From: an uncultured Phycisphaerales bacterium
Lineage (GTDB): Bacteria > Planctomycetota > Phycisphaerae > Phycisphaerales > SM1A02
Direction: 5' to 3'
Assembly: GCA_949373145.1 (NCBI GenBank)
Contig: CASICI010000006.1
Coordinates: forward strand, 1 to 64,000
DNA: 64,000 nt
Shown: one piece after another, positions 1-64,000 of the stretch
Layout: each line of letters opens with the position of its first letter
How positions within the stretch are numbered: position 1 is the stretch's first letter
The notes under the pieces: generated by a model
The model's database searches: none
What the model was told of the DNA's origin: nothing
The model's input: only the letters and a program-made list of their open reading frames with translations
Made by a program: the position numbers and the translations under genes

Positions 1-421
1 GTCGAAGGCGAGGGAGGCGACTACTGGCAGCAATGGCAGAAGGGCCTCACGGACAACCTGCTGGAGAAGGGATGGATCAGTCCCGAGGATCCGGCCCTCT
101 ATCACATCGCACCCGATGTCGAAAAACGCGGTCGAGCATGTCCTGAAGTTCTACCGTCGCTTCCACTCATCACGCTACGTCGGCGACCGCTTCGTGATGA
201 GACTGAATGAACGCTTGAATGAAGATCACGTTCATCAGCTCGAGCAGGAATTCGGTGATCTGATCGCAAAGGGTGGAATGGAACAATCCGGGCCGCTGAA
301 ATCCGAACAAACGCACCTCGAACTTCCCAGGCTTCACTTCCACTTCGTGAGACGGTCCTTCGCTCGTCTTCGAATGATGATCGACCGCCTCAACGAGATG
401 CCGCTCGAAAAGGATTCGTGA
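1..421 (+). CDS. LOG-family (TIGR00730-like) Rossmann protein, 3' part, one frame break
   Basis: Only the C-terminal part of the gene is in the window. Frame 1 reads a segment with DYWQ and a GWISPEDPALYHIAPD stretch, which resembles the end of the Rossmann core of LOG-family (old 'lysine decarboxylase') proteins. The match continues in frame 2 with an FYRRFHSSRYVGDRFVMRL stretch and an LPRLHFHF stretch, the C-terminal extension seen in longer members. The frames join perfectly if one A is removed from the A5 run at 122-126, giving D-V-E-N-A-V-E-H. LOG proteins are cytosolic nucleotide phosphoribohydrolase-like enzymes, but the catalytic PGGxGT region lies upstream of the window, so the substrate is open. 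The stop overlaps the start of the next gene. Confidence 0.75.
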   Translation, partial: SKAREATTGSNGRRASRTTCWRRDGSVPRIRPSITSHPMSKNAVEHVLKFYRRFHSSRYVGDRFVMRLNERLNEDHVHQLEQEFGDLIAKGGMEQSGPLKSEQTHLELPRLHFHFVRRSFARLRMMIDRLNEMPLEKDS

Positions 422-1371
422 TGCGCCCGGGCCTGCTTTCCGTCCTCATCCTCATCAGCATCGGATGCCTGAACGGCCTGCAAGCCCGGCAAGAGAACGA
501 CGACAAGCCCCCTCCACCGGCGACGAACGAATCTCTGGCCACCACCCCCGCGAGGCCGACAGGGCATCGAAATGCTCACGGTCTTGATTCCGGAACAGGA
601 CGGACTCGACGGACTGATCCGTCAGAACAGCCAGCCGATCCAGTCCGATGAGGCCAGTCGGAGACTCGCCTCGGAATCGATCCTGATCCGGATTCTCAAG
701 GAAGAGGAACTTGTCACGGTCCTTTCGACTCTCGAGGGAGGCGGAGCCGCCCAGAACACTCTCGGTGCGGCCAGATGATGGAGTGGCGTGATCTGCTGGA
801 GCATCGGACGAAGAATCAGCTGATGAGGCTTCAGGATGACCTCCTCCTCTTCAACGAAGGCAGGTTGACCATCGGCGCCCGGGGATGGATCGAGCCATCG
901 ATCGAAGGGGTCAGGACGCGGGTGGAGCTGGTTCCCAGGCACCTCCCGGATCGTCCCCAGACTCAGTCGTTGATTCGGAGCAACAAGGTCGTACCGAAGT
1001 ATTTCGATGTGGCGTCGGTTCAGACCGAACTCGCCCCCGGGGAGATCCTCATGATCACCTGCACCGCACCCCTTACTGCACTCTGGAAGGACGACATTTC
1101 GGAGGATGTGACTGAAGACACCCCCGTGGAGGTCCGTGAGACCGATGTCGAGGAACCATCCGCGGCAATCGAATCGGTCGTTATGGAGACGCCTGCGGAG
1201 GACCCGGAGAAAAAACCGATCCAACGCCTTGGGCATATCATGTTCATGACTCCGGCACTTTCATCGGAACGACGGTCCCAACGCACGGCCTTGCTGTTGA
1301 TACCGAGAATTCCAAGTGGCATGCTCCCCGGCGAGAAGACCGCCCCGACACGAAATCAGGACAACGGATGA
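421..1371 (+). CDS. Exported protein of unknown function, two frame breaks
   Basis: I do not recognise a family. The ATG at 421 sits 6-9 bases after AAGGA and overlaps the stop of the upstream gene; a GTG at 418 is also possible. The first ~25 residues are a hydrophobic signal peptide (PGLLSVLILISIGC...), possibly lipoprotein-type with Cys near residue 16-17. The reading frame changes near 545-571, where a GIEMLTVLIPEQDG stretch continues in frame 2, and changes back near 755-775, where MMEWRDLLEHRTKNQ follows. A middle part with GARGWIEPSIEGVRTRVELV looks folded; the last third is acidic and P/E-rich. The stop overlaps the pssA ATG (ATGA), so it is probably co-translated with lipid synthesis genes. 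Confidence 0.6.
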
Positions 1372-2288
1372 CCGAGAAGCAGACGAATGACAACGAAGAC
1401 GCGAACGAACGTGGACCGCGACAACGAAAAGTACGAGCGCTGCCACCAGTCTCGACGATCCCGACGTTGTTCACACTTGCCAATCTCGTATGTGGTTTCG
1501 CCGCGATCCATTACGCATCGAAGCCCATAGGGACCACCACGATCTTCGACTGGAGCACACTCACCGTCGCAGGCATTCTCGTCTTCGTCGGAATGTTCTT
1601 CGACTCGGTCGATGGAGCCGTGGCACGTCTGACGAAATCGATGAGTGACGTCGGTGCGATGCTTGACTCCCTGTCCGACATCGTGACCTTCGGAGTCGCA
1701 CCGGCATTGATGATGCTGAGACTGGTCTCCCACTACTACTACGGTCCGGAGGAGAGTCAGGCCAGCATCATCGGCCCGGAAGCCGGTGATTTCTTTTCGA
1801 AGATCATCTGGGGAATCGCTGCGGTCTACCTGTGCTGCACGGCCCTCAGACTGGCACGTTTCATGGTCGAGACTCCATCGGCATCCGTCGAGGATCACCG
1901 ACTGTTCAGCGGTCTGCCGACCCCCGGTGCCGCGGGTGCGATCGCAAGCCTCATCGTTCTGCAACAGCACCTTCTCTTCACGACGTCGGAAACCAGCACG
2001 ACCCAGGCCGTTCTCGCGAACACGTTCGCACTGGGAATCCCCTTCGTCACATTGCTGTGCGCGTTCGCGATGATCTCACGCCTGCCATACGCACATTTCG
2101 TGAATCGGTACCTCGCACCGAAACAGGATTTCACCTGGCTCGCCAAGATCATCATTCCCCTGGTCTTCGCCAGTCTCTGGCCACAGATCACGCTGGCAGT
2201 CGGATTCACCGTGTACGCACTGACCGGCCCCCTGACATTGATGCAGAAAAAACGAGTGACGGCACCCGAAGTGGGAAGCAATCCATGA
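1368..2288 (+). CDS. pssA: CDP-diacylglycerol--serine O-phosphatidyltransferase
   Basis: Membrane enzyme that transfers phosphatidyl from CDP-diacylglycerol to L-serine, giving phosphatidylserine, the precursor of phosphatidylethanolamine. The CDP-alcohol phosphotransferase signature is complete: D79-x2-D82-G83-x2-A86-R87-x8-G96-x3-D100-x3-D104. Several hydrophobic segments follow and the 306-residue length fits the longer PssA subclass. The N-terminal 27 residues are charged and probably cytosolic. It overlaps the preceding gene by four bases and trpB by four bases (both ATGA), so all are likely translated from one message. Other CDP-alcohol transferases (PgsA) share the motif; the [17 protein letters not shown] context favours PssA. 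Confidence 0.9.
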
Positions 2289-3496
2289 CTGAAAAAAAAC
2301 CTCACACGCAACTCGGGGACGGACGCTTCGGGCGTTTCGGTGGTCGTTACGTGCCGGAAACCCTGATCTTCGCTCTGGACGAACTCTCCGAAGCCTACCT
2401 CGAAGCCAGATCCGATCCGGCATTCGAGACGGAACTCGAGAGCCTGCTCGTTGATTTCGTGGGACGGGAGACTCCGTTTCACCTGGCACCGGCTCTGAGC
2501 GCTCACGTCGGTGGCGCGAAAATCTGGTTGAAGCGTGAGGATCTCGCACACACTGGTGCGCACAAGATCAACAACACCATCGGGCAGGCGCTCGTGGCAC
2601 GCAGGATGGGCAAGAAACGAATCATCGCGGAGACCGGAGCAGGCCAGCACGGGGTGGCCACGGCGACCGCATGTGCTCGCCTGGGACTGTCCTGCGAGAT
2701 CTACATGGGCTCTGAGGATGTTCGAAGACAGGCACTCAACGTCTTCAGAATGGAACTGCTCGGAGCCACGGTTCATGCCGTTGAAAGCGGCTCTCGGACG
2801 CTCAAGGATGCCACCAATGAAGCAATGCGGGACTGGATGGGTTCCGTCGATGAAACCCATTACATCATCGGTTCGGTCGTCGGCCCCCATCCGTTTCCGA
2901 CGATCGTCCGTGATTTCCAATCCGTGATGGGCCGGGAATGTCGGGCGCAATGCCTTGCGAACTTCGGAGCTTTGCCGGACGCGGTCGTGGCTTGCGTCGG
3001 AGGGGGTTCGAACGCCGCAGGCATCTTCCACCCGTTCATCGAAGACGCCGGAGTCGCGCTTCACGGCATCGAAGCCGGAGGTCGCGGGATGGCGGACGGT
3101 GACCATGCGGCTCCACTCGGTCAGGGTGAACCCGGAGTCCTTCATGGCTCGCTTTCCTATGTCCTGCAGGATGACTGGGGTCAGACGATGCCGGTTCACT
3201 CATGCTCCGCCGGCCTGGACTACCCGGGAGTCGGCCCGGAACATGCCTCATGGAAGGATTCCGGAAGGGTCACCTACAGCTCCGTCGACGACACCACCGC
3301 GCTGGAGGCCTTCCAGAAATTCTCTCGGTGTGAAGGCATCATCCCAGCACTCGAGACCGCGCACGCGATCGCGGGGGCCATGGAGGTGGCTGGAAGGATG
3401 GACGTTGGGAAGAATCTCGTCATCAACGTCTCGGGAAGAGGCGACAAGGACGTCAACGAGGTCATCCGCCTACTCGGCGGGAGCGAACACGGCTGA
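2285..3496 (+). CDS. trpB: Tryptophan synthase beta subunit
   Basis: Catalyses the PLP-dependent condensation of indole with serine, the last step of tryptophan synthesis, normally in an alpha2beta2 complex with TrpA. The 403-residue length is typical. The PLP lysine is K94 in GAHKINN, preceded by KREDLAHT; the phosphate-binding GGGSNA and the SGRGDKD motif near the C terminus are present, as are ETGAGQHG and [10 protein letters not shown]. The ATG overlaps the pssA stop (ATGA). No trpA follows: the next gene is convergent and overlaps the 3' end of trpB by 27 bases. trpE lies about 8 kb away on the other strand, so the trp pathway is dispersed here. Confidence 0.96.
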
Positions 3497-4558
3497 CTCT
3501 TCGACATCCTCGGGAGTGAGGTCGATCGCGATCGGATAATGGTCGGAAGCATGAGCTTCGGGTGCATCATCCGTCCGCCAGTCGTAGTGATTCGAATCAC
3601 CGGGATAGAACGTGCCCAGAACGAACCCGCTTCGAGGCACGACCTCTCGAGCAGCACCGTCATTGACGAGAATGTAATCAATGATCCGACCGGACTCATG
3701 GGTCACCCAGCGTGCGGACCGAGCGTCGGACGGATCATCGACGCGGTGGCTCATGGCGTCGGTCAGTCCTCCCTCGACGAGCAGTTGCATCGACTTGTAC
3801 TGGGACTTCGCATTGAAATCACCGAGGACGATCACATTCCGCGACGGGTCGTCTTCGACCCGGTTCGCGACGAGTTCAAGCAGCTTGAGGCCCTCGGCCT
3901 CACGTCGGTAGGCGTGTGCGAGCCCCCCACTCTTGAGATGGACCACGACCAACGTGAATTCGTACCCATCCTCCGTCTTGAAATCGACCATCAAAGGAGA
4001 GCGCTGAAAAGCGAGTTCAGGACGCTCAGGCACGGGCTGGAAGCCTTCACCTCGGCGAACCACGTCCGCGGTGGTCAAGGCTGGCCAGTTCAACGTGTTG
4101 GTGATCGGCACGCGGCTCAGCACCGACTGTTCGACTCCGCGGTAGTACCCGGCATCGAGACTCGCGACATGGACGTATCCCATGTCGGCGAGATGTTCGT
4201 CACGAAAACGGAGCAATGCTTCACGTGATTCCACTTCTTGAAGTGCGAGCACATCCGCATCAAGGTCACGAATCGCTTTCGCAAGCGCCACCAGCTGGCC
4301 TGGTCGTGAGGCGAGGTCGGCGTCATCCCATCGCCCCGAGAGGGCGGGATCATCGACCGCGTCGAAGTAGTTCAGGACGTTGTAGGAACCGATTCGAATG
4401 GAACCTTCCGCAGCCTCCGGGGACGACCGAAGGCCGTATCGATGACCAGGGGCGAAATCCTCGACCTTCCCGGGAGCCTCATCCTGCCCGGAGGCATTCG
4501 AAAGAAGGACAAGTGACGCGAACGTCACACCAACAAGCAAGCGGCTGATCGAGGACAT
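3470..4558 (-). CDS. Exported endonuclease/exonuclease/phosphatase-family protein
   Basis: A 362-residue protein with a cleavable signal peptide (residues 1-24, ending near SNASG-Q). It then has the EEP-fold metal-site motifs in order: [13 protein letters not shown], a VVVHLKS stretch, VLGDFNA (catalytic D and N), RIIDYIL and the C-terminal SDHYPI histidine. The family includes DNases, phosphodiesterases and sphingomyelinases; these motifs do not fix the substrate. Export suggests extracellular or periplasmic hydrolysis, for instance of DNA or phosphoesters. Its 3' end overlaps the convergent trpB by 27 bases. It ends the minus-strand run that starts at the pdh genes, but the 33-base gap to pdhC shows no obvious promoter. 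Confidence 0.85.
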
Positions 4559-4591
4559 CTTTGGACACTCCGCGGGAGGCTGTTGAAACGC

Positions 4592-5923
4592 TCAGACAAG
4601 AAGCATCGCAGGTTTTTCCACCAGCATCTTCAGTGACTGGAGGAATCGAGCCGCCATGGCACCGTCGATGACCCGGTGGTCGAGGCTGAGTGTTCCTGTC
4701 ATTCGCAGACCGGGAACGACTTCACCATTCTCGACCACAGGCTGCTCGATCGCGGCACCACAGGCGAGAATCGCACTGTTCGGAGGATTGATGATCGCGG
4801 TGAAGTGATCGACTCCGAACATTCCCAGATTCGAGATGGTGAACGTCGACTCCGACATGTCCTCGGCGGAGAGACCGCGGGTCCGTGCCTTCAGAGAAAG
4901 CTCCTTGACCTTGACTGCGATCTCGCGAACGCTGAGTTGATCGGCATGACGGATCGTGGCGACCACGAGGCCCCCACCGCGTTCTTCAGGAAGCGCGATG
5001 GCGACGCCGATGTTGATGGCTCCGTGCATGACAAGGCGCTCACCCGCGAAACTGGAGTTGAAGTACTTGTGATCTCTGATCGCCAGGGCACAGGCCTTGA
5101 TCAGAAAATCATTGACGGACGCCTTGGCACCCTGTGCGGCAAGACGCTCGTTGACCTGTGAACGGACGTCGGTCATGGACGCCATGTCGAAGCTCATCGA
5201 AACCTGATAATGCGGAATCGTGGTCTTGCTTTCGACGAGGCGCCGAGCGATCGTCTGGCGCATGCCGGAAAGATCTTCTTCACCGGCGACCAGGGTCCCG
5301 GTTCCGGGTGCGGGCGTGGCGGCCACGGGGGCGGAAGTCGACTGAACCGAAGGGACACCGGCTGCGATCCTGGCGAGAACATCGCGCTTGATGATGCGTC
5401 CACCGGGACCGGATCCAGTGAGTTCGGTCAGTGAAAGCTGATTCTCTTCGGCGATTCGTCGAGCGACCGGACTGACCTTGATGCGCCCGCCGGCGGGCGT
5501 CTGTGCGGGTGCCGATGGGGCCGCGGCGATGGGCGCGACCATGGGCTGGGGGACGGGTGTGACTGAAGGAGCAGGCACTGCCGCGACTGGAGCGGCTGCT
5601 GCAGGCTCGGGAGCAGGTGCGGCTTCAGGTTCAGCGGCTGGTGCGTCGGCTGCCGCATCCGCAATGGCGGCTTCGGCTGTTTCACCGTCTTCCGCGAGCA
5701 CCGCGATGGTGGTTCCGACGGGAACCTGTTTGCCAGCCTCGACGAGGAGACCGGCGACGACACCGTCATCGAAGGCCTGCATCTCCATGGTCGCCTTGTC
5801 TGTTTCGATATCTGCGAGGACGTCGCCGGAGGCGACCTCATCACCGATACTGACGTTCCATTGGATGATGGTGCCAGCTTCCATGGTGTCCGAGAGTCGG
5901 GGCATCGTAACTTCGATGGACAT
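4592..5923 (-). CDS. pdhC: Pyruvate dehydrogenase complex E2, dihydrolipoamide acetyltransferase
   Basis: Core subunit that accepts the acetyl group on its lipoyl arm and passes it to CoA. One N-terminal lipoyl domain carries the lipoylated lysine K43 in ETDKATME. It is followed by a long Ala/Pro linker (about residues 85-145), a peripheral-subunit-binding domain (SPVARRIAEEN ... GPGGRIIKRDV) and the acyltransferase domain ending with the catalytic DHRVIDG. Length 443 residues. It lies 41 bases downstream of pdhB and is the last gene of the pdhA-pdhB-pdhC run; the E3 gene is not adjacent. A branched-chain 2-oxoacid complex is the main alternative, but the E1 beta neighbour and the LSDTMEAGTI start fit the pyruvate type. 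Confidence 0.93.
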   Translation of the reverse strand: MSIEVTMPRLSDTMEAGTIIQWNVSIGDEVASGDVLADIETDKATMEMQAFDDGVVAGLLVEAGKQVPVGTTIAVLAEDGETAEAAIADAAADAPAAEPEAAPAPEPAAAAPVAAVPAPSVTPVPQPMVAPIAAAPSAPAQTPAGGRIKVSPVARRIAEENQLSLTELTGSGPGGRIIKRDVLARIAAGVPSVQSTSAPVAATPAPGTGTLVAGEEDLSGMRQTIARRLVESKTTIPHYQVSMSFDMASMTDVRSQVNERLAAQGAKASVNDFLIKACALAIRDHKYFNSSFAGERLVMHGAINIGVAIALPEERGGGLVVATIRHADQLSVREIAVKVKELSLKARTRGLSAEDMSESTFTISNLGMFGVDHFTAIINPPNSAILACGAAIEQPVVENGEVVPGLRMTGTLSLDHRVIDGAMAARFLQSLKMLVEKPAMLLV

Positions 5924-5964
5924 CAGATCTTGAGCTCCTGCAGCGTGGACGGCCGAATGCCGAC

Positions 5965-6948
5965 TCAGGCGTTGTAGGTGGTTGCACGGACTGCTTCGCA
6001 GATCCGATGGGTGTTGGGAAGATACGCCTGCTCGAGTTCGGTGGCGTAGGGAGTTGGGACATCGGCGCTGTGCACTCGTGCGACCGCGTTGTCCAGATCA
6101 TCGAAGCAGTGCTGATGAACCTGGGACGCGATCTCCGAGCCAGGCGATCCGAAAGGCCAGGACTGGTCGACGACGACGCAGTAGTTGGTCTTCTTCACAC
6201 TGGCGACGATCGTGTCGATGTCGAGTGGGCGAATGGTTCGACCGTCGATGACTTCGCAGGAGATACCCTCTTTGGCGAGTTCCTCGGCGGCTTCAAGACA
6301 GAAGTGAACCGGACGGCCGAAGGACACCAGGGTGCAATCGGTTCCGGGTCGACGGACGAGCGCCTGCCCGAATGGAATCACGTATTCGGTCTCGGGGACT
6401 TCATCGGAGAAGGCCAGAAGGCGTTCCGATTCGAGGAAGAACACGGGATCATCGTCCCTGATGGCCGACTTGAGCAAGCCCTTTGCATCAGCGGGGAATG
6501 CCGGAATCGCCATCTTCAGACCAGGCACGTTTGAGAACAATCCTTCGACACACCAACTGTGGGTGGAGCCCAGCTGACCGCCTGCGCCGTCGTTTCCGCG
6601 GAACACGATCGGGCAGCCGTACTGGCCACCTGACATGTAGAGCATCTTGGGGGCGTTGTTCAGGATGGGGTCGGCAGCCACGAGGCTGAAGGACCATGAC
6701 ATGAACTCGACGATGGGTCGAAGTCCGATCATGGCTGCACCAATCGCCATTCCCGAAAATCCACTTTCCGAGATGGGGGTGTCGACGATGCGGCGGGAAC
6801 CGAACTCCTTGAGCATCCCACGACTCACCTTGTAGGCACCGTCGTACTCCGCGACTTCTTCACCAAGAAGGAAGACGCGTTCGTCTCGTCGCATCTCCTC
6901 GCTCATCGCCTCGTTGAGGGCGTCTCTGTATTCGATGATTCTGGTCAT
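5965..6948 (-). CDS. pdhB: Pyruvate dehydrogenase E1 component, beta subunit
   Basis: Forms the alpha2beta2 E1 thiamine-diphosphate decarboxylase with PdhA. I place the start at the ATG at 6948 (MTRIIEYRDALNEAMSEEM), which matches the family; a longer in-frame upstream stretch is antisense-like and arginine-rich. Typical motifs are LLGEEVAEYDGAYKVS, the TPISESGFSGMAIGAA region and the C-terminal VVDQSWPFGSPGSEIA. The 327-residue length is normal. It starts five bases after the pdhA stop, so the two subunits are probably translated together and made in equal amounts. No frame breaks here, in contrast to its upstream neighbour. Confidence 0.94.
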   Translation of the reverse strand: MTRIIEYRDALNEAMSEEMRRDERVFLLGEEVAEYDGAYKVSRGMLKEFGSRRIVDTPISESGFSGMAIGAAMIGLRPIVEFMSWSFSLVAADPILNNAPKMLYMSGGQYGCPIVFRGNDGAGGQLGSTHSWCVEGLFSNVPGLKMAIPAFPADAKGLLKSAIRDDDPVFFLESERLLAFSDEVPETEYVIPFGQALVRRPGTDCTLVSFGRPVHFCLEAAEELAKEGISCEVIDGRTIRPLDIDTIVASVKKTNYCVVVDQSWPFGSPGSEIASQVHQHCFDDLDNAVARVHSADVPTPYATELEQAYLPNTHRICEAVRATTYNA

Positions 6949-6953
6949 GGTGT

Positions 6954-8083
6954 TCAGCCTTCTCCCTTGTTGGATCCCGCATCGCGGACGATCTGGGGCT
7001 CGGTGGTTCCGGTGTACGGCCCCCACGTCTCGACGTAGACGTCGCGATAGAGTTCCTCGTCCACGCTCGGGGGTGGCGATGCCTCGGCCCACTTGATCGA
7101 CTCCTTGACCTCGCCTCTGACCTCCTTGGCCATCGCCTTGAAGGAGTCCTCATCGAGTTTCCCCGAGTCCATCATGTGGTCGCGAAGCTGGGCGATCGGG
7201 TCACCTGACTCGTAGACCTCCTCCTCCTCGCGCGAACGATACTTCCGAGGGTCGGACATCGAATGGCCCTTGAATCGATAGGTTCGCATGTCCACGAAGG
7301 CGGGTCGGGAGGTTTCACGAGCTTCGTCGATGACCTCTTTCATGCCGTCGTAGACGTTGAGGACGTCCATGCCGTCGATCTGACGTGCCGTGATTCCGTA
7401 AGCGCCGGCCTTCGCGACGATCTGATCACCCATGGTGGTGCCGCGCTGGATGCTCGTCCCCATGGAGTAACCGTTGTTCTCGACGACGTAGATCACGGGG
7501 ACGTCGAGGAGACCGGCAAGATTCATCGCCTCGTGCAGCGCGCCCTGATTCAAGCGCCATCACCAAGGAAACAAAGGTGACCTGACGGTTCTTCCCCTTG
7601 CCATGACCTCGTCCATGTACTTGGTACCGAAGGCCAGGCCCGTTCCCAGTGGCGTCTGGGCACCCACGATGCCATGCCCCCCGAAGAGGTTGTTGTCGCG
7701 GTCGAACATGTGCATCGACCCGCCCTTGCCCTTGGCACACCCACCGATGCGACCGAACATCTCGGCCATGCAGTATTTGGGGTCCATGCCCCGAGCCAGT
7801 GCATGGCCATGATCCCGGTAGGCGGTGACGATCGGATCCGCGTGTTCGGTGGCGGCGATGCAGCCCACGGCAACGGCTTCCTGCCCGATGTAGAGTGACA
7901 GAATCCACCGATCTTGCGGTCTTGATAGGCCTGCATGGTTCGAACTTCGAACTCACGAATCAGGACCATCATTCGAAGCCATTCGAGGTGCTTCTCGAAA
8001 GGGAAGTCGCTCGCGAGACGGAGCTGGAACTCTTGAAAGGCCATCAAGTGGCCGGTTCCGATCGCGGTATTCACAACGGACAT
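6954..8083 (-). CDS. pdhA: Pyruvate dehydrogenase E1 component, alpha subunit (frame broken by indels)
   Basis: The start is the ATG at 8083 ([19 protein letters not shown]). Pieces in three frames assemble into a full E1 alpha: [19 protein letters not shown], then (after one missing base near 7897) [12 protein letters not shown] ... [15 protein letters not shown] ... [10 protein letters not shown], then (after breaks between about 7550 and 7600) the thiamine-diphosphate motif GDGALNQG ... VVENNGYSM and the phosphorylation-loop-like [10 protein letters not shown]. The breaks near 7551, 7563 and 7594 are all restored by adding one base to a short homopolymer. A TATGAT hexamer lies upstream near 8140, but I see no good -35. 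Read as one intact gene with sequence errors. Confidence 0.88.
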
Positions 8084-8155
8084 GGGATTGAATCCTAAAG
8101 GGTGACGCAAAGAAAGCGTTCACGCGCTTGGCATACCGATCATAGGGTATCGGCT

Positions 8156-10590
8156 TCACTCTCTCGGAGCGCGGCTGTTGAGCTTCCTTTTCCCCTTTAG
8201 GCTCATTTCCGGAAATGAACCCCGATCCCGAACCCTCGTGGTCAGAGCCCTTTTTGCTCCGAGGCGATCTGCTGCCTTGAACGGTCCGCAGAGTCTGGCC
8301 TTCAGAATCAGCAGAGCGCGTCTCCAACTGAGGATCCGTGCCCTCGTGATCGAGCATCGACTTCCGGCCGGGAGCCGTTCGCGCATCGATCCAGCCACTC
8401 GTCGATCAAGTCGCCTTCTGCCGAAGTTCGACGAACTCCACGATCTGCTCGGGATTCATCGCGACCACCAGGTGCGGATTCACGCCCCAGTCGGTCGAAC
8501 CCGCCTTCTTGTGAACCAGTCGCCCTCGCTCTCGCCCATCGACGGGCGGCAGCACGTAGTACTGAGTGGTCAGCTTGACAGCTGCCTGCTGCGAGAACGG
8601 CATGGCAAGCTGGTGCACGGTCTGCACACTGCCCTTGCCGAAGCTGCGCTCGCCGAGAATCACCGCGGACTCATGGGCCTGGAGGCACCGGCGACGATTT
8701 CACTGGCACTGGCGGAGCCGTGATTCACCAGAATCACGGTGGGCAAGTCCCTTGAGTGCAGCCATTCCGGTTGCGCCGGAAGCTCCCAGACGGTCTTACG
8801 CGTCCGGTCTTCACCGGAGACGATCACACCTTCATCAACGAAGAGATTCGAAAATCCACTGCGGATCGAGCAGGCCCACCGGGGTTGTAACGAAGGTCGA
8901 GGATCAAACCCTTCATCGGACGGACCGCCTGCATCTCCTCGAGCGCCGCGAGAAAGTCGTCGAAGCTGTCGTCGTTGAACGAGGTCAGGCGGACGTATCC
9001 GATGCCGGCTTTTCATCGATGTACCAATCCCAGGTGGGCTCGCCTTCCGAGTCGATCTCCTTCTTCCACCAGCCATTGACGGAACGCATCTTGATCTGAT
9101 CTCGGTGATCGCGAGATCCAAGGGATCTTCGACGCCCTTCCGCTTGATCGTAAGCACGACGTCCTCACCGACAGGGCCGGTGATTTCATCGACGGCACGG
9201 TTGAGGCTCCAACCCACGGTCGCCCTTGCCCTCGACACCGAAGATGATGTCCCGGCCTTCGACCCGCTGCGAGCCGCAGGCGAACCTTCGAGGGGGTTCA
9301 CGATCACGACCTGTCGCCTGTCATCGTGGCGGATGAGAATGCCGACACCCACGAATCGCCCCTTGACCTGCTGCTGAAAGCGACGGATCTCGTCGGGCCA
9401 GATGACCTGGGAGTACTCGTCCTGGTGGTCCTTTTCCAGACGGTACATCGCGCCGTCGCCCGAACTCCCGGATGATCGACCTCCGAGGGCACCTTGCACG
9501 GTTCGGTTGTTGGCGAGCACCACCTCGTCGATCAGGCGCCGACACGTCTCGGAGTTGATGTCCTCCTCGCTCATGTCGCTGATGCGCTTTTCGTGGATTT
9601 CCAGGAACTCGTCGAATCGCGCGACCAGATCATCGGAACCCAGGTCGCTGAAGTTCTCGGTCAGCGCCTTGGTGGTGACGAAGATGCGCAGGGCCTCGAG
9701 ACCACCCCTCGAGCAAGCGGCTTCCAGCCGGCACCTGCGATGTGGTCACGAGCGGTCATGATCAGGGCACGCTTCAGCATGCGGTCATTGATGTCCCGCA
9801 GCCGTTCCTTCCACTCGTCCGCGAATGCCTCGTTGTATTCGGGGAATTCGGTCTCGGGCGCGTAGCGGTCCATCTCCTGCCGACGAAGGTCGTGCAGAGT
9901 GCGCTGCGCGTACTGGGCCAGCAGGGAGATGCGGCGATTCACGCCATCGAGTTCGTCGTCGTAGCGCTTGTAGAGTTCCGCGTCACCGGTGTCTTCGTGG
10001 AGGGTGCGCAGTCGGTAGAGCAGGTCCTGAGCCAGAAGCCAGTCGCCCTCGTTCTGCGCCACGACCAGCTGCTCTTCCACGGATTGAGCCGGAGCAGCTC
10101 CACGATCTTTTCCTCAGTGACAGCAGCTCAGTCCAGATCGTCGGACAGCGTCTGGACCTTCACCGCGGCAGTTCAGCGCCTCGACCAGCTTCGCTTCCGC
10201 CAGAAGCTCGCTCATCTCGGAGAAGGCCTCGGCACGGTCCTCGGTCCGATCCCCTTCCGCCTCGATCAGGTGAGACCTCCCACGCCTCGACCGAGTCTCG
10301 AAGAAGCTCAGAGGCCACCCTGCGGATCCGCACTCTGCGGAATCGCCTGCAGACGCAGCGCAGAGCCCTTCCGTGTCACCGCTCTTGGCGGCCGCCCAGA
10401 CGCCGGACTTCCAGCCATCGAGACTCTGGGCCGACTCGGACGGAGGCCTCGACCGGCCTGTGTGGCATCCTGTTCCTGAGCGAGCCCATGGACGCCAGCA
10501 GCCGAGAGACCCGACCAGCAGAACTGAGGTGAGCAGCAGTGAAGGGCGCCGAAGTGGGCGACAAGCGTGACGGGTGTTCTTGGAAGGCAT
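8156..10590 (-). CDS. S41-family C-terminal processing protease with PDZ domain (many frame breaks)
   Basis: The start is the ATG at 10590, which opens a signal peptide (PSLLLTSVLLVGSLG). A helical region follows (NEGDWLLAQDLLYRLRTLHE; EYNEAFADEWKERLRDINDRM), then a PDZ-like part (QQQVKGRFVGVGILI ... VNPLEGSPAARSG) and the S41 core. The core shows VNHGSASASEIVAGA, with the nucleophilic serine, then GERSFGKGSVQTV, with the paired lysine. The C terminus is readable as DPQLET ... ALLILKARL. Segments occupy all three minus frames, with at least eight indels, so exact ends are approximate. Family members process periplasmic proteins. I infer sequence error rather than decay because each segment is well conserved. 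Confidence 0.75.
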
Positions 10591-10818
10591 GATGATTCGA
10601 AAACTCCCTATGGGGGGTGGAGGACCACTGATCGAAGCTGGTCCGATGGGGCATGTGGGGTCACCTGTGGCATCGGAGAGAGAGACCTCCCACTTGAATC
10701 CAACGACGTGACCCTTGAATCCAGTACTCTTATACCCACCCAAGGTTCGTTTGTTCCACGAGAACCCACCTGTTATCGGGCAGATATTTCGAAGATCTCG
10801 TCGAGAGAGCGCTGTTTG

Positions 10819-11632
10819 ATGAAAAATGAAGCGTCACAATTCGATGAGGGCACACCCGATTCGTTGGAACGGGACCGAAAGTGCCTCAGCTGCGGCTACG
10901 CCCTCAAGGGGCCTTGATCCAACCGGAAGCTGTCCGGAATGTGGGTCTCCGATCTCCAGCTCGATGGGGACCAGCGAACAGAACCGAACCATTCAGGCAC
11001 TCATCCAACTGGGCATGCGTTACCTGGCCTCCGGCTGGCTGGTCCTGGTGCTGTCGTTGCTGACCTGCCTCTCGAATCAGGTGGCCATGGTGTTCTTTCT
11101 CGTGGCGGTGTCGTTCAGACTCTACGGTCTGGCGCGGATTCGAAGGATCAGGAACTCATCCGCGGATGATCGAGGCCCTTCACCCAGAGACACGATTCGA
11201 ATGACCTGGGTTCTGGCATGGATGAACCTCGGTCTGTTGATTCTGTACCTGTGTGCCAATCGAGTGATTCCTCAGTTGGGATCGTCGAGCAGGCTCACGA
11301 TGCCACATCTCTGGATCTGGTCCACGGTCTGGTTCCTGACGAGCCTGGAGGCGAGTGCATGGCTGTCCTGGTTGTGGAATCAGACCCAACGCCGAGACTT
11401 TCCCGGGCCGCGCGTGCTCTTCATCATCACCCGTTTCCTGTGCCTGCTGCCGATGTGCATTCTCCCCTGCGTGGTGATCTTTCGGGGAAGTGAATTCATG
11501 TCCGTGGTCATGCTCCTGGGACTGTGTTCACTCTCGGGGATCGGCGTCTGCTGCTGGCTGGTCACGATGATGTTCAAGGACATCCACTGGCAATCGATGA
11601 CACATCACTGGGAAACTCGACAACGGCGATGA
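10819..11632 (+). CDS. Zinc-ribbon membrane protein of unknown function, one frame break
   Basis: The N terminus (MKNEASQFDEG) leads into a zinc ribbon CLSCGYALKG ... CPECGSPI, four cysteines in two CxxC pairs. About six hydrophobic segments follow (for example YLASGWLVLVLSLLTCL and MNLGLLILYLCA), so it is an integral membrane protein with a cytosolic metal knuckle. The ribbon is split by an extra base in the G4C2 run near 10908-10913; without it the frame is continuous from 10819 to 11632. Two other proteins here (24746-25597 and 25613-26513) have the same ribbon type. No enzyme motif is visible. Confidence 0.7.
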
Positions 11633-11735
11633 GATGCTTGCAAGCCGACTGAAGAACGCCCAGCTGTCGATGCCTCCGAGCGAAGATCACGCGGAGATCG
11701 AACTGGCCGGTAGCGATGAGGTCGAGACGCCGGAT

Positions 11736-13311
11736 TCAGAGTGAGTCCGGCACGACCGCCGAAAGCACGTTCAGCCAGATCCACGGCTCGCCGCAAGGCT
11801 GCCGTCTTGTTCAGAGTCTCCTCGAACTCGAGAGTGGGGTCCGAGTCGAGCACGATCCCGGCGCCAGCTTGAAGATCGACGACCCACTCTCCATCGACCT
11901 GCTCCGTGGGAATGACGATCGTTCTCAGTGCCAGTGCGATGTCGGCTCCCCCACCAAGACCGATCGCACCAATGCCTCCGGCGTAGGGCCCACGGCGGGG
12001 TGGGTTCCACCTCATCGATGATCTCCATGGCACGGATCTTAGGAGCACCACTCACGGTGCCCACCGGAAGGGTCGCGCGCAGAGCATCCCATTGATCGAG
12101 ATCGGAGCGCAAGCGTCCTGTGACCGTCGAGGAGATGTGCATGACGTGGCTGTATCGCTCGATCTCCATGCAACGATCGATCGAAATCGAGGCCGGTTCA
12201 CACGCACGCCCCGAGATCATTCCGGGCCAGATCGACCAGCATCACATGTTCGGAACGTTCCTTCTCGTCGGAGAGAAGTTCCTGTTCCAACGCGAGATCT
12301 TCGTCGTCGGTGCGTCCACGGCGTCTCGTGCCCAGCGAGCGGGCGGCTGGTGACGACCTCGTCGCGCACGCGACAGAGAATCTCAGGACTTGCCGCGACC
12401 AGAATGCACCCCTGGCATTGAAGGTAGATCTGGTAGGGACTTGGATTGACGACACGCAGTGCTCGGTAGATGTCGAAGGGATCCGCGGTCGTGGTGCGCC
12501 GAAGTCGTTGACTGACGACGGTCTGAAAGACATCACCAGCAGCGATGTATTCCTTCACGTCCTCGACCACGGACTTGAATTTCTCGGGCGTGAAGTTCGA
12601 AGTGCAGGGTTTCGAGTCATGACTCGAGAGATCCCCTTCGATGAATCCTGGATCGAGTCGGACCAGGGAATCGGTCAGCAGGCTCGACAGCTCCTCGAGT
12701 CGTCTTGAAGCATCATCGAAAGCGGGCTTGATACCGGTCCAGCGACTCACGTCGCTTCTGACGAGAACATGAATCCGCTTCGAGACGTGATCGAAGATCA
12801 CGAGCTCCTCGTAGAGCCCGACATGCATGTCGGGAAGACTTCGATCATCGTCCGGTGCATCCTCGAAGGCGAGCTTGCCGGCTTCGAGCCAGCGAACGGC
12901 GTCGTAGCCGATGTGTCCGACCCAGCCGCCGCAGAAACTGTCGGGAAGGGTGTCCATTGGTGTTCCGAGTTCGACGTTCGAAGCAAGCAAGCGAGGCACC
13001 GAAAGCGGGTCGGGTTCCCGAGAGATTCGCTCGGTGCCGGCTTCGTTGTCTCGAACGATGACCTGATGACCGTGCGCGATCACCTCGAGACGCGGACGAG
13101 CGCCCAACACGGAAGTCCGACCGACCTGAGCCCCCTGCCCCCCCTGCTCCACGGATTCGAAGAGGAAACTCGGGGCGGTGCGATCATCCGCTTCGACCAG
13201 AGCTCGATAGGCGAGCACCGGGGTGAGGCGGTCGCTCATCAACGTCCGGTGAAGAACGACAGGACGTCCGTGCCGCGCTTCTTCCTCGAATGTCGGTTGA
13301 TCGATTGCCAT
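11736..13311 (-). CDS. trpE: Anthranilate synthase component I (frame broken by indels)
   Basis: Converts chorismate plus ammonia (from the TrpG glutaminase) to anthranilate. The ATG at 13311 ([15 protein letters not shown]) starts a typical N-terminal region, with [10 protein letters not shown] and [14 protein letters not shown]. The chorismate-binding core follows: [27 protein letters not shown], then in other frames a [20 protein letters not shown] stretch, [38 protein letters not shown] and a [12 protein letters not shown] stretch. Breaks lie near 12040, 12215 and 12330. The natural stop may be at 11736 (a VVPDSL end, needing one more indel) or the open frame runs on to 11605; the extra arginine-rich tail makes the shorter end more likely. 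pabB is the alternative. Confidence 0.85.
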
Positions 13312-13416
13312 GTGGAAAGGATACGGAACTCCGTCCCCTCCTGCCGGGTTAAGAACTACACTTCCATCATGCAGACCCAGCCACACTCCGGGAATCCACT
13401 CGATCAAGGTGTTTCG

Positions 13417-14121
13417 ATGACCCAACACATCGCATCCCTCAGGGGATTGCAGAAGACCTATTTCAAACCGGATGGATCGGTGCTCGTCGATGCACTCAGG
13501 GGAGTCGATCTCGACATCCCCAAGGGTCAGTACCTGGCGATCATGGGCGCCTCCGGATCCGGAAAGTCGACCTTGATGAATCTGCTGGGATGCCTGGACA
13601 CGCCCACCAGCGGCTCCTATGAACTCGAAGGCATCGATATCGCGACGCTTCCCGACGAGGAACTCAGCGCGATCAGGGGTCGAAAGATCGGCTTCGTCTT
13701 TCAGGCCTTCAATCTGATCAGCGAACTGGACATCGTGGAAAACGTCTGCGTGCCTCTCCTCTACCAGGGAATTCCCCGACCGATCCGCAGGAAGCGGGCG
13801 CTCGAGGCTCTGGACCAGGTCGGCCTTGGAGATCGGATCACCCATCGCCCACGCGAGTTGTCGGGAGGCCAGCAACAGAGAGTCGCGGTCGCACGTGCTC
13901 TGGTGACGAAGCCAGCCATCGTGCTGGCGGACGAACCGACGGGAAATCTCGACTCGACGACGGAACGTTCCCTGCTCAACCTCTTCGACGAACTGCATGA
14001 TGACGGCATGACGATGATCATCGTGACCCACGAGCCGACGCTTGCCGAACGCTGCCAGCGGATCATCAGACTCAAGGATGGATCGATCGACGTCGATGAA
14101 GCCGGCGGCAAAGCCACATGA
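13417..14121 (+). CDS. ABC transporter ATP-binding protein, LolD/MacB-like
   Basis: A 234-residue ATPase with Walker A GASGSGKST (44-52), Q-loop FVFQAFNL, signature LSGGQQQR, Walker B IVLADEPTGNLD and switch histidine in IIVTHE. The LNL/NLDS sequence type is that of the MacB/LolD/FtsE group, which power extraction of lipoproteins or export from the inner membrane. The ATG at 13417 has AAGG 8-9 bases upstream; an in-frame ATG at 13369 would add 16 residues. No permease gene is adjacent: the stop overlaps the ruvC start (ATGA), so the partner permease must be elsewhere. It is divergent from trpE. Confidence 0.9.
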   Translation: MTQHIASLRGLQKTYFKPDGSVLVDALRGVDLDIPKGQYLAIMGASGSGKSTLMNLLGCLDTPTSGSYELEGIDIATLPDEELSAIRGRKIGFVFQAFNLISELDIVENVCVPLLYQGIPRPIRRKRALEALDQVGLGDRITHRPRELSGGQQQRVAVARALVTKPAIVLADEPTGNLDSTTERSLLNLFDELHDDGMTMIIVTHEPTLAERCQRIIRLKDGSIDVDEAGGKAT

Positions 14122-14618
14122 AACTGATGGGGATCGATCCCGGGCTCAACATCACGGGGTACGCCTGCGTCGAATGCGACCAAGGCTCCGAACCCCCTCG
14201 ACTGCTGGAAGCAGGCGTGATCAGAATGCCCAAGACCACCGATCTCCCCGTGCGCCTGGGGCATCTCTTCGAGGAACTGGAGTCACTGCTGAGCGAGTTC
14301 TCTCCGGGCAGGCTGGTCGTCGAATCGATCTTCAGCCACAAACGATTTCAGGGGTCGGGGCTTCTCATGGGGCACGCCCGCGGCGTGATCCTGCTTGCCG
14401 CACAACGACGTGGGATTCCAACCGGTGAACTCGCCCCCGCCGAGGTCAAGAAGGCTTTGACGGGAAATGGACGCGCGACGAAAAGTCAGATCCAGCAGGC
14501 GGTGATGTCGCAGTGCGGGCTGGCGGAAATCCCCTCGCCACCCGATGTGGCGGATGCGATTGCAATCGCCCTTGGCGCGGCACACCGAGGACACCTCGAT
14601 GACCACGGTCTCGAGTGA
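14118..14618 (+). CDS. ruvC: Crossover junction endodeoxyribonuclease RuvC
   Basis: Holliday-junction resolvase of the RuvABC system. The four acidic catalytic residues line up with the family: D7 in GIDPGL, E69 in VVES, D143 and D146 in DVADAIAIAL. It has 166 residues, about the usual length. FSHKRFQGSGLLMGHARGV and APAEVKKALTGNGRATKSQ are family-typical. The ATG overlaps the stop of the ABC ATPase gene by four bases, an unusual partner; ruvA and ruvB are not in the window. It converges on the YdjY-like gene with only five bases between them. Confidence 0.95.
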   Translation: MKLMGIDPGLNITGYACVECDQGSEPPRLLEAGVIRMPKTTDLPVRLGHLFEELESLLSEFSPGRLVVESIFSHKRFQGSGLLMGHARGVILLAAQRRGIPTGELAPAEVKKALTGNGRATKSQIQQAVMSQCGLAEIPSPPDVADAIAIALGAAHRGHLDDHGLE

Positions 14619-14623
14619 ACCGC

Positions 14624-15394
14624 TCAGGTGTCCCAGGGTGTCAGAACAAGGCTGACCGGAGTTCCCGGAGCCGGCACCTTTTCAGAGCGAATCTCCCAGA
14701 CTGCAGCATCGACCGAGACCTGATCCGAGATCACGCCCGGCAAGCCAAGAACTTCATCGCCGAACGTTGCGAAGCCGATGATCGATCCGCTGTAGTCGGC
14801 GACGTACCGTCCCTCCCGGTCGAAGCGCGAGCCGCAGAACATCCACGGCGTCGGTGGAAAGACGGTTCCATCGGATGACCCCATGACCATCTCCTCGACA
14901 CTGGATTCCACGAGGCACCCCTCGGTGTCCGTGAAACGAACGCGAATTCGAACCGGAGCTCCGGTGGGAGGAATTCGTTCTATCTCGTAGCGATCACCAC
15001 GCATCGTCTCCAGCCACCGACCGGGAACGCCCGACTCGAGGCCGATCATGAGAAGCGCCGAATGGATGAGACTCGGCTGACACTCGACCACGAAGATCGA
15101 TTCGTGCTCTCGAGTGCCGCGAAGACAGGCGATCTGTTCGATCCAGCCGGAATCAATGGCGATGAAGGCAGGGACCAGGACCTCACGTGAGTCCAGACGG
15201 CATTCGATTCCTCCCGCAAGATGAATGATTCCCGAGGGACTTGGTGCCTTGATCGATTCGTCGACCATGACGCCGGCCCCAGAGGGCGCGGTGGGCGTTT
15301 CCGACTTGGAGGAGACACAGCCACTCGAGATGCCGGCAAGAACGAGCATCGCGGCTCTTCTCAACCCTCCCGGACTCGCTGACCTGCTGCTCAT
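14624..15394 (-). CDS. YdjY-domain lipoprotein
   Basis: I start it at the ATG at 15394 (MSSRSASPGGLRRAAMLVLAG), which gives an N-region with arginines, a hydrophobic core and an SSGC lipobox-like cysteine near residue 25. The body matches the planctomycete YdjY domain: AFIAIDSGWIEQIACLRGTR with HES after it, then CQPSLIHSALLMIGLESGVP. Function of the domain is not established; lipid anchoring suggests the periplasmic face. Further upstream codons in frame belong to the terminator-bearing leader and are unlikely to be coding. The structured RNA at 15446-15547 lies just ahead on the same strand and could control it. Confidence 0.75.
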   Translation of the reverse strand: MSSRSASPGGLRRAAMLVLAGISSGCVSSKSETPTAPSGAGVMVDESIKAPSPSGIIHLAGGIECRLDSREVLVPAFIAIDSGWIEQIACLRGTREHESIFVVECQPSLIHSALLMIGLESGVPGRWLETMRGDRYEIERIPPTGAPVRIRVRFTDTEGCLVESSVEEMVMGSSDGTVFPPTPWMFCGSRFDREGRYVADYSGSIIGFATFGDEVLGLPGVISDQVSVDAAVWEIRSEKVPAPGTPVSLVLTPWDT

Positions 15395-15445
15395 GACGGC
15401 GAGCGTACCATCGGAGAGGTGCTCGAGAAGTCGGGCTTCAGAATG

Positions 15446-15483
15446 AAAAAAAGGCCCGGTCGAGGCGAACCTCAGACCGAGCC
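15446..15483 (-). terminator. Rho-independent terminator with TTCG loop
   Basis: On the minus strand a nine-pair outer stem (15475-15483 with 15453-15461) continues, past one unpaired base, into GAGG-TTCG-CCTC and is followed by seven T. The one position that mismatches on the plus strand (C15456/A15480) becomes a G-U wobble in the minus-strand RNA, so the direction is clear. The nearest minus-strand gene upstream is more than 1 kb away, so it is not a simple gene-end terminator. Confidence 0.8.
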
Positions 15484-15547
15484 CTTCCGGGGGCAAGTGA
15501 AGTGGCCTCAACCTGATAGAGGGAGACCTGAGTGACCGAAGTCACGG
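15446..15547 (-). ncRNA. Candidate small RNA or attenuating leader ahead of the YdjY gene
   Basis: On the minus strand a possible start near 15547 is followed by a GTGAC-TTCG-GTCAC hairpin (15532-15545, a cUUCGg tetraloop), a weaker CCTC/GAGG hairpin, and a strong terminator ending in T7 at 15446-15452. The total would be about 100 nt. The YdjY-like gene begins 52 bases beyond, so this is either a free sRNA or a leader that terminates unless read through. I do not recognise a known riboswitch class. The region 15395-15746 holds no other gene that I can see. Confidence 0.45.
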
Positions 15548-15553
15548 TAAACA

Positions 15554-15581
15554 ATACTATCTCAATCAATCGACGAAGCAA
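15554..15581 (-). promoter_or_regulatory. Possible sigma-70 promoter for the leader/sRNA
   Basis: Minus-strand TTGCTT (15576-15581), 16-base spacer, TAGTAT (15554-15559), placing the start near 15547. Each box is only a partial match to consensus, so this is a weak call supported mainly by its position ahead of the hairpins. Confidence 0.3.
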
Positions 15582-15746
15582 GACCGAGGTCTGAGATACT
15601 TTTTCGAGTTTCTCCGGTCTTTTGTGTCCTATAGTCCATCTAAACGTCTCAGCGACCCCCTTTCACTCGAAAAACGGTGCCAAGTGCCCACTACGCTCTC
15701 CAGAACCACGAGATTTTGCATCCACCCCTCCGAGGAGGTGGACACG

Positions 15747-16523
15747 ATGCTGAGCAAGCACAACACGTTCGCGTCAGCACCGAGCCCTCGTGGCCTCGCG
15801 GCCTGGTACGAAACGGTCGTCGAAGTTCAGGGCGCTCCTGATCCACGGTCCGGTTACATCATCGGAATCGACAAGATCGACAAGGCCGTGCGTCTCACCG
15901 TGTTGGAACCATTGCGCGCAGCGCTGAGAGGCGAGGACAGCAGAGACCTGTCCTCGCTCGTTCTGGATCTCGCATCCCGGACGCAGGAAGCGTTGCAGAG
16001 ACCTATTTCCGGATTCAAGTTGAGAGTCACCCCAAGGCATGAACTTGGATGGGTGAACGAACACAACGGCTGCATGCCGAAACCAGGGGACACCATGTCG
16101 ACAGAGGAATTGAATTTGATGATCCGCATCCAGTTCGAGTTTGCAGCATCCCACCGCCTCCACTGCGCCGAGGAATCCGATGAGTGGAACCGGGATGCCT
16201 TTGGAAAATGCAACAATCCAGCGGGCCATGGGCACAACTATCGAGTCGAGGTGTGCGTGACACCGGATCTGGATGAGAACCGTCGCTCGAGAATGACCTT
16301 CGAAGCCGTCGAGGCCATCGTGAAACGCGAGGTCATCGATCGTTTCGATCACCGCAACCTGAACGAACAGTGCACGGAATTCGAACAGCTCAACCCATCG
16401 GTCGAGAACATCACCGCGGTCTCAAGGGACCTGCTGATGAAACCTCTGGCCGAATCGGGAGGACGCCTGCGGGAGATCACGATCTGGGAGACGGAGAAGA
16501 CCAGCTGCACCTGCAGGGTCTGA
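15747..16523 (+). CDS. 6-pyruvoyl-tetrahydropterin synthase / QueD-like protein with degenerate N-terminal repeat
   Basis: The ATG at 15747 has GAGGAGG about 8 bases upstream, which decides the start against the longer open frame. The C-terminal half (from about residue 124) is a complete synthase domain: zinc ligands H136 (ASHRLHC), H161 and H163 (GHGHNYRVEV), catalytic-type C155 (FGKC), and the DHRNLNEQ and PSVENIT motifs. The first ~115 residues look like a second copy of the fold (WYETVVEVQG ... GYIIGIDKID) that lacks the zinc histidines. The active domain would make a pterin or the queuosine precursor; the substrate is not fixed by these motifs. 258 residues, about twice a single QueD. 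Confidence 0.85.
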   Translation: MLSKHNTFASAPSPRGLAAWYETVVEVQGAPDPRSGYIIGIDKIDKAVRLTVLEPLRAALRGEDSRDLSSLVLDLASRTQEALQRPISGFKLRVTPRHELGWVNEHNGCMPKPGDTMSTEELNLMIRIQFEFAASHRLHCAEESDEWNRDAFGKCNNPAGHGHNYRVEVCVTPDLDENRRSRMTFEAVEAIVKREVIDRFDHRNLNEQCTEFEQLNPSVENITAVSRDLLMKPLAESGGRLREITIWETEKTSCTCRV

Positions 16524-16538
16524 TCGTCCATCGAAATC

Positions 16539-17012
16539 TCAAGTGAGTTCGTCCTCGGCCATCAAGCGGAAGCCCTTCCGTCTGAGGATCTGGCCTGCAA
16601 AGGTGTTGTCATCCACGGCGAGCGCCAGCAACTGCATCGGTCCCGAAGGATGGGTCGGCAGAATCGGATACGCGAATCGAATGTTGAGTTCGGCACCCAG
16701 AAGGTAGAGACACGCGTTGGTCAACGTGTTCACCTCGTCGAGTTCAAGTACCAGAAGCTCGACCTCGGAAAAACTGAAACCATGCTGGCGCAGCAGGAAA
16801 CGAGCGGCGTCAGCGTTGTCGAAGATCATCCTCACCACGGCATGGTCGGATGAATCAAGAACGCTGATCGCGGACATCGTGACGTCATGGGCTTCGTCGA
16901 AGAGTTGCACGAGTTCGAGCAGCTTGCCGACCCGATTGTCGAGGAAGACACCGAACTGGCGCACCGATGGCGGCGCGTATCCTTGTTCCGTTCCGAGCGG
17001 CATTTGTGACAT
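16539..17012 (-). CDS. Tandem ACT-domain protein
   Basis: A 157-residue soluble protein. After a short N-terminal tail, VRQFGVFLDNRVGKLLELVQLF begins an ACT-like beta-alpha-beta unit with the G-x-L/L turn. A second unit follows in the C-terminal half (PSGPMQLLALAVDDNTFAGQ). ACT domains usually bind amino acids and regulate metabolic enzymes, but no catalytic domain is attached, so it may be a stand-alone sensor. The ATG at 17012 (MSQMPLGTEQG) is preferred over a TTG at 17060. It ends 15 bases from the convergent pterin-synthase-like gene. Confidence 0.7.
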   Translation of the reverse strand: MSQMPLGTEQGYAPPSVRQFGVFLDNRVGKLLELVQLFDEAHDVTMSAISVLDSSDHAVVRMIFDNADAARFLLRQHGFSFSEVELLVLELDEVNTLTNACLYLLGAELNIRFAYPILPTHPSGPMQLLALAVDDNTFAGQILRRKGFRLMAEDELT

Positions 17013-17114
17013 TGAGCATTCATCCAGATCAAGCGTGCAGCGATACCCGTGAAAGGCCAACCCGAAGTATAGCTCGTCACACGTTGCACACGATCACGGA
17101 GGTCTGAAAGAGAC

Positions 17115-18026
17115 TCAAGTCGTCGAAAGAAAATCAGGTGTGGGACATTCCGGAAGCAGACCTGATTCGGCGGCGCACACCAGGAGCGCTCGAACGGCTT
17201 CACGTCCGCGCTCACCGTAGTCGAGGGTCCAACGATTGACGTAGAGATCGACGAATGCACCGGTTATGTCGGCATCCAGTCCCCTCGCCCATTCCTGAGC
17301 TCGACGAATGGACTCGTCCCGATGCTCCATCGAATACTTCAGGGATGCCTCGAGAAGTCCGACGATCTCCTGGCTCGCGCCTGCACCGAATCGCTCATCG
17401 AGATCTCGTCGAACGACGTTGGCTCCCAGAGGCAATGGAAGGCTCTTTTCGCGTTCCCACCAGGCGCCGAGATCCTGAACTTGAACGAGTCCCTCCTCTT
17501 CGAAGGTGAGCTGGCTCTCGTGAATCACGACACCTGCATCGAATCGTCCGGAGGTCACCGCTTCAGGGATCTCGTCGAAGGGCATCGAAGTCCAGTTCAC
17601 GGCATCCCGCCCCAGCATGAGGCTGGAGACCAGATAGGCCGTGGTTCGATCGCCGGGGACGGCGATCGATGGACGCGACGTCCGCAGGGTCTCCAGTTCG
17701 ATGGGCTCGCGTGCGACGAGGCGAGGTCCGTAGCCGTCACCGACACTCGCTCCGCATCCTGTGATCACGTAGCGATCGGCGATGTGCGGATAGCACGCGC
17801 ATGAAATGCCCGTGATTTCAAGCGCGGACTCGTCATCCGAGTCACAAGCATGGTTGTTCAGAGTTTCAATGTCCTCGACGACCTGCTCGAACCTGAAACG
17901 ATCGCTGGACAGTCGAGCAGGCTCGCCATCGCGTTCGAAGAGCGGCCACCACATGAAGGCGTCATCGGGATCCGGGCTGTGGCCCAGACGAATGGTCGCA
18001 CGCGCGTCTGTCTTGTGTGTGTTCAT
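17115..18026 (-). CDS. mqnD: MqnA/MqnD-family menaquinone biosynthesis protein
   Basis: A 303-residue periplasmic-binding-fold enzyme. The N terminus IRLGHSPDPDDAFMWWPLF is the hallmark of the MqnA/MqnD family; ITGISCACYPHIADRY, SIAVPGDRTTAYLVSSLM and DAGVVIHESQLTFEEEGL follow the family order, including the dehydratase/lyase-type cleft motifs. MqnD cleaves cyclic dehypoxanthine futalosine to 1,4-dihydroxy-6-naphthoate; MqnA makes the first intermediate. Assignment to D rather than A is inferred from the SPDPDD start and the length. mqnC at 23338 is another enzyme of the same pathway, so menaquinone is probably made by the futalosine route. Confidence 0.75.
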   Translation of the reverse strand: MNTHKTDARATIRLGHSPDPDDAFMWWPLFERDGEPARLSSDRFRFEQVVEDIETLNNHACDSDDESALEITGISCACYPHIADRYVITGCGASVGDGYGPRLVAREPIELETLRTSRPSIAVPGDRTTAYLVSSLMLGRDAVNWTSMPFDEIPEAVTSGRFDAGVVIHESQLTFEEEGLVQVQDLGAWWEREKSLPLPLGANVVRRDLDERFGAGASQEIVGLLEASLKYSMEHRDESIRRAQEWARGLDADITGAFVDLYVNRWTLDYGERGREAVRALLVCAAESGLLPECPTPDFLSTT

Positions 18027-18061
18027 GACTCGACAATCGTAGCCGAGCCGACCGGTTCGAG

Positions 18062-18865
18062 TCAGCAGTTCCAGGCAGAAAGAAGCACGGTGAGGTCCCC
18101 ACCACCGACGGAACCAGATCCATCGAGGTCACCTGTGCCTGAATTGCCCCAGTTTCCCAGCAGTTGAGCCAGGTCCGAGCCACATACCTGGCCATCGCCA
18201 TCGATGTCAGCGGTCACATAGATGCCTGCGTAGATGACCGCACCGAGATCGGCATCGATCGTGATGTCGATCGAATTGACTCCGGATGGCAATGATTCGG
18301 GAAGCACCCCGACCGAGATCGTCTGCAGACCGATGTTCGACATCAACAGCAACCCGTCCGCTTGAGTGATGTCACCGTCGATCGAGATGAAATCATCCGC
18401 GATGGTCGTGGAGACTCCCGAACCGACGAGGCCTCCGGTGTAACTGAAATCCAGTTCGAGTCCGTAGCGAACGGAGTTGAGTGCCCAGGTGTCGTTGACG
18501 ATGGGTACGTCGGCGGGAGGCGAAAGGAGATTCAGCCTCAGACTGTCGACATTGACGATGACGGTCTCGAGACATCCGAAGATGGAGCAGAAGAAATCCA
18601 GCTCGAGCTGACCACCCTGCATCAGCAGGGAATGAGCATTGACATCCAACATGTCGAAAGACGATGTCGGCTGCACAGAGAAGGCGCTTTCGATCAAGGT
18701 CGTGGTCGTGGAATCATTTGCCGTCGAGGAACCGAAGATCGGCACATCCAAGGTCATTTGGACGTCGACTGGAACCAGAGCGCCTGGCACTGCGTCGAGA
18801 GTGACATCAGCCTGCGCGATTGACGAAACGAGTACGAGGGAACCAGCGATCATTCTCAGGGACAT
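18062..18865 (-). CDS. Secreted protein with C-terminal dockerin-like EF-hand pair
   Basis: The ATG at 18865 has GGAG a few bases upstream. Residues 1-19 form a signal peptide ending in IAQA. The body (about 20-215) is beta-rich, Ser/Thr/Val-rich and of unknown function. The last ~48 residues hold two calcium-loop repeats, DIDGDGQVCGSDLAQLLGNW and DLDGSGSVGGGDLTVLLSAW, each with D at positions 1, 3/5 and 12 of the loop. Such tails are very common on secreted Phycisphaerae proteins and act as calcium-binding attachment modules. The protein ends with AWNC. A cohesin partner is not visible here. Confidence 0.8.
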   Translation of the reverse strand: MSLRMIAGSLVLVSSIAQADVTLDAVPGALVPVDVQMTLDVPIFGSSTANDSTTTTLIESAFSVQPTSSFDMLDVNAHSLLMQGGQLELDFFCSIFGCLETVIVNVDSLRLNLLSPPADVPIVNDTWALNSVRYGLELDFSYTGGLVGSGVSTTIADDFISIDGDITQADGLLLMSNIGLQTISVGVLPESLPSGVNSIDITIDADLGAVIYAGIYVTADIDGDGQVCGSDLAQLLGNWGNSGTGDLDGSGSVGGGDLTVLLSAWNC

Positions 18866-18956
18866 CTCATTCTCCACAGTGAGGTGACTAAAAGACCTGT
18901 TTCAAAGTAGCCGATGGGAATTCAGATGCAAGAACTCTTCGAAAGGTACCGGACTC

Positions 18957-19634
18957 CTAGCGAGTGAGGGCACCCGGATCGAGAACGTAGGGGTTTGAGA
19001 GCCGTTCTCGGCCGATGGTGGTGGCAGGCCCATGCCCCGGGTGGACCTCGGTCGAATCGGGAAGTGTCATCAACCGTTCCAGACTGCGCACCATCGCCGC
19101 TGGATCCGAAGTCGGAAAATCGACGCGACCGACCGATCCTGAGAACAAGGTGTCACCCGCAAGAAGAATTCCATCGGTCGAGTTGTACAGCCCGACCGAT
19201 CCCGGACTGTGTCCCGGAAGATGGAGAACCTCCCAGTGACTTCCGAGCAGATCGAGACGCTCGCCGTCTTCGTACTGCTTGTCGGGTGCGGGAGCCACAC
19301 AAGGCCAGGGGGTCATGCCCGAGAGATTCGCCATCGGATCCCTGTTCCACTCGGCTTCGATCGGATGCACCCAGATCGGCATGGGACCGAAGCGTTCGAT
19401 GAGGCGATCGATGCCTCCGATGTGGTCGTAGTGACAATGGGTCAGCAGAAGGCCGCGTGGCTCGAGGGCACGCTGAGCGACTTGATCGAGCAGCGGCTCG
19501 GGCTCCATGCCGCAATCGATCAGATAGCACCCATGAGGGTCAGGTCCTGTTGGCACGCAAAGAATGGAGCAATTGGTCTCCACCGGCCCGAGGGGCAGGG
19601 AGATCAATTCCGGAGTGCAGGCGGTATTCGTCAT
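18957..19634 (-). CDS. Metallo-beta-lactamase-fold hydrolase, glyoxalase II-like
   Basis: A 225-residue cytosolic protein with the dinuclear metal motifs THCHYDHIGG, the PGHSPGS histidine, AGDTLFSGSVGR and the last histidine in HPGHGPAT. The arrangement is that of the small glyoxalase-II/YcbL group, which hydrolyses thioesters such as hydroxyacyl-glutathione or a related thiol conjugate. The start at 19634 (MTNTACTPELI) fits the family's NCS/NCY start (VETNCSILCV); an ATG at 19664 would add ten residues. It is divergent from the HEAT lipoprotein gene, with 77 bases between. Confidence 0.88.
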   Translation of the reverse strand: MTNTACTPELISLPLGPVETNCSILCVPTGPDPHGCYLIDCGMEPEPLLDQVAQRALEPRGLLLTHCHYDHIGGIDRLIERFGPMPIWVHPIEAEWNRDPMANLSGMTPWPCVAPAPDKQYEDGERLDLLGSHWEVLHLPGHSPGSVGLYNSTDGILLAGDTLFSGSVGRVDFPTSDPAAMVRSLERLMTLPDSTEVHPGHGPATTIGRERLSNPYVLDPGALTR

Positions 19635-19711
19635 GAGGACAGAATAGCTCCCGGGCGGAATCATGGCGTGAAATCCACGGCGACGCTGTCAGCGCGTATG
19701 ATTCAGTGGTC

Positions 19712-20584
19712 ATGGAAGACAGCGAACATCGAACCTCGAACAGACCAGTGTGCACGCGGGTGCTGACCCGTGCAGCTGTCCTGACCCTGGTTGCAGGTCT
19801 CACCGGCTGTGATTCACTGAGCAGTGACATCAGCAACATGACCTCGTCGTTTCTCCCGCCCTCAGGCGCGCAAGTCGGTACCTGGGCGACGGATTTCACC
19901 AATCCCGAGGAACAACAGAAGGGCCTGGTGCTTCTTGGCATGGCCACCTGGGGCGGCGGTGAGGAATACCTCAAGCTGTACCGCACCTGCATCGAGGGCC
20001 CCTGGGATCCTCTGGTCAAGGCGGCCGCGATTCGCTCGCTGGGAATACACGGTGAACCCGAAGATGCCCTATTGATCGCAGGGCAACTCACGAATGAAAT
20101 CGAGTACATCAGACTCGAGGCTGCCAAAAGTCTTCAACGAATCCACAACGTTGAGGTCTCCGACGACATCTGGCGCAGATTGGTGCTCGAAACAGACTCC
20201 AGTGTGAAGGTCGAACTGGCGATCGCACTGGGACAGTACCCGAATGATGGCGTGTTTCAGGCTCTGCTTCAGGCGCTTGACATGCGCGAACTTGCCGTCA
20301 ATCTCGCCGCGTGGGATTCACTGCGATATCTGACCGGCCAGAATCACGGAAGCAACTCGCGAGACTGGATCGCGTGGTACGAAACGACCAGGTCGCCTTT
20401 CGCGGAAGAGGAGATCTACCTCTACCCCGTCTACACCAGACCCCTTGGCTTCTTCGACAAGATCAACTTCCTCAATCCGACCGTCTGGGAGAAACCCGGG
20501 ATTCCGACCGGGCTGCAGGAAGCGGGACGAAAATCCACGTGGACCGAAGTCGATCCACCGCCTCCCTCTCAGAAGGGCGCGTGA
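19712..20584 (+). CDS. Lipoprotein with HEAT-like repeats
   Basis: 290 residues. The N terminus has a lipoprotein signal with lipobox LTGC (VAGLTGCDSL), so it is probably anchored at the outer face of a membrane. Helical HEAT/PBS-like repeats follow: LVKAAAIRSLGIHGEPEDALLI, IRLEAAKSLQRI, VKVELAIALGQYPND. The C terminus is Pro-rich (DPPPPSQKG). Such repeats bind other proteins; there is no enzyme motif. An in-frame GTG at 19706 is the alternative start. The next gene starts seven bases downstream, so the two are probably co-transcribed and the lipoprotein might work with the exporter. Confidence 0.75.
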   Translation: MEDSEHRTSNRPVCTRVLTRAAVLTLVAGLTGCDSLSSDISNMTSSFLPPSGAQVGTWATDFTNPEEQQKGLVLLGMATWGGGEEYLKLYRTCIEGPWDPLVKAAAIRSLGIHGEPEDALLIAGQLTNEIEYIRLEAAKSLQRIHNVEVSDDIWRRLVLETDSSVKVELAIALGQYPNDGVFQALLQALDMRELAVNLAAWDSLRYLTGQNHGSNSRDWIAWYETTRSPFAEEEIYLYPVYTRPLGFFDKINFLNPTVWEKPGIPTGLQEAGRKSTWTEVDPPPPSQKGA

Positions 20585-20591
20585 TTTCGTC

Positions 20592-22139
20592 GTGCCCCCG
20601 AAGACGGACCATGAGGATTTCTCGAGCGACGATTCGCTCGAAGAGACACCTGACAGCCACAGCTCGGTGAAGACCCCTTCGGAGACACCGGTCGCCGAGG
20701 GCAGGATTCAGAGTGGTCGACTTGCCGGCAGAACCTTGATGGCAGCGATCCTGATCGTGGCGATTCCAGTCCTGTTCCAGCAGTCGATGGCCGCGACGGT
20801 CGGTCTGTTCGACAAGATTCTGGCCGGCAGTCTTCCCCAATCGGTGGTGGACCCGGCCCTGGATGCGATCGGGATCGGTTCGTACATCTCATGGTTCGTG
20901 GGTATCGCCATGGCCGGCCTGGGCATCGGTGGCCAGGTCATCATCGCCCGCGCGATGGGCAGCGGAAACACGCGGGACGGACATGATGCCCTTGGTCAGT
21001 CACTTTCGCTGGCCTGCCTCTGGGGGATTCTGGTGGGTGCAGGGCTGTGGTTTCTCGTCAGTCCGTTGGCAAGTCTCGCGGAACTCACCCCCGAAGCGAC
21101 CGGATACCTCGAGCAATACGTGATCACGATCGCGGTTTCGATGCCTCTGTGCGGCATCCTGATGGTCGGCTCGATGTGCCTCTACGGTGCGGGTGAAACC
21201 ATTCTGCCTGCCCTGATCATGGTGGGCGTGAACATTGCGAACGTTCTGTTCAGCTGGCTGCTCTCGGGAGCTGACCTTGAATTCCAGTGGTTTTCAATTG
21301 AAAACCCTCTGCCGATCGATCCCGCGGAGCACGGTGTCCGCGGCATCGCGGCAGGCACCGCGATCGCCTATCTGGTGGGTGCGCTGCTCATCACGATGGC
21401 CCTGTCACGCGGCGTGAAGGATCTGAAACTCGAAACCAGACGGTTGAAACCATCACGTGAGATGTTCGGTCGGATCATCAAGGTGGGTGCGCCCTCGTTC
21501 GCCGAGGGAATCTCGATGTGGGGCGTCAATCTCTTCGTGCTTGGTTTCATCGGCACCATCATCGAGCGCAACGTCCTCGGCCTGACCGAGGGACCGACCC
21601 AGGGGCTGGTGGGCGCGCACGCGATCGCCATCCAATGGGAGGCCTTCTCGTTCATGCCGGGGTTCGCACTGGGCACCGCTGCCGGCACCATCGCCGGCCA
21701 GTTCCTGGGCGCCGGCAATGCGAAGATGGCGCGCAAGGCGATCATCAATTGCACCATCGCGGGCATGATCTTCATGGGCCTGGTGGGTGTGCTCTTCATC
21801 TTGAAGGGCGAAGCGTTGACTCGGGTGATTTCAGATCAACCCGTGCATCTGGAAGAGACGCCGAAGCTGCTGATCATCTGCGGAGTCATCCAGGTCTTCT
21901 TCGCATTGAACATGGTCGTCCGACAGGGCCTCCGTGGAGTGGGCGACACGAAATGGACCTTCCTGATCACCACGATCTCGAGCTACGGCGTGCGACTTCC
22001 CGCGGCCTGGCTGCTTGGAGTCTGGATGGGCTGGGGACTCACGGGAATATGGCTCGGACTGTGTGGGGAGATCGTGATTCGCGGCATGCTTTTCACGGCA
22101 CGCTTCCTCCATGGAGGCTGGGCCAGACTCAAGGTGTGA
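20592..22139 (+). CDS. MATE-family efflux transporter
   Basis: About 515 residues with twelve predicted membrane helices in the MATE pattern (two bundles of six). Typical spots are LFQQSMAATVGLFDKIL, GLGIGGQVIIARAMGSGN, LYGAGETILPALIMVGVNIAN and, in the second bundle, FALGTAAGTIAGQFLGAGN and LRGVGDTKWTF. MATE proteins expel drugs or metabolites with a proton or sodium gradient. A ~45-residue hydrophilic, acidic N-terminal tail precedes the first helix. I place the start at the GTG at 20592, since no ATG fits before the first helix and the upstream stretch belongs to the lipoprotein gene; this is uncertain. Confidence 0.88.
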   Translation: MPPKTDHEDFSSDDSLEETPDSHSSVKTPSETPVAEGRIQSGRLAGRTLMAAILIVAIPVLFQQSMAATVGLFDKILAGSLPQSVVDPALDAIGIGSYISWFVGIAMAGLGIGGQVIIARAMGSGNTRDGHDALGQSLSLACLWGILVGAGLWFLVSPLASLAELTPEATGYLEQYVITIAVSMPLCGILMVGSMCLYGAGETILPALIMVGVNIANVLFSWLLSGADLEFQWFSIENPLPIDPAEHGVRGIAAGTAIAYLVGALLITMALSRGVKDLKLETRRLKPSREMFGRIIKVGAPSFAEGISMWGVNLFVLGFIGTIIERNVLGLTEGPTQGLVGAHAIAIQWEAFSFMPGFALGTAAGTIAGQFLGAGNAKMARKAIINCTIAGMIFMGLVGVLFILKGEALTRVISDQPVHLEETPKLLIICGVIQVFFALNMVVRQGLRGVGDTKWTFLITTISSYGVRLPAAWLLGVWMGWGLTGIWLGLCGEIVIRGMLFTARFLHGGWARLKV

Positions 22140-22164
22140 ACACGCCTGCCCACGGTCGAGTCAT

Positions 22165-23220
22165 TCAGGCAGCCGTACGACCCGGACCACCAAAGAACGT
22201 GCTCAGACGACTCATGATGCCTGCCCCTTCGACTTCGGCGGTTGCTCCGCCGCCCGATTCATTCTGAGCATCGCTGCTCCATCCGGGACTCATGCCACGT
22301 GCGACCAGGTGTTCGCGGGAGTCGGTCCATCGCTCGGCCAGCTCGATCAGCACGCCCTTCAAGGAAGCTTCGAGTCTGACACGCGAGAGACGCTCACCTC
22401 CCCCATCGACCGGTTCTTCATTCGAGATCTCCTCGGGAAGTCCCCGCATGTCCTGAAGCAAACCGACTCGAGAGGCGATGAGTGCCGCGAACATCGTCTC
22501 ACGACAGACATCACGACTGCGGGTGTCGAGAGGATCGAATTCGCGTGTGAGATCGTGATCGACGAGCTGCTCATCGAGGTAGTAGCACCCGCCGAGAAGC
22601 GAACCTCGAAAAGCGAGGATCATTCCAAGATCGTCGACCATTCTCGCTTCGGAGATGGGTGCCCAGTTCCGCAGGACTTCGGGACGCATGCCCAGAGTTC
22701 CAAGGTTGGTCGTCGAGGACGCGATCTGAAGTGCGATCTCTCTCGCCTCGAGTGGCCCGCTTCCCTGCAGACGTGCGCTCGAGACATGTTCGATGATGGA
22801 TCCACCCAGACGAGCACTGTCGGTGACGACGACACTGACATCGGTCTGCGTGAAGACATGGCGGATTCTCGAAACCCGGTCCGGTCGGGAGTGATCACGG
22901 GGTGACGCGACGATGGCGATGTCGGTCTGCACGTCGGCCAGGGCACGAAGAAGTCTGCCCTGCCCCATGGGTTCGACGAATCTCGAAGTCACGATCTCGT
23001 GAGGTGAGTCCGTATCGGATGCGACGGTCTCCTTGATGACCCGCCAGGTGTCATCGATCGAGCCATCGTCGATCAACTCGATGCGACAGCGGTCACCCTC
23101 CAGAGCAAGGAGATGCTCGACCGCATCCTTGATTCGGGGCGCGTCATTGCGAGCGACGAGCACGACCGTGACCGAAAGCGGCTGTGCCCGTCGTGCAGGA
23201 TGTTCGTATCCTGATGCCAT
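22165..23220 (-). CDS. Glycosyltransferase family 2-like protein
   Basis: 351 residues. The N-terminal SVTVVLVARNDAPRIKDAVEHLLAL and IELIDDGSIDDTWRVI match the GT-A nucleotide-sugar fold of family 2, with the DDGS diphosphate motif. The second acidic motif usually seen (DxD/DAD) is weak here (VVTDSARLGG). The C-terminal ~70 residues are Gly/Ser-rich. No membrane segment is clear, so it is a cytosolic or membrane-associated transferase with unknown acceptor. Its end is 25 bases from the convergent MATE gene. Confidence 0.7.
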   Translation of the reverse strand: MASGYEHPARRAQPLSVTVVLVARNDAPRIKDAVEHLLALEGDRCRIELIDDGSIDDTWRVIKETVASDTDSPHEIVTSRFVEPMGQGRLLRALADVQTDIAIVASPRDHSRPDRVSRIRHVFTQTDVSVVVTDSARLGGSIIEHVSSARLQGSGPLEAREIALQIASSTTNLGTLGMRPEVLRNWAPISEARMVDDLGMILAFRGSLLGGCYYLDEQLVDHDLTREFDPLDTRSRDVCRETMFAALIASRVGLLQDMRGLPEEISNEEPVDGGGERLSRVRLEASLKGVLIELAERWTDSREHLVARGMSPGWSSDAQNESGGGATAEVEGAGIMSRLSTFFGGPGRTAA

Positions 23221-23307
23221 GAAGGTTCATTCGGCGGTTCGATAACCTCTCTTGAGCCCCTCGATGGAGGAATTCAGATCAAACCGCCTTGAGGCACTCT
23301 GGGAGCG

Positions 23308-23313
23308 TATAAT
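23308..23313 (+). promoter_or_regulatory. -10 element (TATAAT) of the mqnC promoter
   Basis: A perfect TATAAT 24 bases before the mqnC ATG, in the short gap after the divergent glycosyltransferase gene. The -35 region 17 bases upstream (CGCCTT) is poor. Confidence 0.5.
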
Positions 23314-23337
23314 GAGGCCTTAGGATCACAGACAACG

Positions 23338-24745
<1,408 letters not shown>

Positions 24746-24774
<29 letters not shown>

Positions 24775-25597
24775 GCGTCTGCCACCTCATGTGGTCCGAA
24801 ATGGCTCTCGAGCATTCCGGACAAGAGGAACCTTCGAATCGGTAGAGCAGGTATCCGCAGGCGCAGCGGGGCTCTTCAACCCCGAATTTCATGAGAAGCT
24901 TGCATTGCGGGCAGGTCACATGACCGACCTTGAGCTCACACTCGAATCCACACCTGGGACATGAGATGTCGACGGTGATGCGTCGGTCCGGGATTCCCTT
25001 GTCGCTTTCATGGTGTCGCCCTCGAAGAATGAAGTTCATCACCGGGAGGGTGATCGTTCCGATCAGCACGAGCACCACTATCGCACTGACGATTCTGGCG
25101 AAGAGATCATCGTTGACGTAAATAAAGATCAGCGGGTAGATGAAGTCGAAGTAGAACCCGATCACGATCAGAGACACGAGGAAGATGTTGAAGACCCCGA
25201 GGCTGACGACGACTGTGCGGAATGCCGTGTTGCTGTGTTTCCAGAACAGGAGATAACCGAAGTGAAGCCCGCTCAAGGACAGCGTGAGTGCGAGGAACAT
25301 CAACTTCATGCCCTGCTCGGGGGGATCGTTCGAGCCAGACCAGATGAAGACGAGAGCGATCACGGAAGAGAGCACCGTCATCACCGCACTGAACACCATG
25401 AGAAATCTGAGCTTGTGATGCCCTGAGTTCTTCAACAGAGCAGCCAGCAGCAGCAGCGTCAGTGCACCGGAGATGATGAGACTCGTTCCCAGAAGATTCA
25501 GCGTGAGCGCGAAACCTCCGCTGAGAATCGACAGGATGCCGATGAGTGCTGAAAGACCGTAACTTCCCAGCATGCATTTGAGCAATGTCTTGTTCAT
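24746..25597 (-). CDS. Membrane protein with C-terminal zinc ribbons
   Basis: 283 residues. Six hydrophobic segments fill residues 1-195 (for example LSALIGILSILSGGFALTLN and IVSAIVVLVLIGTITLPVM). The cytosolic C terminus then has three cysteine clusters: CPRCGFEC, CPQCKLL, and CACGYLLYRFEGSSCPECSR, the last being the planctomycete-type ribbon. No catalytic motif is visible. It follows the YIP1-like gene by 15 bases and overlaps mqnC at its 3' end. The unrelated membrane part but shared ribbon suggests the ribbon is a mobile domain for interaction or regulation. Confidence 0.7.
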
Positions 25598-25612
25598 GAA
25601 TCGACAGTCCTT

Positions 25613-26513
25613 TCAAAGACCGAGAATCACAAGGGAGATGAAACCACCAACAATGAGAACCATTGGAACCAATGCACACATGAGCGAACGAACAGTCGAA
25701 ATCCCATGGACGCCTTGAAGGGCGAGGACGGAGTTGATGAACCACCAGATGATGATAACGGGTGACGCGTACAGACCCAGACAAGGGACGACGAGCACGC
25801 ACAGAGGGCCGCTGGTGACCATCAAGGACGCCAACGTGGCGGAAAGACCTTTCTCATGCCTGCCGGTCAGCACGATCATCACGTGCACGAGAAGCCCCAC
25901 GACCAAGGTGCTGACCAGCACCCCGAAGATGAAGGTGCCACCAAACACGACGAGTTGCAAGAGGGCCTGGTAGAGCATGGGACCACCGCCAGTGCCGGTC
26001 ATTCCCCCGAGTGCAATGCCGGTGAGCAGAAAAAATGGAAGCGCCATGAAGAGCCCGAACACCGCCAGGTTCACGAGCAGAAAGATGATTCCGATGGAGA
26101 GTCCGCGCGTCGGAGGCAGCCCCTGCGCCAATCGAACGGGAGCCCCCAGACTCGCACCAAGCATCAGGAACCAGCGCTTGAGCAGATTGCCCCGGCTCGG
26201 GGACCAGGGAATGACCTGCTGGAGCATGTGAGATCCGACGAACCCCTCCGCGGGCATGATGGCCATGGCATCCATGTCCAGAGAACGATCACAGGAGACG
26301 CAACGTGAAGGTCTTGGGCTCGAGATGACCTCTGCGTGACGAACCGAAGTACGTCTGAGCACAGCTGCCGCAGGTGAAGGCGACGGCTCCGGGCTTGAAG
26401 TCGAAGTCACTGGGTTGAAAGAGGTGGCCACATTCAGGACAGGGTCCCGGCGTGATGTTCCAGAGTGAATAGTCACATTTGGGACATTTCAAGTGGTCAA
26501 TTCTCCGGAGCAC
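25613..26513 (-). CDS. Zinc-ribbon plus YIP1-like membrane protein, one frame break
   Basis: The GTG at 26513 starts a segment with CPKCDYSLWN ... GPCPECG and CGSCAQTYFG, then (after removing one base near 26301) CVSCDRSLDMDAMAIMPAEG, making two complete zinc sites. About five hydrophobic segments with small-residue turns follow (LSIGIIFLLVNLAVFGLF ... LQLVVFGGTFIFGVLV ... VLVVPCLGLYASPVIIIWW), a layout resembling YIP1-domain proteins. The start overlaps the ilvE stop by 17 bases, so translation may be coupled. Function unknown. Confidence 0.65.
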
Positions 26514-27367
26514 CCTCGCCGGTACGAGCGCGGAATTCCTGAACCAGTCGTCTGGTGATGGAACCGACGGCTCCTCCGCCGATCACATGATCTCCGACCT
26601 GGGAAACACCGATGACTTCGGCCGCCGTGCCGGTCAGAAAGACTTCGTCGGCGTCCAGGACTTCCTCAAGTCGCATCATTCGTTCTTCGATCGGCAGCCC
26701 GAGCGCGGGACAGAGCTCGTTCATCACGAACCGACGGGTGATCCCGTCGAGAATCCCCGCGTCGACGGGCGGCGTTGAAAGTTCGCCGTCCTTCACCACG
26801 AAGATGTTGTCACCGGTGCATTCCGAGACCCAGCCGTCGGTGTTCAGCATCAGAGGCTTCGAGAACTCCGGCGTCGATCGCCTCGATCTTGGCCAGAATG
26901 TTGTTCAGATAGTTGAGACTCTTGATCTGCGGATCCAGACACTCGCGCGGGATGCGCGGTCGATCGGCGACGATGATCTTCATGCCCTCTTCGTAGAGTT
27001 CGGGAGGATACAGCTTGATCGTGTCCGCGATCACGAAGACCGTGGGCTTGGGACACAGGAACGGATGCAGCCCGAGCGTTCCGACGCCTCGCGTGAAGAC
27101 CAGACGGACGTAGCCGTCGGTGATTCCATTGGCTTCGACGGTTTCCCGAACCGCGGCTGCGATCACCTCGTGGGTGAACGGGAGGTCCAGTCGAATCCGT
27201 TCGGCGGACTGCCACATCCGCTCGAGGTGGGATTGGAGCTTGAAGATCCGGCCGTTGTAGACCCGGATGCCTTCGAAACATCCGTCGCCGTAGAGAAGAC
27301 CATGATCGAGCACGCCGATCTTGGCGTCCTCTTCGGGAAGCATTTTGCCATCAATCCAGATCTTCAC
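26497..27367 (-). CDS. ilvE: Class IV PLP aminotransferase, branched-chain type, one frame break
   Basis: Transfers amino groups between glutamate and branched-chain 2-oxoacids. The GTG at 27367 has AAGGAG upstream and starts VKIWIDGKMLPEEDAKIGVLD. The PLP lysine lies in IKSLNYLNNI; the cofactor-phosphate region GWVSECTGDNIFVV and the VFLTGTAAEVIGV motif are present. One extra base near 26855 breaks the frame between GVLEA and LMLNTDGW. The fold also covers D-amino-acid transaminase and aminodeoxychorismate lyase; the SECTGDN and TGTAAEV motifs favour IlvE. It heads the run with the two zinc-ribbon genes. Confidence 0.85.
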
Positions 27368-27428
27368 GACGCGGTATCTCCTTCTGAGGGGGCTGAGTCG
27401 CGCATTGTAACACCCATAAGGTGCCCGT

Positions 27429-28787
27429 TCATCCACCGGCCGGGAGAGCCAGAAATTCAGTCAAGAGCTCGAAAAGTGAGGTTTCACTGGAAAAACGGCG
27501 TGTCGCGTGACGACCGATGACGTCTGAAAACGGTCCGAATGCCCATGTCTGCGGGTAGATCTCAAGTATTCCAGCATCAAGTGGACTGGACACGAACACC
27601 ACGGTCGAGCGTCTGGGGACTTCCAACAACGTCTCGACCCGCTGGAGTGCGATGGACCGATCAGCCGACGGAGCGAGGACACCAAGCAGACCGGGATGAT
27701 ATTCGAGCAGTGCGATCACACCCGATTTCCACCACGCCTCCGAATACATCTGCTGGACCCGCCCCACCCAGGCTGGCGGACCTTGAACGAAGAGACGAGT
27801 CGCGGGTCGGTCGAAGAGAGAGCCTCGGATCACGTTCTCAGGAACCCCGAGAATACCCACGGCTTCGGCAAGAGGAGGAATGGATCCATCGGAGAACAGA
27901 TTCATACCCCGCTCCGAGTACATCGAAAGCCTCGGTGAAACACTCCGTGCCGAGGTGACGAGTTCCTCGAGAAGTTCCGGCTCGAGAAGTTCGGTGCGAA
28001 CCATCTCCTCCGTCTTCATGTCGAGCAGAGCCGCTCCATCGCCCATGATCACGTAACGACAGAATCCCAGGGAGTCACGGTGACTGAGGATCTGTTCCAT
28101 GCCACTTGATGTGAACAGAACGACCTTGACCCCGTCCGACGCGAGTCGATGCAGGAGCTCGAACGTCCGGGAGGACTTTGCGTCATCGAGAAGCGACTCC
28201 AGAGAAAGCGCCAGACATTCTCGAGGCGTCGAAGTCACGGAATTCGGTGGCGAGGTGACGGGCTGCTCGGTTCGTTCAGTCGGAGCATCTCCGGGCAACG
28301 CCGAAAGGATGGTGGTCGCACCGGAATCATCGATGAACCGATGGGCGACCTCGCTGCCATCGAGTGATCGGGTGATGCGCTCGAGGCGTTCCCTGATCAC
28401 CGAAGCATCCGATGGATCGGCAGGAGTCGAGGACTTTCCCAGTGCGATGAGCATCATCGTCGGAGACGAATCGATTCCTGCAATGGCTTGGACGGTCTGA
28501 AACACGGAATCCGCCCGCAGGACATGGCGTGGCTCGAAGTCACATTCAGCGGCACCCGGCGTCGAGTAGGCGAGGTGCAGAACCACCTCGGCCCCTTCGA
28601 TGAGGCGCTGCCAGTCTCCGGGACAGGAGGGCTCACCCTCGAAAAGCGCGAACCCTGCCAGATCCTTTCGTGCACGAGCCTTCTTGGTCGATGGAACCAC
28701 CGCGACAAGGTCATGCCCTGCCTCCCGAAGCGCGGGAAGAAGGCCTTCTTTCAGATCGGAAAGCGTGCTGATGACGAGGATGCGCAT
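27429..28787 (-). CDS. Probable fusion of degenerate NAD-epimerase-like and HAD/Cof-like domains
   Basis: 452 residues, soluble. The first ~130 resemble an extended SDR/epimerase (MRILVISTLSDLKEGLLPAL, EGAEVVLHLAYS) but the glycine-rich GxxGxxG loop is missing. The C-terminal ~270 resemble a Cof-type HAD phosphatase (DGVKVVLFTSSGMEQILSHR; YVIMGDGAALLD) without the initial DxD nucleophile motif. Both halves therefore lack key residues, suggesting a binding or regulatory protein. The match is by eye and weak. It lies between ilvE and rpoN, 49 bases downstream of rpoN. Confidence 0.45.
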   Translation of the reverse strand: MRILVISTLSDLKEGLLPALREAGHDLVAVVPSTKKARARKDLAGFALFEGEPSCPGDWQRLIEGAEVVLHLAYSTPGAAECDFEPRHVLRADSVFQTVQAIAGIDSSPTMMLIALGKSSTPADPSDASVIRERLERITRSLDGSEVAHRFIDDSGATTILSALPGDAPTERTEQPVTSPPNSVTSTPRECLALSLESLLDDAKSSRTFELLHRLASDGVKVVLFTSSGMEQILSHRDSLGFCRYVIMGDGAALLDMKTEEMVRTELLEPELLEELVTSARSVSPRLSMYSERGMNLFSDGSIPPLAEAVGILGVPENVIRGSLFDRPATRLFVQGPPAWVGRVQQMYSEAWWKSGVIALLEYHPGLLGVLAPSADRSIALQRVETLLEVPRRSTVVFVSSPLDAGILEIYPQTWAFGPFSDVIGRHATRRFSSETSLFELLTEFLALPAGG

Positions 28788-28836
28788 GGGAGGAACAATC
28801 CTACTCGATCATCCAAAGGACCTGCGGAAACCCATG

Positions 28837-30401
28837 TCAGCCTGCATGGATCTTGCGTCGTCGAGCGGATGGAATACCGAGTTGCTCTCGATACTTCACG
28901 ACCGTTCGCCGCGCGATGGTCACGCCCCTGTCACCAAGAAGATCCGCGATCTTCTGATCACTGTGAGGCTTGGTCGAATCCTCGGCAGCGACGATCTCTC
29001 GAACCATCTCCTTGATGGCCTCCCAGCTCATGTCCTTTCCCGACGCGGTCTCGAGACCACCGGAGAAGAACCGACGGAGAGGAAAATATCCGCGCGGCGT
29101 CTCCATCCATTTGTCAGCGACGGCACGGCTCACCGTGGCCACATGGATGCCGAGCTGTTCCGCGACATCGACCATGGGGAGTGGCTTCAGATGCTGGGGA
29201 CCATGATCGAAGAAGTCACGTTGTCGCATCAAGACGACGTTCACCACACGAAGAAGCGTGTTCTTGCGTTGACCGATCGCGTCGATCAGCCAGGATGCAT
29301 TGCGGACGTTCTTCTCGACGAATTCCCGGGTCTGCACGTCGGTGGTCGAATCCTTTGCCATCTGCGTGTAGGACGGTGACACTCGCAGGTGAAGCAAGGG
29401 ATCGTCTGAAAGTGCTGCAACATAGAGGTCACGTTCGGAATCGAAGTCGACACGCACATCTGGGATGATCGGTCTCACCCGCTCGTCGACGAGCAGTCGG
29501 CCGGGTGCCAGTTCGAGACGATGCATCCATGCCTTCGCCGCCTGGATCCTGTCGATGTCGATGCCTGATTTCTTTTCGATCTGAGGAAGTCTGTTCTCGA
29601 GAAGATCCTCGAAATGCTCGGAAATCAGCTTGGCGGTGTCGGCACGAAGACGGGTTTCATCCTCATCGACGAGCCCATCCATCGCATCAACCTGCAGCAG
29701 CAGGGACTCGGCGATGTTTCGGGCCGCGATTCCCGGTGGTTCAAGTTCGGCCTGAACGCGTTCCAAGGCCTCTTGGAGAAGGTCCTGCGTGAGCTCGTAC
29801 CCGCCACTGGCGACCTTCTGCTCCTGAATCGTCTCCAGATCGGCATCGAGCAATCCGTCATCACGAACGTATTCGATGATCACGCGGCCCGCCGCACGCA
29901 CATCGTCTTCGGTTTCGACGAACGTCCATTGCCGAGAAGTTGATCGACGAGACTTTCGCCTCGGGACGGTGCGTTGGCCATCGCGGCCATCTTGCTGTCG
30001 CCGTCCCCCTGCTCTCGATGCGTGGTTCGCGGCACTGCGGAGTCCTGTTCGATGAAGTTGTCGCCGTAGGCCTGCTCCATTCCATCGAGACGTTCGAAGT
30101 CGGCCGCCTCGCCGTCGGCTCCGATCACCAGCTCACGTTCGCCCTCACGTGCAAGCCGATCGGATTCCTTCCGTTCGCGTTCGAGTTCTTCATGGACGGC
30201 GTCGGCCTCCAACCCCTCGAGTTCAAGGCCGGGCTCGAGCGTCTCGAGGGCGATGTTCGACTCGAGCTCCTGCTCGATGCGTTCCTGAAGTGCAGGAAGC
30301 GCCATGTGCAGAATCTCCATCGACTGGATCATCCTCGGGCTCAGCTTCATCTGCTGACCGAGTCGCATGGACTGAGATGTGTCGAATCGCATCGATCCCA
30401 T
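28837..30401 (-). CDS. rpoN: RNA polymerase sigma-54 factor, one frame break
   Basis: Alternative sigma factor that needs an AAA+ activator such as the one at 47398. Region I is seen as QSMRLGQQMKLSPRMIQSME followed by a LPALQERIEQELESN stretch. An acidic region II follows, then the core-binding domain, the helix-turn-helix (VAEQLGIHVATVSRAVADKW) and the RpoN box ARRTVVKYREQLGIP near the C terminus. The frame changes once near 29928-29940 (DQLL to QWTFVETEDD). The ATG at 30401 has AGGAAG upstream; one at 30392 is also in frame. It lies 183 bases downstream of the recR stop, beyond the recR terminator, so it probably has its own promoter. Confidence 0.92.
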
Positions 30402-30565
30402 GAATGGCTTCCTGCCTGATGAACGATCTCCAGATGGGAGATCGTGTTTCGAATCCTTCGAAATAGTATCGCGGTCTGGTGTTCGACCGTTGCTGGATCG
30501 ACAATCAGTCCGGGATTCGGAACCTTTCAGACAAGTGTCCCACGAAAGAGGAGATCCGGCCAGTG

Positions 30566-30595
30566 AAAAACGGCTTGAGAGGCTTCAATCGCCGT
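30566..30595 (-). terminator. Rho-independent terminator at the end of recR
   Basis: On the minus strand ACGGC (30591-30595) pairs with GCCGT (30570-30574), and TTGA (85-88) with TCAA (75-78), separated by a two-base bulge, then a T-run to 30566. The hairpin includes the recR stop codon, so it should end the ffs-dnaX-ybaB-recR transcript. Confidence 0.6.
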
Positions 30596-31226
30596 CGACG
30601 GACCGTCTGTCGTGGATGGCATCCGCCAGAACCGCCGGATTGGCGTATTCGATCTGAGTGCCCGCTGGCAGACCTCTGGCCAATCGAGTGACGCGAACGC
30701 CGGTCTGCGCGAGTTTTTCAGCCACCAGCAATGCGGTCGAGTCACCTTCCATGTCGGGGTTCAACCCCAGAATGACCTCCTGGATCACTTCCCCACCGGC
30801 ATTTCGTTCCGGATGTTCGATGCGTGCCAACAGGCCGTCGAGCGTCAACGTGTCTTCACCGATTCCGGCAAGTGGATCGAGTCGACCGAGAAGCACGTGG
30901 TACACACCGCGATACATGGCGGTCTGTTCGAGTGCGATCAGATCCCGAGGTTGCTCGACGATCAGGACCCGGGTCCGATCTCGTCGCGGGTCAGCGCACA
31001 GCTGACAGGGATCGTTGTCCGCGAGATTCCAGCAGACACTGCAATGGCCGACGTCGTTCTTCACTTCCTCGATGACGCGTGCAAGGGCGAGTGCCTCATC
31101 CTTGGAGGCCTTGAGGACATGAAAGGCGAGGCGTTCGGCGCTTCGACGGCCGATGCCGGGAAGCGACGAGAATTCATTGATCAAACGATCGACGCAGTCA
31201 GGGTACGCCGAGTTGTTCTTGGCCAT
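30585..31226 (-). CDS. recR: Recombination protein RecR
   Basis: Works with RecO/RecF to load RecA at gaps. 213 residues with an N-terminal helix-hairpin-helix (LPGIGRRSAERLAFHVL), a four-cysteine zinc finger C62-x2-C65 ... C74-x2-C77, and a Toprim domain (VLIVEQPRDLIALEQT; EVILGLNPDMEGDSTALLV). The C-terminal RLARGLPAGTQIEYAN is the Walker-B-like end of the family. It is third in the dnaX-ybaB-recR order found in many bacteria, 48 bases after ybaB, and carries an intrinsic terminator over its stop codon. Confidence 0.95.
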   Translation of the reverse strand: MAKNNSAYPDCVDRLINEFSSLPGIGRRSAERLAFHVLKASKDEALALARVIEEVKNDVGHCSVCWNLADNDPCQLCADPRRDRTRVLIVEQPRDLIALEQTAMYRGVYHVLLGRLDPLAGIGEDTLTLDGLLARIEHPERNAGGEVIQEVILGLNPDMEGDSTALLVAEKLAQTGVRVTRLARGLPAGTQIEYANPAVLADAIHDRRSVDGD

Positions 31227-31274
31227 GAGACCGGCTCCCGTCCTACTGAACGAAACTCGAAAGACCTCGGAGGA

Positions 31275-31649
31275 TCACAGCAGACCTTCAAGCATTCCAG
31301 CGGGAATGGGAAGATCGAGTTCACCCGCGGCATTGGACAAGGCCTCGGCGATCATCTCCTGCGCCTTGTCGAGTGCGGCGTTGCAGGCTCCCGTGACGAG
31401 GTCGGCGGCAAGCGCTCGATCCTCGTCGGAATCACCTTCGACGATCGCACCAAGCAGGGCATGGTCGAATTCGATCCGGACGATTCGAAGACGCCCGCTG
31501 GCGAACGCGGTGACCGCGCCCCCACCGGTCGAGGCCTGCACTTCACGAGCGGAGATCTCGGTCTTGACCTCTTCGAGCTTCGCCTTGATTCGAGGGAGAT
31601 CTTTCATGATGCCGGCGAGTCCGGCCATGCCACGCAGTGAGTCAAACAT
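31275..31649 (-). CDS. ybaB: YbaB/EbfC-family nucleoid-associated protein
   Basis: Small DNA-binding protein of 124 residues, starting at the ATG at 31649 (MFDSLRGMAGLAGIMKDLPRI). The KLEEVKTEISAREVQASTGGGAV and VRIEFD parts match the family, which forms a dimer that binds DNA like tweezers. The ATG overlaps the end of dnaX (ATGTTTGA shares GTTTGA with the dnaX stop), supporting coupled translation. Upstream in-frame sequence belongs to the dnaX C-terminal region in a shifted frame. Confidence 0.85.
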   Translation of the reverse strand: MFDSLRGMAGLAGIMKDLPRIKAKLEEVKTEISAREVQASTGGGAVTAFASGRLRIVRIEFDHALLGAIVEGDSDEDRALAADLVTGACNAALDKAQEMIAEALSNAAGELDLPIPAGMLEGLL

Positions 31650-33514
31650 CGTCTTGGGCTCCGGGTGAGGAGTTCTCGGGTGAATCGTCGTCGGCACCCA
31701 CGGAGGCAGCCGGCGGACTGAATGAATCGTAGCGTCGAAGAGCTCGAGCGCCTCACGAACCAGAGGATTCTCGGTGATCTCCGGATCCAGCGAGGCACGT
31801 TCTGGCGCATCTGGAGGTCGTGCCGGCGCGGCAAGTTCGACGGCGAGCGGACGACCCGCGGCTTCACGCAGGATGGCGGCGACTCGATCCATGTTCGACT
31901 GGACGAAACCGGCGGTCGCCGTATTCGGTCGTTTGAACCTGACTCTGATGCGGTCGGGATCCCCGGAATCGAACTGCAGCTCGATGAACAGGGCCTCGTC
32001 GGAGCCTCGTCGGGATGCCACGTCGCAGGCATGGTTCCAAAGACCTTCGGCGGTCGACAGATCGTGAACCGGGGCGGACTCCTCCCCGTGCTCGGTCTCT
32101 TCGCGGGAGCGGTCTCCGAGCTCGGAACGACTCGTCTGGGCGGTTTGTGCCTCGGTGGTTTTCGCCCGGGTGGCCGCGGGCACCTCGAGCGGGCGACGGA
32201 GGCTCTCGACTGCGGGACTTCGCCGAGTGCTCTCGGCGCAGCTGATGAGGCGACCATCGAGTCAGGCCCGGGCCGCGCGGTCAGCGCGCCCGGGCGGGCG
32301 CTTTTTTTCCCGGTTGACCTGAGAGAAGGCCGGCGGCACTGGCGAAGGACTCCACCAGGCACAGCCTGACCAGAACGGCATCAAGCAGGGCACGTGGTGT
32401 TCCGGATGTCCTGACTTGTCGTGAGCCCGCGTCACAGGCGACGATCATGTGCACCAGCGAGGCCTGCATCGAAGGCTGGTCCGCCACCTCGAGCGCATCG
32501 GCTCGGCGGCATCCGCGGTCATACCCAGACAGTTCCGAATCGGCTGCCGCAGGCGAGGACCACCATCAGACGGCGCAGGCGCTCGGCCAGGGAATCCAGC
32601 AGACAGACCGGGCGACATCCCATTGGCCAGCAGCTCGCCCGCGGCGCGACGAGTGCGCACCACCGGAGCGCGTGCGGCGATCGCCTGGACCACGAGTTCG
32701 CCGAGCAAGCATCGATTCGTCGGGCAGACCCAGCACCTCCGCGAAAGCAGCCCGCGGCCTCAAGAGCACCATCCGCCGCGGCGACCACCCGGTCCAGCAG
32801 GGTCAGGGCATCACGCATCGAGCCGTCGGCCAGCCGGGCCACTTCCAGCGCGACTTCGGAATCGTCGAACGCGATGCCCTCGCTCGTCCAGGATGCTCGT
32901 CCGAGGTGCGCCGCGATCGCGGCTGTCGGGAATCGTTCTGAAAATCGAAACCGCTGGCACCGACTCTGGATGGTCTGCGGCACCTTCTGCGCTTCGGTGG
33001 TGCAAAGCACGAACTTCACATGATCCGGGGGTTCCTCCATGGTCTTGAGCAAGTGCGTTGAACGCCTGCGTGCTCAGCATGTGCACCTCGTCGATGATGT
33101 ACAGCTTGTAGGGGACATCCGCGCAGGCATCAGTCCTGCGAATTGGTGATCAGCTCGCGGACCTCGTTCACCCCGTTGTGGCTGGCGCCGTCGATCTCGA
33201 CCACGTCGATGTCCTCACCACGGAAGATCGCGTCCGACGGCCGCCTCAGCAGGCAGCGGTGTCCCCGCGTACGGTGAGTCCGCGCCATGAGTCATCAATT
33301 CGCTAGGCGAAGATTCGCGCCGCGGAGGTCTTGCCCACGCCCCGGGTCCCGCAGAAGAGGTAGGCGTGCGCGGTCCGCTGCTGATTCGATGGCGTTTCTG
33401 CAGCGTCCGGATGATCGCCTGCTGACCCACCAGTTCGTCGAAGGACTTCGAGCGCGATAGCGCCGGGCCAAGACCTGGTAGGAGCCGGATTTTGGGTGCA
33501 GACGGGTCGGCCAT
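31642..33514 (-). CDS. dnaX: DNA polymerase III subunits gamma/tau (frame broken by indels; probable programmed frameshift)
   Basis: Clamp-loader ATPase. The ATG at 33514 (MADPSAPK) leads to SGSYQVLARRYR, KSFDELVGQQAIIRTLQ, a Walker A region readable as GTRGVGKTS, HMLSTQAFNALLKTMEEPP with VKFVLCTTEAQKVP after it, and IQSRCQRFRF (sensor 1). Domain III is seen as LADGSMRDALTLLDR. The tau part continues with EALFIELQFDSGDPDRIRVRF and NPLVREALELFDAT, ending at 31642 in QDDV, overlapping ybaB. At least eight frame breaks between 31.7 and 33.5 kb look like sequence errors. The slip signal at 32281-32308, about 400 codons in, is treated separately. Confidence 0.85.
32281..32308 (-). promoter_or_regulatory. 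Probable programmed -1 frameshift signal in dnaX
   Basis: On the minus strand the reading frame reaches GGA-AAA-AAA-GCG, an A7 slippery run (32302-32308). It is followed at once by a GCGCCC-GCCC-GGGCGC hairpin (32286-32301) and a TGA stop at 32281-32283, nine codons past the run's start. Reading on in the zero frame gives a short gamma form ending KKAPARAR; slipping back one base opens a long -1 frame leading to tau. Position, run, hairpin and stop are as in known dnaX signals. The surrounding indel errors mean it needs resequencing. Confidence 0.6.
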
Positions 33515-33569
33515 CGGTTCGAACCGGGACCGGGCGCTGAGACGCGAATGAAGCCGGTGAGGAGGCGAG

Positions 33570-33686
33570 GCCGGAGGACGGCCAGGAGTGACACGAGCTC
33601 GGACGACGACGCTTATGGCTGCTGCCGTCAGGCCCTGACCAGGTTCACGAGCCGCCCGCCCTCGCGGTCCCGACCGCCCTCCGAGC
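33570..33686 (-). ncRNA. ffs: Signal recognition particle RNA (small bacterial type)
   Basis: On the minus strand the apical domain IV at 33617-33640 reads GGUCAGG, then GCC-UGAC-GGC, then AGCAGCC: the invariant 5' and 3' sides of the Ffh-binding loop with a UGAC (URRC-type) tetraloop in place of GGAA. The arms close with a ten-pair stem, 33674-33683 with 33572-33581, including one G-U. The gene lies 56 bases before dnaX on the same strand, a common arrangement. A possible promoter is TTGATC (33748-33753), 16 bases, TATCTC (33726-33731). The ends are estimates. Confidence 0.88.
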
Positions 33687-33837
33687 ATCGCCAGAACTAC
33701 CATGGTAGCCGCCCGAGCGAGATCGGAGATACACTCTAGGAGCCACCGATCAACAGCCAAATCAAGCCGAGACCTCAAAGAGCCCACCTCCGCGGACGCG
33801 CTGCTTCCCTCCTCCAGAGCCTCAGCGCCACCATTCC

Positions 33838-35062
33838 GTGCTCGAGGAATCTCGAACGCAGAAGCAGCGGGCCCAGACCCTGCTGGCAGCCTCGGCCCTG
33901 AGGGCCGTCTTCGTCGTTCTGGTGGTCGCCACCGTCGCCCTGACGCTCTGGCCAGCTGCGCTTCCGGTGCAGTCGAACCCAATGCCCCCTGGGAACTCGA
34001 TCTTGCCGGCACCGCTGCATCGCCGCCCTGGCGCGCCGCCGCCCTGGTGGTCAGCGCCGACGTCATGACGCCCAAGAAGCAGCTCGCCTCGGTCCTGGCG
34101 CATCTACCTCGGGAGTCAGTTTCGGACTGGTGGCGGCCCTGGGCCTTTCTCAGCTGATCGACGTGGTGGCTGAAGCATGGCAACTGGATGAGGCCGGAGC
34201 GAGCCTCTACATCGCACTGGCGAAGGGCATAGGTGGACTCTCACTGGTCTATCTCTCGGTCTCGATCGTGCTTTCCACCAAGGACGACGTCCGACTGGTC
34301 ATTCCCTACGTCCAGTTCGAGAGGAGGAACACGAATCGACTCCCCCTGCTCATCGACACCTCGGTCCTGATCGATGGAAGAATCACGGGCCTGGCGAAGA
34401 CCGGAATCATCGACAGCACCCTGATCATTCCCACGTATGTGATCAATGAACTTCAGAAGCTCGCGGACAGTTCGGATCGCGGTAAACGCGAACGAGGTCG
34501 ACGAGGTCTGGACGTGGTCCAGGAGCTGCAACGCGCCTATCCCGAAACCAAGATCGTCGAACCGAACACCGACGAGCTGCTCGTCGACCGCATGATCCTC
34601 GACACGGCGAAGAAAGAGGGCTTTCGGGTCTTCACCAATGATCTCGCACTGGCGAAGATCGCCGAAATCAAATCGATTCAAGTGGTGAACGTCCATGAAA
34701 TCGTGGCCGCCTTGCGCAGCGAGGTGATGCCGGGCGAAACACTGGAGCTTCTCATCGTCCGAGAGGGCGAGACGCCGGATCAGGGAGTCGCCTTCCTGCC
34801 CGACGGCTCGATGGTCGTGATCGAACATGCCAGCGAGGAGATCGGCCGCAGCTGCCAGATCAGAATCACGAACTCGCTGCAACGGCCGGGCGGTCGACTC
34901 TTCTTCGGAAAGCTCAACAAGATCGGAAGCTCGGAAGCATCGCCCACGCGACCTGAGATCAGCAAAGTTGAAGAGTCTTCGGAAGACGGCCCTCGAAGTG
35001 AACCCCCGAAGGGCACTCCGAGGAACCCATCCTCGTCGAGAAATCCCAGAAGAAAAAATTGA
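33838..35062 (+). CDS. PIN/TRAM-domain membrane protein (YacL-like), two frame breaks
   Basis: The first part, from a GTG at 33838, has a charged tail and a membrane helix (LRAVFVVLVVATVALTLW). After a break near 33980 comes NAPWELDLAG ... AALVVSADVMTPKKQLASV, and after one near 34103 SGVSFGLVAALGLSQLID and further helices. From 34345 the frame is clean: PIN nuclease domain with LLIDTSVLIDGRI, TLIIPTYVINELQKLAD and DRMILDTAKKEGFRVFTND acidic residues, then a TRAM-like RNA-binding domain (GETLELLIVREGETPDQGVAFL). The tail is Ser/Pro/Arg-rich. Family members are membrane-anchored putative RNases. Divergent from ffs-dnaX. Confidence 0.8.
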
Positions 35063-35077
35063 TCGAGAAATGAAGAA

Positions 35078-35099
35078 CCCGCACCTGGTCGGGTGCGGG
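35078..35099. terminator. Hairpin terminator between convergent genes
   Basis: CCCGCACC (35078-35085) and GGTGCGGG (35092-35099) form an eight-pair stem with a six-base loop, midway between the stops of the PIN gene (+) and flgE (-). On the minus strand it is followed by a T-rich stretch; on the plus strand there is no T-run. It probably serves mainly flgE. Confidence 0.55.
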
Positions 35100-35147
35100 C
35101 TCGAATGACGTCATGTCACTGGTTCCGACGGAGCCGAAGCGCTCCGA

Positions 35148-36890
35148 TCAACGACCCAGGACAAGAAGCTGGTTGATCAGTTCATCGGTCGTGGTGATCA
35201 CTCGACTCGCCGCGGAATATCCGGTCGACGCGAGAATCATGTTGATGAATTCCTGAGAGAGATCGACGTTCGAGAGTTCGAGTGCTCCACCGACGACTCG
35301 CCCGGTCCCGAAGTCGAGCGGGCTCGCGACCAGAGGCGTACCGGAGTTCGGACCGTTTCGATAGAGATTGTTGCCGGCGTCGACAAGACCTTCCGGGTTG
35401 CTGAACTTCGCGAGTGCGACCTGCCCGATCGAGCGGTTCAGTCCATTCGTGAACGCACCGGTGATGATCCCATCCTCTCCGATCGAGAAGTTGCTCAGGG
35501 TTCCGATCGCGGAGCCGTCCTGATACACCGCGGCGAAGTTGCTGGCCGCATCGGTCAGGCTCGAGACCGAATCGGTCCCGCTGTTGAAGTCCATGTTGAC
35601 CGTCAGCGGACTCACGGCACCATTGTCACGGGCGATCTGGAACGATTGATTGGACGCGTCGAGGTAGCGACCGTTGGCATCGAACTCGACGAGGCCCATT
35701 CCGATCACACGATCATCGATCGCGTTGCCGTTGCTCTCGGCGATGAACTGCCATGTCGTGCCACCACTGGCATTGGTGTCCTGGAGCACGAAACTGAGAT
35801 CGACGGTGACCGGCGTGCCAAGCGAATCGTAGACGACGAATGAGGTTCGAACCGATTCACCCACGGGATCCTGAGTCTGACTGACGATGAACGGCTGACC
35901 GATGCCACCCGCCCCACCGGTGTTGCCGGTGACGACGATGTCGGCGGTATCGATGTCCAGTTCCTGAACGGTGCCTTCATTGCCGTTGATGACGAGCTGC
36001 CCCGAGGCGTTGAAAGCGACCGAGCCTCCAAGGCTCTCGCCACCGGTGACGGTGGCATCAAGTCCCAGGACCTCATCCAGCCAACCGGAGAAATCGTTGA
36101 GCGTGGTGCCGTCGACACCGTAGGTGAAGGTGTTGGTTCCAAGATCCTTGCCGCCCTTTTCGATGCCCGAAATCGTGATTTCGATCGGGCCACCCGATGA
36201 GGAGTCGAAGGCGAGCGTGGTTCCACCCACACCGTCCGAGACCCAGAGGTCGGTGGCCATGTCTTCGGTCCCGGTCACGGGCACGGTTCCAGCGGCATCC
36301 GAATAGAACGCGCGGGACGTGTGCTGCGAACCCTGGGCTCCGATGTCTCCGGAGGCGTTGAGGTTTCCGTTGAAGACGACGTTTCGCGTGGACTCCGCCA
36401 GAGTCAGCGTGCCGACTGGAATGTTCAAGGGTTCGAGGTTGCCCTCGATCACGTTGAACTGTTCATCGACACCGAACCCGAGCACTCGTGCACCGCTCTG
36501 GTTCACGAGGTCGTTGTTCGGATTTCGAACGAACGACCCATCTCTGGTGTAGTAGCGCTCGCCGGCTCCGTCCACGATGAACATGCCGTTGCCTTCGATG
36601 GCGAGGTCCGTGTTGACCCCGGTCGCACCGATCGCGCCGTTCGAAAAGTTTCTCTGGGTCCCCGAGACGCTGACGCCCAGGCCGACCTGACCGGGATTCG
36701 ATCCCCCGGAGGCATCGCCGGGGGCGGTCCCGAGAGAGAAGTTGCGGCTGAAGGTTGGTGCGAACGACATCCGGTTGCTCTTGAACGCGGTGGTGTTGAC
36801 GTTGGCAATGTTGTTACCAATCACATCAAGTCTGCGTGAGTTCGCCAGAAGCCCTGAAAGACCGGTGAAGAGTGCTGTAGTGGACGCCAT
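35148..36890 (-). CDS. flgE: Flagellar hook protein
   Basis: 580 residues that would polymerise into the hook. The N terminus has the rod/hook signature TALFTGLSGLLANSRRLDVI followed by GNNIANVNTTAFKSNR; the C terminus has the matching coil VDLSQEFINMILASTGYSAA and then SRVITTTDELINQLLVL. GNGMFIVDG and YYTRDGSF mark the FlgE/FlgF/FlgG fold; the large Gly/Thr-rich insert (about 150-430) is the surface domain expected for FlgE. The ATG has AAGGA upstream. A perfect sigma-54 promoter ends 40 bases before the ATG, so it is likely transcribed on its own at a defined assembly stage. It is the last gene of the flagellar cluster. Confidence 0.93.
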   Translation of the reverse strand: MASTTALFTGLSGLLANSRRLDVIGNNIANVNTTAFKSNRMSFAPTFSRNFSLGTAPGDASGGSNPGQVGLGVSVSGTQRNFSNGAIGATGVNTDLAIEGNGMFIVDGAGERYYTRDGSFVRNPNNDLVNQSGARVLGFGVDEQFNVIEGNLEPLNIPVGTLTLAESTRNVVFNGNLNASGDIGAQGSQHTSRAFYSDAAGTVPVTGTEDMATDLWVSDGVGGTTLAFDSSSGGPIEITISGIEKGGKDLGTNTFTYGVDGTTLNDFSGWLDEVLGLDATVTGGESLGGSVAFNASGQLVINGNEGTVQELDIDTADIVVTGNTGGAGGIGQPFIVSQTQDPVGESVRTSFVVYDSLGTPVTVDLSFVLQDTNASGGTTWQFIAESNGNAIDDRVIGMGLVEFDANGRYLDASNQSFQIARDNGAVSPLTVNMDFNSGTDSVSSLTDAASNFAAVYQDGSAIGTLSNFSIGEDGIITGAFTNGLNRSIGQVALAKFSNPEGLVDAGNNLYRNGPNSGTPLVASPLDFGTGRVVGGALELSNVDLSQEFINMILASTGYSAASRVITTTDELINQLLVLGR

Positions 36891-36929
36891 GGTGTTCCTT
36901 CCGTGAGTTCATCTCGAACAGGGAACACT

Positions 36930-36945
36930 TGCAACAGCCGTGCCA
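36930..36945 (-). promoter_or_regulatory. Sigma-54 (RpoN) promoter of flgE
   Basis: Minus-strand TGGCACG-GCTG-TTGCA matches the -24/-12 consensus TGGCAC(G)-N4-TTGC(A) at every conserved position, with the required ten bases between GG and GC. It lies 40 bases upstream of the flgE ATG and 14 bases beyond the end of the preceding gene. Confidence 0.85.
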
Positions 36946-36958
36946 GTCGACAGAAAGC

Positions 36959-37456
36959 CTAGAGGGGACTTCCAAGCCCCATGAACGGCCGATCCAGCCG
37001 AGGGCGTGCAGAATCTGCCTGATCACTCGAACCCTCCGCAGCTTCCTCGCCCGAATCCCCGGGTGTGGAGGCCGACATCGGCTCGACGAGAACGACTCCA
37101 CCGACGGTCTGCACGCGACCGGTCTGATCGGAGCCCAGTTCATCCATGATCTTTCGCTCGGAGACTTCGACCACGAAGGCACGTCCTCCGAGCAGAACGA
37201 TGCCATCGTCGAGCCCTGCCGATTCCAGGGAATCACAGGCTCGACCGATTCCAGCCAACTGTTCTGCATCCAGTGTGAAACGACGATCGACGTCGACGAC
37301 TCGCCCCGAATCGAGCGTACCGTCGTTCGCCAATCTGATGATGCGTGCGAACTCGCCCTCGGCGGCTCCGCTGGAACGTCCGTCCGTGGAGGCGACACGA
37401 CCGATTCCGATCACGGGCTGAAGTCGCTTCAGAAGATGATCACCATCGAAACTCAT
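36959..37456 (-). CDS. Flagellar operon protein, TIGR02530-like
   Basis: 165 residues. The central part RRFTLDAEQLAGIGRACDSLESAGLDDGIVLLGGRAFVVEVSERKI (read with breaks) follows the TIGR02530 pattern of small flagellar-operon proteins: a helix that begins after an R-x-[IF]-x-L element, then a strand ending with an FVV-V-x-R core. Family members sit between flgD and flgE in many bacteria, as here, but their exact job is not settled. Ends of the protein are low complexity. No SD is obvious before the ATG at 37456; the gap to flgD is 27 bases. Confidence 0.6.
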   Translation of the reverse strand: MSFDGDHLLKRLQPVIGIGRVASTDGRSSGAAEGEFARIIRLANDGTLDSGRVVDVDRRFTLDAEQLAGIGRACDSLESAGLDDGIVLLGGRAFVVEVSERKIMDELGSDQTGRVQTVGGVVLVEPMSASTPGDSGEEAAEGSSDQADSARPRLDRPFMGLGSPL

Positions 37457-37483
37457 GCATGTCCACTCGGATTGGGCGTGTGA

Positions 37484-38137
37484 TCAACCTTCGGTGTCGG
37501 ACTCGTCCGAACCACCGGCATCGTCGGTTCCTTCGGACTCATCGGCCGTGTCCGAATCATCGGTGTCACCTTCGGAATCGCTCTGGCCCTGCTCGAGCTC
37601 ACTCCATTGACCGAGCAGAATGCTGAGGTCGGTGCCATCGACGACTCCATCACCATTCACATCGGTGAGTCCGGAGCCATCAAACGGATTCCCTCCGTTG
37701 GTGCCACCAGTACCATCATCGAACAGTGTCTGGTCGACGATCAGTTCCACCTGGTCGACATCGATCACCCAGCCGGTGTCCAGCTCGACTCCGATGGAAT
37801 CACCCTGGCGGATCACCGAGATGACCTGGCCATCGACCCTGTTTCCGCCCGGTGCCATGCCCTGGATGTATCGGCCGATCAGATTGCTTGCTCCAGCGAG
37901 CTGATTCTGAAAGACGATCGATTCCAATTGCGACGTGAGTGCCATGTCGCTTTCGATCGAGCGGATCGAATTCAACTGCTCGAGCAGGGCCGAACTGTCA
38001 TTGGGCTCGAACGGATCCTGATTCTGAAGTTCGGTGAACATGATGTTCAAGAACTCCTCGGAATCCAAAGCACCGAAGCCACTGCTCGCTCCGACCGATC
38101 CACCACCGACGCCTGCTGCTGATGTAATACTGCTCAT
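37484..38137 (-). CDS. flgD: Flagellar hook-capping protein FlgD with C-terminal dockerin-like EF hand
   Basis: 217 residues. Residues 25-85 are the FlgD N-terminal domain (EEFLNIMFTELQNQDPFEP, LEQLNSIRSIESDMAL); 86-135 give the small beta domain (NLIGRYIQG ... VDGQVISVIRQGDSIGVEL). The usual Ig-like domain is absent. Instead residues 159-178 read DVNGDGVVDGTDLSILLGQW, a calcium loop with D/N/D/D at 1, 3, 5, 9 and D at 12, followed by ~40 residues rich in D, E, S and G. FlgD is the scaffold on which FlgE polymerises. The ATG overlaps the fliK stop by four bases (ATGA). Confidence 0.9.
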   Translation of the reverse strand: MSSITSAAGVGGGSVGASSGFGALDSEEFLNIMFTELQNQDPFEPNDSSALLEQLNSIRSIESDMALTSQLESIVFQNQLAGASNLIGRYIQGMAPGGNRVDGQVISVIRQGDSIGVELDTGWVIDVDQVELIVDQTLFDDGTGGTNGGNPFDGSGLTDVNGDGVVDGTDLSILLGQWSELEQGQSDSEGDTDDSDTADESEGTDDAGGSDESDTEG

Positions 38138-39762
38138 GCCGCATCCTCACTCATGATCTGCGTGAAACTCACGTCCTGTTGATTCTGATTCGGGTCGTCG
38201 TGTTCGGAATGCATTCCGCGTTCCTGATCTCGCCCACGACTCTCCCGACCGGCCGCATCCTGACGACCATCTTCCTGTTCATCGTTTTCAGCCTGCTGCT
38301 GACCATCACCCTGCGTGTTCGATTCGGAGCGCGTGCTCTGGGATTCGGACGACCCTGTCGCAGCCTGAACCGAGAGTCTTTCGACTGAAAGTCCGCGTGA
38401 TTCGAGCGAGGCTCGAAGCGTCTCCAGTCCACGTTCCATGACCACGCGGCCGGCGGAGTTGCTTGCATGCAACTCGGCATGGACGACGCCATTCGACACG
38501 GACATCTTGATCATCACCTGGCCCAGACTTGGTGGGTCCAGTCGCATGGTGAGACTTCCACCCTTCTGTGACGCCAGAGCGTTCATTCCGCGCGAAGTGA
38601 TCATCGTGGCTTGTTCGACGAGTTTGGCCTCGTTCGCGGAGCGGGAAAGAACCTCGCTCAGAACCGAAGTCCTCGCCTCCAGCGTGCCGGTTTCTGAGAG
38701 TCCGGCCACCGCATTCACCGAGGCGACCGATGCACCGGTCGTCGCTCCGCCATTCATGGCCCGAATGGCCTGTTCGTGTGCGACCGTCTGATTGATCTCT
38801 CGCACACGACCAAGCGCGGGGTCGAGATCCTGAGTCTCCGATTCCATCGTGATTCCCTGTCGCGAAAGAAGTTCGCTGAGCGAACGCCCCTTCGGACGGC
38901 TGGTCATGCCTTCATCACCCGTTTGAGCGGCACGTTCACTGGTCCGGGAGGGAGCGCCCCTCGAAGCGTCTTCTGCAGTCGCCGATTCGACTCGGGCAGC
39001 CGTCGTCTCGGCAGAGACGTTCGAGCGGACCGAGTCGACCGTCTTCACCATGTCGGCGGGCGGCGCCGACGGGCGTTCAGGTCCCACTGACGAGGGACCG
39101 TTTCCGTCGGGACGTGAACTCTGATGTGACGGTGAAGCATCACCACCGGTGGCGGTCGTCCGGCGATTCGGCACACCCACCTCTGCGGCAGTTGATCGGC
39201 CTTGACTCTCATCCGGCCCCGTGATCTCGGCCGGCACGGCAGAGACCACACTGGTGTCAATGATCGAGGTGTCGCTGATCGAAGCCTCAGCCGTGTCGAG
39301 ATTGGCGTTCAACTCAACCTGGGATCTTGGCGCTTGCTCGGGGCTTGAGATCGTGGCATCATCCGCGGCGCTCTCCGAGCGAGCGGACTCCTCGGCGTCC
39401 GAAGACGTCTTCGTCTGTAGAGAGCCTCCGGCGCGTTCGGACGGCACTTCCTGCGATGAATCGGCGATTTCTGCCTGTGCTTCACTCTCGAAGGCAACAT
39501 CCTCGGAATCATTCTGACGCGAGGACTCGGAAGCAGGTTCGTGCTTTTCGGCCAGGGAAGGCTGAGGTCCGACTTTCTTGGTGTGCTCGGCGTAGGACTC
39601 GGAGGGGAGACGACGCTCATCATTCAGATGGTCTGAAAAACGCGTCTTGGAGTCTTGAGAGGTGTTTTTCGACAGTGCCTCCGCGACACTCGAGGGGCTG
39701 CCTGAACCCACCTGAGGTCGGAGAAGATCATTTTGGATCTGTGGGACTGGCGGAACTTGCAT
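38134..39762 (-). CDS. fliK: Flagellar hook-length control protein
   Basis: 542 residues from the ATG at 39762, which has GGAG 7 bases upstream; an ATG at 39783 is also in frame. The first ~330 residues are low-complexity and Ser/Glu/Ala/Thr-rich, as expected for the FliK ruler. The Flg_hook domain lies near 380-465: GGSLTMRLDPPSLGQVMIKM followed by SVSNGVVHAELHASNSAGR, then LRASLESRGLSVERLSV. The C-terminal tail is Gln/Asp/Arg-rich. FliK switches the export gate from hook to filament substrates through FlhB. Its start lies within the end of the motE-like gene and its stop overlaps flgD (ATGA). Confidence 0.88.
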   Translation of the reverse strand: MQVPPVPQIQNDLLRPQVGSGSPSSVAEALSKNTSQDSKTRFSDHLNDERRLPSESYAEHTKKVGPQPSLAEKHEPASESSRQNDSEDVAFESEAQAEIADSSQEVPSERAGGSLQTKTSSDAEESARSESAADDATISSPEQAPRSQVELNANLDTAEASISDTSIIDTSVVSAVPAEITGPDESQGRSTAAEVGVPNRRTTATGGDASPSHQSSRPDGNGPSSVGPERPSAPPADMVKTVDSVRSNVSAETTAARVESATAEDASRGAPSRTSERAAQTGDEGMTSRPKGRSLSELLSRQGITMESETQDLDPALGRVREINQTVAHEQAIRAMNGGATTGASVASVNAVAGLSETGTLEARTSVLSEVLSRSANEAKLVEQATMITSRGMNALASQKGGSLTMRLDPPSLGQVMIKMSVSNGVVHAELHASNSAGRVVMERGLETLRASLESRGLSVERLSVQAATGSSESQSTRSESNTQGDGQQQAENDEQEDGRQDAAGRESRGRDQERGMHSEHDDPNQNQQDVSFTQIMSEDAA

Positions 39763-40456
39763 CGACGATCTCCGTAGCGTCATCCGTTGCGGATGGTGGC
39801 ACTCTGAGAGACTTGAGCAAAGCGGAGGCCAGTTGCATGTCCTCTTCAGACTTCATCGCTGCGAAAATGCTGGTGCGTGTTCCGGCTCGCATCGCTCGAA
39901 GATACTCGACCGCATCGTTCATCTGGCCGTCACCGCACATGAGTACCAGGTACTCCTTCGATGATTTGGCGGGAAGCGATTCGAGCAGTTTGGTGACGCG
40001 GGTGAACTCGATTTGTTCCTCGGCGGTGCGACGGTCCGTCCGTGACGCCTCGAAGGCGTTCAGACGACGGGTGAGCTCAGCCTCCCGGGCGGCCAGTCGG
40101 CGCTCGAAGTCGAGCAGTTCGGTGCGATCTCGCTCGAGATCGGAGCGAAAACGACGTTCCATCCGCTGGCGATGCATCTCGATGGCTTCGAGGGAATCGA
40201 TCGGCTGATTGCTTCCTGCAGGGAGACGCACGAGTGAAGCCTCCTCCTGCGCCATCTCCATCGCGATGGCCTCCGCTTTCTCGACGGCAAGACGCTCCGA
40301 GCTTTCCTGCTGAATGGGCACATGAAAGATCAGACGGGTGCGGTCGAGACGTTCGGTGTCCAGACGACCGGAACCGAAGAGCCAGACCACGAAGCATCCG
40401 ACGGCGATCAGATTCATGACCGCCAGAAACGAGACGATGTTCCACACCTTTGTCAT
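39728..40456 (-). CDS. MotE-like flagellar protein with N-terminal membrane anchor
   Basis: 242 residues. One membrane helix (WNIVSFLAVMNLIAVGCFVVWLF) is followed by a long charged coiled coil (about 60-165: EIHRQR-type heptads, DLERDRTELLDFERRLAAREAELTRR as seen in two pieces). A MgtE-N-like C-terminal unit follows: FTRVTKLLESLPAKSSKEYLVL and MNDAVEYLRAMRAGTRTSI. This architecture is that of MotE/FlaA-locus chaperone-like proteins needed for the stator MotC or for export. The ATG overlaps the fliJ stop (ATGA). Sequence identity to MotE is a guess from architecture. Confidence 0.6.
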   Translation of the reverse strand: MTKVWNIVSFLAVMNLIAVGCFVVWLFGSGRLDTERLDRTRLIFHVPIQQESSERLAVEKAEAIAMEMAQEEASLVRLPAGSNQPIDSLEAIEMHRQRMERRFRSDLERDRTELLDFERRLAAREAELTRRLNAFEASRTDRRTAEEQIEFTRVTKLLESLPAKSSKEYLVLMCGDGQMNDAVEYLRAMRAGTRTSIFAAMKSEEDMQLASALLKSLRVPPSATDDATEIVDASSASPTDPK

Positions 40457-40908
40457 GGCATCCATTCCTTCTGTCCGTGTGACGCCGCAATGGCGAGTTC
40501 ATCGAGAAGAGCGACTTCCCTGCGATCCTGTTCACGCAACCATTCGGTGTGCCTTTTTTCCTTGAGCATCTCGACGGCACGTCGCTTCGCTCGTGCCGCC
40601 TGATGAAGGATCCGGGCGTTTTCGATCTTTCGGGCCAGACCGGCGAGAGCGATCGCCGCACCTTGCGCATCACGCATGACTCCAAAGGCGGCGTGGGTCT
40701 GCAGGCGAAGGCGACGGACATCGACCATGCCGACGAGATCCTCTCGCAAGGACTGCTTTCCATCTTCGATCGCCCTCTGATGGCGGCGCAGACGTTCATC
40801 GATCTCGGCCTTCTCTCGCATGAGAAGAGCCATCTCACGTTGCGCAGACTGTTCTTCTCGAAGCCTGAGGTCGAGCAGTGACTGAAGTTTGAAGACGAAG
40901 ATCGCCAT
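40453..40908 (-). CDS. fliJ: Flagellar export protein FliJ
   Basis: 151-residue, almost fully helical coiled-coil protein (FVFKLQSLLDLRLREEQSAQ; MVDVRRLRLQTHAAF). FliJ is the central stalk of the FliI hexamer and links it to FlhA. The family is poorly conserved, so the call leans on the typical KLQSLLDLR start, the length and the position after fliI. TGATG junction with fliI and ATGA overlap with the next gene show tight translational coupling. Confidence 0.85.
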   Translation of the reverse strand: MAIFVFKLQSLLDLRLREEQSAQREMALLMREKAEIDERLRRHQRAIEDGKQSLREDLVGMVDVRRLRLQTHAAFGVMRDAQGAAIALAGLARKIENARILHQAARAKRRAVEMLKEKRHTEWLREQDRREVALLDELAIAASHGQKEWMP

Positions 40909-42308
40909 CAGCGCCCACCCCCTATCGGAGGCTGGACCTGGGACTGCAGTTGAGCGTTGGTGGCCTTGGCCAGCTGTGCCCGCATCGAGTCGATGAGACC
41001 GTGCATCTCCAGAAGGACACGGCAGGTCCTGGGAAATTCATAGGCCTCGGACGAGGCCTGTTGCAGGAATCCATTGAGCTCACCCTTGAGAGCGAGGGCG
41101 ATGTCGACGTCCGAATCGCTTCCGGGTGCGTACGCACCGATGGAGACGAGTTCTTCAGCTCCGGCCAGTGCCGACAGCAGTTTCAACACACAACGCCGAG
41201 CGGCGAGGACATGCTCATCGACGAGACGATCAGCGGCACGAGAGATCGATGCCAGTGGATCGATCGCGGGATAGTGCCCTTTCTGAGCGAGATCGCGTGA
41301 GAGAACCAGGTGTCCGTCCAGAATGCCCTTTGCAGCATCCGCCACGGGATCCGCCAGCTCGTCACCTTCGACCAGCACGGTGTAGATGCCGGTGATCGAA
41401 CCACTGCCTCGCAGACTCCCGGCCCTTTCCAGGATCCTGGGAAGCATGGCGAACACACTTGGAGTGAAGCCCTTGGTGGCTGGCTGCTCACCGACGGCAA
41501 GTCCGATCTGTCGTTGCGCATGCGCGAAACGTGTGAGGGAGTCGACGGTCAACATCACGTGCATGCCCTGATCGCGAAAATGTTCCGCGACACTCATCGC
41601 CAGATAGCAGGCGCGCACCCGCATCAAGGGGCTCTCGTCTCCGGTGGCGACGACCACGACCGAACGCGCCAGACCCTCGGGACCGAGCGTCTCCTCCACG
41701 AATTCGACGACTTCTCGTCCACGTTCGCCGACCAGTGCGATCACATTGACTTCGGCACTGGTGTTCCGTGCGATCGAACCGATCAACGTGCTCTTGCCCA
41801 CGCCGGGACCAGCGAAGACACCAAGTCGCTGACCGCGACCGATGGTGTGGAGTCCATCGATGGTTCGAATGCCCGTTGCGATCGGATCATTGATGGTGGT
41901 CCTCGAGAGAGGACTCATGCGATTCGGATGAAGAGGTCGCATACTCAACCCAGTGGGTGTTTCGCGCCCGTCGATGGGCCGCCCCAGTCCGTCGATGGTC
42001 CGCCCCAGCAACGCCGTGCCGACAGGGACCGTCGCGGAATTCCGCTCTCCGATGCAGCAGTCACCGGGAGAGATCCCGCCGGATTCGTCGTAGAGCATCA
42101 CGATGGAGGCATCACCCTGGAAACCCACGACTTCGCCGCGGATCGGTTCACGCGTCTGGCTGCGTGATTCGATCCTGACGATCGAACCCACCGGGATGCG
42201 CAGCTGATCGACGATCACCGTCAGGCCGCGAATGCTTTGAACGCGCCCCATCACCGCACGTGACTGCAGTCCCTCGATGGTCTCTCGTGCAGCTTCGAAC
42301 AGCGTCAT
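40908..42308 (-). CDS. fliI: Flagellum-specific ATPase FliI
   Basis: 466 residues, the ATPase of the type III flagellar export system, related to F1 beta. Walker A is GPGVGKST (167-174); VIALVGERGREVVEF, the Walker B region VMLTVDSLTRFAHAQRQIGLAV and the GSITGIYTVLVEGDELADPV segment are family-typical. The N-terminal domain (residues 1-100) is present, so the hexamer-forming parts are complete. The ATG overlaps the fliH stop (ATGA) and its stop shares one base with the fliJ start. Confidence 0.96.
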   Translation of the reverse strand: MTLFEAARETIEGLQSRAVMGRVQSIRGLTVIVDQLRIPVGSIVRIESRSQTREPIRGEVVGFQGDASIVMLYDESGGISPGDCCIGERNSATVPVGTALLGRTIDGLGRPIDGRETPTGLSMRPLHPNRMSPLSRTTINDPIATGIRTIDGLHTIGRGQRLGVFAGPGVGKSTLIGSIARNTSAEVNVIALVGERGREVVEFVEETLGPEGLARSVVVVATGDESPLMRVRACYLAMSVAEHFRDQGMHVMLTVDSLTRFAHAQRQIGLAVGEQPATKGFTPSVFAMLPRILERAGSLRGSGSITGIYTVLVEGDELADPVADAAKGILDGHLVLSRDLAQKGHYPAIDPLASISRAADRLVDEHVLAARRCVLKLLSALAGAEELVSIGAYAPGSDSDVDIALALKGELNGFLQQASSEAYEFPRTCRVLLEMHGLIDSMRAQLAKATNAQLQSQVQPPIGGGR

Positions 42309-43021
42309 TTCTGGACCTCGGGAACGAGTGCTTCCGCGATACGGGCGACCTGCGTCTCGACCGTCGCATCGACCGCACCCTGAGGAGTCGAGACGATGCA
42401 GCCACCGCGTGTGACCTGTTCGTCCTCGTACAGTTCGAGATCCGTGGTGAGCGCGGCCTTCTCGAGAATGCCGGGAAGTGCATCCGAGATCACGGCGCGA
42501 TCGAGTGGATTGATGGAGAGCCTGACCTGGGAGGGCCGACCGATGATCTGAAGAGCCTCACGAACCTGTGCGATGCAGACCGATTCGTCGTATTCGACGA
42601 CACGATGCACGACGCGCGCGGCGATGTCGACCGCGAATCGAAGTACGTCACGACGCGCTTCCTCGAAGAGACGTTCGCGTTCCGTCCCGAACTGTTCGAA
42701 CTGTTCGATCCAAGCGGGCACGAGTTTCTCGATGATCTCTGAATAAGGCCCGACCGTCTGAGTCAGTGCTTCGGCATGACCGGATTCAAGCCCGTTGGCA
42801 CGCCCGGCATCCTGCCCCTCCGCGAATCCGAGGGCCCTGCTTTCGTCGAAGACACGCTGACGCTCGGTTTCGATCTCGCGAAGAGCGGACGCCTGCATCG
42901 CTTCGACTTCCGCACGCGCCGCGGCGATGAGAGACTCCGCTTCGGCACGAACGTCACTCATGTCGAGGGCGACCGCACGGGAACCGACGTTTCGAGCGTT
43001 TTGGTTGCGGATCAGAGGCAT
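42305..43021 (-). CDS. fliH: Flagellar assembly protein FliH
   Basis: 238 residues. It regulates FliI and docks it at the C ring through FliN. The middle has the GxxxG-like helix typical of FliH (ALGFAEGQDAGRANGLESGH), then a helical part and a C-terminal V-ATPase subunit-E-like domain (LRFAVDIAARVVHRVVEYDE; VTRGGCIVSTPQGAVDATVE, the GGC-V-T-x-G-x-vDA motif). Overlaps fliI by four bases; 37 bases after fliG. Confidence 0.92.
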   Translation of the reverse strand: MPLIRNQNARNVGSRAVALDMSDVRAEAESLIAAARAEVEAMQASALREIETERQRVFDESRALGFAEGQDAGRANGLESGHAEALTQTVGPYSEIIEKLVPAWIEQFEQFGTERERLFEEARRDVLRFAVDIAARVVHRVVEYDESVCIAQVREALQIIGRPSQVRLSINPLDRAVISDALPGILEKAALTTDLELYEDEQVTRGGCIVSTPQGAVDATVETQVARIAEALVPEVQK

Positions 43022-43058
43022 GAAGGCTCACTCTCGAAAAAAGACGTGAAAAACGAAC

Positions 43059-44093
43059 TCAGACGACCACGTCCTGGGTGCCACCCCGACCACTGATGAC
43101 GATGTCTCCGGAATCCTCGAGGCGCCTGACGATGTCGACGATTCTCTGCTGCGCCGCCTCGACGTCGGTGAGCCTGACCGGCCCCATGAATTCCATGTCC
43201 TCCTTGATGACCTCGGCGGCACGGGCGGACATGTTCGTGAAGATCTTCTGCTGAAGATCCTCGCTGGCGGTCTTGAGGGCGAGACAGAGTTCGTCGTTGT
43301 CGACTTCCTTGAGGACCGATTGGATTCCCTTGTCGTCCACGAGATTGATGTCCTCGAAGACGAACATGAGACGACGGACCTCTTCAGCAAGATCGGGATG
43401 ATCCGATTCCATGCCTTCCATGATGGAACGTTCCGTCTGACGATCGCAGAGGTTCAGAATCTCCGCGACGGTGGAGGTGCCACCAGCCCTGTCCATCGAA
43501 TGCGTGAGCATGTTTGAAAGACGGCTCTCAAGACCAGCTTCGACTTCTTGAATGACCAGAGGATTGGTCTGCTCCATCGAAGCGACACGCTGCACGACTT
43601 CGATCTGTTTTTCAGGAGGCAGTCCCACCAGGATCTCGGACGCCTTGTGATGAGGCAGATGCGAGACGATCAAGGCGATGGTCTGTGGATGCTCGTCCTG
43701 AATGAAGGTCAGGAGATTTTCGCTCTCGGCCTTCTGGAGAAAGGCGAACGGAGCCTTCTGTGCCCCACGGCGGATGTCTTCGAAGAGTTTTTCGGCCGTT
43801 TTCGGATCGAGAGAATCCCGGAGGAGCGTCTTTGCATAATCCAAGCCACCTTCCTTGAGCGCTCCGGAGGAGACGCTGAGTTCATAAAATTCGTTCACCA
43901 CACTCTGACCAAGTTCGGAAGGGACGGACTCGATCGATGCCAGAACCCTCATGACTTCTTCGACCATCTCCGATGGCAGCTCACGAAGGAGACCACCGGC
44001 CGACTCCTGATCGAGCATGAGCAGGAGAACCGCCGCCTTGGTGGGGCCGTCGAGTTCAGCGGGATCGTTTGGCAATTTCTGTCCTGGTCGCAT
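43059..44093 (-). CDS. fliG: Flagellar motor switch protein FliG
   Basis: 344 residues. The start at 44093 (MRPGQKLPNDPAELDGPTKA) has AAGGAG six bases upstream and excludes an arginine-rich upstream stretch. The three FliG domains are visible: N-terminal (KAAVLLLMLDQESAGGLLRE), middle with the EHPQTIALIVSHL motif and the C-terminal torque domain with charged residues (FVFEDINLVDDKGIQSVLKE and VDNDELCLALKTA). FliG couples stator contact to rotor rotation and switching, and binds FliF. It lies 16 bases after fliF. FliM and FliN are not in the window. Confidence 0.96.
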   Translation of the reverse strand: MRPGQKLPNDPAELDGPTKAAVLLLMLDQESAGGLLRELPSEMVEEVMRVLASIESVPSELGQSVVNEFYELSVSSGALKEGGLDYAKTLLRDSLDPKTAEKLFEDIRRGAQKAPFAFLQKAESENLLTFIQDEHPQTIALIVSHLPHHKASEILVGLPPEKQIEVVQRVASMEQTNPLVIQEVEAGLESRLSNMLTHSMDRAGGTSTVAEILNLCDRQTERSIMEGMESDHPDLAEEVRRLMFVFEDINLVDDKGIQSVLKEVDNDELCLALKTASEDLQQKIFTNMSARAAEVIKEDMEFMGPVRLTDVEAAQQRIVDIVRRLEDSGDIVISGRGGTQDVVV

Positions 44094-44109
44094 GAGGCTC
44101 CTTCGACGT

Positions 44110-45777
44110 TCAGCCGGCCTGGCGAATCCATTGTTTGACGAGCACCGCAGCCTCGGAAGGCTCGCGAACGACCATCTCATTCAACTGCCCGAGCATCTGC
44201 TTTCGACGCAGTTCCGTCTCATCGACTTCACGTGCCTCGAGGGGGGCATCGATTTCGGACGCCTCCCCGAGCACCACATCTCCGGCGGCGTCGAGGGTGG
44301 GCACCTGCCCCAGCAATTCCTCGGCGGTCGGTAGAGGGTCGGTCTTGGAAGCACGTCGGGCCATCATGAACATGGCTCCGATACCAAGCACGGCAAGCCC
44401 TCCCAGCAACCAGGTTCGGATACCGAGCGGTTGATTGCCCGCCACGAGTGCCACTCCACCGATGCCTGCCGTCAGACCGGAACCGCTGCTGGTGTCGGAC
44501 ACGGCAAAGGCACCGTGACCGAAGAGAACGGTGACGTCTCCGGGAACCACATCACCCTTGAGATTGCTCGCCGGTGGTGGCGTCTGGAGCATCATCGAGA
44601 TCGCATTCGCGAACTCGATGTCGACCACTCTCTTCAACTCATCGAGCTGCTGAGGCGTCGGTTCGGTGTCGGAAGCCGATTCCGCGACGTAGCGTTCCCT
44701 GAGATACAGGTAGGGAACGTTGAGGACCGCACTCAGCTTGTACACATAGCCGCCGGGATTCTCGATCGCGATGTCGACGGCATCGACGATCACATCGTTG
44801 TCGAAATCCTCGGCCTCGAGCTCGGCGAAGTTCTGAGCCGAGGAGACACCGAGTGGCTGGTTGGCACGAGTCGCGACGTTCGAACCGAAGCCCGGCCGAC
44901 CGCCTCCCGATGCACCGCGCTGTTTCATCAACTCACTCGCACCACGCTTCGAGGCGGTGACGGGGTCGCCATGCTCGCGACCTGATTCGAAGGAACTGCG
45001 GGGTTCGGCGAGCGCAGAGACCGCCACTCGAAGCCCGTCGATGGCGAGGACTTCACGGATCTGTTGCTCGTAATGCGTCTCGACACCCCGAGAGACGCCG
45101 TCCAGCTGGGCGGCGGCGCCAGCCCCACGATCATCGCCGGCGAAGAGCGTACCCGCTTGATCACTGACGGTGACATTGGACACTTCCATGCCTGAGACAC
45201 CGGAAGCGACCAGATTCCTGATGGTTCTGGCCTGACCAGCGCTCAGCGGTCCGTTCAGCGTGGACACGGTGATGCTTGCGGTGGCGGGGAAGAATGAGCG
45301 CCCGGGACCGCGGATCTGATTCGGTTCGTCGATGGCGATCTGCGCGTCGTTGACGAATTCAAGGTTGGTGACCATGACCTTCAGAAGCGTCATCGAGAAA
45401 CGGCGTTCACGCTGACGCTGAACTTCCGGAGAATCCCAGATCGAACTCGTGGCCTCGTCCTTCATCATGGCATCCCAGTCCATTTCGCTCGGGGGAACGC
45501 TGGACTCGGTGGCAAGCCGCACCTGAATGACCTGACGGTCGGACTCATCCACCAGGATGCGCCCGGCGTCGTCGGTGGCATACTTGATGCCCTCACCGTC
45601 GAGCCAGACCTTGGTGGCATCGAGCGCCGCGGGCCGAACGCGCAGGGGCGCCTTCTCCGTGCCGCCGGCATACTGCCCGACGAGGAAAAGCCCCATGACC
45701 ACGATGATCATCAGACTGCCGATGAAAAGACGAGAAGAGGCCGAGAGCTCGGAGAGCCGCTCAGCCAGACGATTCAT
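44110..45777 (-). CDS. fliF: Flagellar MS-ring protein FliF
   Basis: 555 residues from the ATG at 45777 (MNRLAERLSELSASSRLFIG). Two membrane helices frame the protein: IGSLMIIVVMGLFLVGQYAG near the N terminus and WLLGGLAVLGIGAMFMMARR near 470-490. Between them are the ring-building domains, with QRERRFSMTLLKVMVTNLEF, STLNGPLSAGQARTIRNLVA and VIVDAVDIAIENPGGYVYKL. The cytoplasmic tail (from about 495) ends with the FliG-binding helix NEMVVREPSEAAVLVKQWI. It founds the basal body. A small cUUCGg hairpin lies between fliE and fliF. Confidence 0.94.
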   Translation of the reverse strand: MNRLAERLSELSASSRLFIGSLMIIVVMGLFLVGQYAGGTEKAPLRVRPAALDATKVWLDGEGIKYATDDAGRILVDESDRQVIQVRLATESSVPPSEMDWDAMMKDEATSSIWDSPEVQRQRERRFSMTLLKVMVTNLEFVNDAQIAIDEPNQIRGPGRSFFPATASITVSTLNGPLSAGQARTIRNLVASGVSGMEVSNVTVSDQAGTLFAGDDRGAGAAAQLDGVSRGVETHYEQQIREVLAIDGLRVAVSALAEPRSSFESGREHGDPVTASKRGASELMKQRGASGGGRPGFGSNVATRANQPLGVSSAQNFAELEAEDFDNDVIVDAVDIAIENPGGYVYKLSAVLNVPYLYLRERYVAESASDTEPTPQQLDELKRVVDIEFANAISMMLQTPPPASNLKGDVVPGDVTVLFGHGAFAVSDTSSGSGLTAGIGGVALVAGNQPLGIRTWLLGGLAVLGIGAMFMMARRASKTDPLPTAEELLGQVPTLDAAGDVVLGEASEIDAPLEAREVDETELRRKQMLGQLNEMVVREPSEAAVLVKQWIRQAG

Positions 45778-45906
45778 TTGTGCTTTAAATGCCTGCAACG
45801 CGTGGCCTCCATGCCTCGCAGCTGACGATATGTCGCGCCGCCTTCCGATCCTCGGAAGTGTCGTCCTGACAAGCACGACGCGAACAGATCATTTCACGAA
45901 AATGAA

Positions 45907-45918
45907 ACCCCGAAGGGT
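45907..45918 (-). other. UUCG-tetraloop hairpin after fliE
   Basis: Minus-strand ACCC-TTCG-GGGT directly after the fliE stop, followed by TTTCATTTT. A longer CTTCCGA/TCGGAAG inverted repeat lies further on at about 45842-45858. The T-tract is imperfect, so it may be a weak terminator or an RNA-stability element that separates fliE from fliF. Confidence 0.4.
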
Positions 45919-45922
45919 CGCA

Positions 45923-46249
45923 TCACACTCTGAGGTTCTTAACCTCTTCGTAGGCATCCACCAGCTTGTTTCGGACTGCGAGCACCATCTTGAAGGCCGT
46001 ATCGGCCTTCTCGGTGGCGATCATGACCCCTTCGAGGTCATCTCGACGGCCTGCGACGAGATCCTCGGCAGCGACATCAGCTTCAGCCTGAAGGCGGTTC
46101 ACTTCCGCCAGCTGGCCTTTCAGCTCATCAACGAAGCTCTTGCCGGTACCACCGGGACCAAGCGCCGAGCCGGGCTTGGCCTTGGAGGTGAGCGGGCCGA
46201 TCGAGCCCGGTCCGTTGCTTCCACTGATATGTCCGATCGGGTCGTGCAT
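45923..46249 (-). CDS. fliE: Flagellar hook-basal body complex protein FliE
   Basis: 108 residues from the ATG at 46249 (MHDPIGHISGSN), with AGGACGA upstream. The conserved helices KSFVDELKGQLAEVNRLQAE and AEDLVAGRRDDLEGVMIATE followed by KADTAFKMVLAVRNKLVDAYEE (two pieces) are typical. FliE joins the MS ring to the rod. It follows flgC, as in the common flgB-flgC-fliE order. A perfect 7-bp inverted repeat lies 15 bases before the start. Confidence 0.92.
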   Translation of the reverse strand: MHDPIGHISGSNGPGSIGPLTSKAKPGSALGPGGTGKSFVDELKGQLAEVNRLQAEADVAAEDLVAGRRDDLEGVMIATEKADTAFKMVLAVRNKLVDAYEEVKNLRV

Positions 46250-46264
46250 GGTCGTCGTCCTGTC

Positions 46265-46280
46265 GCGGGGGCTCCCCCGC
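46265..46280. repeat. Perfect GC inverted repeat upstream of fliE
   Basis: GCGGGGG-CT-CCCCCGC, a seven-pair palindrome with a two-base centre in the 102-base gap between flgC and fliE, ending 15 bases before the fliE ATG. It may form an RNA hairpin next to the ribosome site or act as a binding site. Confidence 0.45.
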
Positions 46281-46351
46281 ACTGATGTGATTCCTCACAG
46301 AGTTCTTATCGGTCATAAGGACGGAATCCGTCCACAGGCATTCTCGTTCTC

Positions 46352-46795
46352 TCAAGCAAGAAGTTGAAGTGCCCCATCGATCATTCGCTTGGTCGCGTCC
46401 GCGACTGAAATATTCGCTTCGTAACTCCGAAGAGCTTCCATCGCGTCGGTGAACTGAGCCACTTCATTGACCTCGGGCACCTCGACAAGGCCTTCCTCGT
46501 TGACCCGCCCCGCTGTCCTGGCGGCCTCGAGAACCGAGGTCGGAATGTTCTCGGAGGGATCGTTGGGATCCGCCCACCGAAAGCTGTCCATCCGCTCCAC
46601 ACGAGCCGTCACACCGAGTTGATCACCAGTCGTCACGTCTCCAGTGGAGAACAGAACGGCCCGCGCCTGAAACGGAGCGTAACTCCCGTCGGCTGCGAGC
46701 AATGTGTCCTTGTTGGCCAGATTGTCCGCAATCGCGGTCATCCTCGTCCGCTGGGCGATCAGGCCTGATGTCGAAATATCCAGTGCGCCGAACAT
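46352..46795 (-). CDS. flgC: Flagellar basal-body rod protein FlgC
   Basis: 147 residues. The N terminus FGALDISTSGLIAQRTRMTA followed by IADNLANKDTL is the rod-protein signature, and the C terminus has VPEVNEVAQFTDAMEALRSY then EANISVADATKRMIDGALQL, the matching coil. AGGAG lies six bases before the ATG. It forms part of the proximal rod with FlgB and FlgF. Position 42 bases after flgB fits the flgB-flgC-fliE block. Confidence 0.94.
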   Translation of the reverse strand: MFGALDISTSGLIAQRTRMTAIADNLANKDTLLAADGSYAPFQARAVLFSTGDVTTGDQLGVTARVERMDSFRWADPNDPSENIPTSVLEAARTAGRVNEEGLVEVPEVNEVAQFTDAMEALRSYEANISVADATKRMIDGALQLLA

Positions 46796-46837
46796 TCGAA
46801 ACTCCTAACGGGTCAAGGGCCCTCCGGGCCCGGTGGT

Positions 46838-47278
46838 TCAAATCCGCTCGCTGATGGCCATTTCGATCATGCGGAAACGATTGCGCATGAGCTGCGTGGC
46901 TGCCTTGAAGGCAAGCAGGTTCTCCGAGACATCCTGCATGATGCGTTCCAGATTGCGGTCATTCTTGTCATGGAACATCAAATTCTCATTGAGGGCACTG
47001 GGATCAAGGACCACTCGGCCATCGCTCGTCTTCGCGAGAGGCCCCTGTCCGGTGATCTCCAGCGACCCCTGCCCGCTGGCTCCATCGATCCTCCGGGCAT
47101 CGATGGCACGACCGATCTGAGCCTGAAACGCCTTCGGATCAGCATCCATCGGCGTGTACCCGGGCGTATCCATGTTGGCGACGTTGCCCGCGATCAAGCG
47201 CTGACGAGCGGCGGTGAACCGCGCAAGCGCCTCGATCGCAGGAAGGGCTCCGCCATCAGTCAGACCGTTCAGTGGCAT
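46838..47278 (-). CDS. flgB: Flagellar basal-body rod protein FlgB
   Basis: 146 residues from the ATG at 47278 (MPLNGLTDGGALPAIEALAR), with GGAG eight bases upstream; an in-frame upstream stretch is not needed. The RQRLIAGNVANMDTPGYTPM motif is the FlgB form of the rod signature, and the C-terminal helix LERIMQDVSENLLAFKAATQ followed by LMRNRFRMIEMAISER matches the family. It forms the most proximal rod. It begins 119 bases after the regulator gene, the largest gap within this part of the cluster. Confidence 0.94.
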   Translation of the reverse strand: MPLNGLTDGGALPAIEALARFTAARQRLIAGNVANMDTPGYTPMDADPKAFQAQIGRAIDARRIDGASGQGSLEITGQGPLAKTSDGRVVLDPSALNENLMFHDKNDRNLERIMQDVSENLLAFKAATQLMRNRFRMIEMAISERI

Positions 47279-47397
47279 GTTCCATACTCCATGACTTGGG
47301 CTCCGTTTGAAGAATCTGCACATCGAGTGCCCGTTGAAAACGGCCTGAGCCGCGCCGAATGCCGCAATCCTTGCCGCCTACGGCGCAGAATCTGCGG

Positions 47398-48915
47398 TCA
47401 CAGCGACTCGGGAACGATCAGATCTTCCTTCCAACGCTTCAACTTCATGCCAAGTGTCCTCACACCGATCCCAAGGGCACGAGCACTCTTCTGACGGTGC
47501 CCACGGTTGGCCTCGAGGGTGGCAAGAATCGCTTCACGTTCGATGTCGGCGAGGGTCAATCGACCATCACACGCCATGAATCGCCGCATCCGGGAGAGCT
47601 CGCCTCCGGCAAGCGCTTCCTCGACCGCTTCCTCGTTCGCCGAAGCGATGTCGGAGGGGGTCGGCGCTGCCTCGGCAAGTCCCCCATTGGACTGGGGAAG
47701 CTTGGGTTCGAGTGTCGAGGTGGGCATCTGAACGGATTGGGTGGCAAGCCACGGACGGACCAGGGCACCCTCGATGTCGTCACCTCGGGACAGCACCGCG
47801 GCACGCTCGCAGATGTTCTGCAACTCACGCACGTTGCCGGGCCAGGCGTAGAGCTCGAGACACTGCATGCCCTCATCGGTGAATCGCTTGGGCTCTCGAC
47901 CTTCCCGCTCGGCGACCAGACGAAGGAAGTGCGCCGCAAGTTCCGGAAGATCCTCGGCGCGCTCGCGAAGCGCAGGCATCGTGAAAGGAAGCACGTTCAA
48001 TCGAAAGAAGAGATCGCCACGAAAACGGCCGGCTTCGACTTCTGACTCGAGATCACGGTTGGTGGTTGCCAGGACCCTGACGTCGACGACCTGGGTCCGA
48101 GACGAACCCACCCGTTCGAAGGCCTGTTCCTGAAGAACCCGAAGCAGCTTCGCCTGAAGCTCGAGAGGCATCTCGCTGATTTCATCCAGAAGCAGCGTGC
48201 CACCATCGGCAAGCTCGAAGCGCCCCTTGCGCATCTTGTCGGCACCGGTGAACGCACCTTTTTCATGCCCGAACAATTCACTTTCAAGCAAGGCAGGACT
48301 CAGCGCCGCACAGTTCACTGCGAGGAACGGCGCTTCACTCCTGGGACTCGACTCATGGATCAGGCGAGCGGCGACTTCCTTGCCGGTTCCGCTTTCACCG
48401 TTGATCAGAACCGTGGAGTGACTTTCCGCCACCAGCGCCAGACCGTCCTTGAGGTCGGTCATCCGGGGCCCCGAACCGATCATGCCGCCACCCTGTCGCC
48501 GGGGACCGCTCAGTCGAGCACTGGCCTTGAGCACCTGATTCTCCTTGACCACACGACCATGCTTGAGCGCACGTTCGACGGCAAGCTCCAGTTCATCGCC
48601 CGAAAACGGCTTGGTGACGTAGTCGAACGCGCCCTGGCGCATCGCACCGACCGCCGTCTCGATCGTGCCGTAGGCGGTCATGAAGATCACGGGAATACCG
48701 TCATCCAGCTTGAGAATCTCCTCCAGCAGTTCCAGGCCGTTCATGCCCGGCATCTGAAGATCGGTCACCACGATGTCGGGGCGCTTTCCAGCGACCTTCT
48801 CGAGCGCCTGTTCACCACCACTTGCGGCCACAATCGTGTGCCCGCGACGGCCCAGAAGCGTCGCAACGCTGTCACGCATCATTTCCTTGTCGTCGACCAC
48901 CAGGATCCTGCTCAT
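47398..48915 (-). CDS. NtrC-family sigma-54-dependent response regulator
   Basis: 505 residues. The receiver domain has D8/D9, phospho-acceptor D52 (VVTDLQMPG), T80-type MTAYG and K in TKPF. The AAA+ domain has Walker A GESGTGKE, the sigma-54-contacting GAFTGA loop, Walker B GTLLLDEISEMP and the sensor motifs (RVLATTNRDL, WPGNVRELQN). A Fis-type helix-turn-helix closes it (SARALGIGVRTLGMKLKRW). It overlaps the kinase gene by four bases and sits directly before flgB, so it resembles FlrC/FlgR. It probably activates the flgE promoter with RpoN. Confidence 0.93.
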   Translation of the reverse strand: MSRILVVDDKEMMRDSVATLLGRRGHTIVAASGGEQALEKVAGKRPDIVVTDLQMPGMNGLELLEEILKLDDGIPVIFMTAYGTIETAVGAMRQGAFDYVTKPFSGDELELAVERALKHGRVVKENQVLKASARLSGPRRQGGGMIGSGPRMTDLKDGLALVAESHSTVLINGESGTGKEVAARLIHESSPRSEAPFLAVNCAALSPALLESELFGHEKGAFTGADKMRKGRFELADGGTLLLDEISEMPLELQAKLLRVLQEQAFERVGSSRTQVVDVRVLATTNRDLESEVEAGRFRGDLFFRLNVLPFTMPALRERAEDLPELAAHFLRLVAEREGREPKRFTDEGMQCLELYAWPGNVRELQNICERAAVLSRGDDIEGALVRPWLATQSVQMPTSTLEPKLPQSNGGLAEAAPTPSDIASANEEAVEEALAGGELSRMRRFMACDGRLTLADIEREAILATLEANRGHRQKSARALGIGVRTLGMKLKRWKEDLIVPESL

Positions 48916-49886
48916 GTCGTACTCCGATTGGATTCGTAATTGTCAATTCGATCCAGGACCGCTCCGGAGAGCGAGATGCCTGAATCTTCATTCGCCAAGT
49001 CCTGCTCGGCGGGAAAACTCATGATGATTCGTGCACCAGGCTCGGCATCCTCGATGGACAACGTTCCACCGTGGGCATCGACGATCCGATGAACGATCGC
49101 GAGTCCGAGCCCGGTGCCGGTCTCCCGCGTCGTGAAGAATGGGTTGAAGATTCGATCGCGAAGTTCCACTGGAATTCCGAGACCATTGTCCTCGATGATG
49201 AAACGAAGATGTTCGATTCGTCCACCTTCAGCCGAGGTGCGCAGCATCGCTTGATCGACCGTCAGTCTGATGCAGGGGTTGCTGACATCCTCCGAGACCA
49301 GAGCCTCGCACGCATTGCGCACCACGTTGGTCAAGGCCTGGGTGACCGGTCCGGGATCGACCATCGCAAGCATCTCGGGATCGACCCTGAAGTCGATGGC
49401 GACCGCATCACCCTCGAAGAACGGACTGTTCGCGGCGAGTGCCTGATTCACCAGATCCTCGGCGAGACAGGACCTCACGGCCATCTTGGTGTCGCGTGCG
49501 AAATTCAGAACATCGCCGACGATGGCGTCGAGGGTTCGAATCGACCTTGAGACCTTGTCGCAGAGAACCTCCGCATCGGCATTCCCTTCGACATCCTCTT
49601 TGAGAATGCCGACGTTCAGGGCCATCGCACCGAGAGGGTTTCTGATCTCGTGCGCGATCCCGGCCGCCATCTCACCAAGCGCCGCAAGACTCCTCGAACG
49701 CCGCAGGCGTTCATTCGCCTCCTCGAGCTCGGTGTTGAGACTCGCGACCTCGGCCCGAAGAACATCATGGGTTCGTTCGAGCTGGGAGGTGATCTCGGTG
49801 AAGGACTTCACCAACTCACTGAAATCAGACTGTGAAATCGAATCGAGCAGTGAATCAGAAGAGGTTTCAACGGGAAGTGAACTCAT
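48912..49886 (-). CDS. Sensor histidine kinase, cognate to the flagellar regulator
   Basis: 324 residues from the ATG at 49886, with GGAGG upstream. There is no membrane segment, so it is cytosolic, as FlrB-type kinases are. A coiled coil (about 35-67) leads to the H-box with H79 (AAGIAHEIRNPLGAMALNV), then N-box (TNVVRNACEAL), G1 (IEDNGLGIP), F-box (FNPFFTTRETGTGLGLAIV) and the G2 glycines. The stop overlaps the regulator's ATG (ATGA), and the start is eight bases from the flgN-like stop. It probably senses an assembly state, which fits its place among structural genes. Confidence 0.9.
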   Translation of the reverse strand: MSSLPVETSSDSLLDSISQSDFSELVKSFTEITSQLERTHDVLRAEVASLNTELEEANERLRRSRSLAALGEMAAGIAHEIRNPLGAMALNVGILKEDVEGNADAEVLCDKVSRSIRTLDAIVGDVLNFARDTKMAVRSCLAEDLVNQALAANSPFFEGDAVAIDFRVDPEMLAMVDPGPVTQALTNVVRNACEALVSEDVSNPCIRLTVDQAMLRTSAEGGRIEHLRFIIEDNGLGIPVELRDRIFNPFFTTRETGTGLGLAIVHRIVDAHGGTLSIEDAEPGARIIMSFPAEQDLANEDSGISLSGAVLDRIDNYESNRSTT

Positions 49887-49891
49887 GATCT

Positions 49892-50305
49892 TCAACCCTC
49901 CCTGTCTGAGAAACGGGCGGAGGGCTGGGCGGTCGCCGTCGGCTTGTAGACATCCCGAGCGACCAACGTCGTGTTCGCCTGACGCAACTGACCACCAAGA
50001 TCACGAGTCAGTTCGGACATCAGCGTTTCCGCCTTGCGATCAGCCTCGAGGACGGTCTGAAGCTTGCCGTCGAGCGCGTGGACCATGGCACGCACGGCCG
50101 GGTCATCCTCGGATGACCCGAGCAGGCCGGGAACGCGTTCGGAGACTTCCACCATCGACTCGATGACGCGTGAGCGCTCCTCGATCAGTCGCGTGATGTC
50201 GTCCACATCACGCGATTCAAGCACGCTCGTCTGAGATGGGAGCGCTTCGATCAACGCATCGAGTTGATCGGAGATGGAGGTGAGCACAGCGAGGACTTCG
50301 GTCAT
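49892..50305 (-). CDS. flgN: FlgN-like flagellar chaperone
   Basis: 137 residues from the ATG at 50305 (MTEVLAVLTSISDQLDALIE). It is largely helical, and the SVLESRDVDDITRLIEERS and RVIESMVEVSERVPGLLG pattern resembles the FlgN export chaperone for FlgK/FlgL. FlgN sequences are poorly conserved, so this rests on length, helix pattern and place. The start overlaps the stop of the large TPR gene by four bases (ATGA); the kinase follows. Confidence 0.5.
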   Translation of the reverse strand: MTEVLAVLTSISDQLDALIEALPSQTSVLESRDVDDITRLIEERSRVIESMVEVSERVPGLLGSSEDDPAVRAMVHALDGKLQTVLEADRKAETLMSELTRDLGGQLRQANTTLVARDVYKPTATAQPSARFSDREG

Positions 50306-52893
50306 TCGGTCACCCCCGCACGGGTCGAGCGCATCGGACGCCGCTCGAGCCAGACCTGCCATGAACCACGGTCGAACCGTGAGGCGGGAAAGCCGAAGGC
50401 CTCCTCGGGAAGCTGCTGCAGCCGGAGTTCCGCGCGCCGATGAGCCTTTCGGGCCTTTGCCGCGTCACCCAGAGCGCTCCAGCACTCGTCGAGCCGGACC
50501 AGTGCGTCGAGCGAGGTCGCTTCGGTGCGGTAGCGCCGTTCGATCTCTTCATACATGGGAACGCACAGCTCATGCCTGCCGAGATCGAAGACCGCATCGG
50601 CACGTCCGACGAAGGCATCACGAAGCATGGCGGAATCAAGCGAAGTCATCGAACCGGATGCCGAGTCGGCAAGAGCCTGGACCACAAGCCCGAAGGACTC
50701 GGCGGCGGACTCCGTGTGCGAGATGAATCCATCAAGGGCCTCTTCACGCTCGAGGGCACCGAGGCCGGTGTTCTGGTGTCGTCCGCGATACACGCCGGCG
50801 GCCTTTTCGTGTGCTGAACCCAGCAGGAACGCGAGGTTGGGCACACGGGAGTCATCCGAGTAGCGCCGGATCGTCGCATCGATCATGGAGATCGCGGCAC
50901 TGCCAGCATCCATCTCGTAGAGCAACCGACTCAGGGCGAACCGCGCCTCCTGGTATTCGAGCGCTTCGGGCCCGATCCCCGCGACACCGGTGACGATGGG
51001 TTCAAGGCGGGAACGAGCCTCCTGCGGACGCTCGAGCGCCACCAGACAACGAGCACTTTCCACGCGAGCCGACGCACTGTAGACGCCACTGCCATGAACT
51101 TCGACGAGCTCGTCGTACGCCTCGAGAGCCGCTTCGAATTCCAGTTGCGAATGCAGGACCTTGGCATACCGATACGCGATCTCCGCACGCCTCGAATCAT
51201 CACGACCGGTCACATCCAGGTAGCCGAGATAGGCTTCGACCGCACGTTCTCGATCGGCACCGAGATCGAAACAACGACCGGATGACGCCTGAGCACGAGA
51301 CCAGTTCTCAGCCCCTTCATCCAAGCCGATGAATCGAACGGCCAGTCGACCGTACAGTTCTCCCGCACGACGAAAGTGAATGGAGGCACGACGGCGGTCG
51401 TCCGAGCTGATCGAGTCCATGGCGATCGAGAAAAGTGGTTCGAGGTCCTCTTTCTCGTGCCCGAAGACGGAAGCGGCAAGCACGCGATGGGCGCGGGCCG
51501 CGTACTCGAGCACGTCGTGGTCCGAATCGAGGGTGCCACTTTTCTCGAGAATGGCGGAGAAGCCGATCGCGTCCAGGGGGCGCGCCTCGATGACGGCGGC
51601 ACGAACCTGCTCACCAAGAGAGGAGCTGAGCTTGGCACCAAGGGGATCATCGGGACCGGCAAGCCCGGCAAGCACCGCTTCATAATCCGTCAGCGCTCCG
51701 GGGTGATTCCCAAAGGCCGCATGCGCCTCAGCACGAAGAAGCGACACTTCCAGTCGCACCGCTGGATCAGGGTTACGAGCCAGAACGAGATCGAAGCCCG
51801 CGATGGCATCCTCGAAATTCCGCTCGGACATCTGCAACCAGGCCATGCCGGCTTCAGCTCTCGAGTGCTCGGGATCTCCCGGTGGCAGCGCTTCGAGCGC
51901 CACCTCGAGGGCCGTTCGCGCGGAGTCGTTTTCACCGGAGGCGAGCCACAGACGGCCAAGGACCGAGTGCAAAGGGCCGAGCCAGTCGGCACGAACCAGT
52001 TCCGAGTCTGGTGCGGAATCGGCCATGCGTGCATCAAGGCGGCGCATGCCGCGCAGGAGATGATCAAGACCATCGTTGACCAATGCGGGTTCACGTTCGG
52101 TTTCCGAAAGTTGAAGCCTGAGATCCGCCGCGGTGAACAGGGACCAGGCCGCGTCCGCACCGGAGACCTCGGGCGACGTTGCAGACTCATCCAATTGTCG
52201 AAGCAGGCGAGGAACGAGTCCTTGCTCTCCAGCCTTGGCGCGAGCCACCAGAAGCCTCAGAAGACGCTGCCGAACCTCGGCAGGCGTGTCGAGGCCGTGC
52301 CCGGATTCGAACCCCGCGAAGGCTGCGTCGTATTGCCCCAGCGCAGCCAGCGCGGATGCTCGGCGGGCTTCCTGTTCAGGAGAGAGTGAGAGCCCACAGG
52401 CCTGAGCGCCTTCGTAGGAACTGAGAACACGTTGATCATTCCTGAGACGCTCGGGCTGGCGAGACTCGAGATCCGCCTGCGCCAGAAGAATCCTGCCTTC
52501 GAAGACATCGTGCGCGCCCGTGTCATCGGCCGCTCTGACCGCCTTGGCGAGAATCACTCGAGCCTCATCCAATCGACCCTCGACGATTCGTTGCTGCACG
52601 AGTTCGAACAAGGCCTCCGGATCGGCATCGGAGCCTTGAGCACCCTTGAGTGCGAAGAACCCCGCAGCGATCAGCACCGTGCTCAGAAGAATGACGGGAA
52701 ACTGCCATGCCGATCCCCAGGACGCGGCCGCGACGTGAGATGTCTCCTCGACGGCGTCCGCGCCGGAGGCGGATACGTCCGAAGAGACAGCGTCGTTCGA
52801 GTCGTCCTCGAAGGGGGTGGTGCTTGATTCTGTTCGCCGAGCTTCTCCCGTGACGGGGGAAGTCCCTGGCCCGCTTGACCTTGCGTCGTGCAT
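50302..52893 (-). CDS. Large TPR-repeat membrane protein at the head of the flagellar cluster
   Basis: 863 residues. A ~63-residue acidic, Ser/Asp-rich N-terminal tail is followed by one membrane helix (FPVILLSTVLIAAGFFAL, near 68-85) and then some twenty degenerate TPR-like helical pairs (e.g. PEALFELVQQRIVEGRLDEA, ARTALEVALEALPPG, AEIAYRYAKVLHSQLEFEAA). I do not recognise the family; the topology places the repeats outside the inner membrane if the tail is cytosolic. The ATG has AGGA upstream. Its stop overlaps the flgN-like ATG, so it is tied to flagellar gene expression. A 17-bp palindrome lies 43 bases ahead. Confidence 0.7.
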   Translation of the reverse strand: MHDARSSGPGTSPVTGEARRTESSTTPFEDDSNDAVSSDVSASGADAVEETSHVAAASWGSAWQFPVILLSTVLIAAGFFALKGAQGSDADPEALFELVQQRIVEGRLDEARVILAKAVRAADDTGAHDVFEGRILLAQADLESRQPERLRNDQRVLSSYEGAQACGLSLSPEQEARRASALAALGQYDAAFAGFESGHGLDTPAEVRQRLLRLLVARAKAGEQGLVPRLLRQLDESATSPEVSGADAAWSLFTAADLRLQLSETEREPALVNDGLDHLLRGMRRLDARMADSAPDSELVRADWLGPLHSVLGRLWLASGENDSARTALEVALEALPPGDPEHSRAEAGMAWLQMSERNFEDAIAGFDLVLARNPDPAVRLEVSLLRAEAHAAFGNHPGALTDYEAVLAGLAGPDDPLGAKLSSSLGEQVRAAVIEARPLDAIGFSAILEKSGTLDSDHDVLEYAARAHRVLAASVFGHEKEDLEPLFSIAMDSISSDDRRRASIHFRRAGELYGRLAVRFIGLDEGAENWSRAQASSGRCFDLGADRERAVEAYLGYLDVTGRDDSRRAEIAYRYAKVLHSQLEFEAALEAYDELVEVHGSGVYSASARVESARCLVALERPQEARSRLEPIVTGVAGIGPEALEYQEARFALSRLLYEMDAGSAAISMIDATIRRYSDDSRVPNLAFLLGSAHEKAAGVYRGRHQNTGLGALEREEALDGFISHTESAAESFGLVVQALADSASGSMTSLDSAMLRDAFVGRADAVFDLGRHELCVPMYEEIERRYRTEATSLDALVRLDECWSALGDAAKARKAHRRAELRLQQLPEEAFGFPASRFDRGSWQVWLERRPMRSTRAGVTE

Positions 52894-52935
52894 GAGATCC
52901 TCTCAAGGCCCACCATTCGATGGACTGCGACGTCA

Positions 52936-52952
52936 CGGCACATCCTGTGCCG
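52936..52952. promoter_or_regulatory. Palindrome upstream of the flagellar cluster
   Basis: CGGCACA-TCC-TGTGCCG, a perfect 7-bp inverted repeat with a three-base centre, 43 bases before the TPR gene start at the head of the cluster. Its symmetry and place suit an operator or a leader hairpin; no regulator is identified. Confidence 0.35.
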
Positions 52953-53069
52953 CACTCCTACATCGGCGAGCCAGTGCAAAAGGCTCCAACATGAGCGAGA
53001 AACTTCGGCAGAAATTGCCCGAAGAGCGAAAAGCGCTCCCGCGGCTGGACAACTCGGGCCGGGATCAAG

Positions 53070-54641
53070 TCATTCAGAATTCGGCATCTTTCGCGTAAGT
53101 CGTGTGTCGGCCACGACCGTTCGCGAGACGGACTCGGGAATTCCCTGGCGAGCGGGAGACAGAAGACAGAAGACGGCGAGAATCGGCGCGAAGAGCACCA
53201 CGCCCTTGAAGAAGGTGCGAAGAAGAAGTGCGCTCGCCCGAGGTGCGGAGCCGTCACTGGCCAGAACACATCCCCCGAAAAGGCGCTTCCCAAGGGAACG
53301 ACCGAACCAGAGCTCCGAGAGACAACTGTGCAGAAGCGTGCTGCCGATCACCACCAGCCCGGGCACACTCAAGGCGAACTCGACGTTCCAGATCGGAAGG
53401 ACGTCCGTCCTTGGCGCTTCAATGCCCAGGAGCAGCACCAGCGCGATGCCGGGCATCAGATCGACACCGAACGCCAGAAGCCTTCGACCGATCGAGAGCG
53501 GCTGCACCCCCATCAGCAAGGGGAGATCCGGAGGCTCGGTCGGCTGGAGAAAGATGATGGCGAGCAGCGCCGCGACGACCATCATGCCGAGCACCGGGAG
53601 ATGGATCCATTCCTGGACCTCCAACGGAGGTGCTGCCCAGGACACCGCCGGGCGTTGCTTCCCGGTGAGGGAATCGATTTCGCTCACCAGGACCTGAGTC
53701 TTTTCATCGGTGGAAAGGACCATGATCCTCGCCCCCAGACCTGCGATTCCCCAGGCCCCTTCGGGAATGGGGTAGGTCCCCAGACGAAGCACGGTGCCCC
53801 CCCGGGTCATCACCAGCTCGAACTGGGGGCGACCGGACTCAGGGTCCAGCCCCGAGGTCGTGAGCGCGAAGATGAGTCGGTTCTCACCACTTGCCACCCG
53901 GAGCAGACTGGCGTAGGTGAAGTCCATGGTCTGCTGAGACCATGTCGAGTCGGATCGAAGATGCAGGATCGCAGTCCCGTCGGGCGACCCTGAAAGCAGT
54001 GCGAGCCGATCTTCCTGAGAAGGCACGACCCTCTGCTGCTCAAGGCGCTGCAGGGCGTCGGGCCCATCGACCACCGTCCATTGATAGGCTCGCTGCTCGA
54101 GAAGACGCGCGCCCTCATCAAGAGGGTCATCCTGCCCACCACCACGGGTTCGAGTGATCCCCTTCGCCGCCTTCATGCTTGGAAGCTCGAGCACCACCGG
54201 GCCGTTGGTGGTGCTCACCAGGCCACCGAAGCCATCCAGAAACGGAACGCTGGCCAAGGAGTCCCAACCGCTCAAGGGAAGTTCGTAATAGGTTCCGGTC
54301 GCCTCGTTGCGCTGGACTTCGATGGACACCAGATCCATCGAGTCCATGGTCGGAAGTGGCGGATCGAACAGAACGAAGACACGATTCCCGGAGGCTGAAA
54401 GTGCCTTCGGTCGATATTGAAACGTCCGAGCGACCCGGGCGTAAGGCCCTTCCATGTCCGCGCCATGATGAAGAAGCCGCCATTCACCAGGCACCTTCGA
54501 GTTTCGAACCACCACCCAGAGATTGCCGTCAGCCGAGGCGGTGCGCAGTTCGGACTGGACCTGGGCGGCGTATCCCGGCGTGATGAGAAAGGCGATCCAC
54601 GCAAGACACAGAAGCCCCCACTTCTTCAGTGGGCGTTGCAT
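53070..54641 (-). CDS. RDD-family membrane protein with exported N-terminal domain
   Basis: 523 residues from the ATG at 54641; a TTG at 54671 would overlap the previous gene. A signal peptide (GLLCLAWIAFLITPGYA) is followed by a ~330-residue beta-rich region (repeated WWVVV/FVLF-type strands, possibly a propeller), one membrane helix (LPVLGMMVVAALLAIIFLQ) and an RDD domain with three more helices (GRRLLAFGVDLMPGIALVLL, WFGRSLGKRLFGG). RDD proteins are often ion transporters or accessory membrane proteins. The 176-base gap downstream separates it from the flagellar cluster. Confidence 0.7.
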   Translation of the reverse strand: MQRPLKKWGLLCLAWIAFLITPGYAAQVQSELRTASADGNLWVVVRNSKVPGEWRLLHHGADMEGPYARVARTFQYRPKALSASGNRVFVLFDPPLPTMDSMDLVSIEVQRNEATGTYYELPLSGWDSLASVPFLDGFGGLVSTTNGPVVLELPSMKAAKGITRTRGGGQDDPLDEGARLLEQRAYQWTVVDGPDALQRLEQQRVVPSQEDRLALLSGSPDGTAILHLRSDSTWSQQTMDFTYASLLRVASGENRLIFALTTSGLDPESGRPQFELVMTRGGTVLRLGTYPIPEGAWGIAGLGARIMVLSTDEKTQVLVSEIDSLTGKQRPAVSWAAPPLEVQEWIHLPVLGMMVVAALLAIIFLQPTEPPDLPLLMGVQPLSIGRRLLAFGVDLMPGIALVLLLGIEAPRTDVLPIWNVEFALSVPGLVVIGSTLLHSCLSELWFGRSLGKRLFGGCVLASDGSAPRASALLLRTFFKGVVLFAPILAVFCLLSPARQGIPESVSRTVVADTRLTRKMPNSE

Positions 54642-54667
54642 GGTGACGGGATGTGCAGGCAATGTAT

Positions 54668-55544
54668 TCAACGTGAGACGTACTCGACCTCGCCGGGGCG
54701 AAAGGTCTTCATGAGTTGTTCGAGATCGAAGAGCCGGGGGCGGATGCCGGTCCCTCGAGCCGTTGGGCGATTGAAGAAGAGCCGAACGTCGGCTCCGTCA
54801 TGGGCAAGCGTCAGGTAGACCTTCCGAGGAAACTGAGGCCAGGCACCCAACGGCATGTCTTGTGCGGCGATGGGTTCGTAGGCGGAAAGCCGGGCGGTCG
54901 CGAGGACCTCGTCATCCTCGGCCAGTGCGACGATTTCTGCGGGAAGCAGAGTCTTTGAATCAAGGTGCCAGCGAGTCCGTCGCCAGACCCCCTCCGAGTC
55001 GCTCACCGTGATGAATCGAACCCGGCCCTGGTCATCGAAACCCAGCGTCTCTTCGTCGATTCGGTCGTAGGGAAGCAGACCCGCCAGATGAAGAAGCCGA
55101 TCGGGGTTGAGCAGTCCCTGACCGGGCCCGATCGAAAAACCGCCCGAATCGCCGGGCGGGAGTACCACCAGACGGACCGGCTCAGCCATCAATTCGAAGA
55201 TCCACCAGGCAGCTCCATCGGAACCGACCCACAGGAATCGCTCGCCGAGTTTTCGCAAGCGAAGCGCGAAGCTGCGCATCGTCACGCCAGAGTTCGAGGG
55301 CACATTCCTCGAATGTGGTGCCGCTTTCATCACGAGTCCTCAGCTCAAGCGTGCCACCGGATTGCAGCTTGGCCATCTTTCCAGTTCGAAGCACTTGCCG
55401 CTCGTTCAATATCTGAATGGAGGGCGGTGCCATGCCTGCGTCGTTGCGCGGACCGGAACCGGCACAGCCTGCCAGAGAACCCAGGATCAGCGTGCAGAGC
55501 ACAGCGAGTCGAACTCTCCGTCCCAGCGTGGTGCTTGAAGTCAT
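54668..55544 (-). CDS. Lipoprotein of unknown function, one frame break
   Basis: The ATG at 55544 has GGAGG upstream; the signal peptide VRLAVLCTLILGSLAGC has a good lipobox (LAGC). The body continues through a frame break near 55251-55272 (QLRASL to LRKLGERFLWVGSDGAAWWI) to the stop at 54668. The C-terminal part (WHLDSKTLLPAEIVALAEDD; WPQFPRKVYLTLAHDG) resembles LolA/LolB-like or outer-membrane-lipoprotein beta strands, but I cannot assign it. It lies 29 bases after the next upstream gene and directly before the RDD gene, probably in one operon. Confidence 0.65.
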
Positions 55545-55573
55545 GACAAACCTCCGATCGATGGACATCGACA

Positions 55574-56131
55574 TCATTCCGAGACGCCGTCATCCGCCAT
55601 GATTTCACCGAGCTCATCAGCGATGGCTCTGGCGTCGTCCTCGCCGATCTTCGGATCCAGCAGCTCGATGGGTGGACGTTCAGGATCGGACCCCTTGCGA
55701 CGAAGATGAAAGACGTTGCCTTCGTCGGTGGAGATGGTGCCGTCGAGACGAAAGAGACGTTTTCGAACCAGAATCAGTCCGAGGACCCAGCGAAAGGCGC
55801 GCCGTCGGGGGTCGTCTTCCTCACCGAGGCGGTCGAAGAGATCCATGAGAGCGTCATCGTCGACCAGAAGTCGCCTGGCTCCACCTGGTTCGGGAATCGA
55901 TGAACGCCACCAACTGAAGAGGCGTTCAGGTCTGGCTCCGGCATCCCAGGCCTCGACGGAATAGTCGTATCGGACCATACCGAGGGCCAAACCTTCCTGT
56001 TCTCCCTCGAGAGGCTCGCAGAGTGCAGCCACGCAAGGTGTGCCCGGTTCAAGAGATCGGCCGGTTTCGGCACACAAGCCCGTTGATTTGCCAAGCTGGT
56101 ACCCAGAGGCAGTTGGTGAGGATCGCTTCAT
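55574..56131 (-). CDS. Conserved small protein of unknown function
   Basis: 185 residues from the ATG at 56131 (a GTG lies two codons before). There is no signal peptide or membrane helix. The N-terminal CAETGRSLEPGTPCVAAL, with two cysteines, and the LFSWWRSSIPEPG and RRAFRWVLGLILVRKRLFRL segments look like a conserved fold I have seen only as a planctomycete hypothetical protein. It is divergent from cdaA and first of the minus-strand run that includes the lipoprotein and RDD genes. Confidence 0.55.
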   Translation of the reverse strand: MKRSSPTASGYQLGKSTGLCAETGRSLEPGTPCVAALCEPLEGEQEGLALGMVRYDYSVEAWDAGARPERLFSWWRSSIPEPGGARRLLVDDDALMDLFDRLGEEDDPRRRAFRWVLGLILVRKRLFRLDGTISTDEGNVFHLRRKGSDPERPPIELLDPKIGEDDARAIADELGEIMADDGVSE

Positions 56132-56189
56132 CACCACAGTCTAGCGTTCAAAGCGAAGTGCAGCGGGTTCCCTATACTCGTGAACACTT

Positions 56190-57014
56190 GTGAATACCGA
56201 CAGCATCCTTCAATTCTTCCGCGGCTACCCGACATGGGAAGTCCTTCTCGAACTGGCCATCATCTGGGCCTGCGTCTACATGGTGTTCCGCTTCCTGCAG
56301 GGCACTCGTGGAGCGGGCGTGATCAAGGGCTTTGCCGTCGTCATCGTTCTCCTGGTCCTGGGTTTTCAGTTGATCGGTGAGAGCAGCAGCGTCCTGGGAC
56401 GCATCAAGTACATCTCAAACCAGCTTCTCAGCCTGCTGGCGGTCCTGCTGGTGGTCGTGTTCCAGCCGGAATTGAGACAGGCGATGATCCGACTGGGAAA
56501 CACGCGGATCCTCGGACGAAGAAATCCACGAGTCACCAGAGTCGCCGATTCGGTCACGGATGCGGTGGAATTTCTCTCCAAGAATTCATTCGGGGCCATC
56601 ATGGTCATCGAACGCAGCGGACGCCTGGGCGGTCTCACCGAGAACGGTGTCCAGCTCGACGCACTGATCACTCCGAGGCTGCTGGAGACGATCTTCTGGC
56701 CCAATTCACCATTGCACGATCTCGCGGTCGTGATTCGCGGAGATCGAGTGGTCGCAGCCAGCGTCCAGCTCCCTCTGGCGGAAACCGGTGCGATCACGAA
56801 TCAACTCGGCTCGCGGCACCGCGCCGCGGTGGGCATCTCGACCGAAAGCGACTGCCTGGTGGTCATCGTCAGCGAGGAACGTGGCGAAGCCCGGCTCTCT
56901 GAATACGGCACGCTTACTCAACCCATCCCCATGCCAGAATTCAAGGCGGCCCTGCTCGAACGGCTGCAGGTCACCCCCACTCCCGAAACGACGCCAGGGG
57001 AGACGGACTCATGA
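56190..57014 (+). CDS. cdaA: Diadenylate cyclase CdaA, with DLA in place of the DGA motif
   Basis: 274 residues: three N-terminal membrane helices (about 18-90), then the DAC domain. Motifs are VLLVVVFQPELRQAMIRLG, SKNSFGAIMVIER, LHDLAVVIRGDRVVAASVQL and LGSRHRAAVGI with the ATP-phosphate motif RHR at 209-211. The active-site motif normally D-G-A reads D177-L178-A179 (codon CTC for Leu). The metal-binding aspartate is kept. CdaA makes cyclic di-AMP, a regulator of osmolytes and cell wall. GTG start at 56190. The stop overlaps cdaR (ATGA), the usual pairing. Confidence 0.9.
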   Translation: MNTDSILQFFRGYPTWEVLLELAIIWACVYMVFRFLQGTRGAGVIKGFAVVIVLLVLGFQLIGESSSVLGRIKYISNQLLSLLAVLLVVVFQPELRQAMIRLGNTRILGRRNPRVTRVADSVTDAVEFLSKNSFGAIMVIERSGRLGGLTENGVQLDALITPRLLETIFWPNSPLHDLAVVIRGDRVVAASVQLPLAETGAITNQLGSRHRAAVGISTESDCLVVIVSEERGEARLSEYGTLTQPIPMPEFKAALLERLQVTPTPETTPGETDS

Positions 57015-58039
57015 GTCCATTGAGCCAACAGACACGAAGCCGCTCACTCACGTTCGTGGTGGTGACCGCGATCACGCTTCTGATCTGGATCTGGGCCGCA
57101 GGCGAGACCCGCGATTCAGCCACGCTCTACGCCAGAGTGGGATTCACCACGCCCTCCAACTTCAATGTGATCGCCGGACCGACCGAAGACCAGCAGGTCG
57201 CGATCTCAGTGCAGGGATCGGCTCGTTCGATCCAGCGCTTGCGCGCCGCGCTCGAGGAACCGGTTCGATTGATGACCGGGTCCAATGGCATTCCTCAGGA
57301 AGCCGGCCAGCACCGAGTGTCACTTTCGGAGGCGCTTCAGGGACTCGAGTCGTTCGTCACCGGAGACATTTCGGTCGTCTTGACCAAACCTGCGGAAATC
57401 GAGGTCGAGATCGACTCGATGACCCAACTGGCGGTGCCCGTCGAGGCGCTCATGGGAGACGCCACGCTCGGCGGAGAAGCGATCGCGAATCCGTCGACCG
57501 CGACTCTGACGCTGCCAAGCAGAATCGTCGCGCTGGTTCCGGATGCCAAGGTCCTGGCCGAACCCACCAAGGCGTCGTTGGCTGGTCTTGATCCGGGCAG
57601 ACGCCACGTGATCATCGTTCCTCTTCGACTGCCACGAGCCTTGCGACCATTCGAGGACGAAATCAGAATCGAACCGAAGTCGGTCGACCTCGCGTTCAAT
57701 CTGATTCTGAGAACCAGCACGTCCACCGTCCGGGATGTCCCGGTTCAGATCGCATTCGCGATCGAGGAACATGAGGACTACGTCATCTCGGTGATGGAGG
57801 ATGATCGCTTTCTTTCCGAAGTGGTCATCGAAGGATCCACGGATGCCATCGCCAGATTCGAAGATGACATGCCCAAGGTGATCGCATTCGTCGTCATCAG
57901 TGATTCAGAGCTCGGCGAAGGGATCATCGAAGTCCCCGTGACGCTCTGGCAGATGCCCGATGGCCTGCGAGTGGTGTCGGCGGGCTCCGAGTCCCCCGTA
58001 CCCACCATCAGGATTTCGATCGCACGCCGAGCGGAGTGA
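57011..58039 (+). CDS. cdaR: CdaR-like YbbR-domain protein
   Basis: 342 residues. One N-terminal membrane helix (LTFVVVTAITLLIWIWAAG) anchors an extracytoplasmic region with YbbR-type repeats (about 40-130, 130-240, 240-330), each starting with a VPV-like strand, such as LAVPVEALMG and RDVPVQIAFAI. CdaR regulates CdaA in Firmicutes. The four-base overlap with cdaA and the same-strand order support this role; the repeats are not well conserved, so the name rests partly on position. It is convergent with tyrS with three bases between stops. Confidence 0.8.
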   Translation: MSPLSQQTRSRSLTFVVVTAITLLIWIWAAGETRDSATLYARVGFTTPSNFNVIAGPTEDQQVAISVQGSARSIQRLRAALEEPVRLMTGSNGIPQEAGQHRVSLSEALQGLESFVTGDISVVLTKPAEIEVEIDSMTQLAVPVEALMGDATLGGEAIANPSTATLTLPSRIVALVPDAKVLAEPTKASLAGLDPGRRHVIIVPLRLPRALRPFEDEIRIEPKSVDLAFNLILRTSTSTVRDVPVQIAFAIEEHEDYVISVMEDDRFLSEVVIEGSTDAIARFEDDMPKVIAFVVISDSELGEGIIEVPVTLWQMPDGLRVVSAGSESPVPTIRISIARRAE

Positions 58040-58042
58040 CGC

Positions 58043-59357
58043 TCACTCGAACTTCAACGCATGCCAGCTCTTCTTGCCTCGCCGAAGAAGAACGGTGTCG
58101 CCGTGAAGAAGGTCACCCGTCTTCAATGACCGCTGAAGATCGACCTTCTCGCCATTGACGCTCACCGCACCCTGCTCGAGAAACTGTCTGGATTCTCGCT
58201 TCGAGGAGGCCAGTGAGGTTTCAGGAAGCAGAGAGATCAGATCGAGTTCATCAGCCTGCAGTCTGGCCAGAGGCAACGAGCTCGCGGGGACATCGGCGAA
58301 GACTTCGGCCAGAAGCCTTTGGTCCAGTTCGCGAACTGCACCGGAGAAAAGAGCCTTCGAAGCGGACCGGGCACGATCACACTCCGTCTCGCCATGGATC
58401 AGGGAGGTCATCGATTCGGCGAGTGCACGCTGAGCTTCGCGAGCCTGCGGTGCCGCCGCTGCAGAGTGTTCGAGTTCCTCGATGCGTTCTCGGCTTTCGA
58501 ATGTGAACCATTTGAGGAACTTGACGACGTCGGCATCGGTCGTGTTCAGCCAGAATTGATAGAAGGCGTAGGGCGACGTCTTCGTCGGGGTCAAGCCAGA
58601 TCGCGCCCTTCTCGCTCTTGCCGATCTTTCCGCCATCGGACTTGGTCACCAGTGGATTGGTCACGCCGTACGCACGCCCATCGGCATCCGGTGATTGAGG
58701 ATCCTCGCGTCCGACCAGTCGTCGAATCAGATCGATCCCGGCCACGATGTTGCCATACTGATCGGATCCACCGATCTGGACCGTGCATTCCATCGTGCGA
58801 TTCAGATGCAGAAAATCGTAGGCCTGCAGGATCATGTAACTGAACTCGGTGTAGGAGATCCCCTGCTCGCGCTCGGTGAGACGAGCCGAGACCGACTCCT
58901 TCTGAATCATCATGTTGACCGAGAAGTGCTTGCCCACGTCTCGAAGCATCTGGATGTAGCCGATGCCACCCAGCCAGTCGTGGTTGTTGACGATCCCTGC
59001 ACGAGTTCGATGTCGCGGATCGAAATCAAGCAGGCGTTCGAAGGTCGTCTGGTAGTTGGCGATGTTCGCCTCGACCTCGTCACGGCCGAGGAGCTTTCGC
59101 TCCTCGCTCTTTCCGGAGGGATCACCGATCAATCCGGTCGCCCCCCCCATCAGCGCAAGTGGCCGATGACCGGCCCGCTGCCAGTGGGCGAGCATCTTGA
59201 TGCGGAAGATAGTTCCCGATCGTGAGCGCCTCGGCGGTCGGATCGAATCCGCAGTACGCCACCCGCCCGGGAGTCGCCAGGTGGGCCAGCGAGATCCTCC
59301 GACGTCGTGGAGTGCAGCAGACCACGCCACGACAGTTCGTCCAGGAAAGCGACTCAA
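58043..59357 (-). CDS. tyrS: Tyrosyl-tRNA synthetase (frame broken by indels)
   Basis: The ATP-site region AYCGFDPTAEALTIGN is in one frame. Then come ALMGGATGLIGDPSGKSEERK, the IGGSDQYGNIVAGIDLIRRL region and KSDGGKIGKSEKGAIWLDP, with KIGKS as the KMSKS loop. After an extra C near 58587-58590 the C-terminal KTSPYAFYQFWLNTTDADVV and S4-like RNA-binding part (FLEQGAVSVNGEKVDLQRSL) follow. Breaks lie near 58588, 59201 and 59290. The TTG at 59357 is a provisional start; the first residues would read LSRFLDELSWRGLLHSTTSE. tRNA-Tyr charging is essential, so these are read as errors. Confidence 0.88.
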
Positions 59358-59415
59358 CGCAGAGCTCCAGGGAAGACCGACCCGTTCAACGACGACACCC
59401 GGTTGGGAAACGGAC

Positions 59416-60507
59416 TCAGCTCATGGCCGCCGTCTTGCTTTCGATGTCGGCGAGCAGAGCCTGCCAGCTGTCGTCGAACTTCGAAGCACCTTCGACCTGC
59501 AGTTCCTCACCGAGCCTTGTGAAGATCGACGCCCGCAGCCTGCGATCTTCGCCAGAATCGCAGTCCAGGCTCGGAGCGCCGTCGCGGGGCCAGCGGGCCA
59601 GCTGAGACGTGCCATGCTCGAGGAAGGCCTTGAGGGTCTTGTCCGGCATGGTGTTCACGGTGTCGGGAGCCGCGAGACCGCTGACGTAGAGATAGTCGGA
59701 GAGGCCGGGATCCTTGGTTCCGGTGGACGCGAAGAGCAGTCGCTGCCGCAGCGCGCCCTTGGCCTCGAGTGCCTTCCAGCGATCGGACTCGTGCCATTCG
59801 ACGTAGGCCTTGTAGCACGCACCGCCGACGGCGAGACCGCAGGTGTCCTTGAGGTCGTCGGGGACCATCGGGGCGAGACGAGCACGTCCCAGCGCGAGAT
59901 GAAGAGCGAAGCCACCGAGCAGCCCTGCACGTCCAGCCCGGCGTCCACACGACGCTCGAGGCCGCGGGTGTAGGCTTCCGCCGCGCGCATGTAGTGCTCG
60001 ACGGAGAAGATCAGCGTCACGTTCACGGGGATGCCCGCGAACGTCAGCTCCTCGATCGCCGGGGCGCCCTCGGGGGTGCACGGGAACCTTGATGTAGAGG
60101 TTCTCGCGATCCGCCTTGGCGTGGAGCTTCTTGGCCTGATCGATCGTCGAGGCGGTGTCGTTCGCGAGCAGCGGCGACACCTCGAGCGAACACCAGCCGT
60201 CGAGACCGCTCGGTGGACGGCGTGCAACGGGGCGAAGAGATCACAGGCCCGGCGGAAGGTCCTCGATCGCGAGTTCGAAGAAAAGTGATTCTCCGGTGAG
60301 CCCCGCTTCAAGATGCGTCTTGATCGAGTCGTCGTATTCACGACTGCCCGCGATGGCCTTCTGGAAGATTGATGGGTTGCTGGTGAGACCGGTCACGGAC
60401 ATCGTGTCGATGAAGTCCTTGATCGTCCCTTCATTCAACATGTCGCGTGTGATGTTGTCGAGCCAGATGCTCTGTCCCATGGCGTGAAGATCTGCGGTCG
60501 CTGACAT
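59416..60507 (-). CDS. tal: Transaldolase (frame broken by indels)
   Basis: Moves dihydroxyacetone units in the pentose phosphate pathway. The ATG at 60507 (MSATADLHAMGQSIWLDNIT) has AGGAG seven bases upstream, and -10-like TATACT (60538-60543) precedes it. SVTGLTSNPSIFQKAIAGS and EYDDSIKTHLEAG match the tal family, and the Schiff-base lysine is in NLYIKVP. Later segments in other frames read SVASLFISRWD, KAYVEWHESDRWKALEAKG and GTKDPGLSDYLYVSGLAAPD, then FDDSWQALLADI near the end. Several breaks lie between 59.6 and 60.25 kb. The long, ~360-residue type. Divergent from pgi. Confidence 0.88.
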
Positions 60508-60628
60508 GTCGGTTCTCCTGGTTTGAATGAAGAACAAAGTATATCCCAAAGCGGAAACCAGAGAGTCCCACCCCGAATGCCGCCTGTGATAGCCTGAACG
60601 AACAGCCACGAAAAAAGGAGCATGCCGC

Positions 60629-63018
<2,390 letters not shown>

Positions 63019-63171
63019 GCTCCGAAAATAACGTCTTTCGAGACTCGGCAAGCGATGTTCCGGGTGAGGAACCATACAAACCCACCAGATGAGGGGTGTG
63101 AAGCGGACTCTTCGAAACCGACCGGTTAGGTGGTCGTGCGAAATCGTCGATCTCAGATTCAGGAGATCGAG

Positions 63172-63366
63172 ATGACCACCATACGAACAGCACTCAAGCG
63201 TTTCATTCGAGATGATCGAGGATCGATCGCACTGGAATACATGCTGACCGGTGCCGTCTCGGGAAGTGCGACGATCATCAGTGGGAACCTCCTCAAGGAT
63301 GGGCTTTCCCAGCTGGCGGAACGCAGTCAGAACAACCTCGACATCATGATTCAGAATCTGAGCTGA
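63172..63366 (+). CDS. Flp/Tad-like pilin or small membrane protein
   Basis: 64 residues from the ATG at 63172, with AGGAG upstream. MTTIRTALKRFIRDDRGSIA followed by LEYMLTGAVSGSAT resembles the Flp pilin leader: a basic start, D-x-x-G-x-x-A-x-E-Y, then a hydrophobic segment. The remaining part is a short hydrophilic helix (LSQLAERSQNNLDIM). The E-Y pair after G fits Flp pilins. There are no other tad genes in view, so it may be a solitary pilin or unrelated. It lies between the methyltransferase and the epimerase-like gene. Confidence 0.55.
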   Translation: MTTIRTALKRFIRDDRGSIALEYMLTGAVSGSATIISGNLLKDGLSQLAERSQNNLDIMIQNLS

Positions 63367-63408
63367 AGTCCACTCGGGCGGGTATGGTCCACTCAAGGAA
63401 CCACACCG

Positions 63409-64000
63409 ATGACGCCCGATGCCTCACGACCAAGAACCCTCGCCATCGTCTCTTCGAGTCGAGCCGACATGGCGCACCTCATTCATCCACTCAGAGCACT
63501 GATGGACTCACCGCTGATCGATCCGGTGGTCATGGCCACCGCTGCCGTGCTTCAACCCGAATACGGCGACTCGGCACGACGTTTTCACGAAGAAGGCTTC
63601 CGTGTCCATCCGGTGCCTTGTGACCTCAGGATTGAAACCGGATTCGACGCGGCACAGGCCATTGGTCGAGCCACGATCGCCTTCGCAGAAGCCTTCGAGG
63701 CGATCCGTCCGGATCTTGTGATGGTGGTCGCAGACAGATTCGAAATGCTCGCTCCGGCCAATGCCGCGTTGGCGATGCGAATTCCCATCGTGCATGTCGA
63801 GGGAGGCGAACGAAGCGAGGGTGCGATCGACGACGCGGTGCGAAACGCCTTGACCAAGATGTCCCACCTTCATCTCGTGACGACCGAAGAGGCCAGAAGA
63901 CGCGTGCTTGCCATGGGAGAGGAGGCGTGGCGTGTCCATCGGGTGGGCGCGGCGAGTCTCGATCATCTTCTCGCGGGAGAGATACCGGATACCGAAGCAC
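63409..64000 (+). CDS. UDP-N-acetylglucosamine 2-epimerase-like protein (NeuC/WecB type), 5' part
   Basis: The open frame starts at the ATG at 63409 (MTPDASRPRTLAIVSSSRAD), with AAGGA upstream, and runs off the window end without a stop (197 codons seen). SSRADMAHLIHPLRALMD, VVMATAAVLQPEYGD and VVADRFEMLAPANAALAMRI, then HVEGGERSEGAIDDAVRN and LTKMSHLHLVTTEEA, match the hydrolysing 2-epimerases that release ManNAc from UDP-GlcNAc for sialic or related acids. NeuC-type is suggested by IVHVEGGERSEGAIDD. Other sialic-acid genes, if any, would lie beyond 64000. Confidence 0.85.
   Translation, partial: MTPDASRPRTLAIVSSSRADMAHLIHPLRALMDSPLIDPVVMATAAVLQPEYGDSARRFHEEGFRVHPVPCDLRIETGFDAAQAIGRATIAFAEAFEAIRPDLVMVVADRFEMLAPANAALAMRIPIVHVEGGERSEGAIDDAVRNALTKMSHLHLVTTEEARRRVLAMGEEAWRVHRVGAASLDHLLAGEIPDTEA

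Follow-up and report, generated by a model that had tools for sequence, protein, structure and literature searches.

A candidate trans-acting small RNA of the Phycisphaerales that joins a near-constant C-rich motif to an exchangeable terminator hairpin

Our window, the whole 64,000-nucleotide stretch of contig CASICI010000006.1 from an uncultured Phycisphaerales bacterium, holds a gap between two divergent genes, one for a YdjY-domain lipoprotein (ydjY) and one for a protein of the 6-pyruvoyl-tetrahydropterin-synthase (PTPS) fold, with ruvC beyond ydjY (Table 1). A sequence-only reading had described on the minus strand of this gap a cUUCGg hairpin, a weaker hairpin and a very strong terminator ending 52 bases before the gene, and both sequence and fold place all three there, the 52 bases running from the end of the T-run (15446) to the ydjY ATG at 15394. 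It had also remarked that no source gene lies upstream on that strand, and indeed none adjoins, because the PTPS-fold neighbour is on the plus strand. The direction of the element, which that reading had argued from a single G-U pair, is borne out by the energy of the terminator hairpin (-22.5 kcal/mol on the minus strand versus -18.6 kcal/mol for the complement). Local folding on the minus strand likewise stands out from shuffled sequence (z -2.60; 2/200 shuffles equally good), and does so less on the plus strand (z -1.54; 14/200). On the other side of the gap, positions 15722-15741 of the plus strand hold an imperfect inverted repeat, CCACCCCTCC-GA-GGAGGTGG; the ribosome-binding site of the PTPS-fold gene probably lies within this repeat and might be masked by it.

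Table 1. Positions of the genes and RNA features at the locus
Feature	Position	Strand	Basis or remark
ruvC, beyond ydjY	14118..14618	+	PF02075, E 2.9e-36
YdjY-domain lipoprotein gene, downstream neighbour, outside the RNA gene	14624..15394	-	NF040466, E 4.9e-35
Predicted small RNA, ~102 nt	15446..15547	-	R1/R2 conserved core; fold -44.0 kcal/mol; 5' end placed by promoter-like element, +/- a few bases
Terminator U-tract, seven T	15446..15452	-	sequence
Terminator hairpin: 13 pairs, one bulged U, UUCG loop, one G-U pair	15453..15483	-	fold and covariation
C-rich motif TTGCCCCCGGAAG, abutting the terminator stem on its 5' side	15484..15496	-	most constant part is CCCCGGAA
Weaker second hairpin	~15504..15528	-	predicted fold, seen in source genome
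5' hairpin GTGAC-TTCG-GTCAC (cUUCGg), GTGACTTCGGTCAC	15532..15545	-	fold; in G003 the outer G-C pair is C-G
Promoter-like element TTGCTT-N16-TAGTAT	15554..15581	-	sigma-70 consensus match 7/12 (by eye); weak
PTPS-fold gene, divergent upstream neighbour	15747..16523	+	PF01242, E 2.4e-30

The motif that abuts the terminator has the consensus UUGCCCCCGGAAG across copies. In the fold of the predicted transcript its TTGCCCCC is unpaired at a probability of at least 0.98, each base of ACUUCACUUGCCCCC is unpaired at 0.96 or above, and the GGAAG of the motif zips onto the U-tract, so that only the first eight motif bases are open. We infer the start of the RNA in the source genus from a weak promoter-like element, which there sits further up than in many other copies and gives an RNA of ~102 nt that has an additional hairpin at its 5' end; by eye, similar elements stand upstream of the copies in four other genomes (G002, G003, G004, G010), and a promoter scan of positions 12000-19000 reported no promoter-like site. 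Across the promoter-like element runs an inverted repeat with the halves TATCTCA (15558-15564) and TGAGATA (15592-15598), which might serve as the operator through which the RNA is regulated; similar halves are discernible by eye in G004.

The element extends well beyond this locus. When 61 genomes were searched at the DNA level, the final ~55 bases of the RNA found matches in many members of its own family and in some of sister families; only in G003 did the match cover most of the 346-base query. Covariance modelling, the check that the sequence-only reading had suggested, was built on two alignments, and both show an element conserved across the order whose terminator stem covaries. Alignment A2, the basis of model R1, comprises 38 copies picked by a 17-letter pattern in which as many as 4 substitutions were tolerated; the motif reads CCCCCGGAAG in 36 of them, CCCCCGAAAG in one and CCCCCGGAAA in one, and the stem is paired in 94.9% of cells, with two-sided change at 7 of its 13 pairs and a covariation of 0.362 compared with 0.148 +/- 0.015 after shuffling. 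Alignment A3, the basis of model R2, comprises 48 diverse copies that hold CCCCGGAAG or were found by a 13-mer, out of 61 selected copies (one false match, L136+, was left out together with 12 others, partly near-duplicates). Its lower stem carries two-sided changes at 9/9 tested pairs with 91.0% of cells paired, and covaries at 0.611 against 0.203 +/- 0.023 in shuffled alignments and no more than 0.217 in any slid register.

Scored against genomes, R1 recovers the source copy, one of its own training sequences, at E 1.7e-18 and matches 172/251 Phycisphaerales genomes at E<=0.01, including 86/92 of the same family; R2 at E<=1e-4 matches 165/251 (87/92 in the family), leaving 86/251 genomes of the order without a match at that threshold, family f4 among them (0/6 of its listed genomes match). 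Across a phylum sample of 392 genomes, 31 of which belong to the order, 28 (R1) and 25 (R2) match at E<=0.001. Outside the order the matches are few and weak: 5/361 for R1 (best 1.2e-4, partial) and 2/361 for R2 (one at 3.3e-4; the other, covering part of the model, at 5.5e-5). The core pattern occurs in at least 119 stretches of public genome contigs, two of them in the cultured strain ZRK34 (CP050848), and among the matches listed 110 of the 119 carry Planctomycetota-type names (Phycisphaerales, Phycisphaeraceae, Planctomycetia and others). The pattern TTGCCCCCGGAAGGGC-N20..45-TTTTT had no match in viral contigs, so carriage by viruses is not supported. We regard this conservation as the decisive evidence that the element is real.

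What the copies share is chiefly the motif, and its constancy is best read from the two sets that left it freer to vary, namely A2 and 58 loci derived from the models with no motif filter; in the latter a few loci duplicate one another, and the motif is itself part of the models. With that understood, CCCCGGAA stands in 56/58 of these loci, CCCCGGAAG in 49/58 and the full TTGCCCCCGGAAG in 30/58. The two loci that lack CCCCGGAA are L203 and L263, the second of which, at 26 bits, is probably spurious; the last G of the motif is T in seven of the model-derived loci, all in genomes G064, G073 and G133, and the TTG varies as well. Copies for the promoter and neighbour counts were chosen by a regular expression requiring CCGGAAG, and candidates for A3 by one requiring CCCCGGAAG, so that the constancy of these letters in the 129-copy set and in A3 follows in part from the selection itself.

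The hairpin is another matter. In other families and in the paralogues of large genomes it has been rewritten with the motif kept, and some copies have an entirely different stem, such as GGCGGCGAG..CTCGCCGCC in family f2, or elsewhere GGTCCCGTC..GACGGGGCC, CGTCCGGTG..CACCGGACG, GCCCGTGTCG..CGGCGCGGG and others. The most constant part of the element thus lies outside the hairpin, which is free to change. Copy number varies too: in its own family the element is mostly single-copy with conserved neighbours, and the models find as many as 14 matches in a single genome, with 10-14 in some. Seven loci from G064, G073 and G133 (L193, L194, L199, L201, L204, L205, L206) are near-identical, carrying CCCCCGGAAT, ending in GGAAT and sharing one hairpin, with several per genome; they look recently multiplied, and because the regular expression left them out they are absent from the neighbour counts. 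In two further loci, L195 and L200 (G073, G133), a single terminator follows three head-to-tail repeats of the motif (CCCCGGAA, CCCCCGGAA, CCCCCGGAAG), an arrangement in which the number of sites may matter. Eight genomes of genus g18 (G021, G103, G117, G163, G169, G175, G240, G257) have two model matches each, in several of them close together, in tandem or facing.

Upstream of the motif the copies have further features in common. Among 129 non-redundant copies, -10-like hexamers concentrate 21-23 bases 5' of the motif's first C, and 81/129 copies have a promoter-like pair, compared with 18.4 +/- 3.8 (maximum 26) after base shuffling. This spacing puts the start some 10 bases ahead of the C-run, and the length of the RNA at ~60 nt, in those copies; in other copies the best promoter candidate sits further up. 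The stretch before the motif is poor in G, with 2-12% at each of positions -10 to -2 across the same 129 copies. The copies thus show a near-constant C-rich motif that follows a G-poor stretch and directly precedes a covarying terminator with its U-tract, and some genomes hold several of them.

Gene neighbourhoods were tallied for 167 copies, 147 picked by regular expression together with further sets of 15 and 5, with genes called by our own codon model, which makes their starts approximate. Downstream and on the same strand, ydjY follows in 87/167 copies, 67 of them with the PTPS gene upstream and 20 without; in 6/167, all with the PTPS gene upstream, ydjY lies downstream facing the RNA, and in 74/167, some of them cut by the end of the locus, there is no ydjY match. 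Eight copies without a ydjY match (L022, L044, L062, L082, L112, L116, L144, L160) have ruvC downstream on the opposite strand within ~1 kb, and at L022 two RNA copies face each other. Where a downstream gene was called, it is on the same strand in 99/126 copies and on the opposite strand in 27/126. Other neighbours, named by eye, include TerC, CheX-like, MlaF-like and DUF1501 genes. Family f6 keeps the tie to ydjY despite a different upstream gene. In family f2, where 12 copies were examined, a UbiA-like gene stands upstream in 7/12 and a MarR/GbsR-like gene downstream in 6/12 (names by eye), and one or the other address recurs at L250, L253-L257 and L259-L261. The association with ydjY is real, and the RNA is nevertheless independent of any one neighbouring gene.

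Of the two possibilities that the sequence-only reading had left side by side, an attenuator or riboswitch-like leader and an independent small RNA, the second agrees better with what we find: conservation across the order, changing neighbourhoods, the promoter-like pairs and membership in no Rfam family. The element also has what is expected of a trans-acting intergenic small RNA, namely a terminator, promoter-like elements (in 81/129 copies, weak in the window) and no tie to a single gene, transcription itself being predicted. We therefore lean, with modest confidence, toward the view that the segment encodes a trans-acting small regulatory RNA conserved across the Phycisphaerales. Such an RNA would be transcribed from its own sigma-70-type promoter, at ~60 nt in many copies and ~100 nt in the source genus; its replaceable hairpin would end and protect it; and, in the least certain step, the open part of the motif, UUGCCCCC, would serve as a seed that pairs with G-rich sites in a restricted number of RNAs, with GGAA possibly freed from the U-tract upon contact with a target. 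That the motif pairs with target RNAs is an inference by analogy with the cyanobacterial Yfr1, on whose model the pairing might proceed without Hfq. A search for Hfq (PF17209) matched 0/61 genomes and 5/14 control genomes; an Hfq-dependent trans-acting RNA was accordingly rejected, and pairing would be Hfq-independent.

Searches for targets, which covered part of the source genome, gave no signal. Across 330 of its gene starts there is no enrichment of motif-complementary 6-mers, and a slight k-mer excess in other genomes was set aside because it is confounded by RNA copies upstream of a divergent gene. Duplex energies at 342 start regions of the same genome, covering ~463 kb of 2.1 Mb, are no better than those of shuffled seeds, and the 16S and 23S rRNA of G013 and the SRP RNA of the window have no unusual complementarity to the motif relative to shuffled seeds. 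A 14-mer near-complement search returned 28 matches versus 1 for the reversed control; among the 27 that were inspected, five are further RNA copies with new stems and the rest are mostly coding sequence as judged by eye, and the match at G040:C46 overlaps an R1 match.

The main alternative to an antisense seed is a protein partner: an autonomous small RNA whose motif is the docking site of an RNA-binding protein, for instance CsrA. In that form, a mini-hairpin GCCC[CCGGAA]GGGC would compete with the terminator base and offer its GGA to CsrA, which the RNA would thereby titrate. We consider this possible, if rather doubtful. The motif has been kept though no complementary target was found, two copies carry it three times, CsrA is present in 60/61 genomes, mostly with a second, divergent copy, and the GGA sits in a potential hexaloop (-5.6 kcal/mol alone). 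Against CsrA itself, however, four copies (L221, L276, L277, L291) keep CCCCCGGAAG yet cannot form the mini-hairpin, the predicted fold places GGAAG on the U-tract, the predicted RNA of the window has a single GGA where known CsrA sponges have several, genomes of family f4 have CsrA although the RNA was not found there, and the C-run is left unexplained. Most of the 61 genomes have two kinds of CsrA, a typical one of ~85 bits and a divergent one of ~50 bits, and a few have one only; examples lie at G000:C6:79910-80065 and G000:C2:45751-45915.

Two readings that keep the element local fare worse. A cis-acting leader or attenuator would start upstream and stop at the terminator, and a binder of the motif would control read-through into the downstream gene, here ydjY. 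The short distance from terminator to ydjY and the same-strand position of ydjY in more than half of the tallied copies, including the 20 with no PTPS gene upstream, speak for such a leader, as do the general excess of same-strand downstream genes and the copies that precede same-strand TerC (26-31 bases away), CheX-like, DUF1501 and MarR/GbsR-like genes (names by eye). Yet ydjY faces the RNA in six copies, ruvC takes its place on the opposite strand in the eight noted above, unrelated genes stand beside the RNA elsewhere, the two copies at L022 point at each other, over a fifth of the called downstream genes (27/126) are on the opposite strand, and inspection by eye found no alternative structure, kept in all copies, that would compete with the terminator and undo it, the one candidate, the GCCC[CCGGAA]GGGC mini-hairpin, failing to form in the four copies named above. 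A ydjY leader as the general role, which the sequence-only reading had entertained, does not survive these counts, and we judge cis control unlikely, although read-through may still affect ydjY in the source genome. Still less probable, and in our view very improbable, is that the element is a mere stereotyped terminator or a spreading DNA repeat whose RNA has no function. It does always end in a terminator, and some genomes hold 10-14 model matches, the near-identical CCCCCGGAAT set of G064, G073 and G133 among them; but in its own family it is mostly a single copy amid conserved neighbours, the divergent gene upstream leaves no transcript to terminate, promoter-like elements stand at a preferred upstream distance, and the most constant part lies outside the hairpin, which is itself free to change.

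Returning to the trans-acting small RNA that we favour, its wider form can be offered only tentatively: the motif may define the first global riboregulon of the Planctomycetota, in which each genome has 1 to 14 short RNAs with exchangeable terminator hairpins and a common docking motif, all acting free of Hfq. The partner of the motif, either an RNA that pairs with it or an RNA-binding protein peculiar to the order, would itself be under such constraint that CCCCGGAA has stayed almost unaltered throughout the Phycisphaerales. Small RNA annotation is sparse in this region of the bacterial tree: a survey of 2022 tabulated 8 distinct Rfam small RNAs in the PVC group versus 345 in Proteobacteria (PMC9029176). 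An RNA matched in 87/92 sampled genomes of its family, in a group where Hfq was found in 0/61, offers a concrete entry to RNA regulation in these organisms. The interchangeable hairpins point to the short motif as the working part, and with so short a working part the capture of targets or of a partner should be straightforward.

Comparison with known RNAs found no class to which the element belongs, and the sequence-only reading had likewise matched it to none that it knew. At gathering threshold the sole Rfam match in the whole window is the bacterial small SRP RNA (33577-33675, minus strand), and no family scores above gathering for the segment or for 17 loci, most of them with diverged copies. 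At relaxed thresholds the RNA or its G002 copy drew SorY (RF02651), Betaproteobacteria_toxic_sRNA (RF02278) and sX14 (RF02233), which we rejected as chance-level matches at 10.5-22 bits versus gathering scores of 50-111 (E 1.9-8.2). A search of the literature on planctomycete small and noncoding RNA, YdjY and transcriptomes, and for the letters CCCCCGGAAG, found no description of this RNA. The nearest candidate by taxonomy is the Rhodopirellula-1 motif, a candidate RNA of 2010 listed for Proteobacteria and Planctomycetes (PMC2864571). Our RNA occurs outside its order only as weak matches (R2 2/361; R1 5/361), a difference drawn from the published listing of that motif. We take the RNA described here for a probable new family of trans-acting small RNA with a highly conserved motif.

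CsrA-titrating RNAs of the CsrB/RsmX type carry several GGA motifs in hairpin loops. The element resembles them in its GGA within a possible loop and in the commonness of CsrA in these genomes; it differs in its conserved C-run, in a mini-hairpin missing from some copies and in the number of GGA, which is one in the RNA of the window and three in a row only in L195 and L200. In LhrC of Listeria, UCCC motifs are functional and each RNA holds several. LhrC is, moreover, described as a set of multicopy small RNA paralogues with C-rich motifs (PMC4132741), a likeness to the several paralogues here that does not extend to the motif, which is a different one, and for which we claim no relation in sequence.

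The best analogue in build is Yfr1, reported as an RNA of 54-69 nt from all cyanobacterial lineages with an unpaired, ultraconserved 11-mer, ACUCCUCACAC, between two stem-loops (PMC2190773). Membership in Yfr1 was rejected, as ACUCCUCACAC is absent and the motif is UUGCCCCCGGAAG, in another phylum. The analogy has further limits, in that part of our motif can pair with the U-tract, some genomes hold many copies, and the predicted RNA of the window is longer (~102 nt compared with the 54-69 nt given for Yfr1), whereas many other copies would start ~10 bases before the C-run, a start that leaves no room for a 5' hairpin. The window copy does have a 5' hairpin, an open stretch and a terminator, and there is a likeness at the level of families: Yfr10 is described as a second RNA family that shares only the Yfr1 motif (PMC6778093), much as the diverged copies in the Phycisphaerales share little beyond theirs.

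Follow-up and report, generated by a model that had tools for sequence, protein, structure and literature searches.

The FlgD hook-capping protein encoded in the window, the stretch of 64,000 nucleotides from an uncultured Phycisphaerales bacterium that we analysed, carries a half dockerin beyond its core: a calcium loop and the helix after it. It falls short of a full dockerin in having one repeat and in scoring below the family cut-off. On sequence grounds the loop is a genuine dockerin-type calcium loop, predicted to bind calcium, and the pattern of codon substitutions indicates that the repeat is kept by purifying selection. We hypothesize, with a probability of roughly 0.4, that a short-form FlgD gained one repeat of its own genome's dockerin type by way of a flexible linker, and that this repeat would fold on calcium outside the cell and display a helix on the hook cap. 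What is known of dockerins comes mainly from cellulosomes, where they are the plugs that hold secreted enzymes in place. Our literature search found no paper joining dockerins to FlgD or to the hook cap, in agreement with the original remark that no described FlgD of this type was known.

Identity and domain layout of the window FlgD

The flgD gene (37484..38137, minus strand) is a complete ORF for a protein of 217 aa, whose start, at 38137, overlaps the fliK 3' end and whose stop codon is at 37484-37486. It belongs to a flagellar operon with fliF-fliI type genes upstream and stands between fliK, the hook-length ruler (38134..39783, minus strand; Flg_hook E=2.8e-16), and flgE, the hook protein (35148..36890, minus strand; Pfam and NCBIfam searches). 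A small ORF of 165 residues between flgD and flgE (36959..37456, minus strand) gave no significant family match in Pfam or NCBIfam, and its place suggests a small protein of the flagellar operon. A dnaX-like coding sequence at 32500-33600 of the window (minus strand) appears to be broken up among several reading frames (ORFs 32519-33052, 32811-33086 and 33295-33594), apparently through sequence errors in the metagenome-assembled genome (MAG).

The protein is a FlgD by its N-domain, its Tudor-like domain and its operon context. Pfam FlgD matches residues 22-73 (E=1.1e-10, 42 bits against a cut-off of 27), and the NCBIfam models PRK09618 and PRK06009, both for FlgD, match as well; PRK09618 (NF007197) aligns residues 23-133 to model positions 24-135 of 138 with a score below its equivalog cut-off, while the Pfam FLgD_tudor model did not report the protein. 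The likeness to short-form FlgD (NF007197 PRK09618, 138 aa; NF004670) thus covers the N-domain and the Tudor-like domain along most of the model, after which the window FlgD adds 81 residues comprising a linker, the dockerin repeat and an acidic tail.

All features of the protein are given on the minus strand. The N-terminal domain, or cap stalk (residues 22-73, 37919..38074), was modelled by AlphaFold2 (AF2) with helices at 26-38 and 48-84, and is followed by a Tudor-like barrel without an Ig/Fn insert (residues 81-136, 37730..37897; strands 90-134, pLDDT ~90). The top Foldseek matches to the model included Tudor folds and, at rank 2, the Salmonella FlgD cap 7bhq. The N-domain is homologous to that of the Salmonella cap (7bhq/7eha/7nvg; phmmer E=8e-4), whose C-terminal domain is in contrast a hybrid of Tudor and fibronectin III folds without a dockerin repeat. 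The window FlgD is predicted to form a hook-cap pentamer. A variable linker of 19 residues (137-155, 37673..37729) then leads to the single dockerin repeat (156-178, 37604..37672) and the acidic tail (179-217, 39 aa, 37487..37603).

The full-length AF2 run used 31 aligned FlgDs, of which three rows cover the loop and helix; it gave the stalk helices and, with confidence, the barrel, while in this thinly covered region the loop was mostly at pLDDT <50 and the helix (168-184) near 50. Modelled on their own, residues 150-184 formed the loop and helix in the best model, at a mean pLDDT of 87; the five models ranged from 58 to 87. The 35-residue model of the repeat, too short as a query, returned no matches in Foldseek or VIA-align.

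The C-terminal module is half a dockerin

The 12-residue calcium loop D159-D170 (DVNGDGVVDGTD; 37628..37663) has all five side-chain ligand positions filled (D159, N161, D163, D167 and D170 at loop positions 1, 3, 5, 9 and 12), these being acidic or amide in the six orthologues of the window's genus and its sister genus, and is followed by a helix from L171 to W178. Dockerin_1 (PF00404) matches residues 158-179 with E=0.0011 and 19.6 bits, just under the Pfam gathering cut-off of 22.9 because only half of the model (positions 2-24 of 57) is matched. One F-hand is present rather than two. The EF-hand profile PF00036 reached 11.4 bits against a cut-off of 25.4, and the GC-type dockerin model NF041540 did not match. 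A further comparison used a scoring matrix built from 48 dockerin repeats on other proteins of the same genome: the FlgD repeat scored 46 bits, a value reached by none of 100,000 shuffles of the tail (best 12.5), and it shares 17/20 identities with one dockerin copy of its own genome. The dockerin-like loop originally proposed at residues 159-178 is thereby substantiated. A wrong reading frame, which would have undone it, is countered by the recurrence of the module in six species and by the codon-level constraint described below.

The sequence profile of the repeat also matches single repeats of solved dockerins. Its calcium loop and following helix are like those of type I dockerins (PF00404; 6kg9, 1ohz, 9gvb), from which it differs in having one repeat rather than two, in a genus where no clear cohesin was found, and in sitting on a flagellar protein expected to use type III export rather than on a Sec-secreted enzyme. 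It resembles paired modules of its own genome that in turn resemble the GC-type dockerin NF041540 below the cut-off, but lacks the second repeat and the flanking cysteines of that type. Matches in the PDB to designed beta-trefoils were set aside as short NxDGTVDGT matches and not relatives. A DNA pattern for the repeat, which was too strict, gave no match across the genome.

The Ig-like domain and the acidic tail

In Salmonella and other bacteria, FlgD contains the Ig-like domain as an insert. This domain is literally absent from the window FlgD, as first noticed, but it is lacking in every FlgD of the order that we examined, many of which are complete proteins of 132-150 aa. A short FlgD without the insert is therefore the norm in the order, and the view that the dockerin loop stands in place of a usual C-terminal domain was rejected.

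The tail is very acidic, as described from the outset, with D or E at 17/39 of residues 179-217 (44%) and no K or R, but its treatment as one module with the loop did not survive comparison, since tail and loop come and go independently. The loop-bearing FlgDs of the sister genus (G010 and G052) stop directly behind the helix and have no acidic tail, and acidic tails are common among loop-less relatives, those of G006, G034, G038 and G053, for example, being equally acidic. We also rejected, by analogy only, the idea that the tail is there to serve as a C-terminal export signal, given that Salmonella FlgD has none.

Distribution and origin of the module

FlgD genes were sampled from 133 genomes of the order, and a tree was built on the FlgD core (133 rows). 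The repeat is present in 4/4 FlgDs recovered from the window's genus (g1, whose members include the public MAGs SP135 and TMED75; L031, L032) and in 2/2 from its sister genus (g7), so that the motif is kept in all six and the gain in the window lineage is old enough to be common to two genera. In another genus of the same family (g45), seven FlgDs (L165, L166, L169, L171, L204, L206 and L207) carry one dockerin loop in an ending of the form '..VLGNWG....DLNxDGKIDATDLALALGG', with a conserved WG, which corresponds to the end of a first repeat and the whole of a second; the other g45 members examined have loop-less tails. A two-loop dockerin occurs on FlgD in two species of one genus in another family (L003 and L174; G098 and G256), scoring above the Pfam cut-off in G098 (27.3 against 22.9 bits), and probably represents a separate gain.

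Loop carriers thus make up 15/133 FlgDs and fall into three separate clades (SH-aLRT 99*, 82 and 99*, two of them with starred support), requiring three changes on a core tree that has few columns and in which parsimony by itself cannot tell gain from loss. Separate gains are favoured because the module types differ between the three clades, and the module was probably added three separate times in this group. Loop-bearing FlgD occurs in some sea-dwelling Phycisphaerae. In the wider phylum the loop was found in 0/37 FlgDs in a sample confined to the longer ORFs of the phylum survey (within L223-L262; 37 is a conservative figure, as 40 such loci were read).

Selection on the repeat

Among the six genes of the window's genus and its sister genus, pN/pS was 0.252 for the N-domain, 0.274 for the Tudor-like part and 0.251 for the loop and helix, compared with 0.76 in the linker and 0.52 in the tail. 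The ratios come from simple counts, uncorrected for saturation and at high pS (0.5-0.8), and serve for comparison only. The loop and helix contain no indels, whereas the linker and tail are full of them (459 gap cells in the tail). The corresponding values in g45 were 0.15 for the core, 0.57 for the linker and 0.28 for the loop and helix. The loop and helix are constrained like the core while their flanks drift, and the repeat is therefore maintained as a module.

These data also bear on whether the module could be a misreading, from a wrong frame or faulty assembly, or a chance match to a D/G-rich stretch of the acidic tail. The tail is indeed rich in these residues and there are apparent frame problems nearby, in the dnaX region, but recurrence in six species, the absence of any comparable score among 100,000 shuffles and the codon-level constraint led us to reject this explanation as almost certainly false.

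Dockerins and cohesins in the genomes

Dockerin matches in the window genome, a 2.1 Mb MAG that is 75% complete, number 31 at a threshold of E<=0.001 and rise to 69 at E<=1. Most of the strong matches span both repeats near the C-terminus of the ORF, as in L119, which begins with a signal-peptide-like stretch. Dozens of ORFs of this genome (G000) end in a paired dockerin module (e.g. L119, L139 and L129), and two such modules that we tested resemble GC-type dockerin NF041540 below its cut-off. Of the axial proteins that searches with Flg_bbr_C, flagellin and FlgD models brought up, FlgD alone carries a dockerin match; no axial flagellar gene identified by the Flg_bbr_C or flagellin model overlaps one. 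Dockerins were present in 20/20 genomes sampled, mostly in large numbers.

A search for cohesins found none in the window genome at its 75% completeness, in the 96%-complete G002, in G052 or in the genomes with a full dockerin on FlgD (G098 and G256), and gave only weak matches in G003, G004 and G010. Cohesins above the Pfam cut-off were found in three g45 genomes with a loop-bearing FlgD (L263, L264, L265, L269 and L270). The window's own genus thus has at most weak cohesin matches, against clear ones in g45, although dockerins are abundant in both.

Proposed function of the repeat and alternative explanations

Cytoplasmic calcium is sub-micromolar and that of sea water is ~10 mM, so a C-terminal calcium loop should stay open inside the cell and fold outside. 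We propose that the loop would remain unfolded in the cytoplasm, where calcium is too low, and that the tail would then not hinder flagellar type III export. On reaching calcium-rich water at the hook tip, the loop would bind Ca2+ and the helix would fold, potentially presenting five folded helices on the outside of the cap pentamer. By pairing among themselves these helices may make the cap more stable, or they may touch some other component of the surface. The calcium binding, the folding on exit and the site of display are our inferences. In the Salmonella cap, five FlgD subunits build a stalk from their N-terminal helices, topped by outer petals that the C-terminal domains make up (PMC8595650). 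Deletions show the N-domain of Salmonella FlgD to be essential, and the protein is exported unstructured. It has no C-terminal export signal (PMC10936197). Given outer C-terminal petals, an essential N-domain and no C-terminal export signal, an added C-terminal module should be tolerated. One half dockerin might suffice, because five cap helices could pair with each other, although a pentamer cannot pair all its halves. A lone repeat may also bind calcium weakly because EF-type loops usually act in pairs, and a lasting role at the surface is doubtful because, where it has been studied, the FlgD cap is temporary. A broader version, in which dockerin-type F-hands recruited three times would fold on extracellular calcium only once outside the cell, and would either lock the cap or attach it to a partner at the surface, such that hook assembly would be calcium-gated in several Phycisphaerae lineages, we consider unlikely.

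The repeat might instead be read by a cohesin-like or other receptor of the secreted dockerin proteins, which would link the cell-surface network to the hook tip or to the cap once released. Such docking is consistent with the close match of the FlgD repeat to its own genome's dockerins and with the clear cohesins of the three g45 genomes, and cohesin/dockerin complexes have been proposed for another Phycisphaerae family, the Nemodlikiaceae, as a 'planctosome', the nearest published idea, which concerns peptidases (PMC6461901). We nevertheless judge it improbable, given the pattern of absent or weak cohesins in the window's genus, its sister genus and the two genomes with a full dockerin on FlgD, and given that type I dockerins use two F-hands (PMC12484212), of which FlgD has one. 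A dockerin fragment could also have been picked up by 3'-end recombination and merely tolerated, kept mostly for solubility or export behaviour without a specific interaction: a source was at hand in every genome sampled, and FlgD tails vary freely from 0 to over 100 residues and may be acidic, Pro-rich or Gly-Ser. This, too, seems doubtful to us, as the loop and helix are constrained like the core in one clade and far above their flanks in a second, with zero indels, and a module of this kind occurs in three separate clades.

A calcium-folded repeat displayed on the cap thus remains our preferred reading. The presence of a constrained dockerin repeat on FlgD in three clades suggests a calcium-folded element that is useful at the growing tip of the flagellum. 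The FlgD repeat also offers a simple way to test how dockerin repeats work singly, and it bears on the purpose of the many Phycisphaerae dockerins without evident cohesins.

Other variation in FlgD across the order

Many near-complete genomes of family f1 are without any FlgD, and flagella seem to have been lost repeatedly there. In FlgDs of family f6 (L006, L021, L181, L185-L188, L198, L200 and L222) the Tudor-like domain appears to be followed by another copy of itself.
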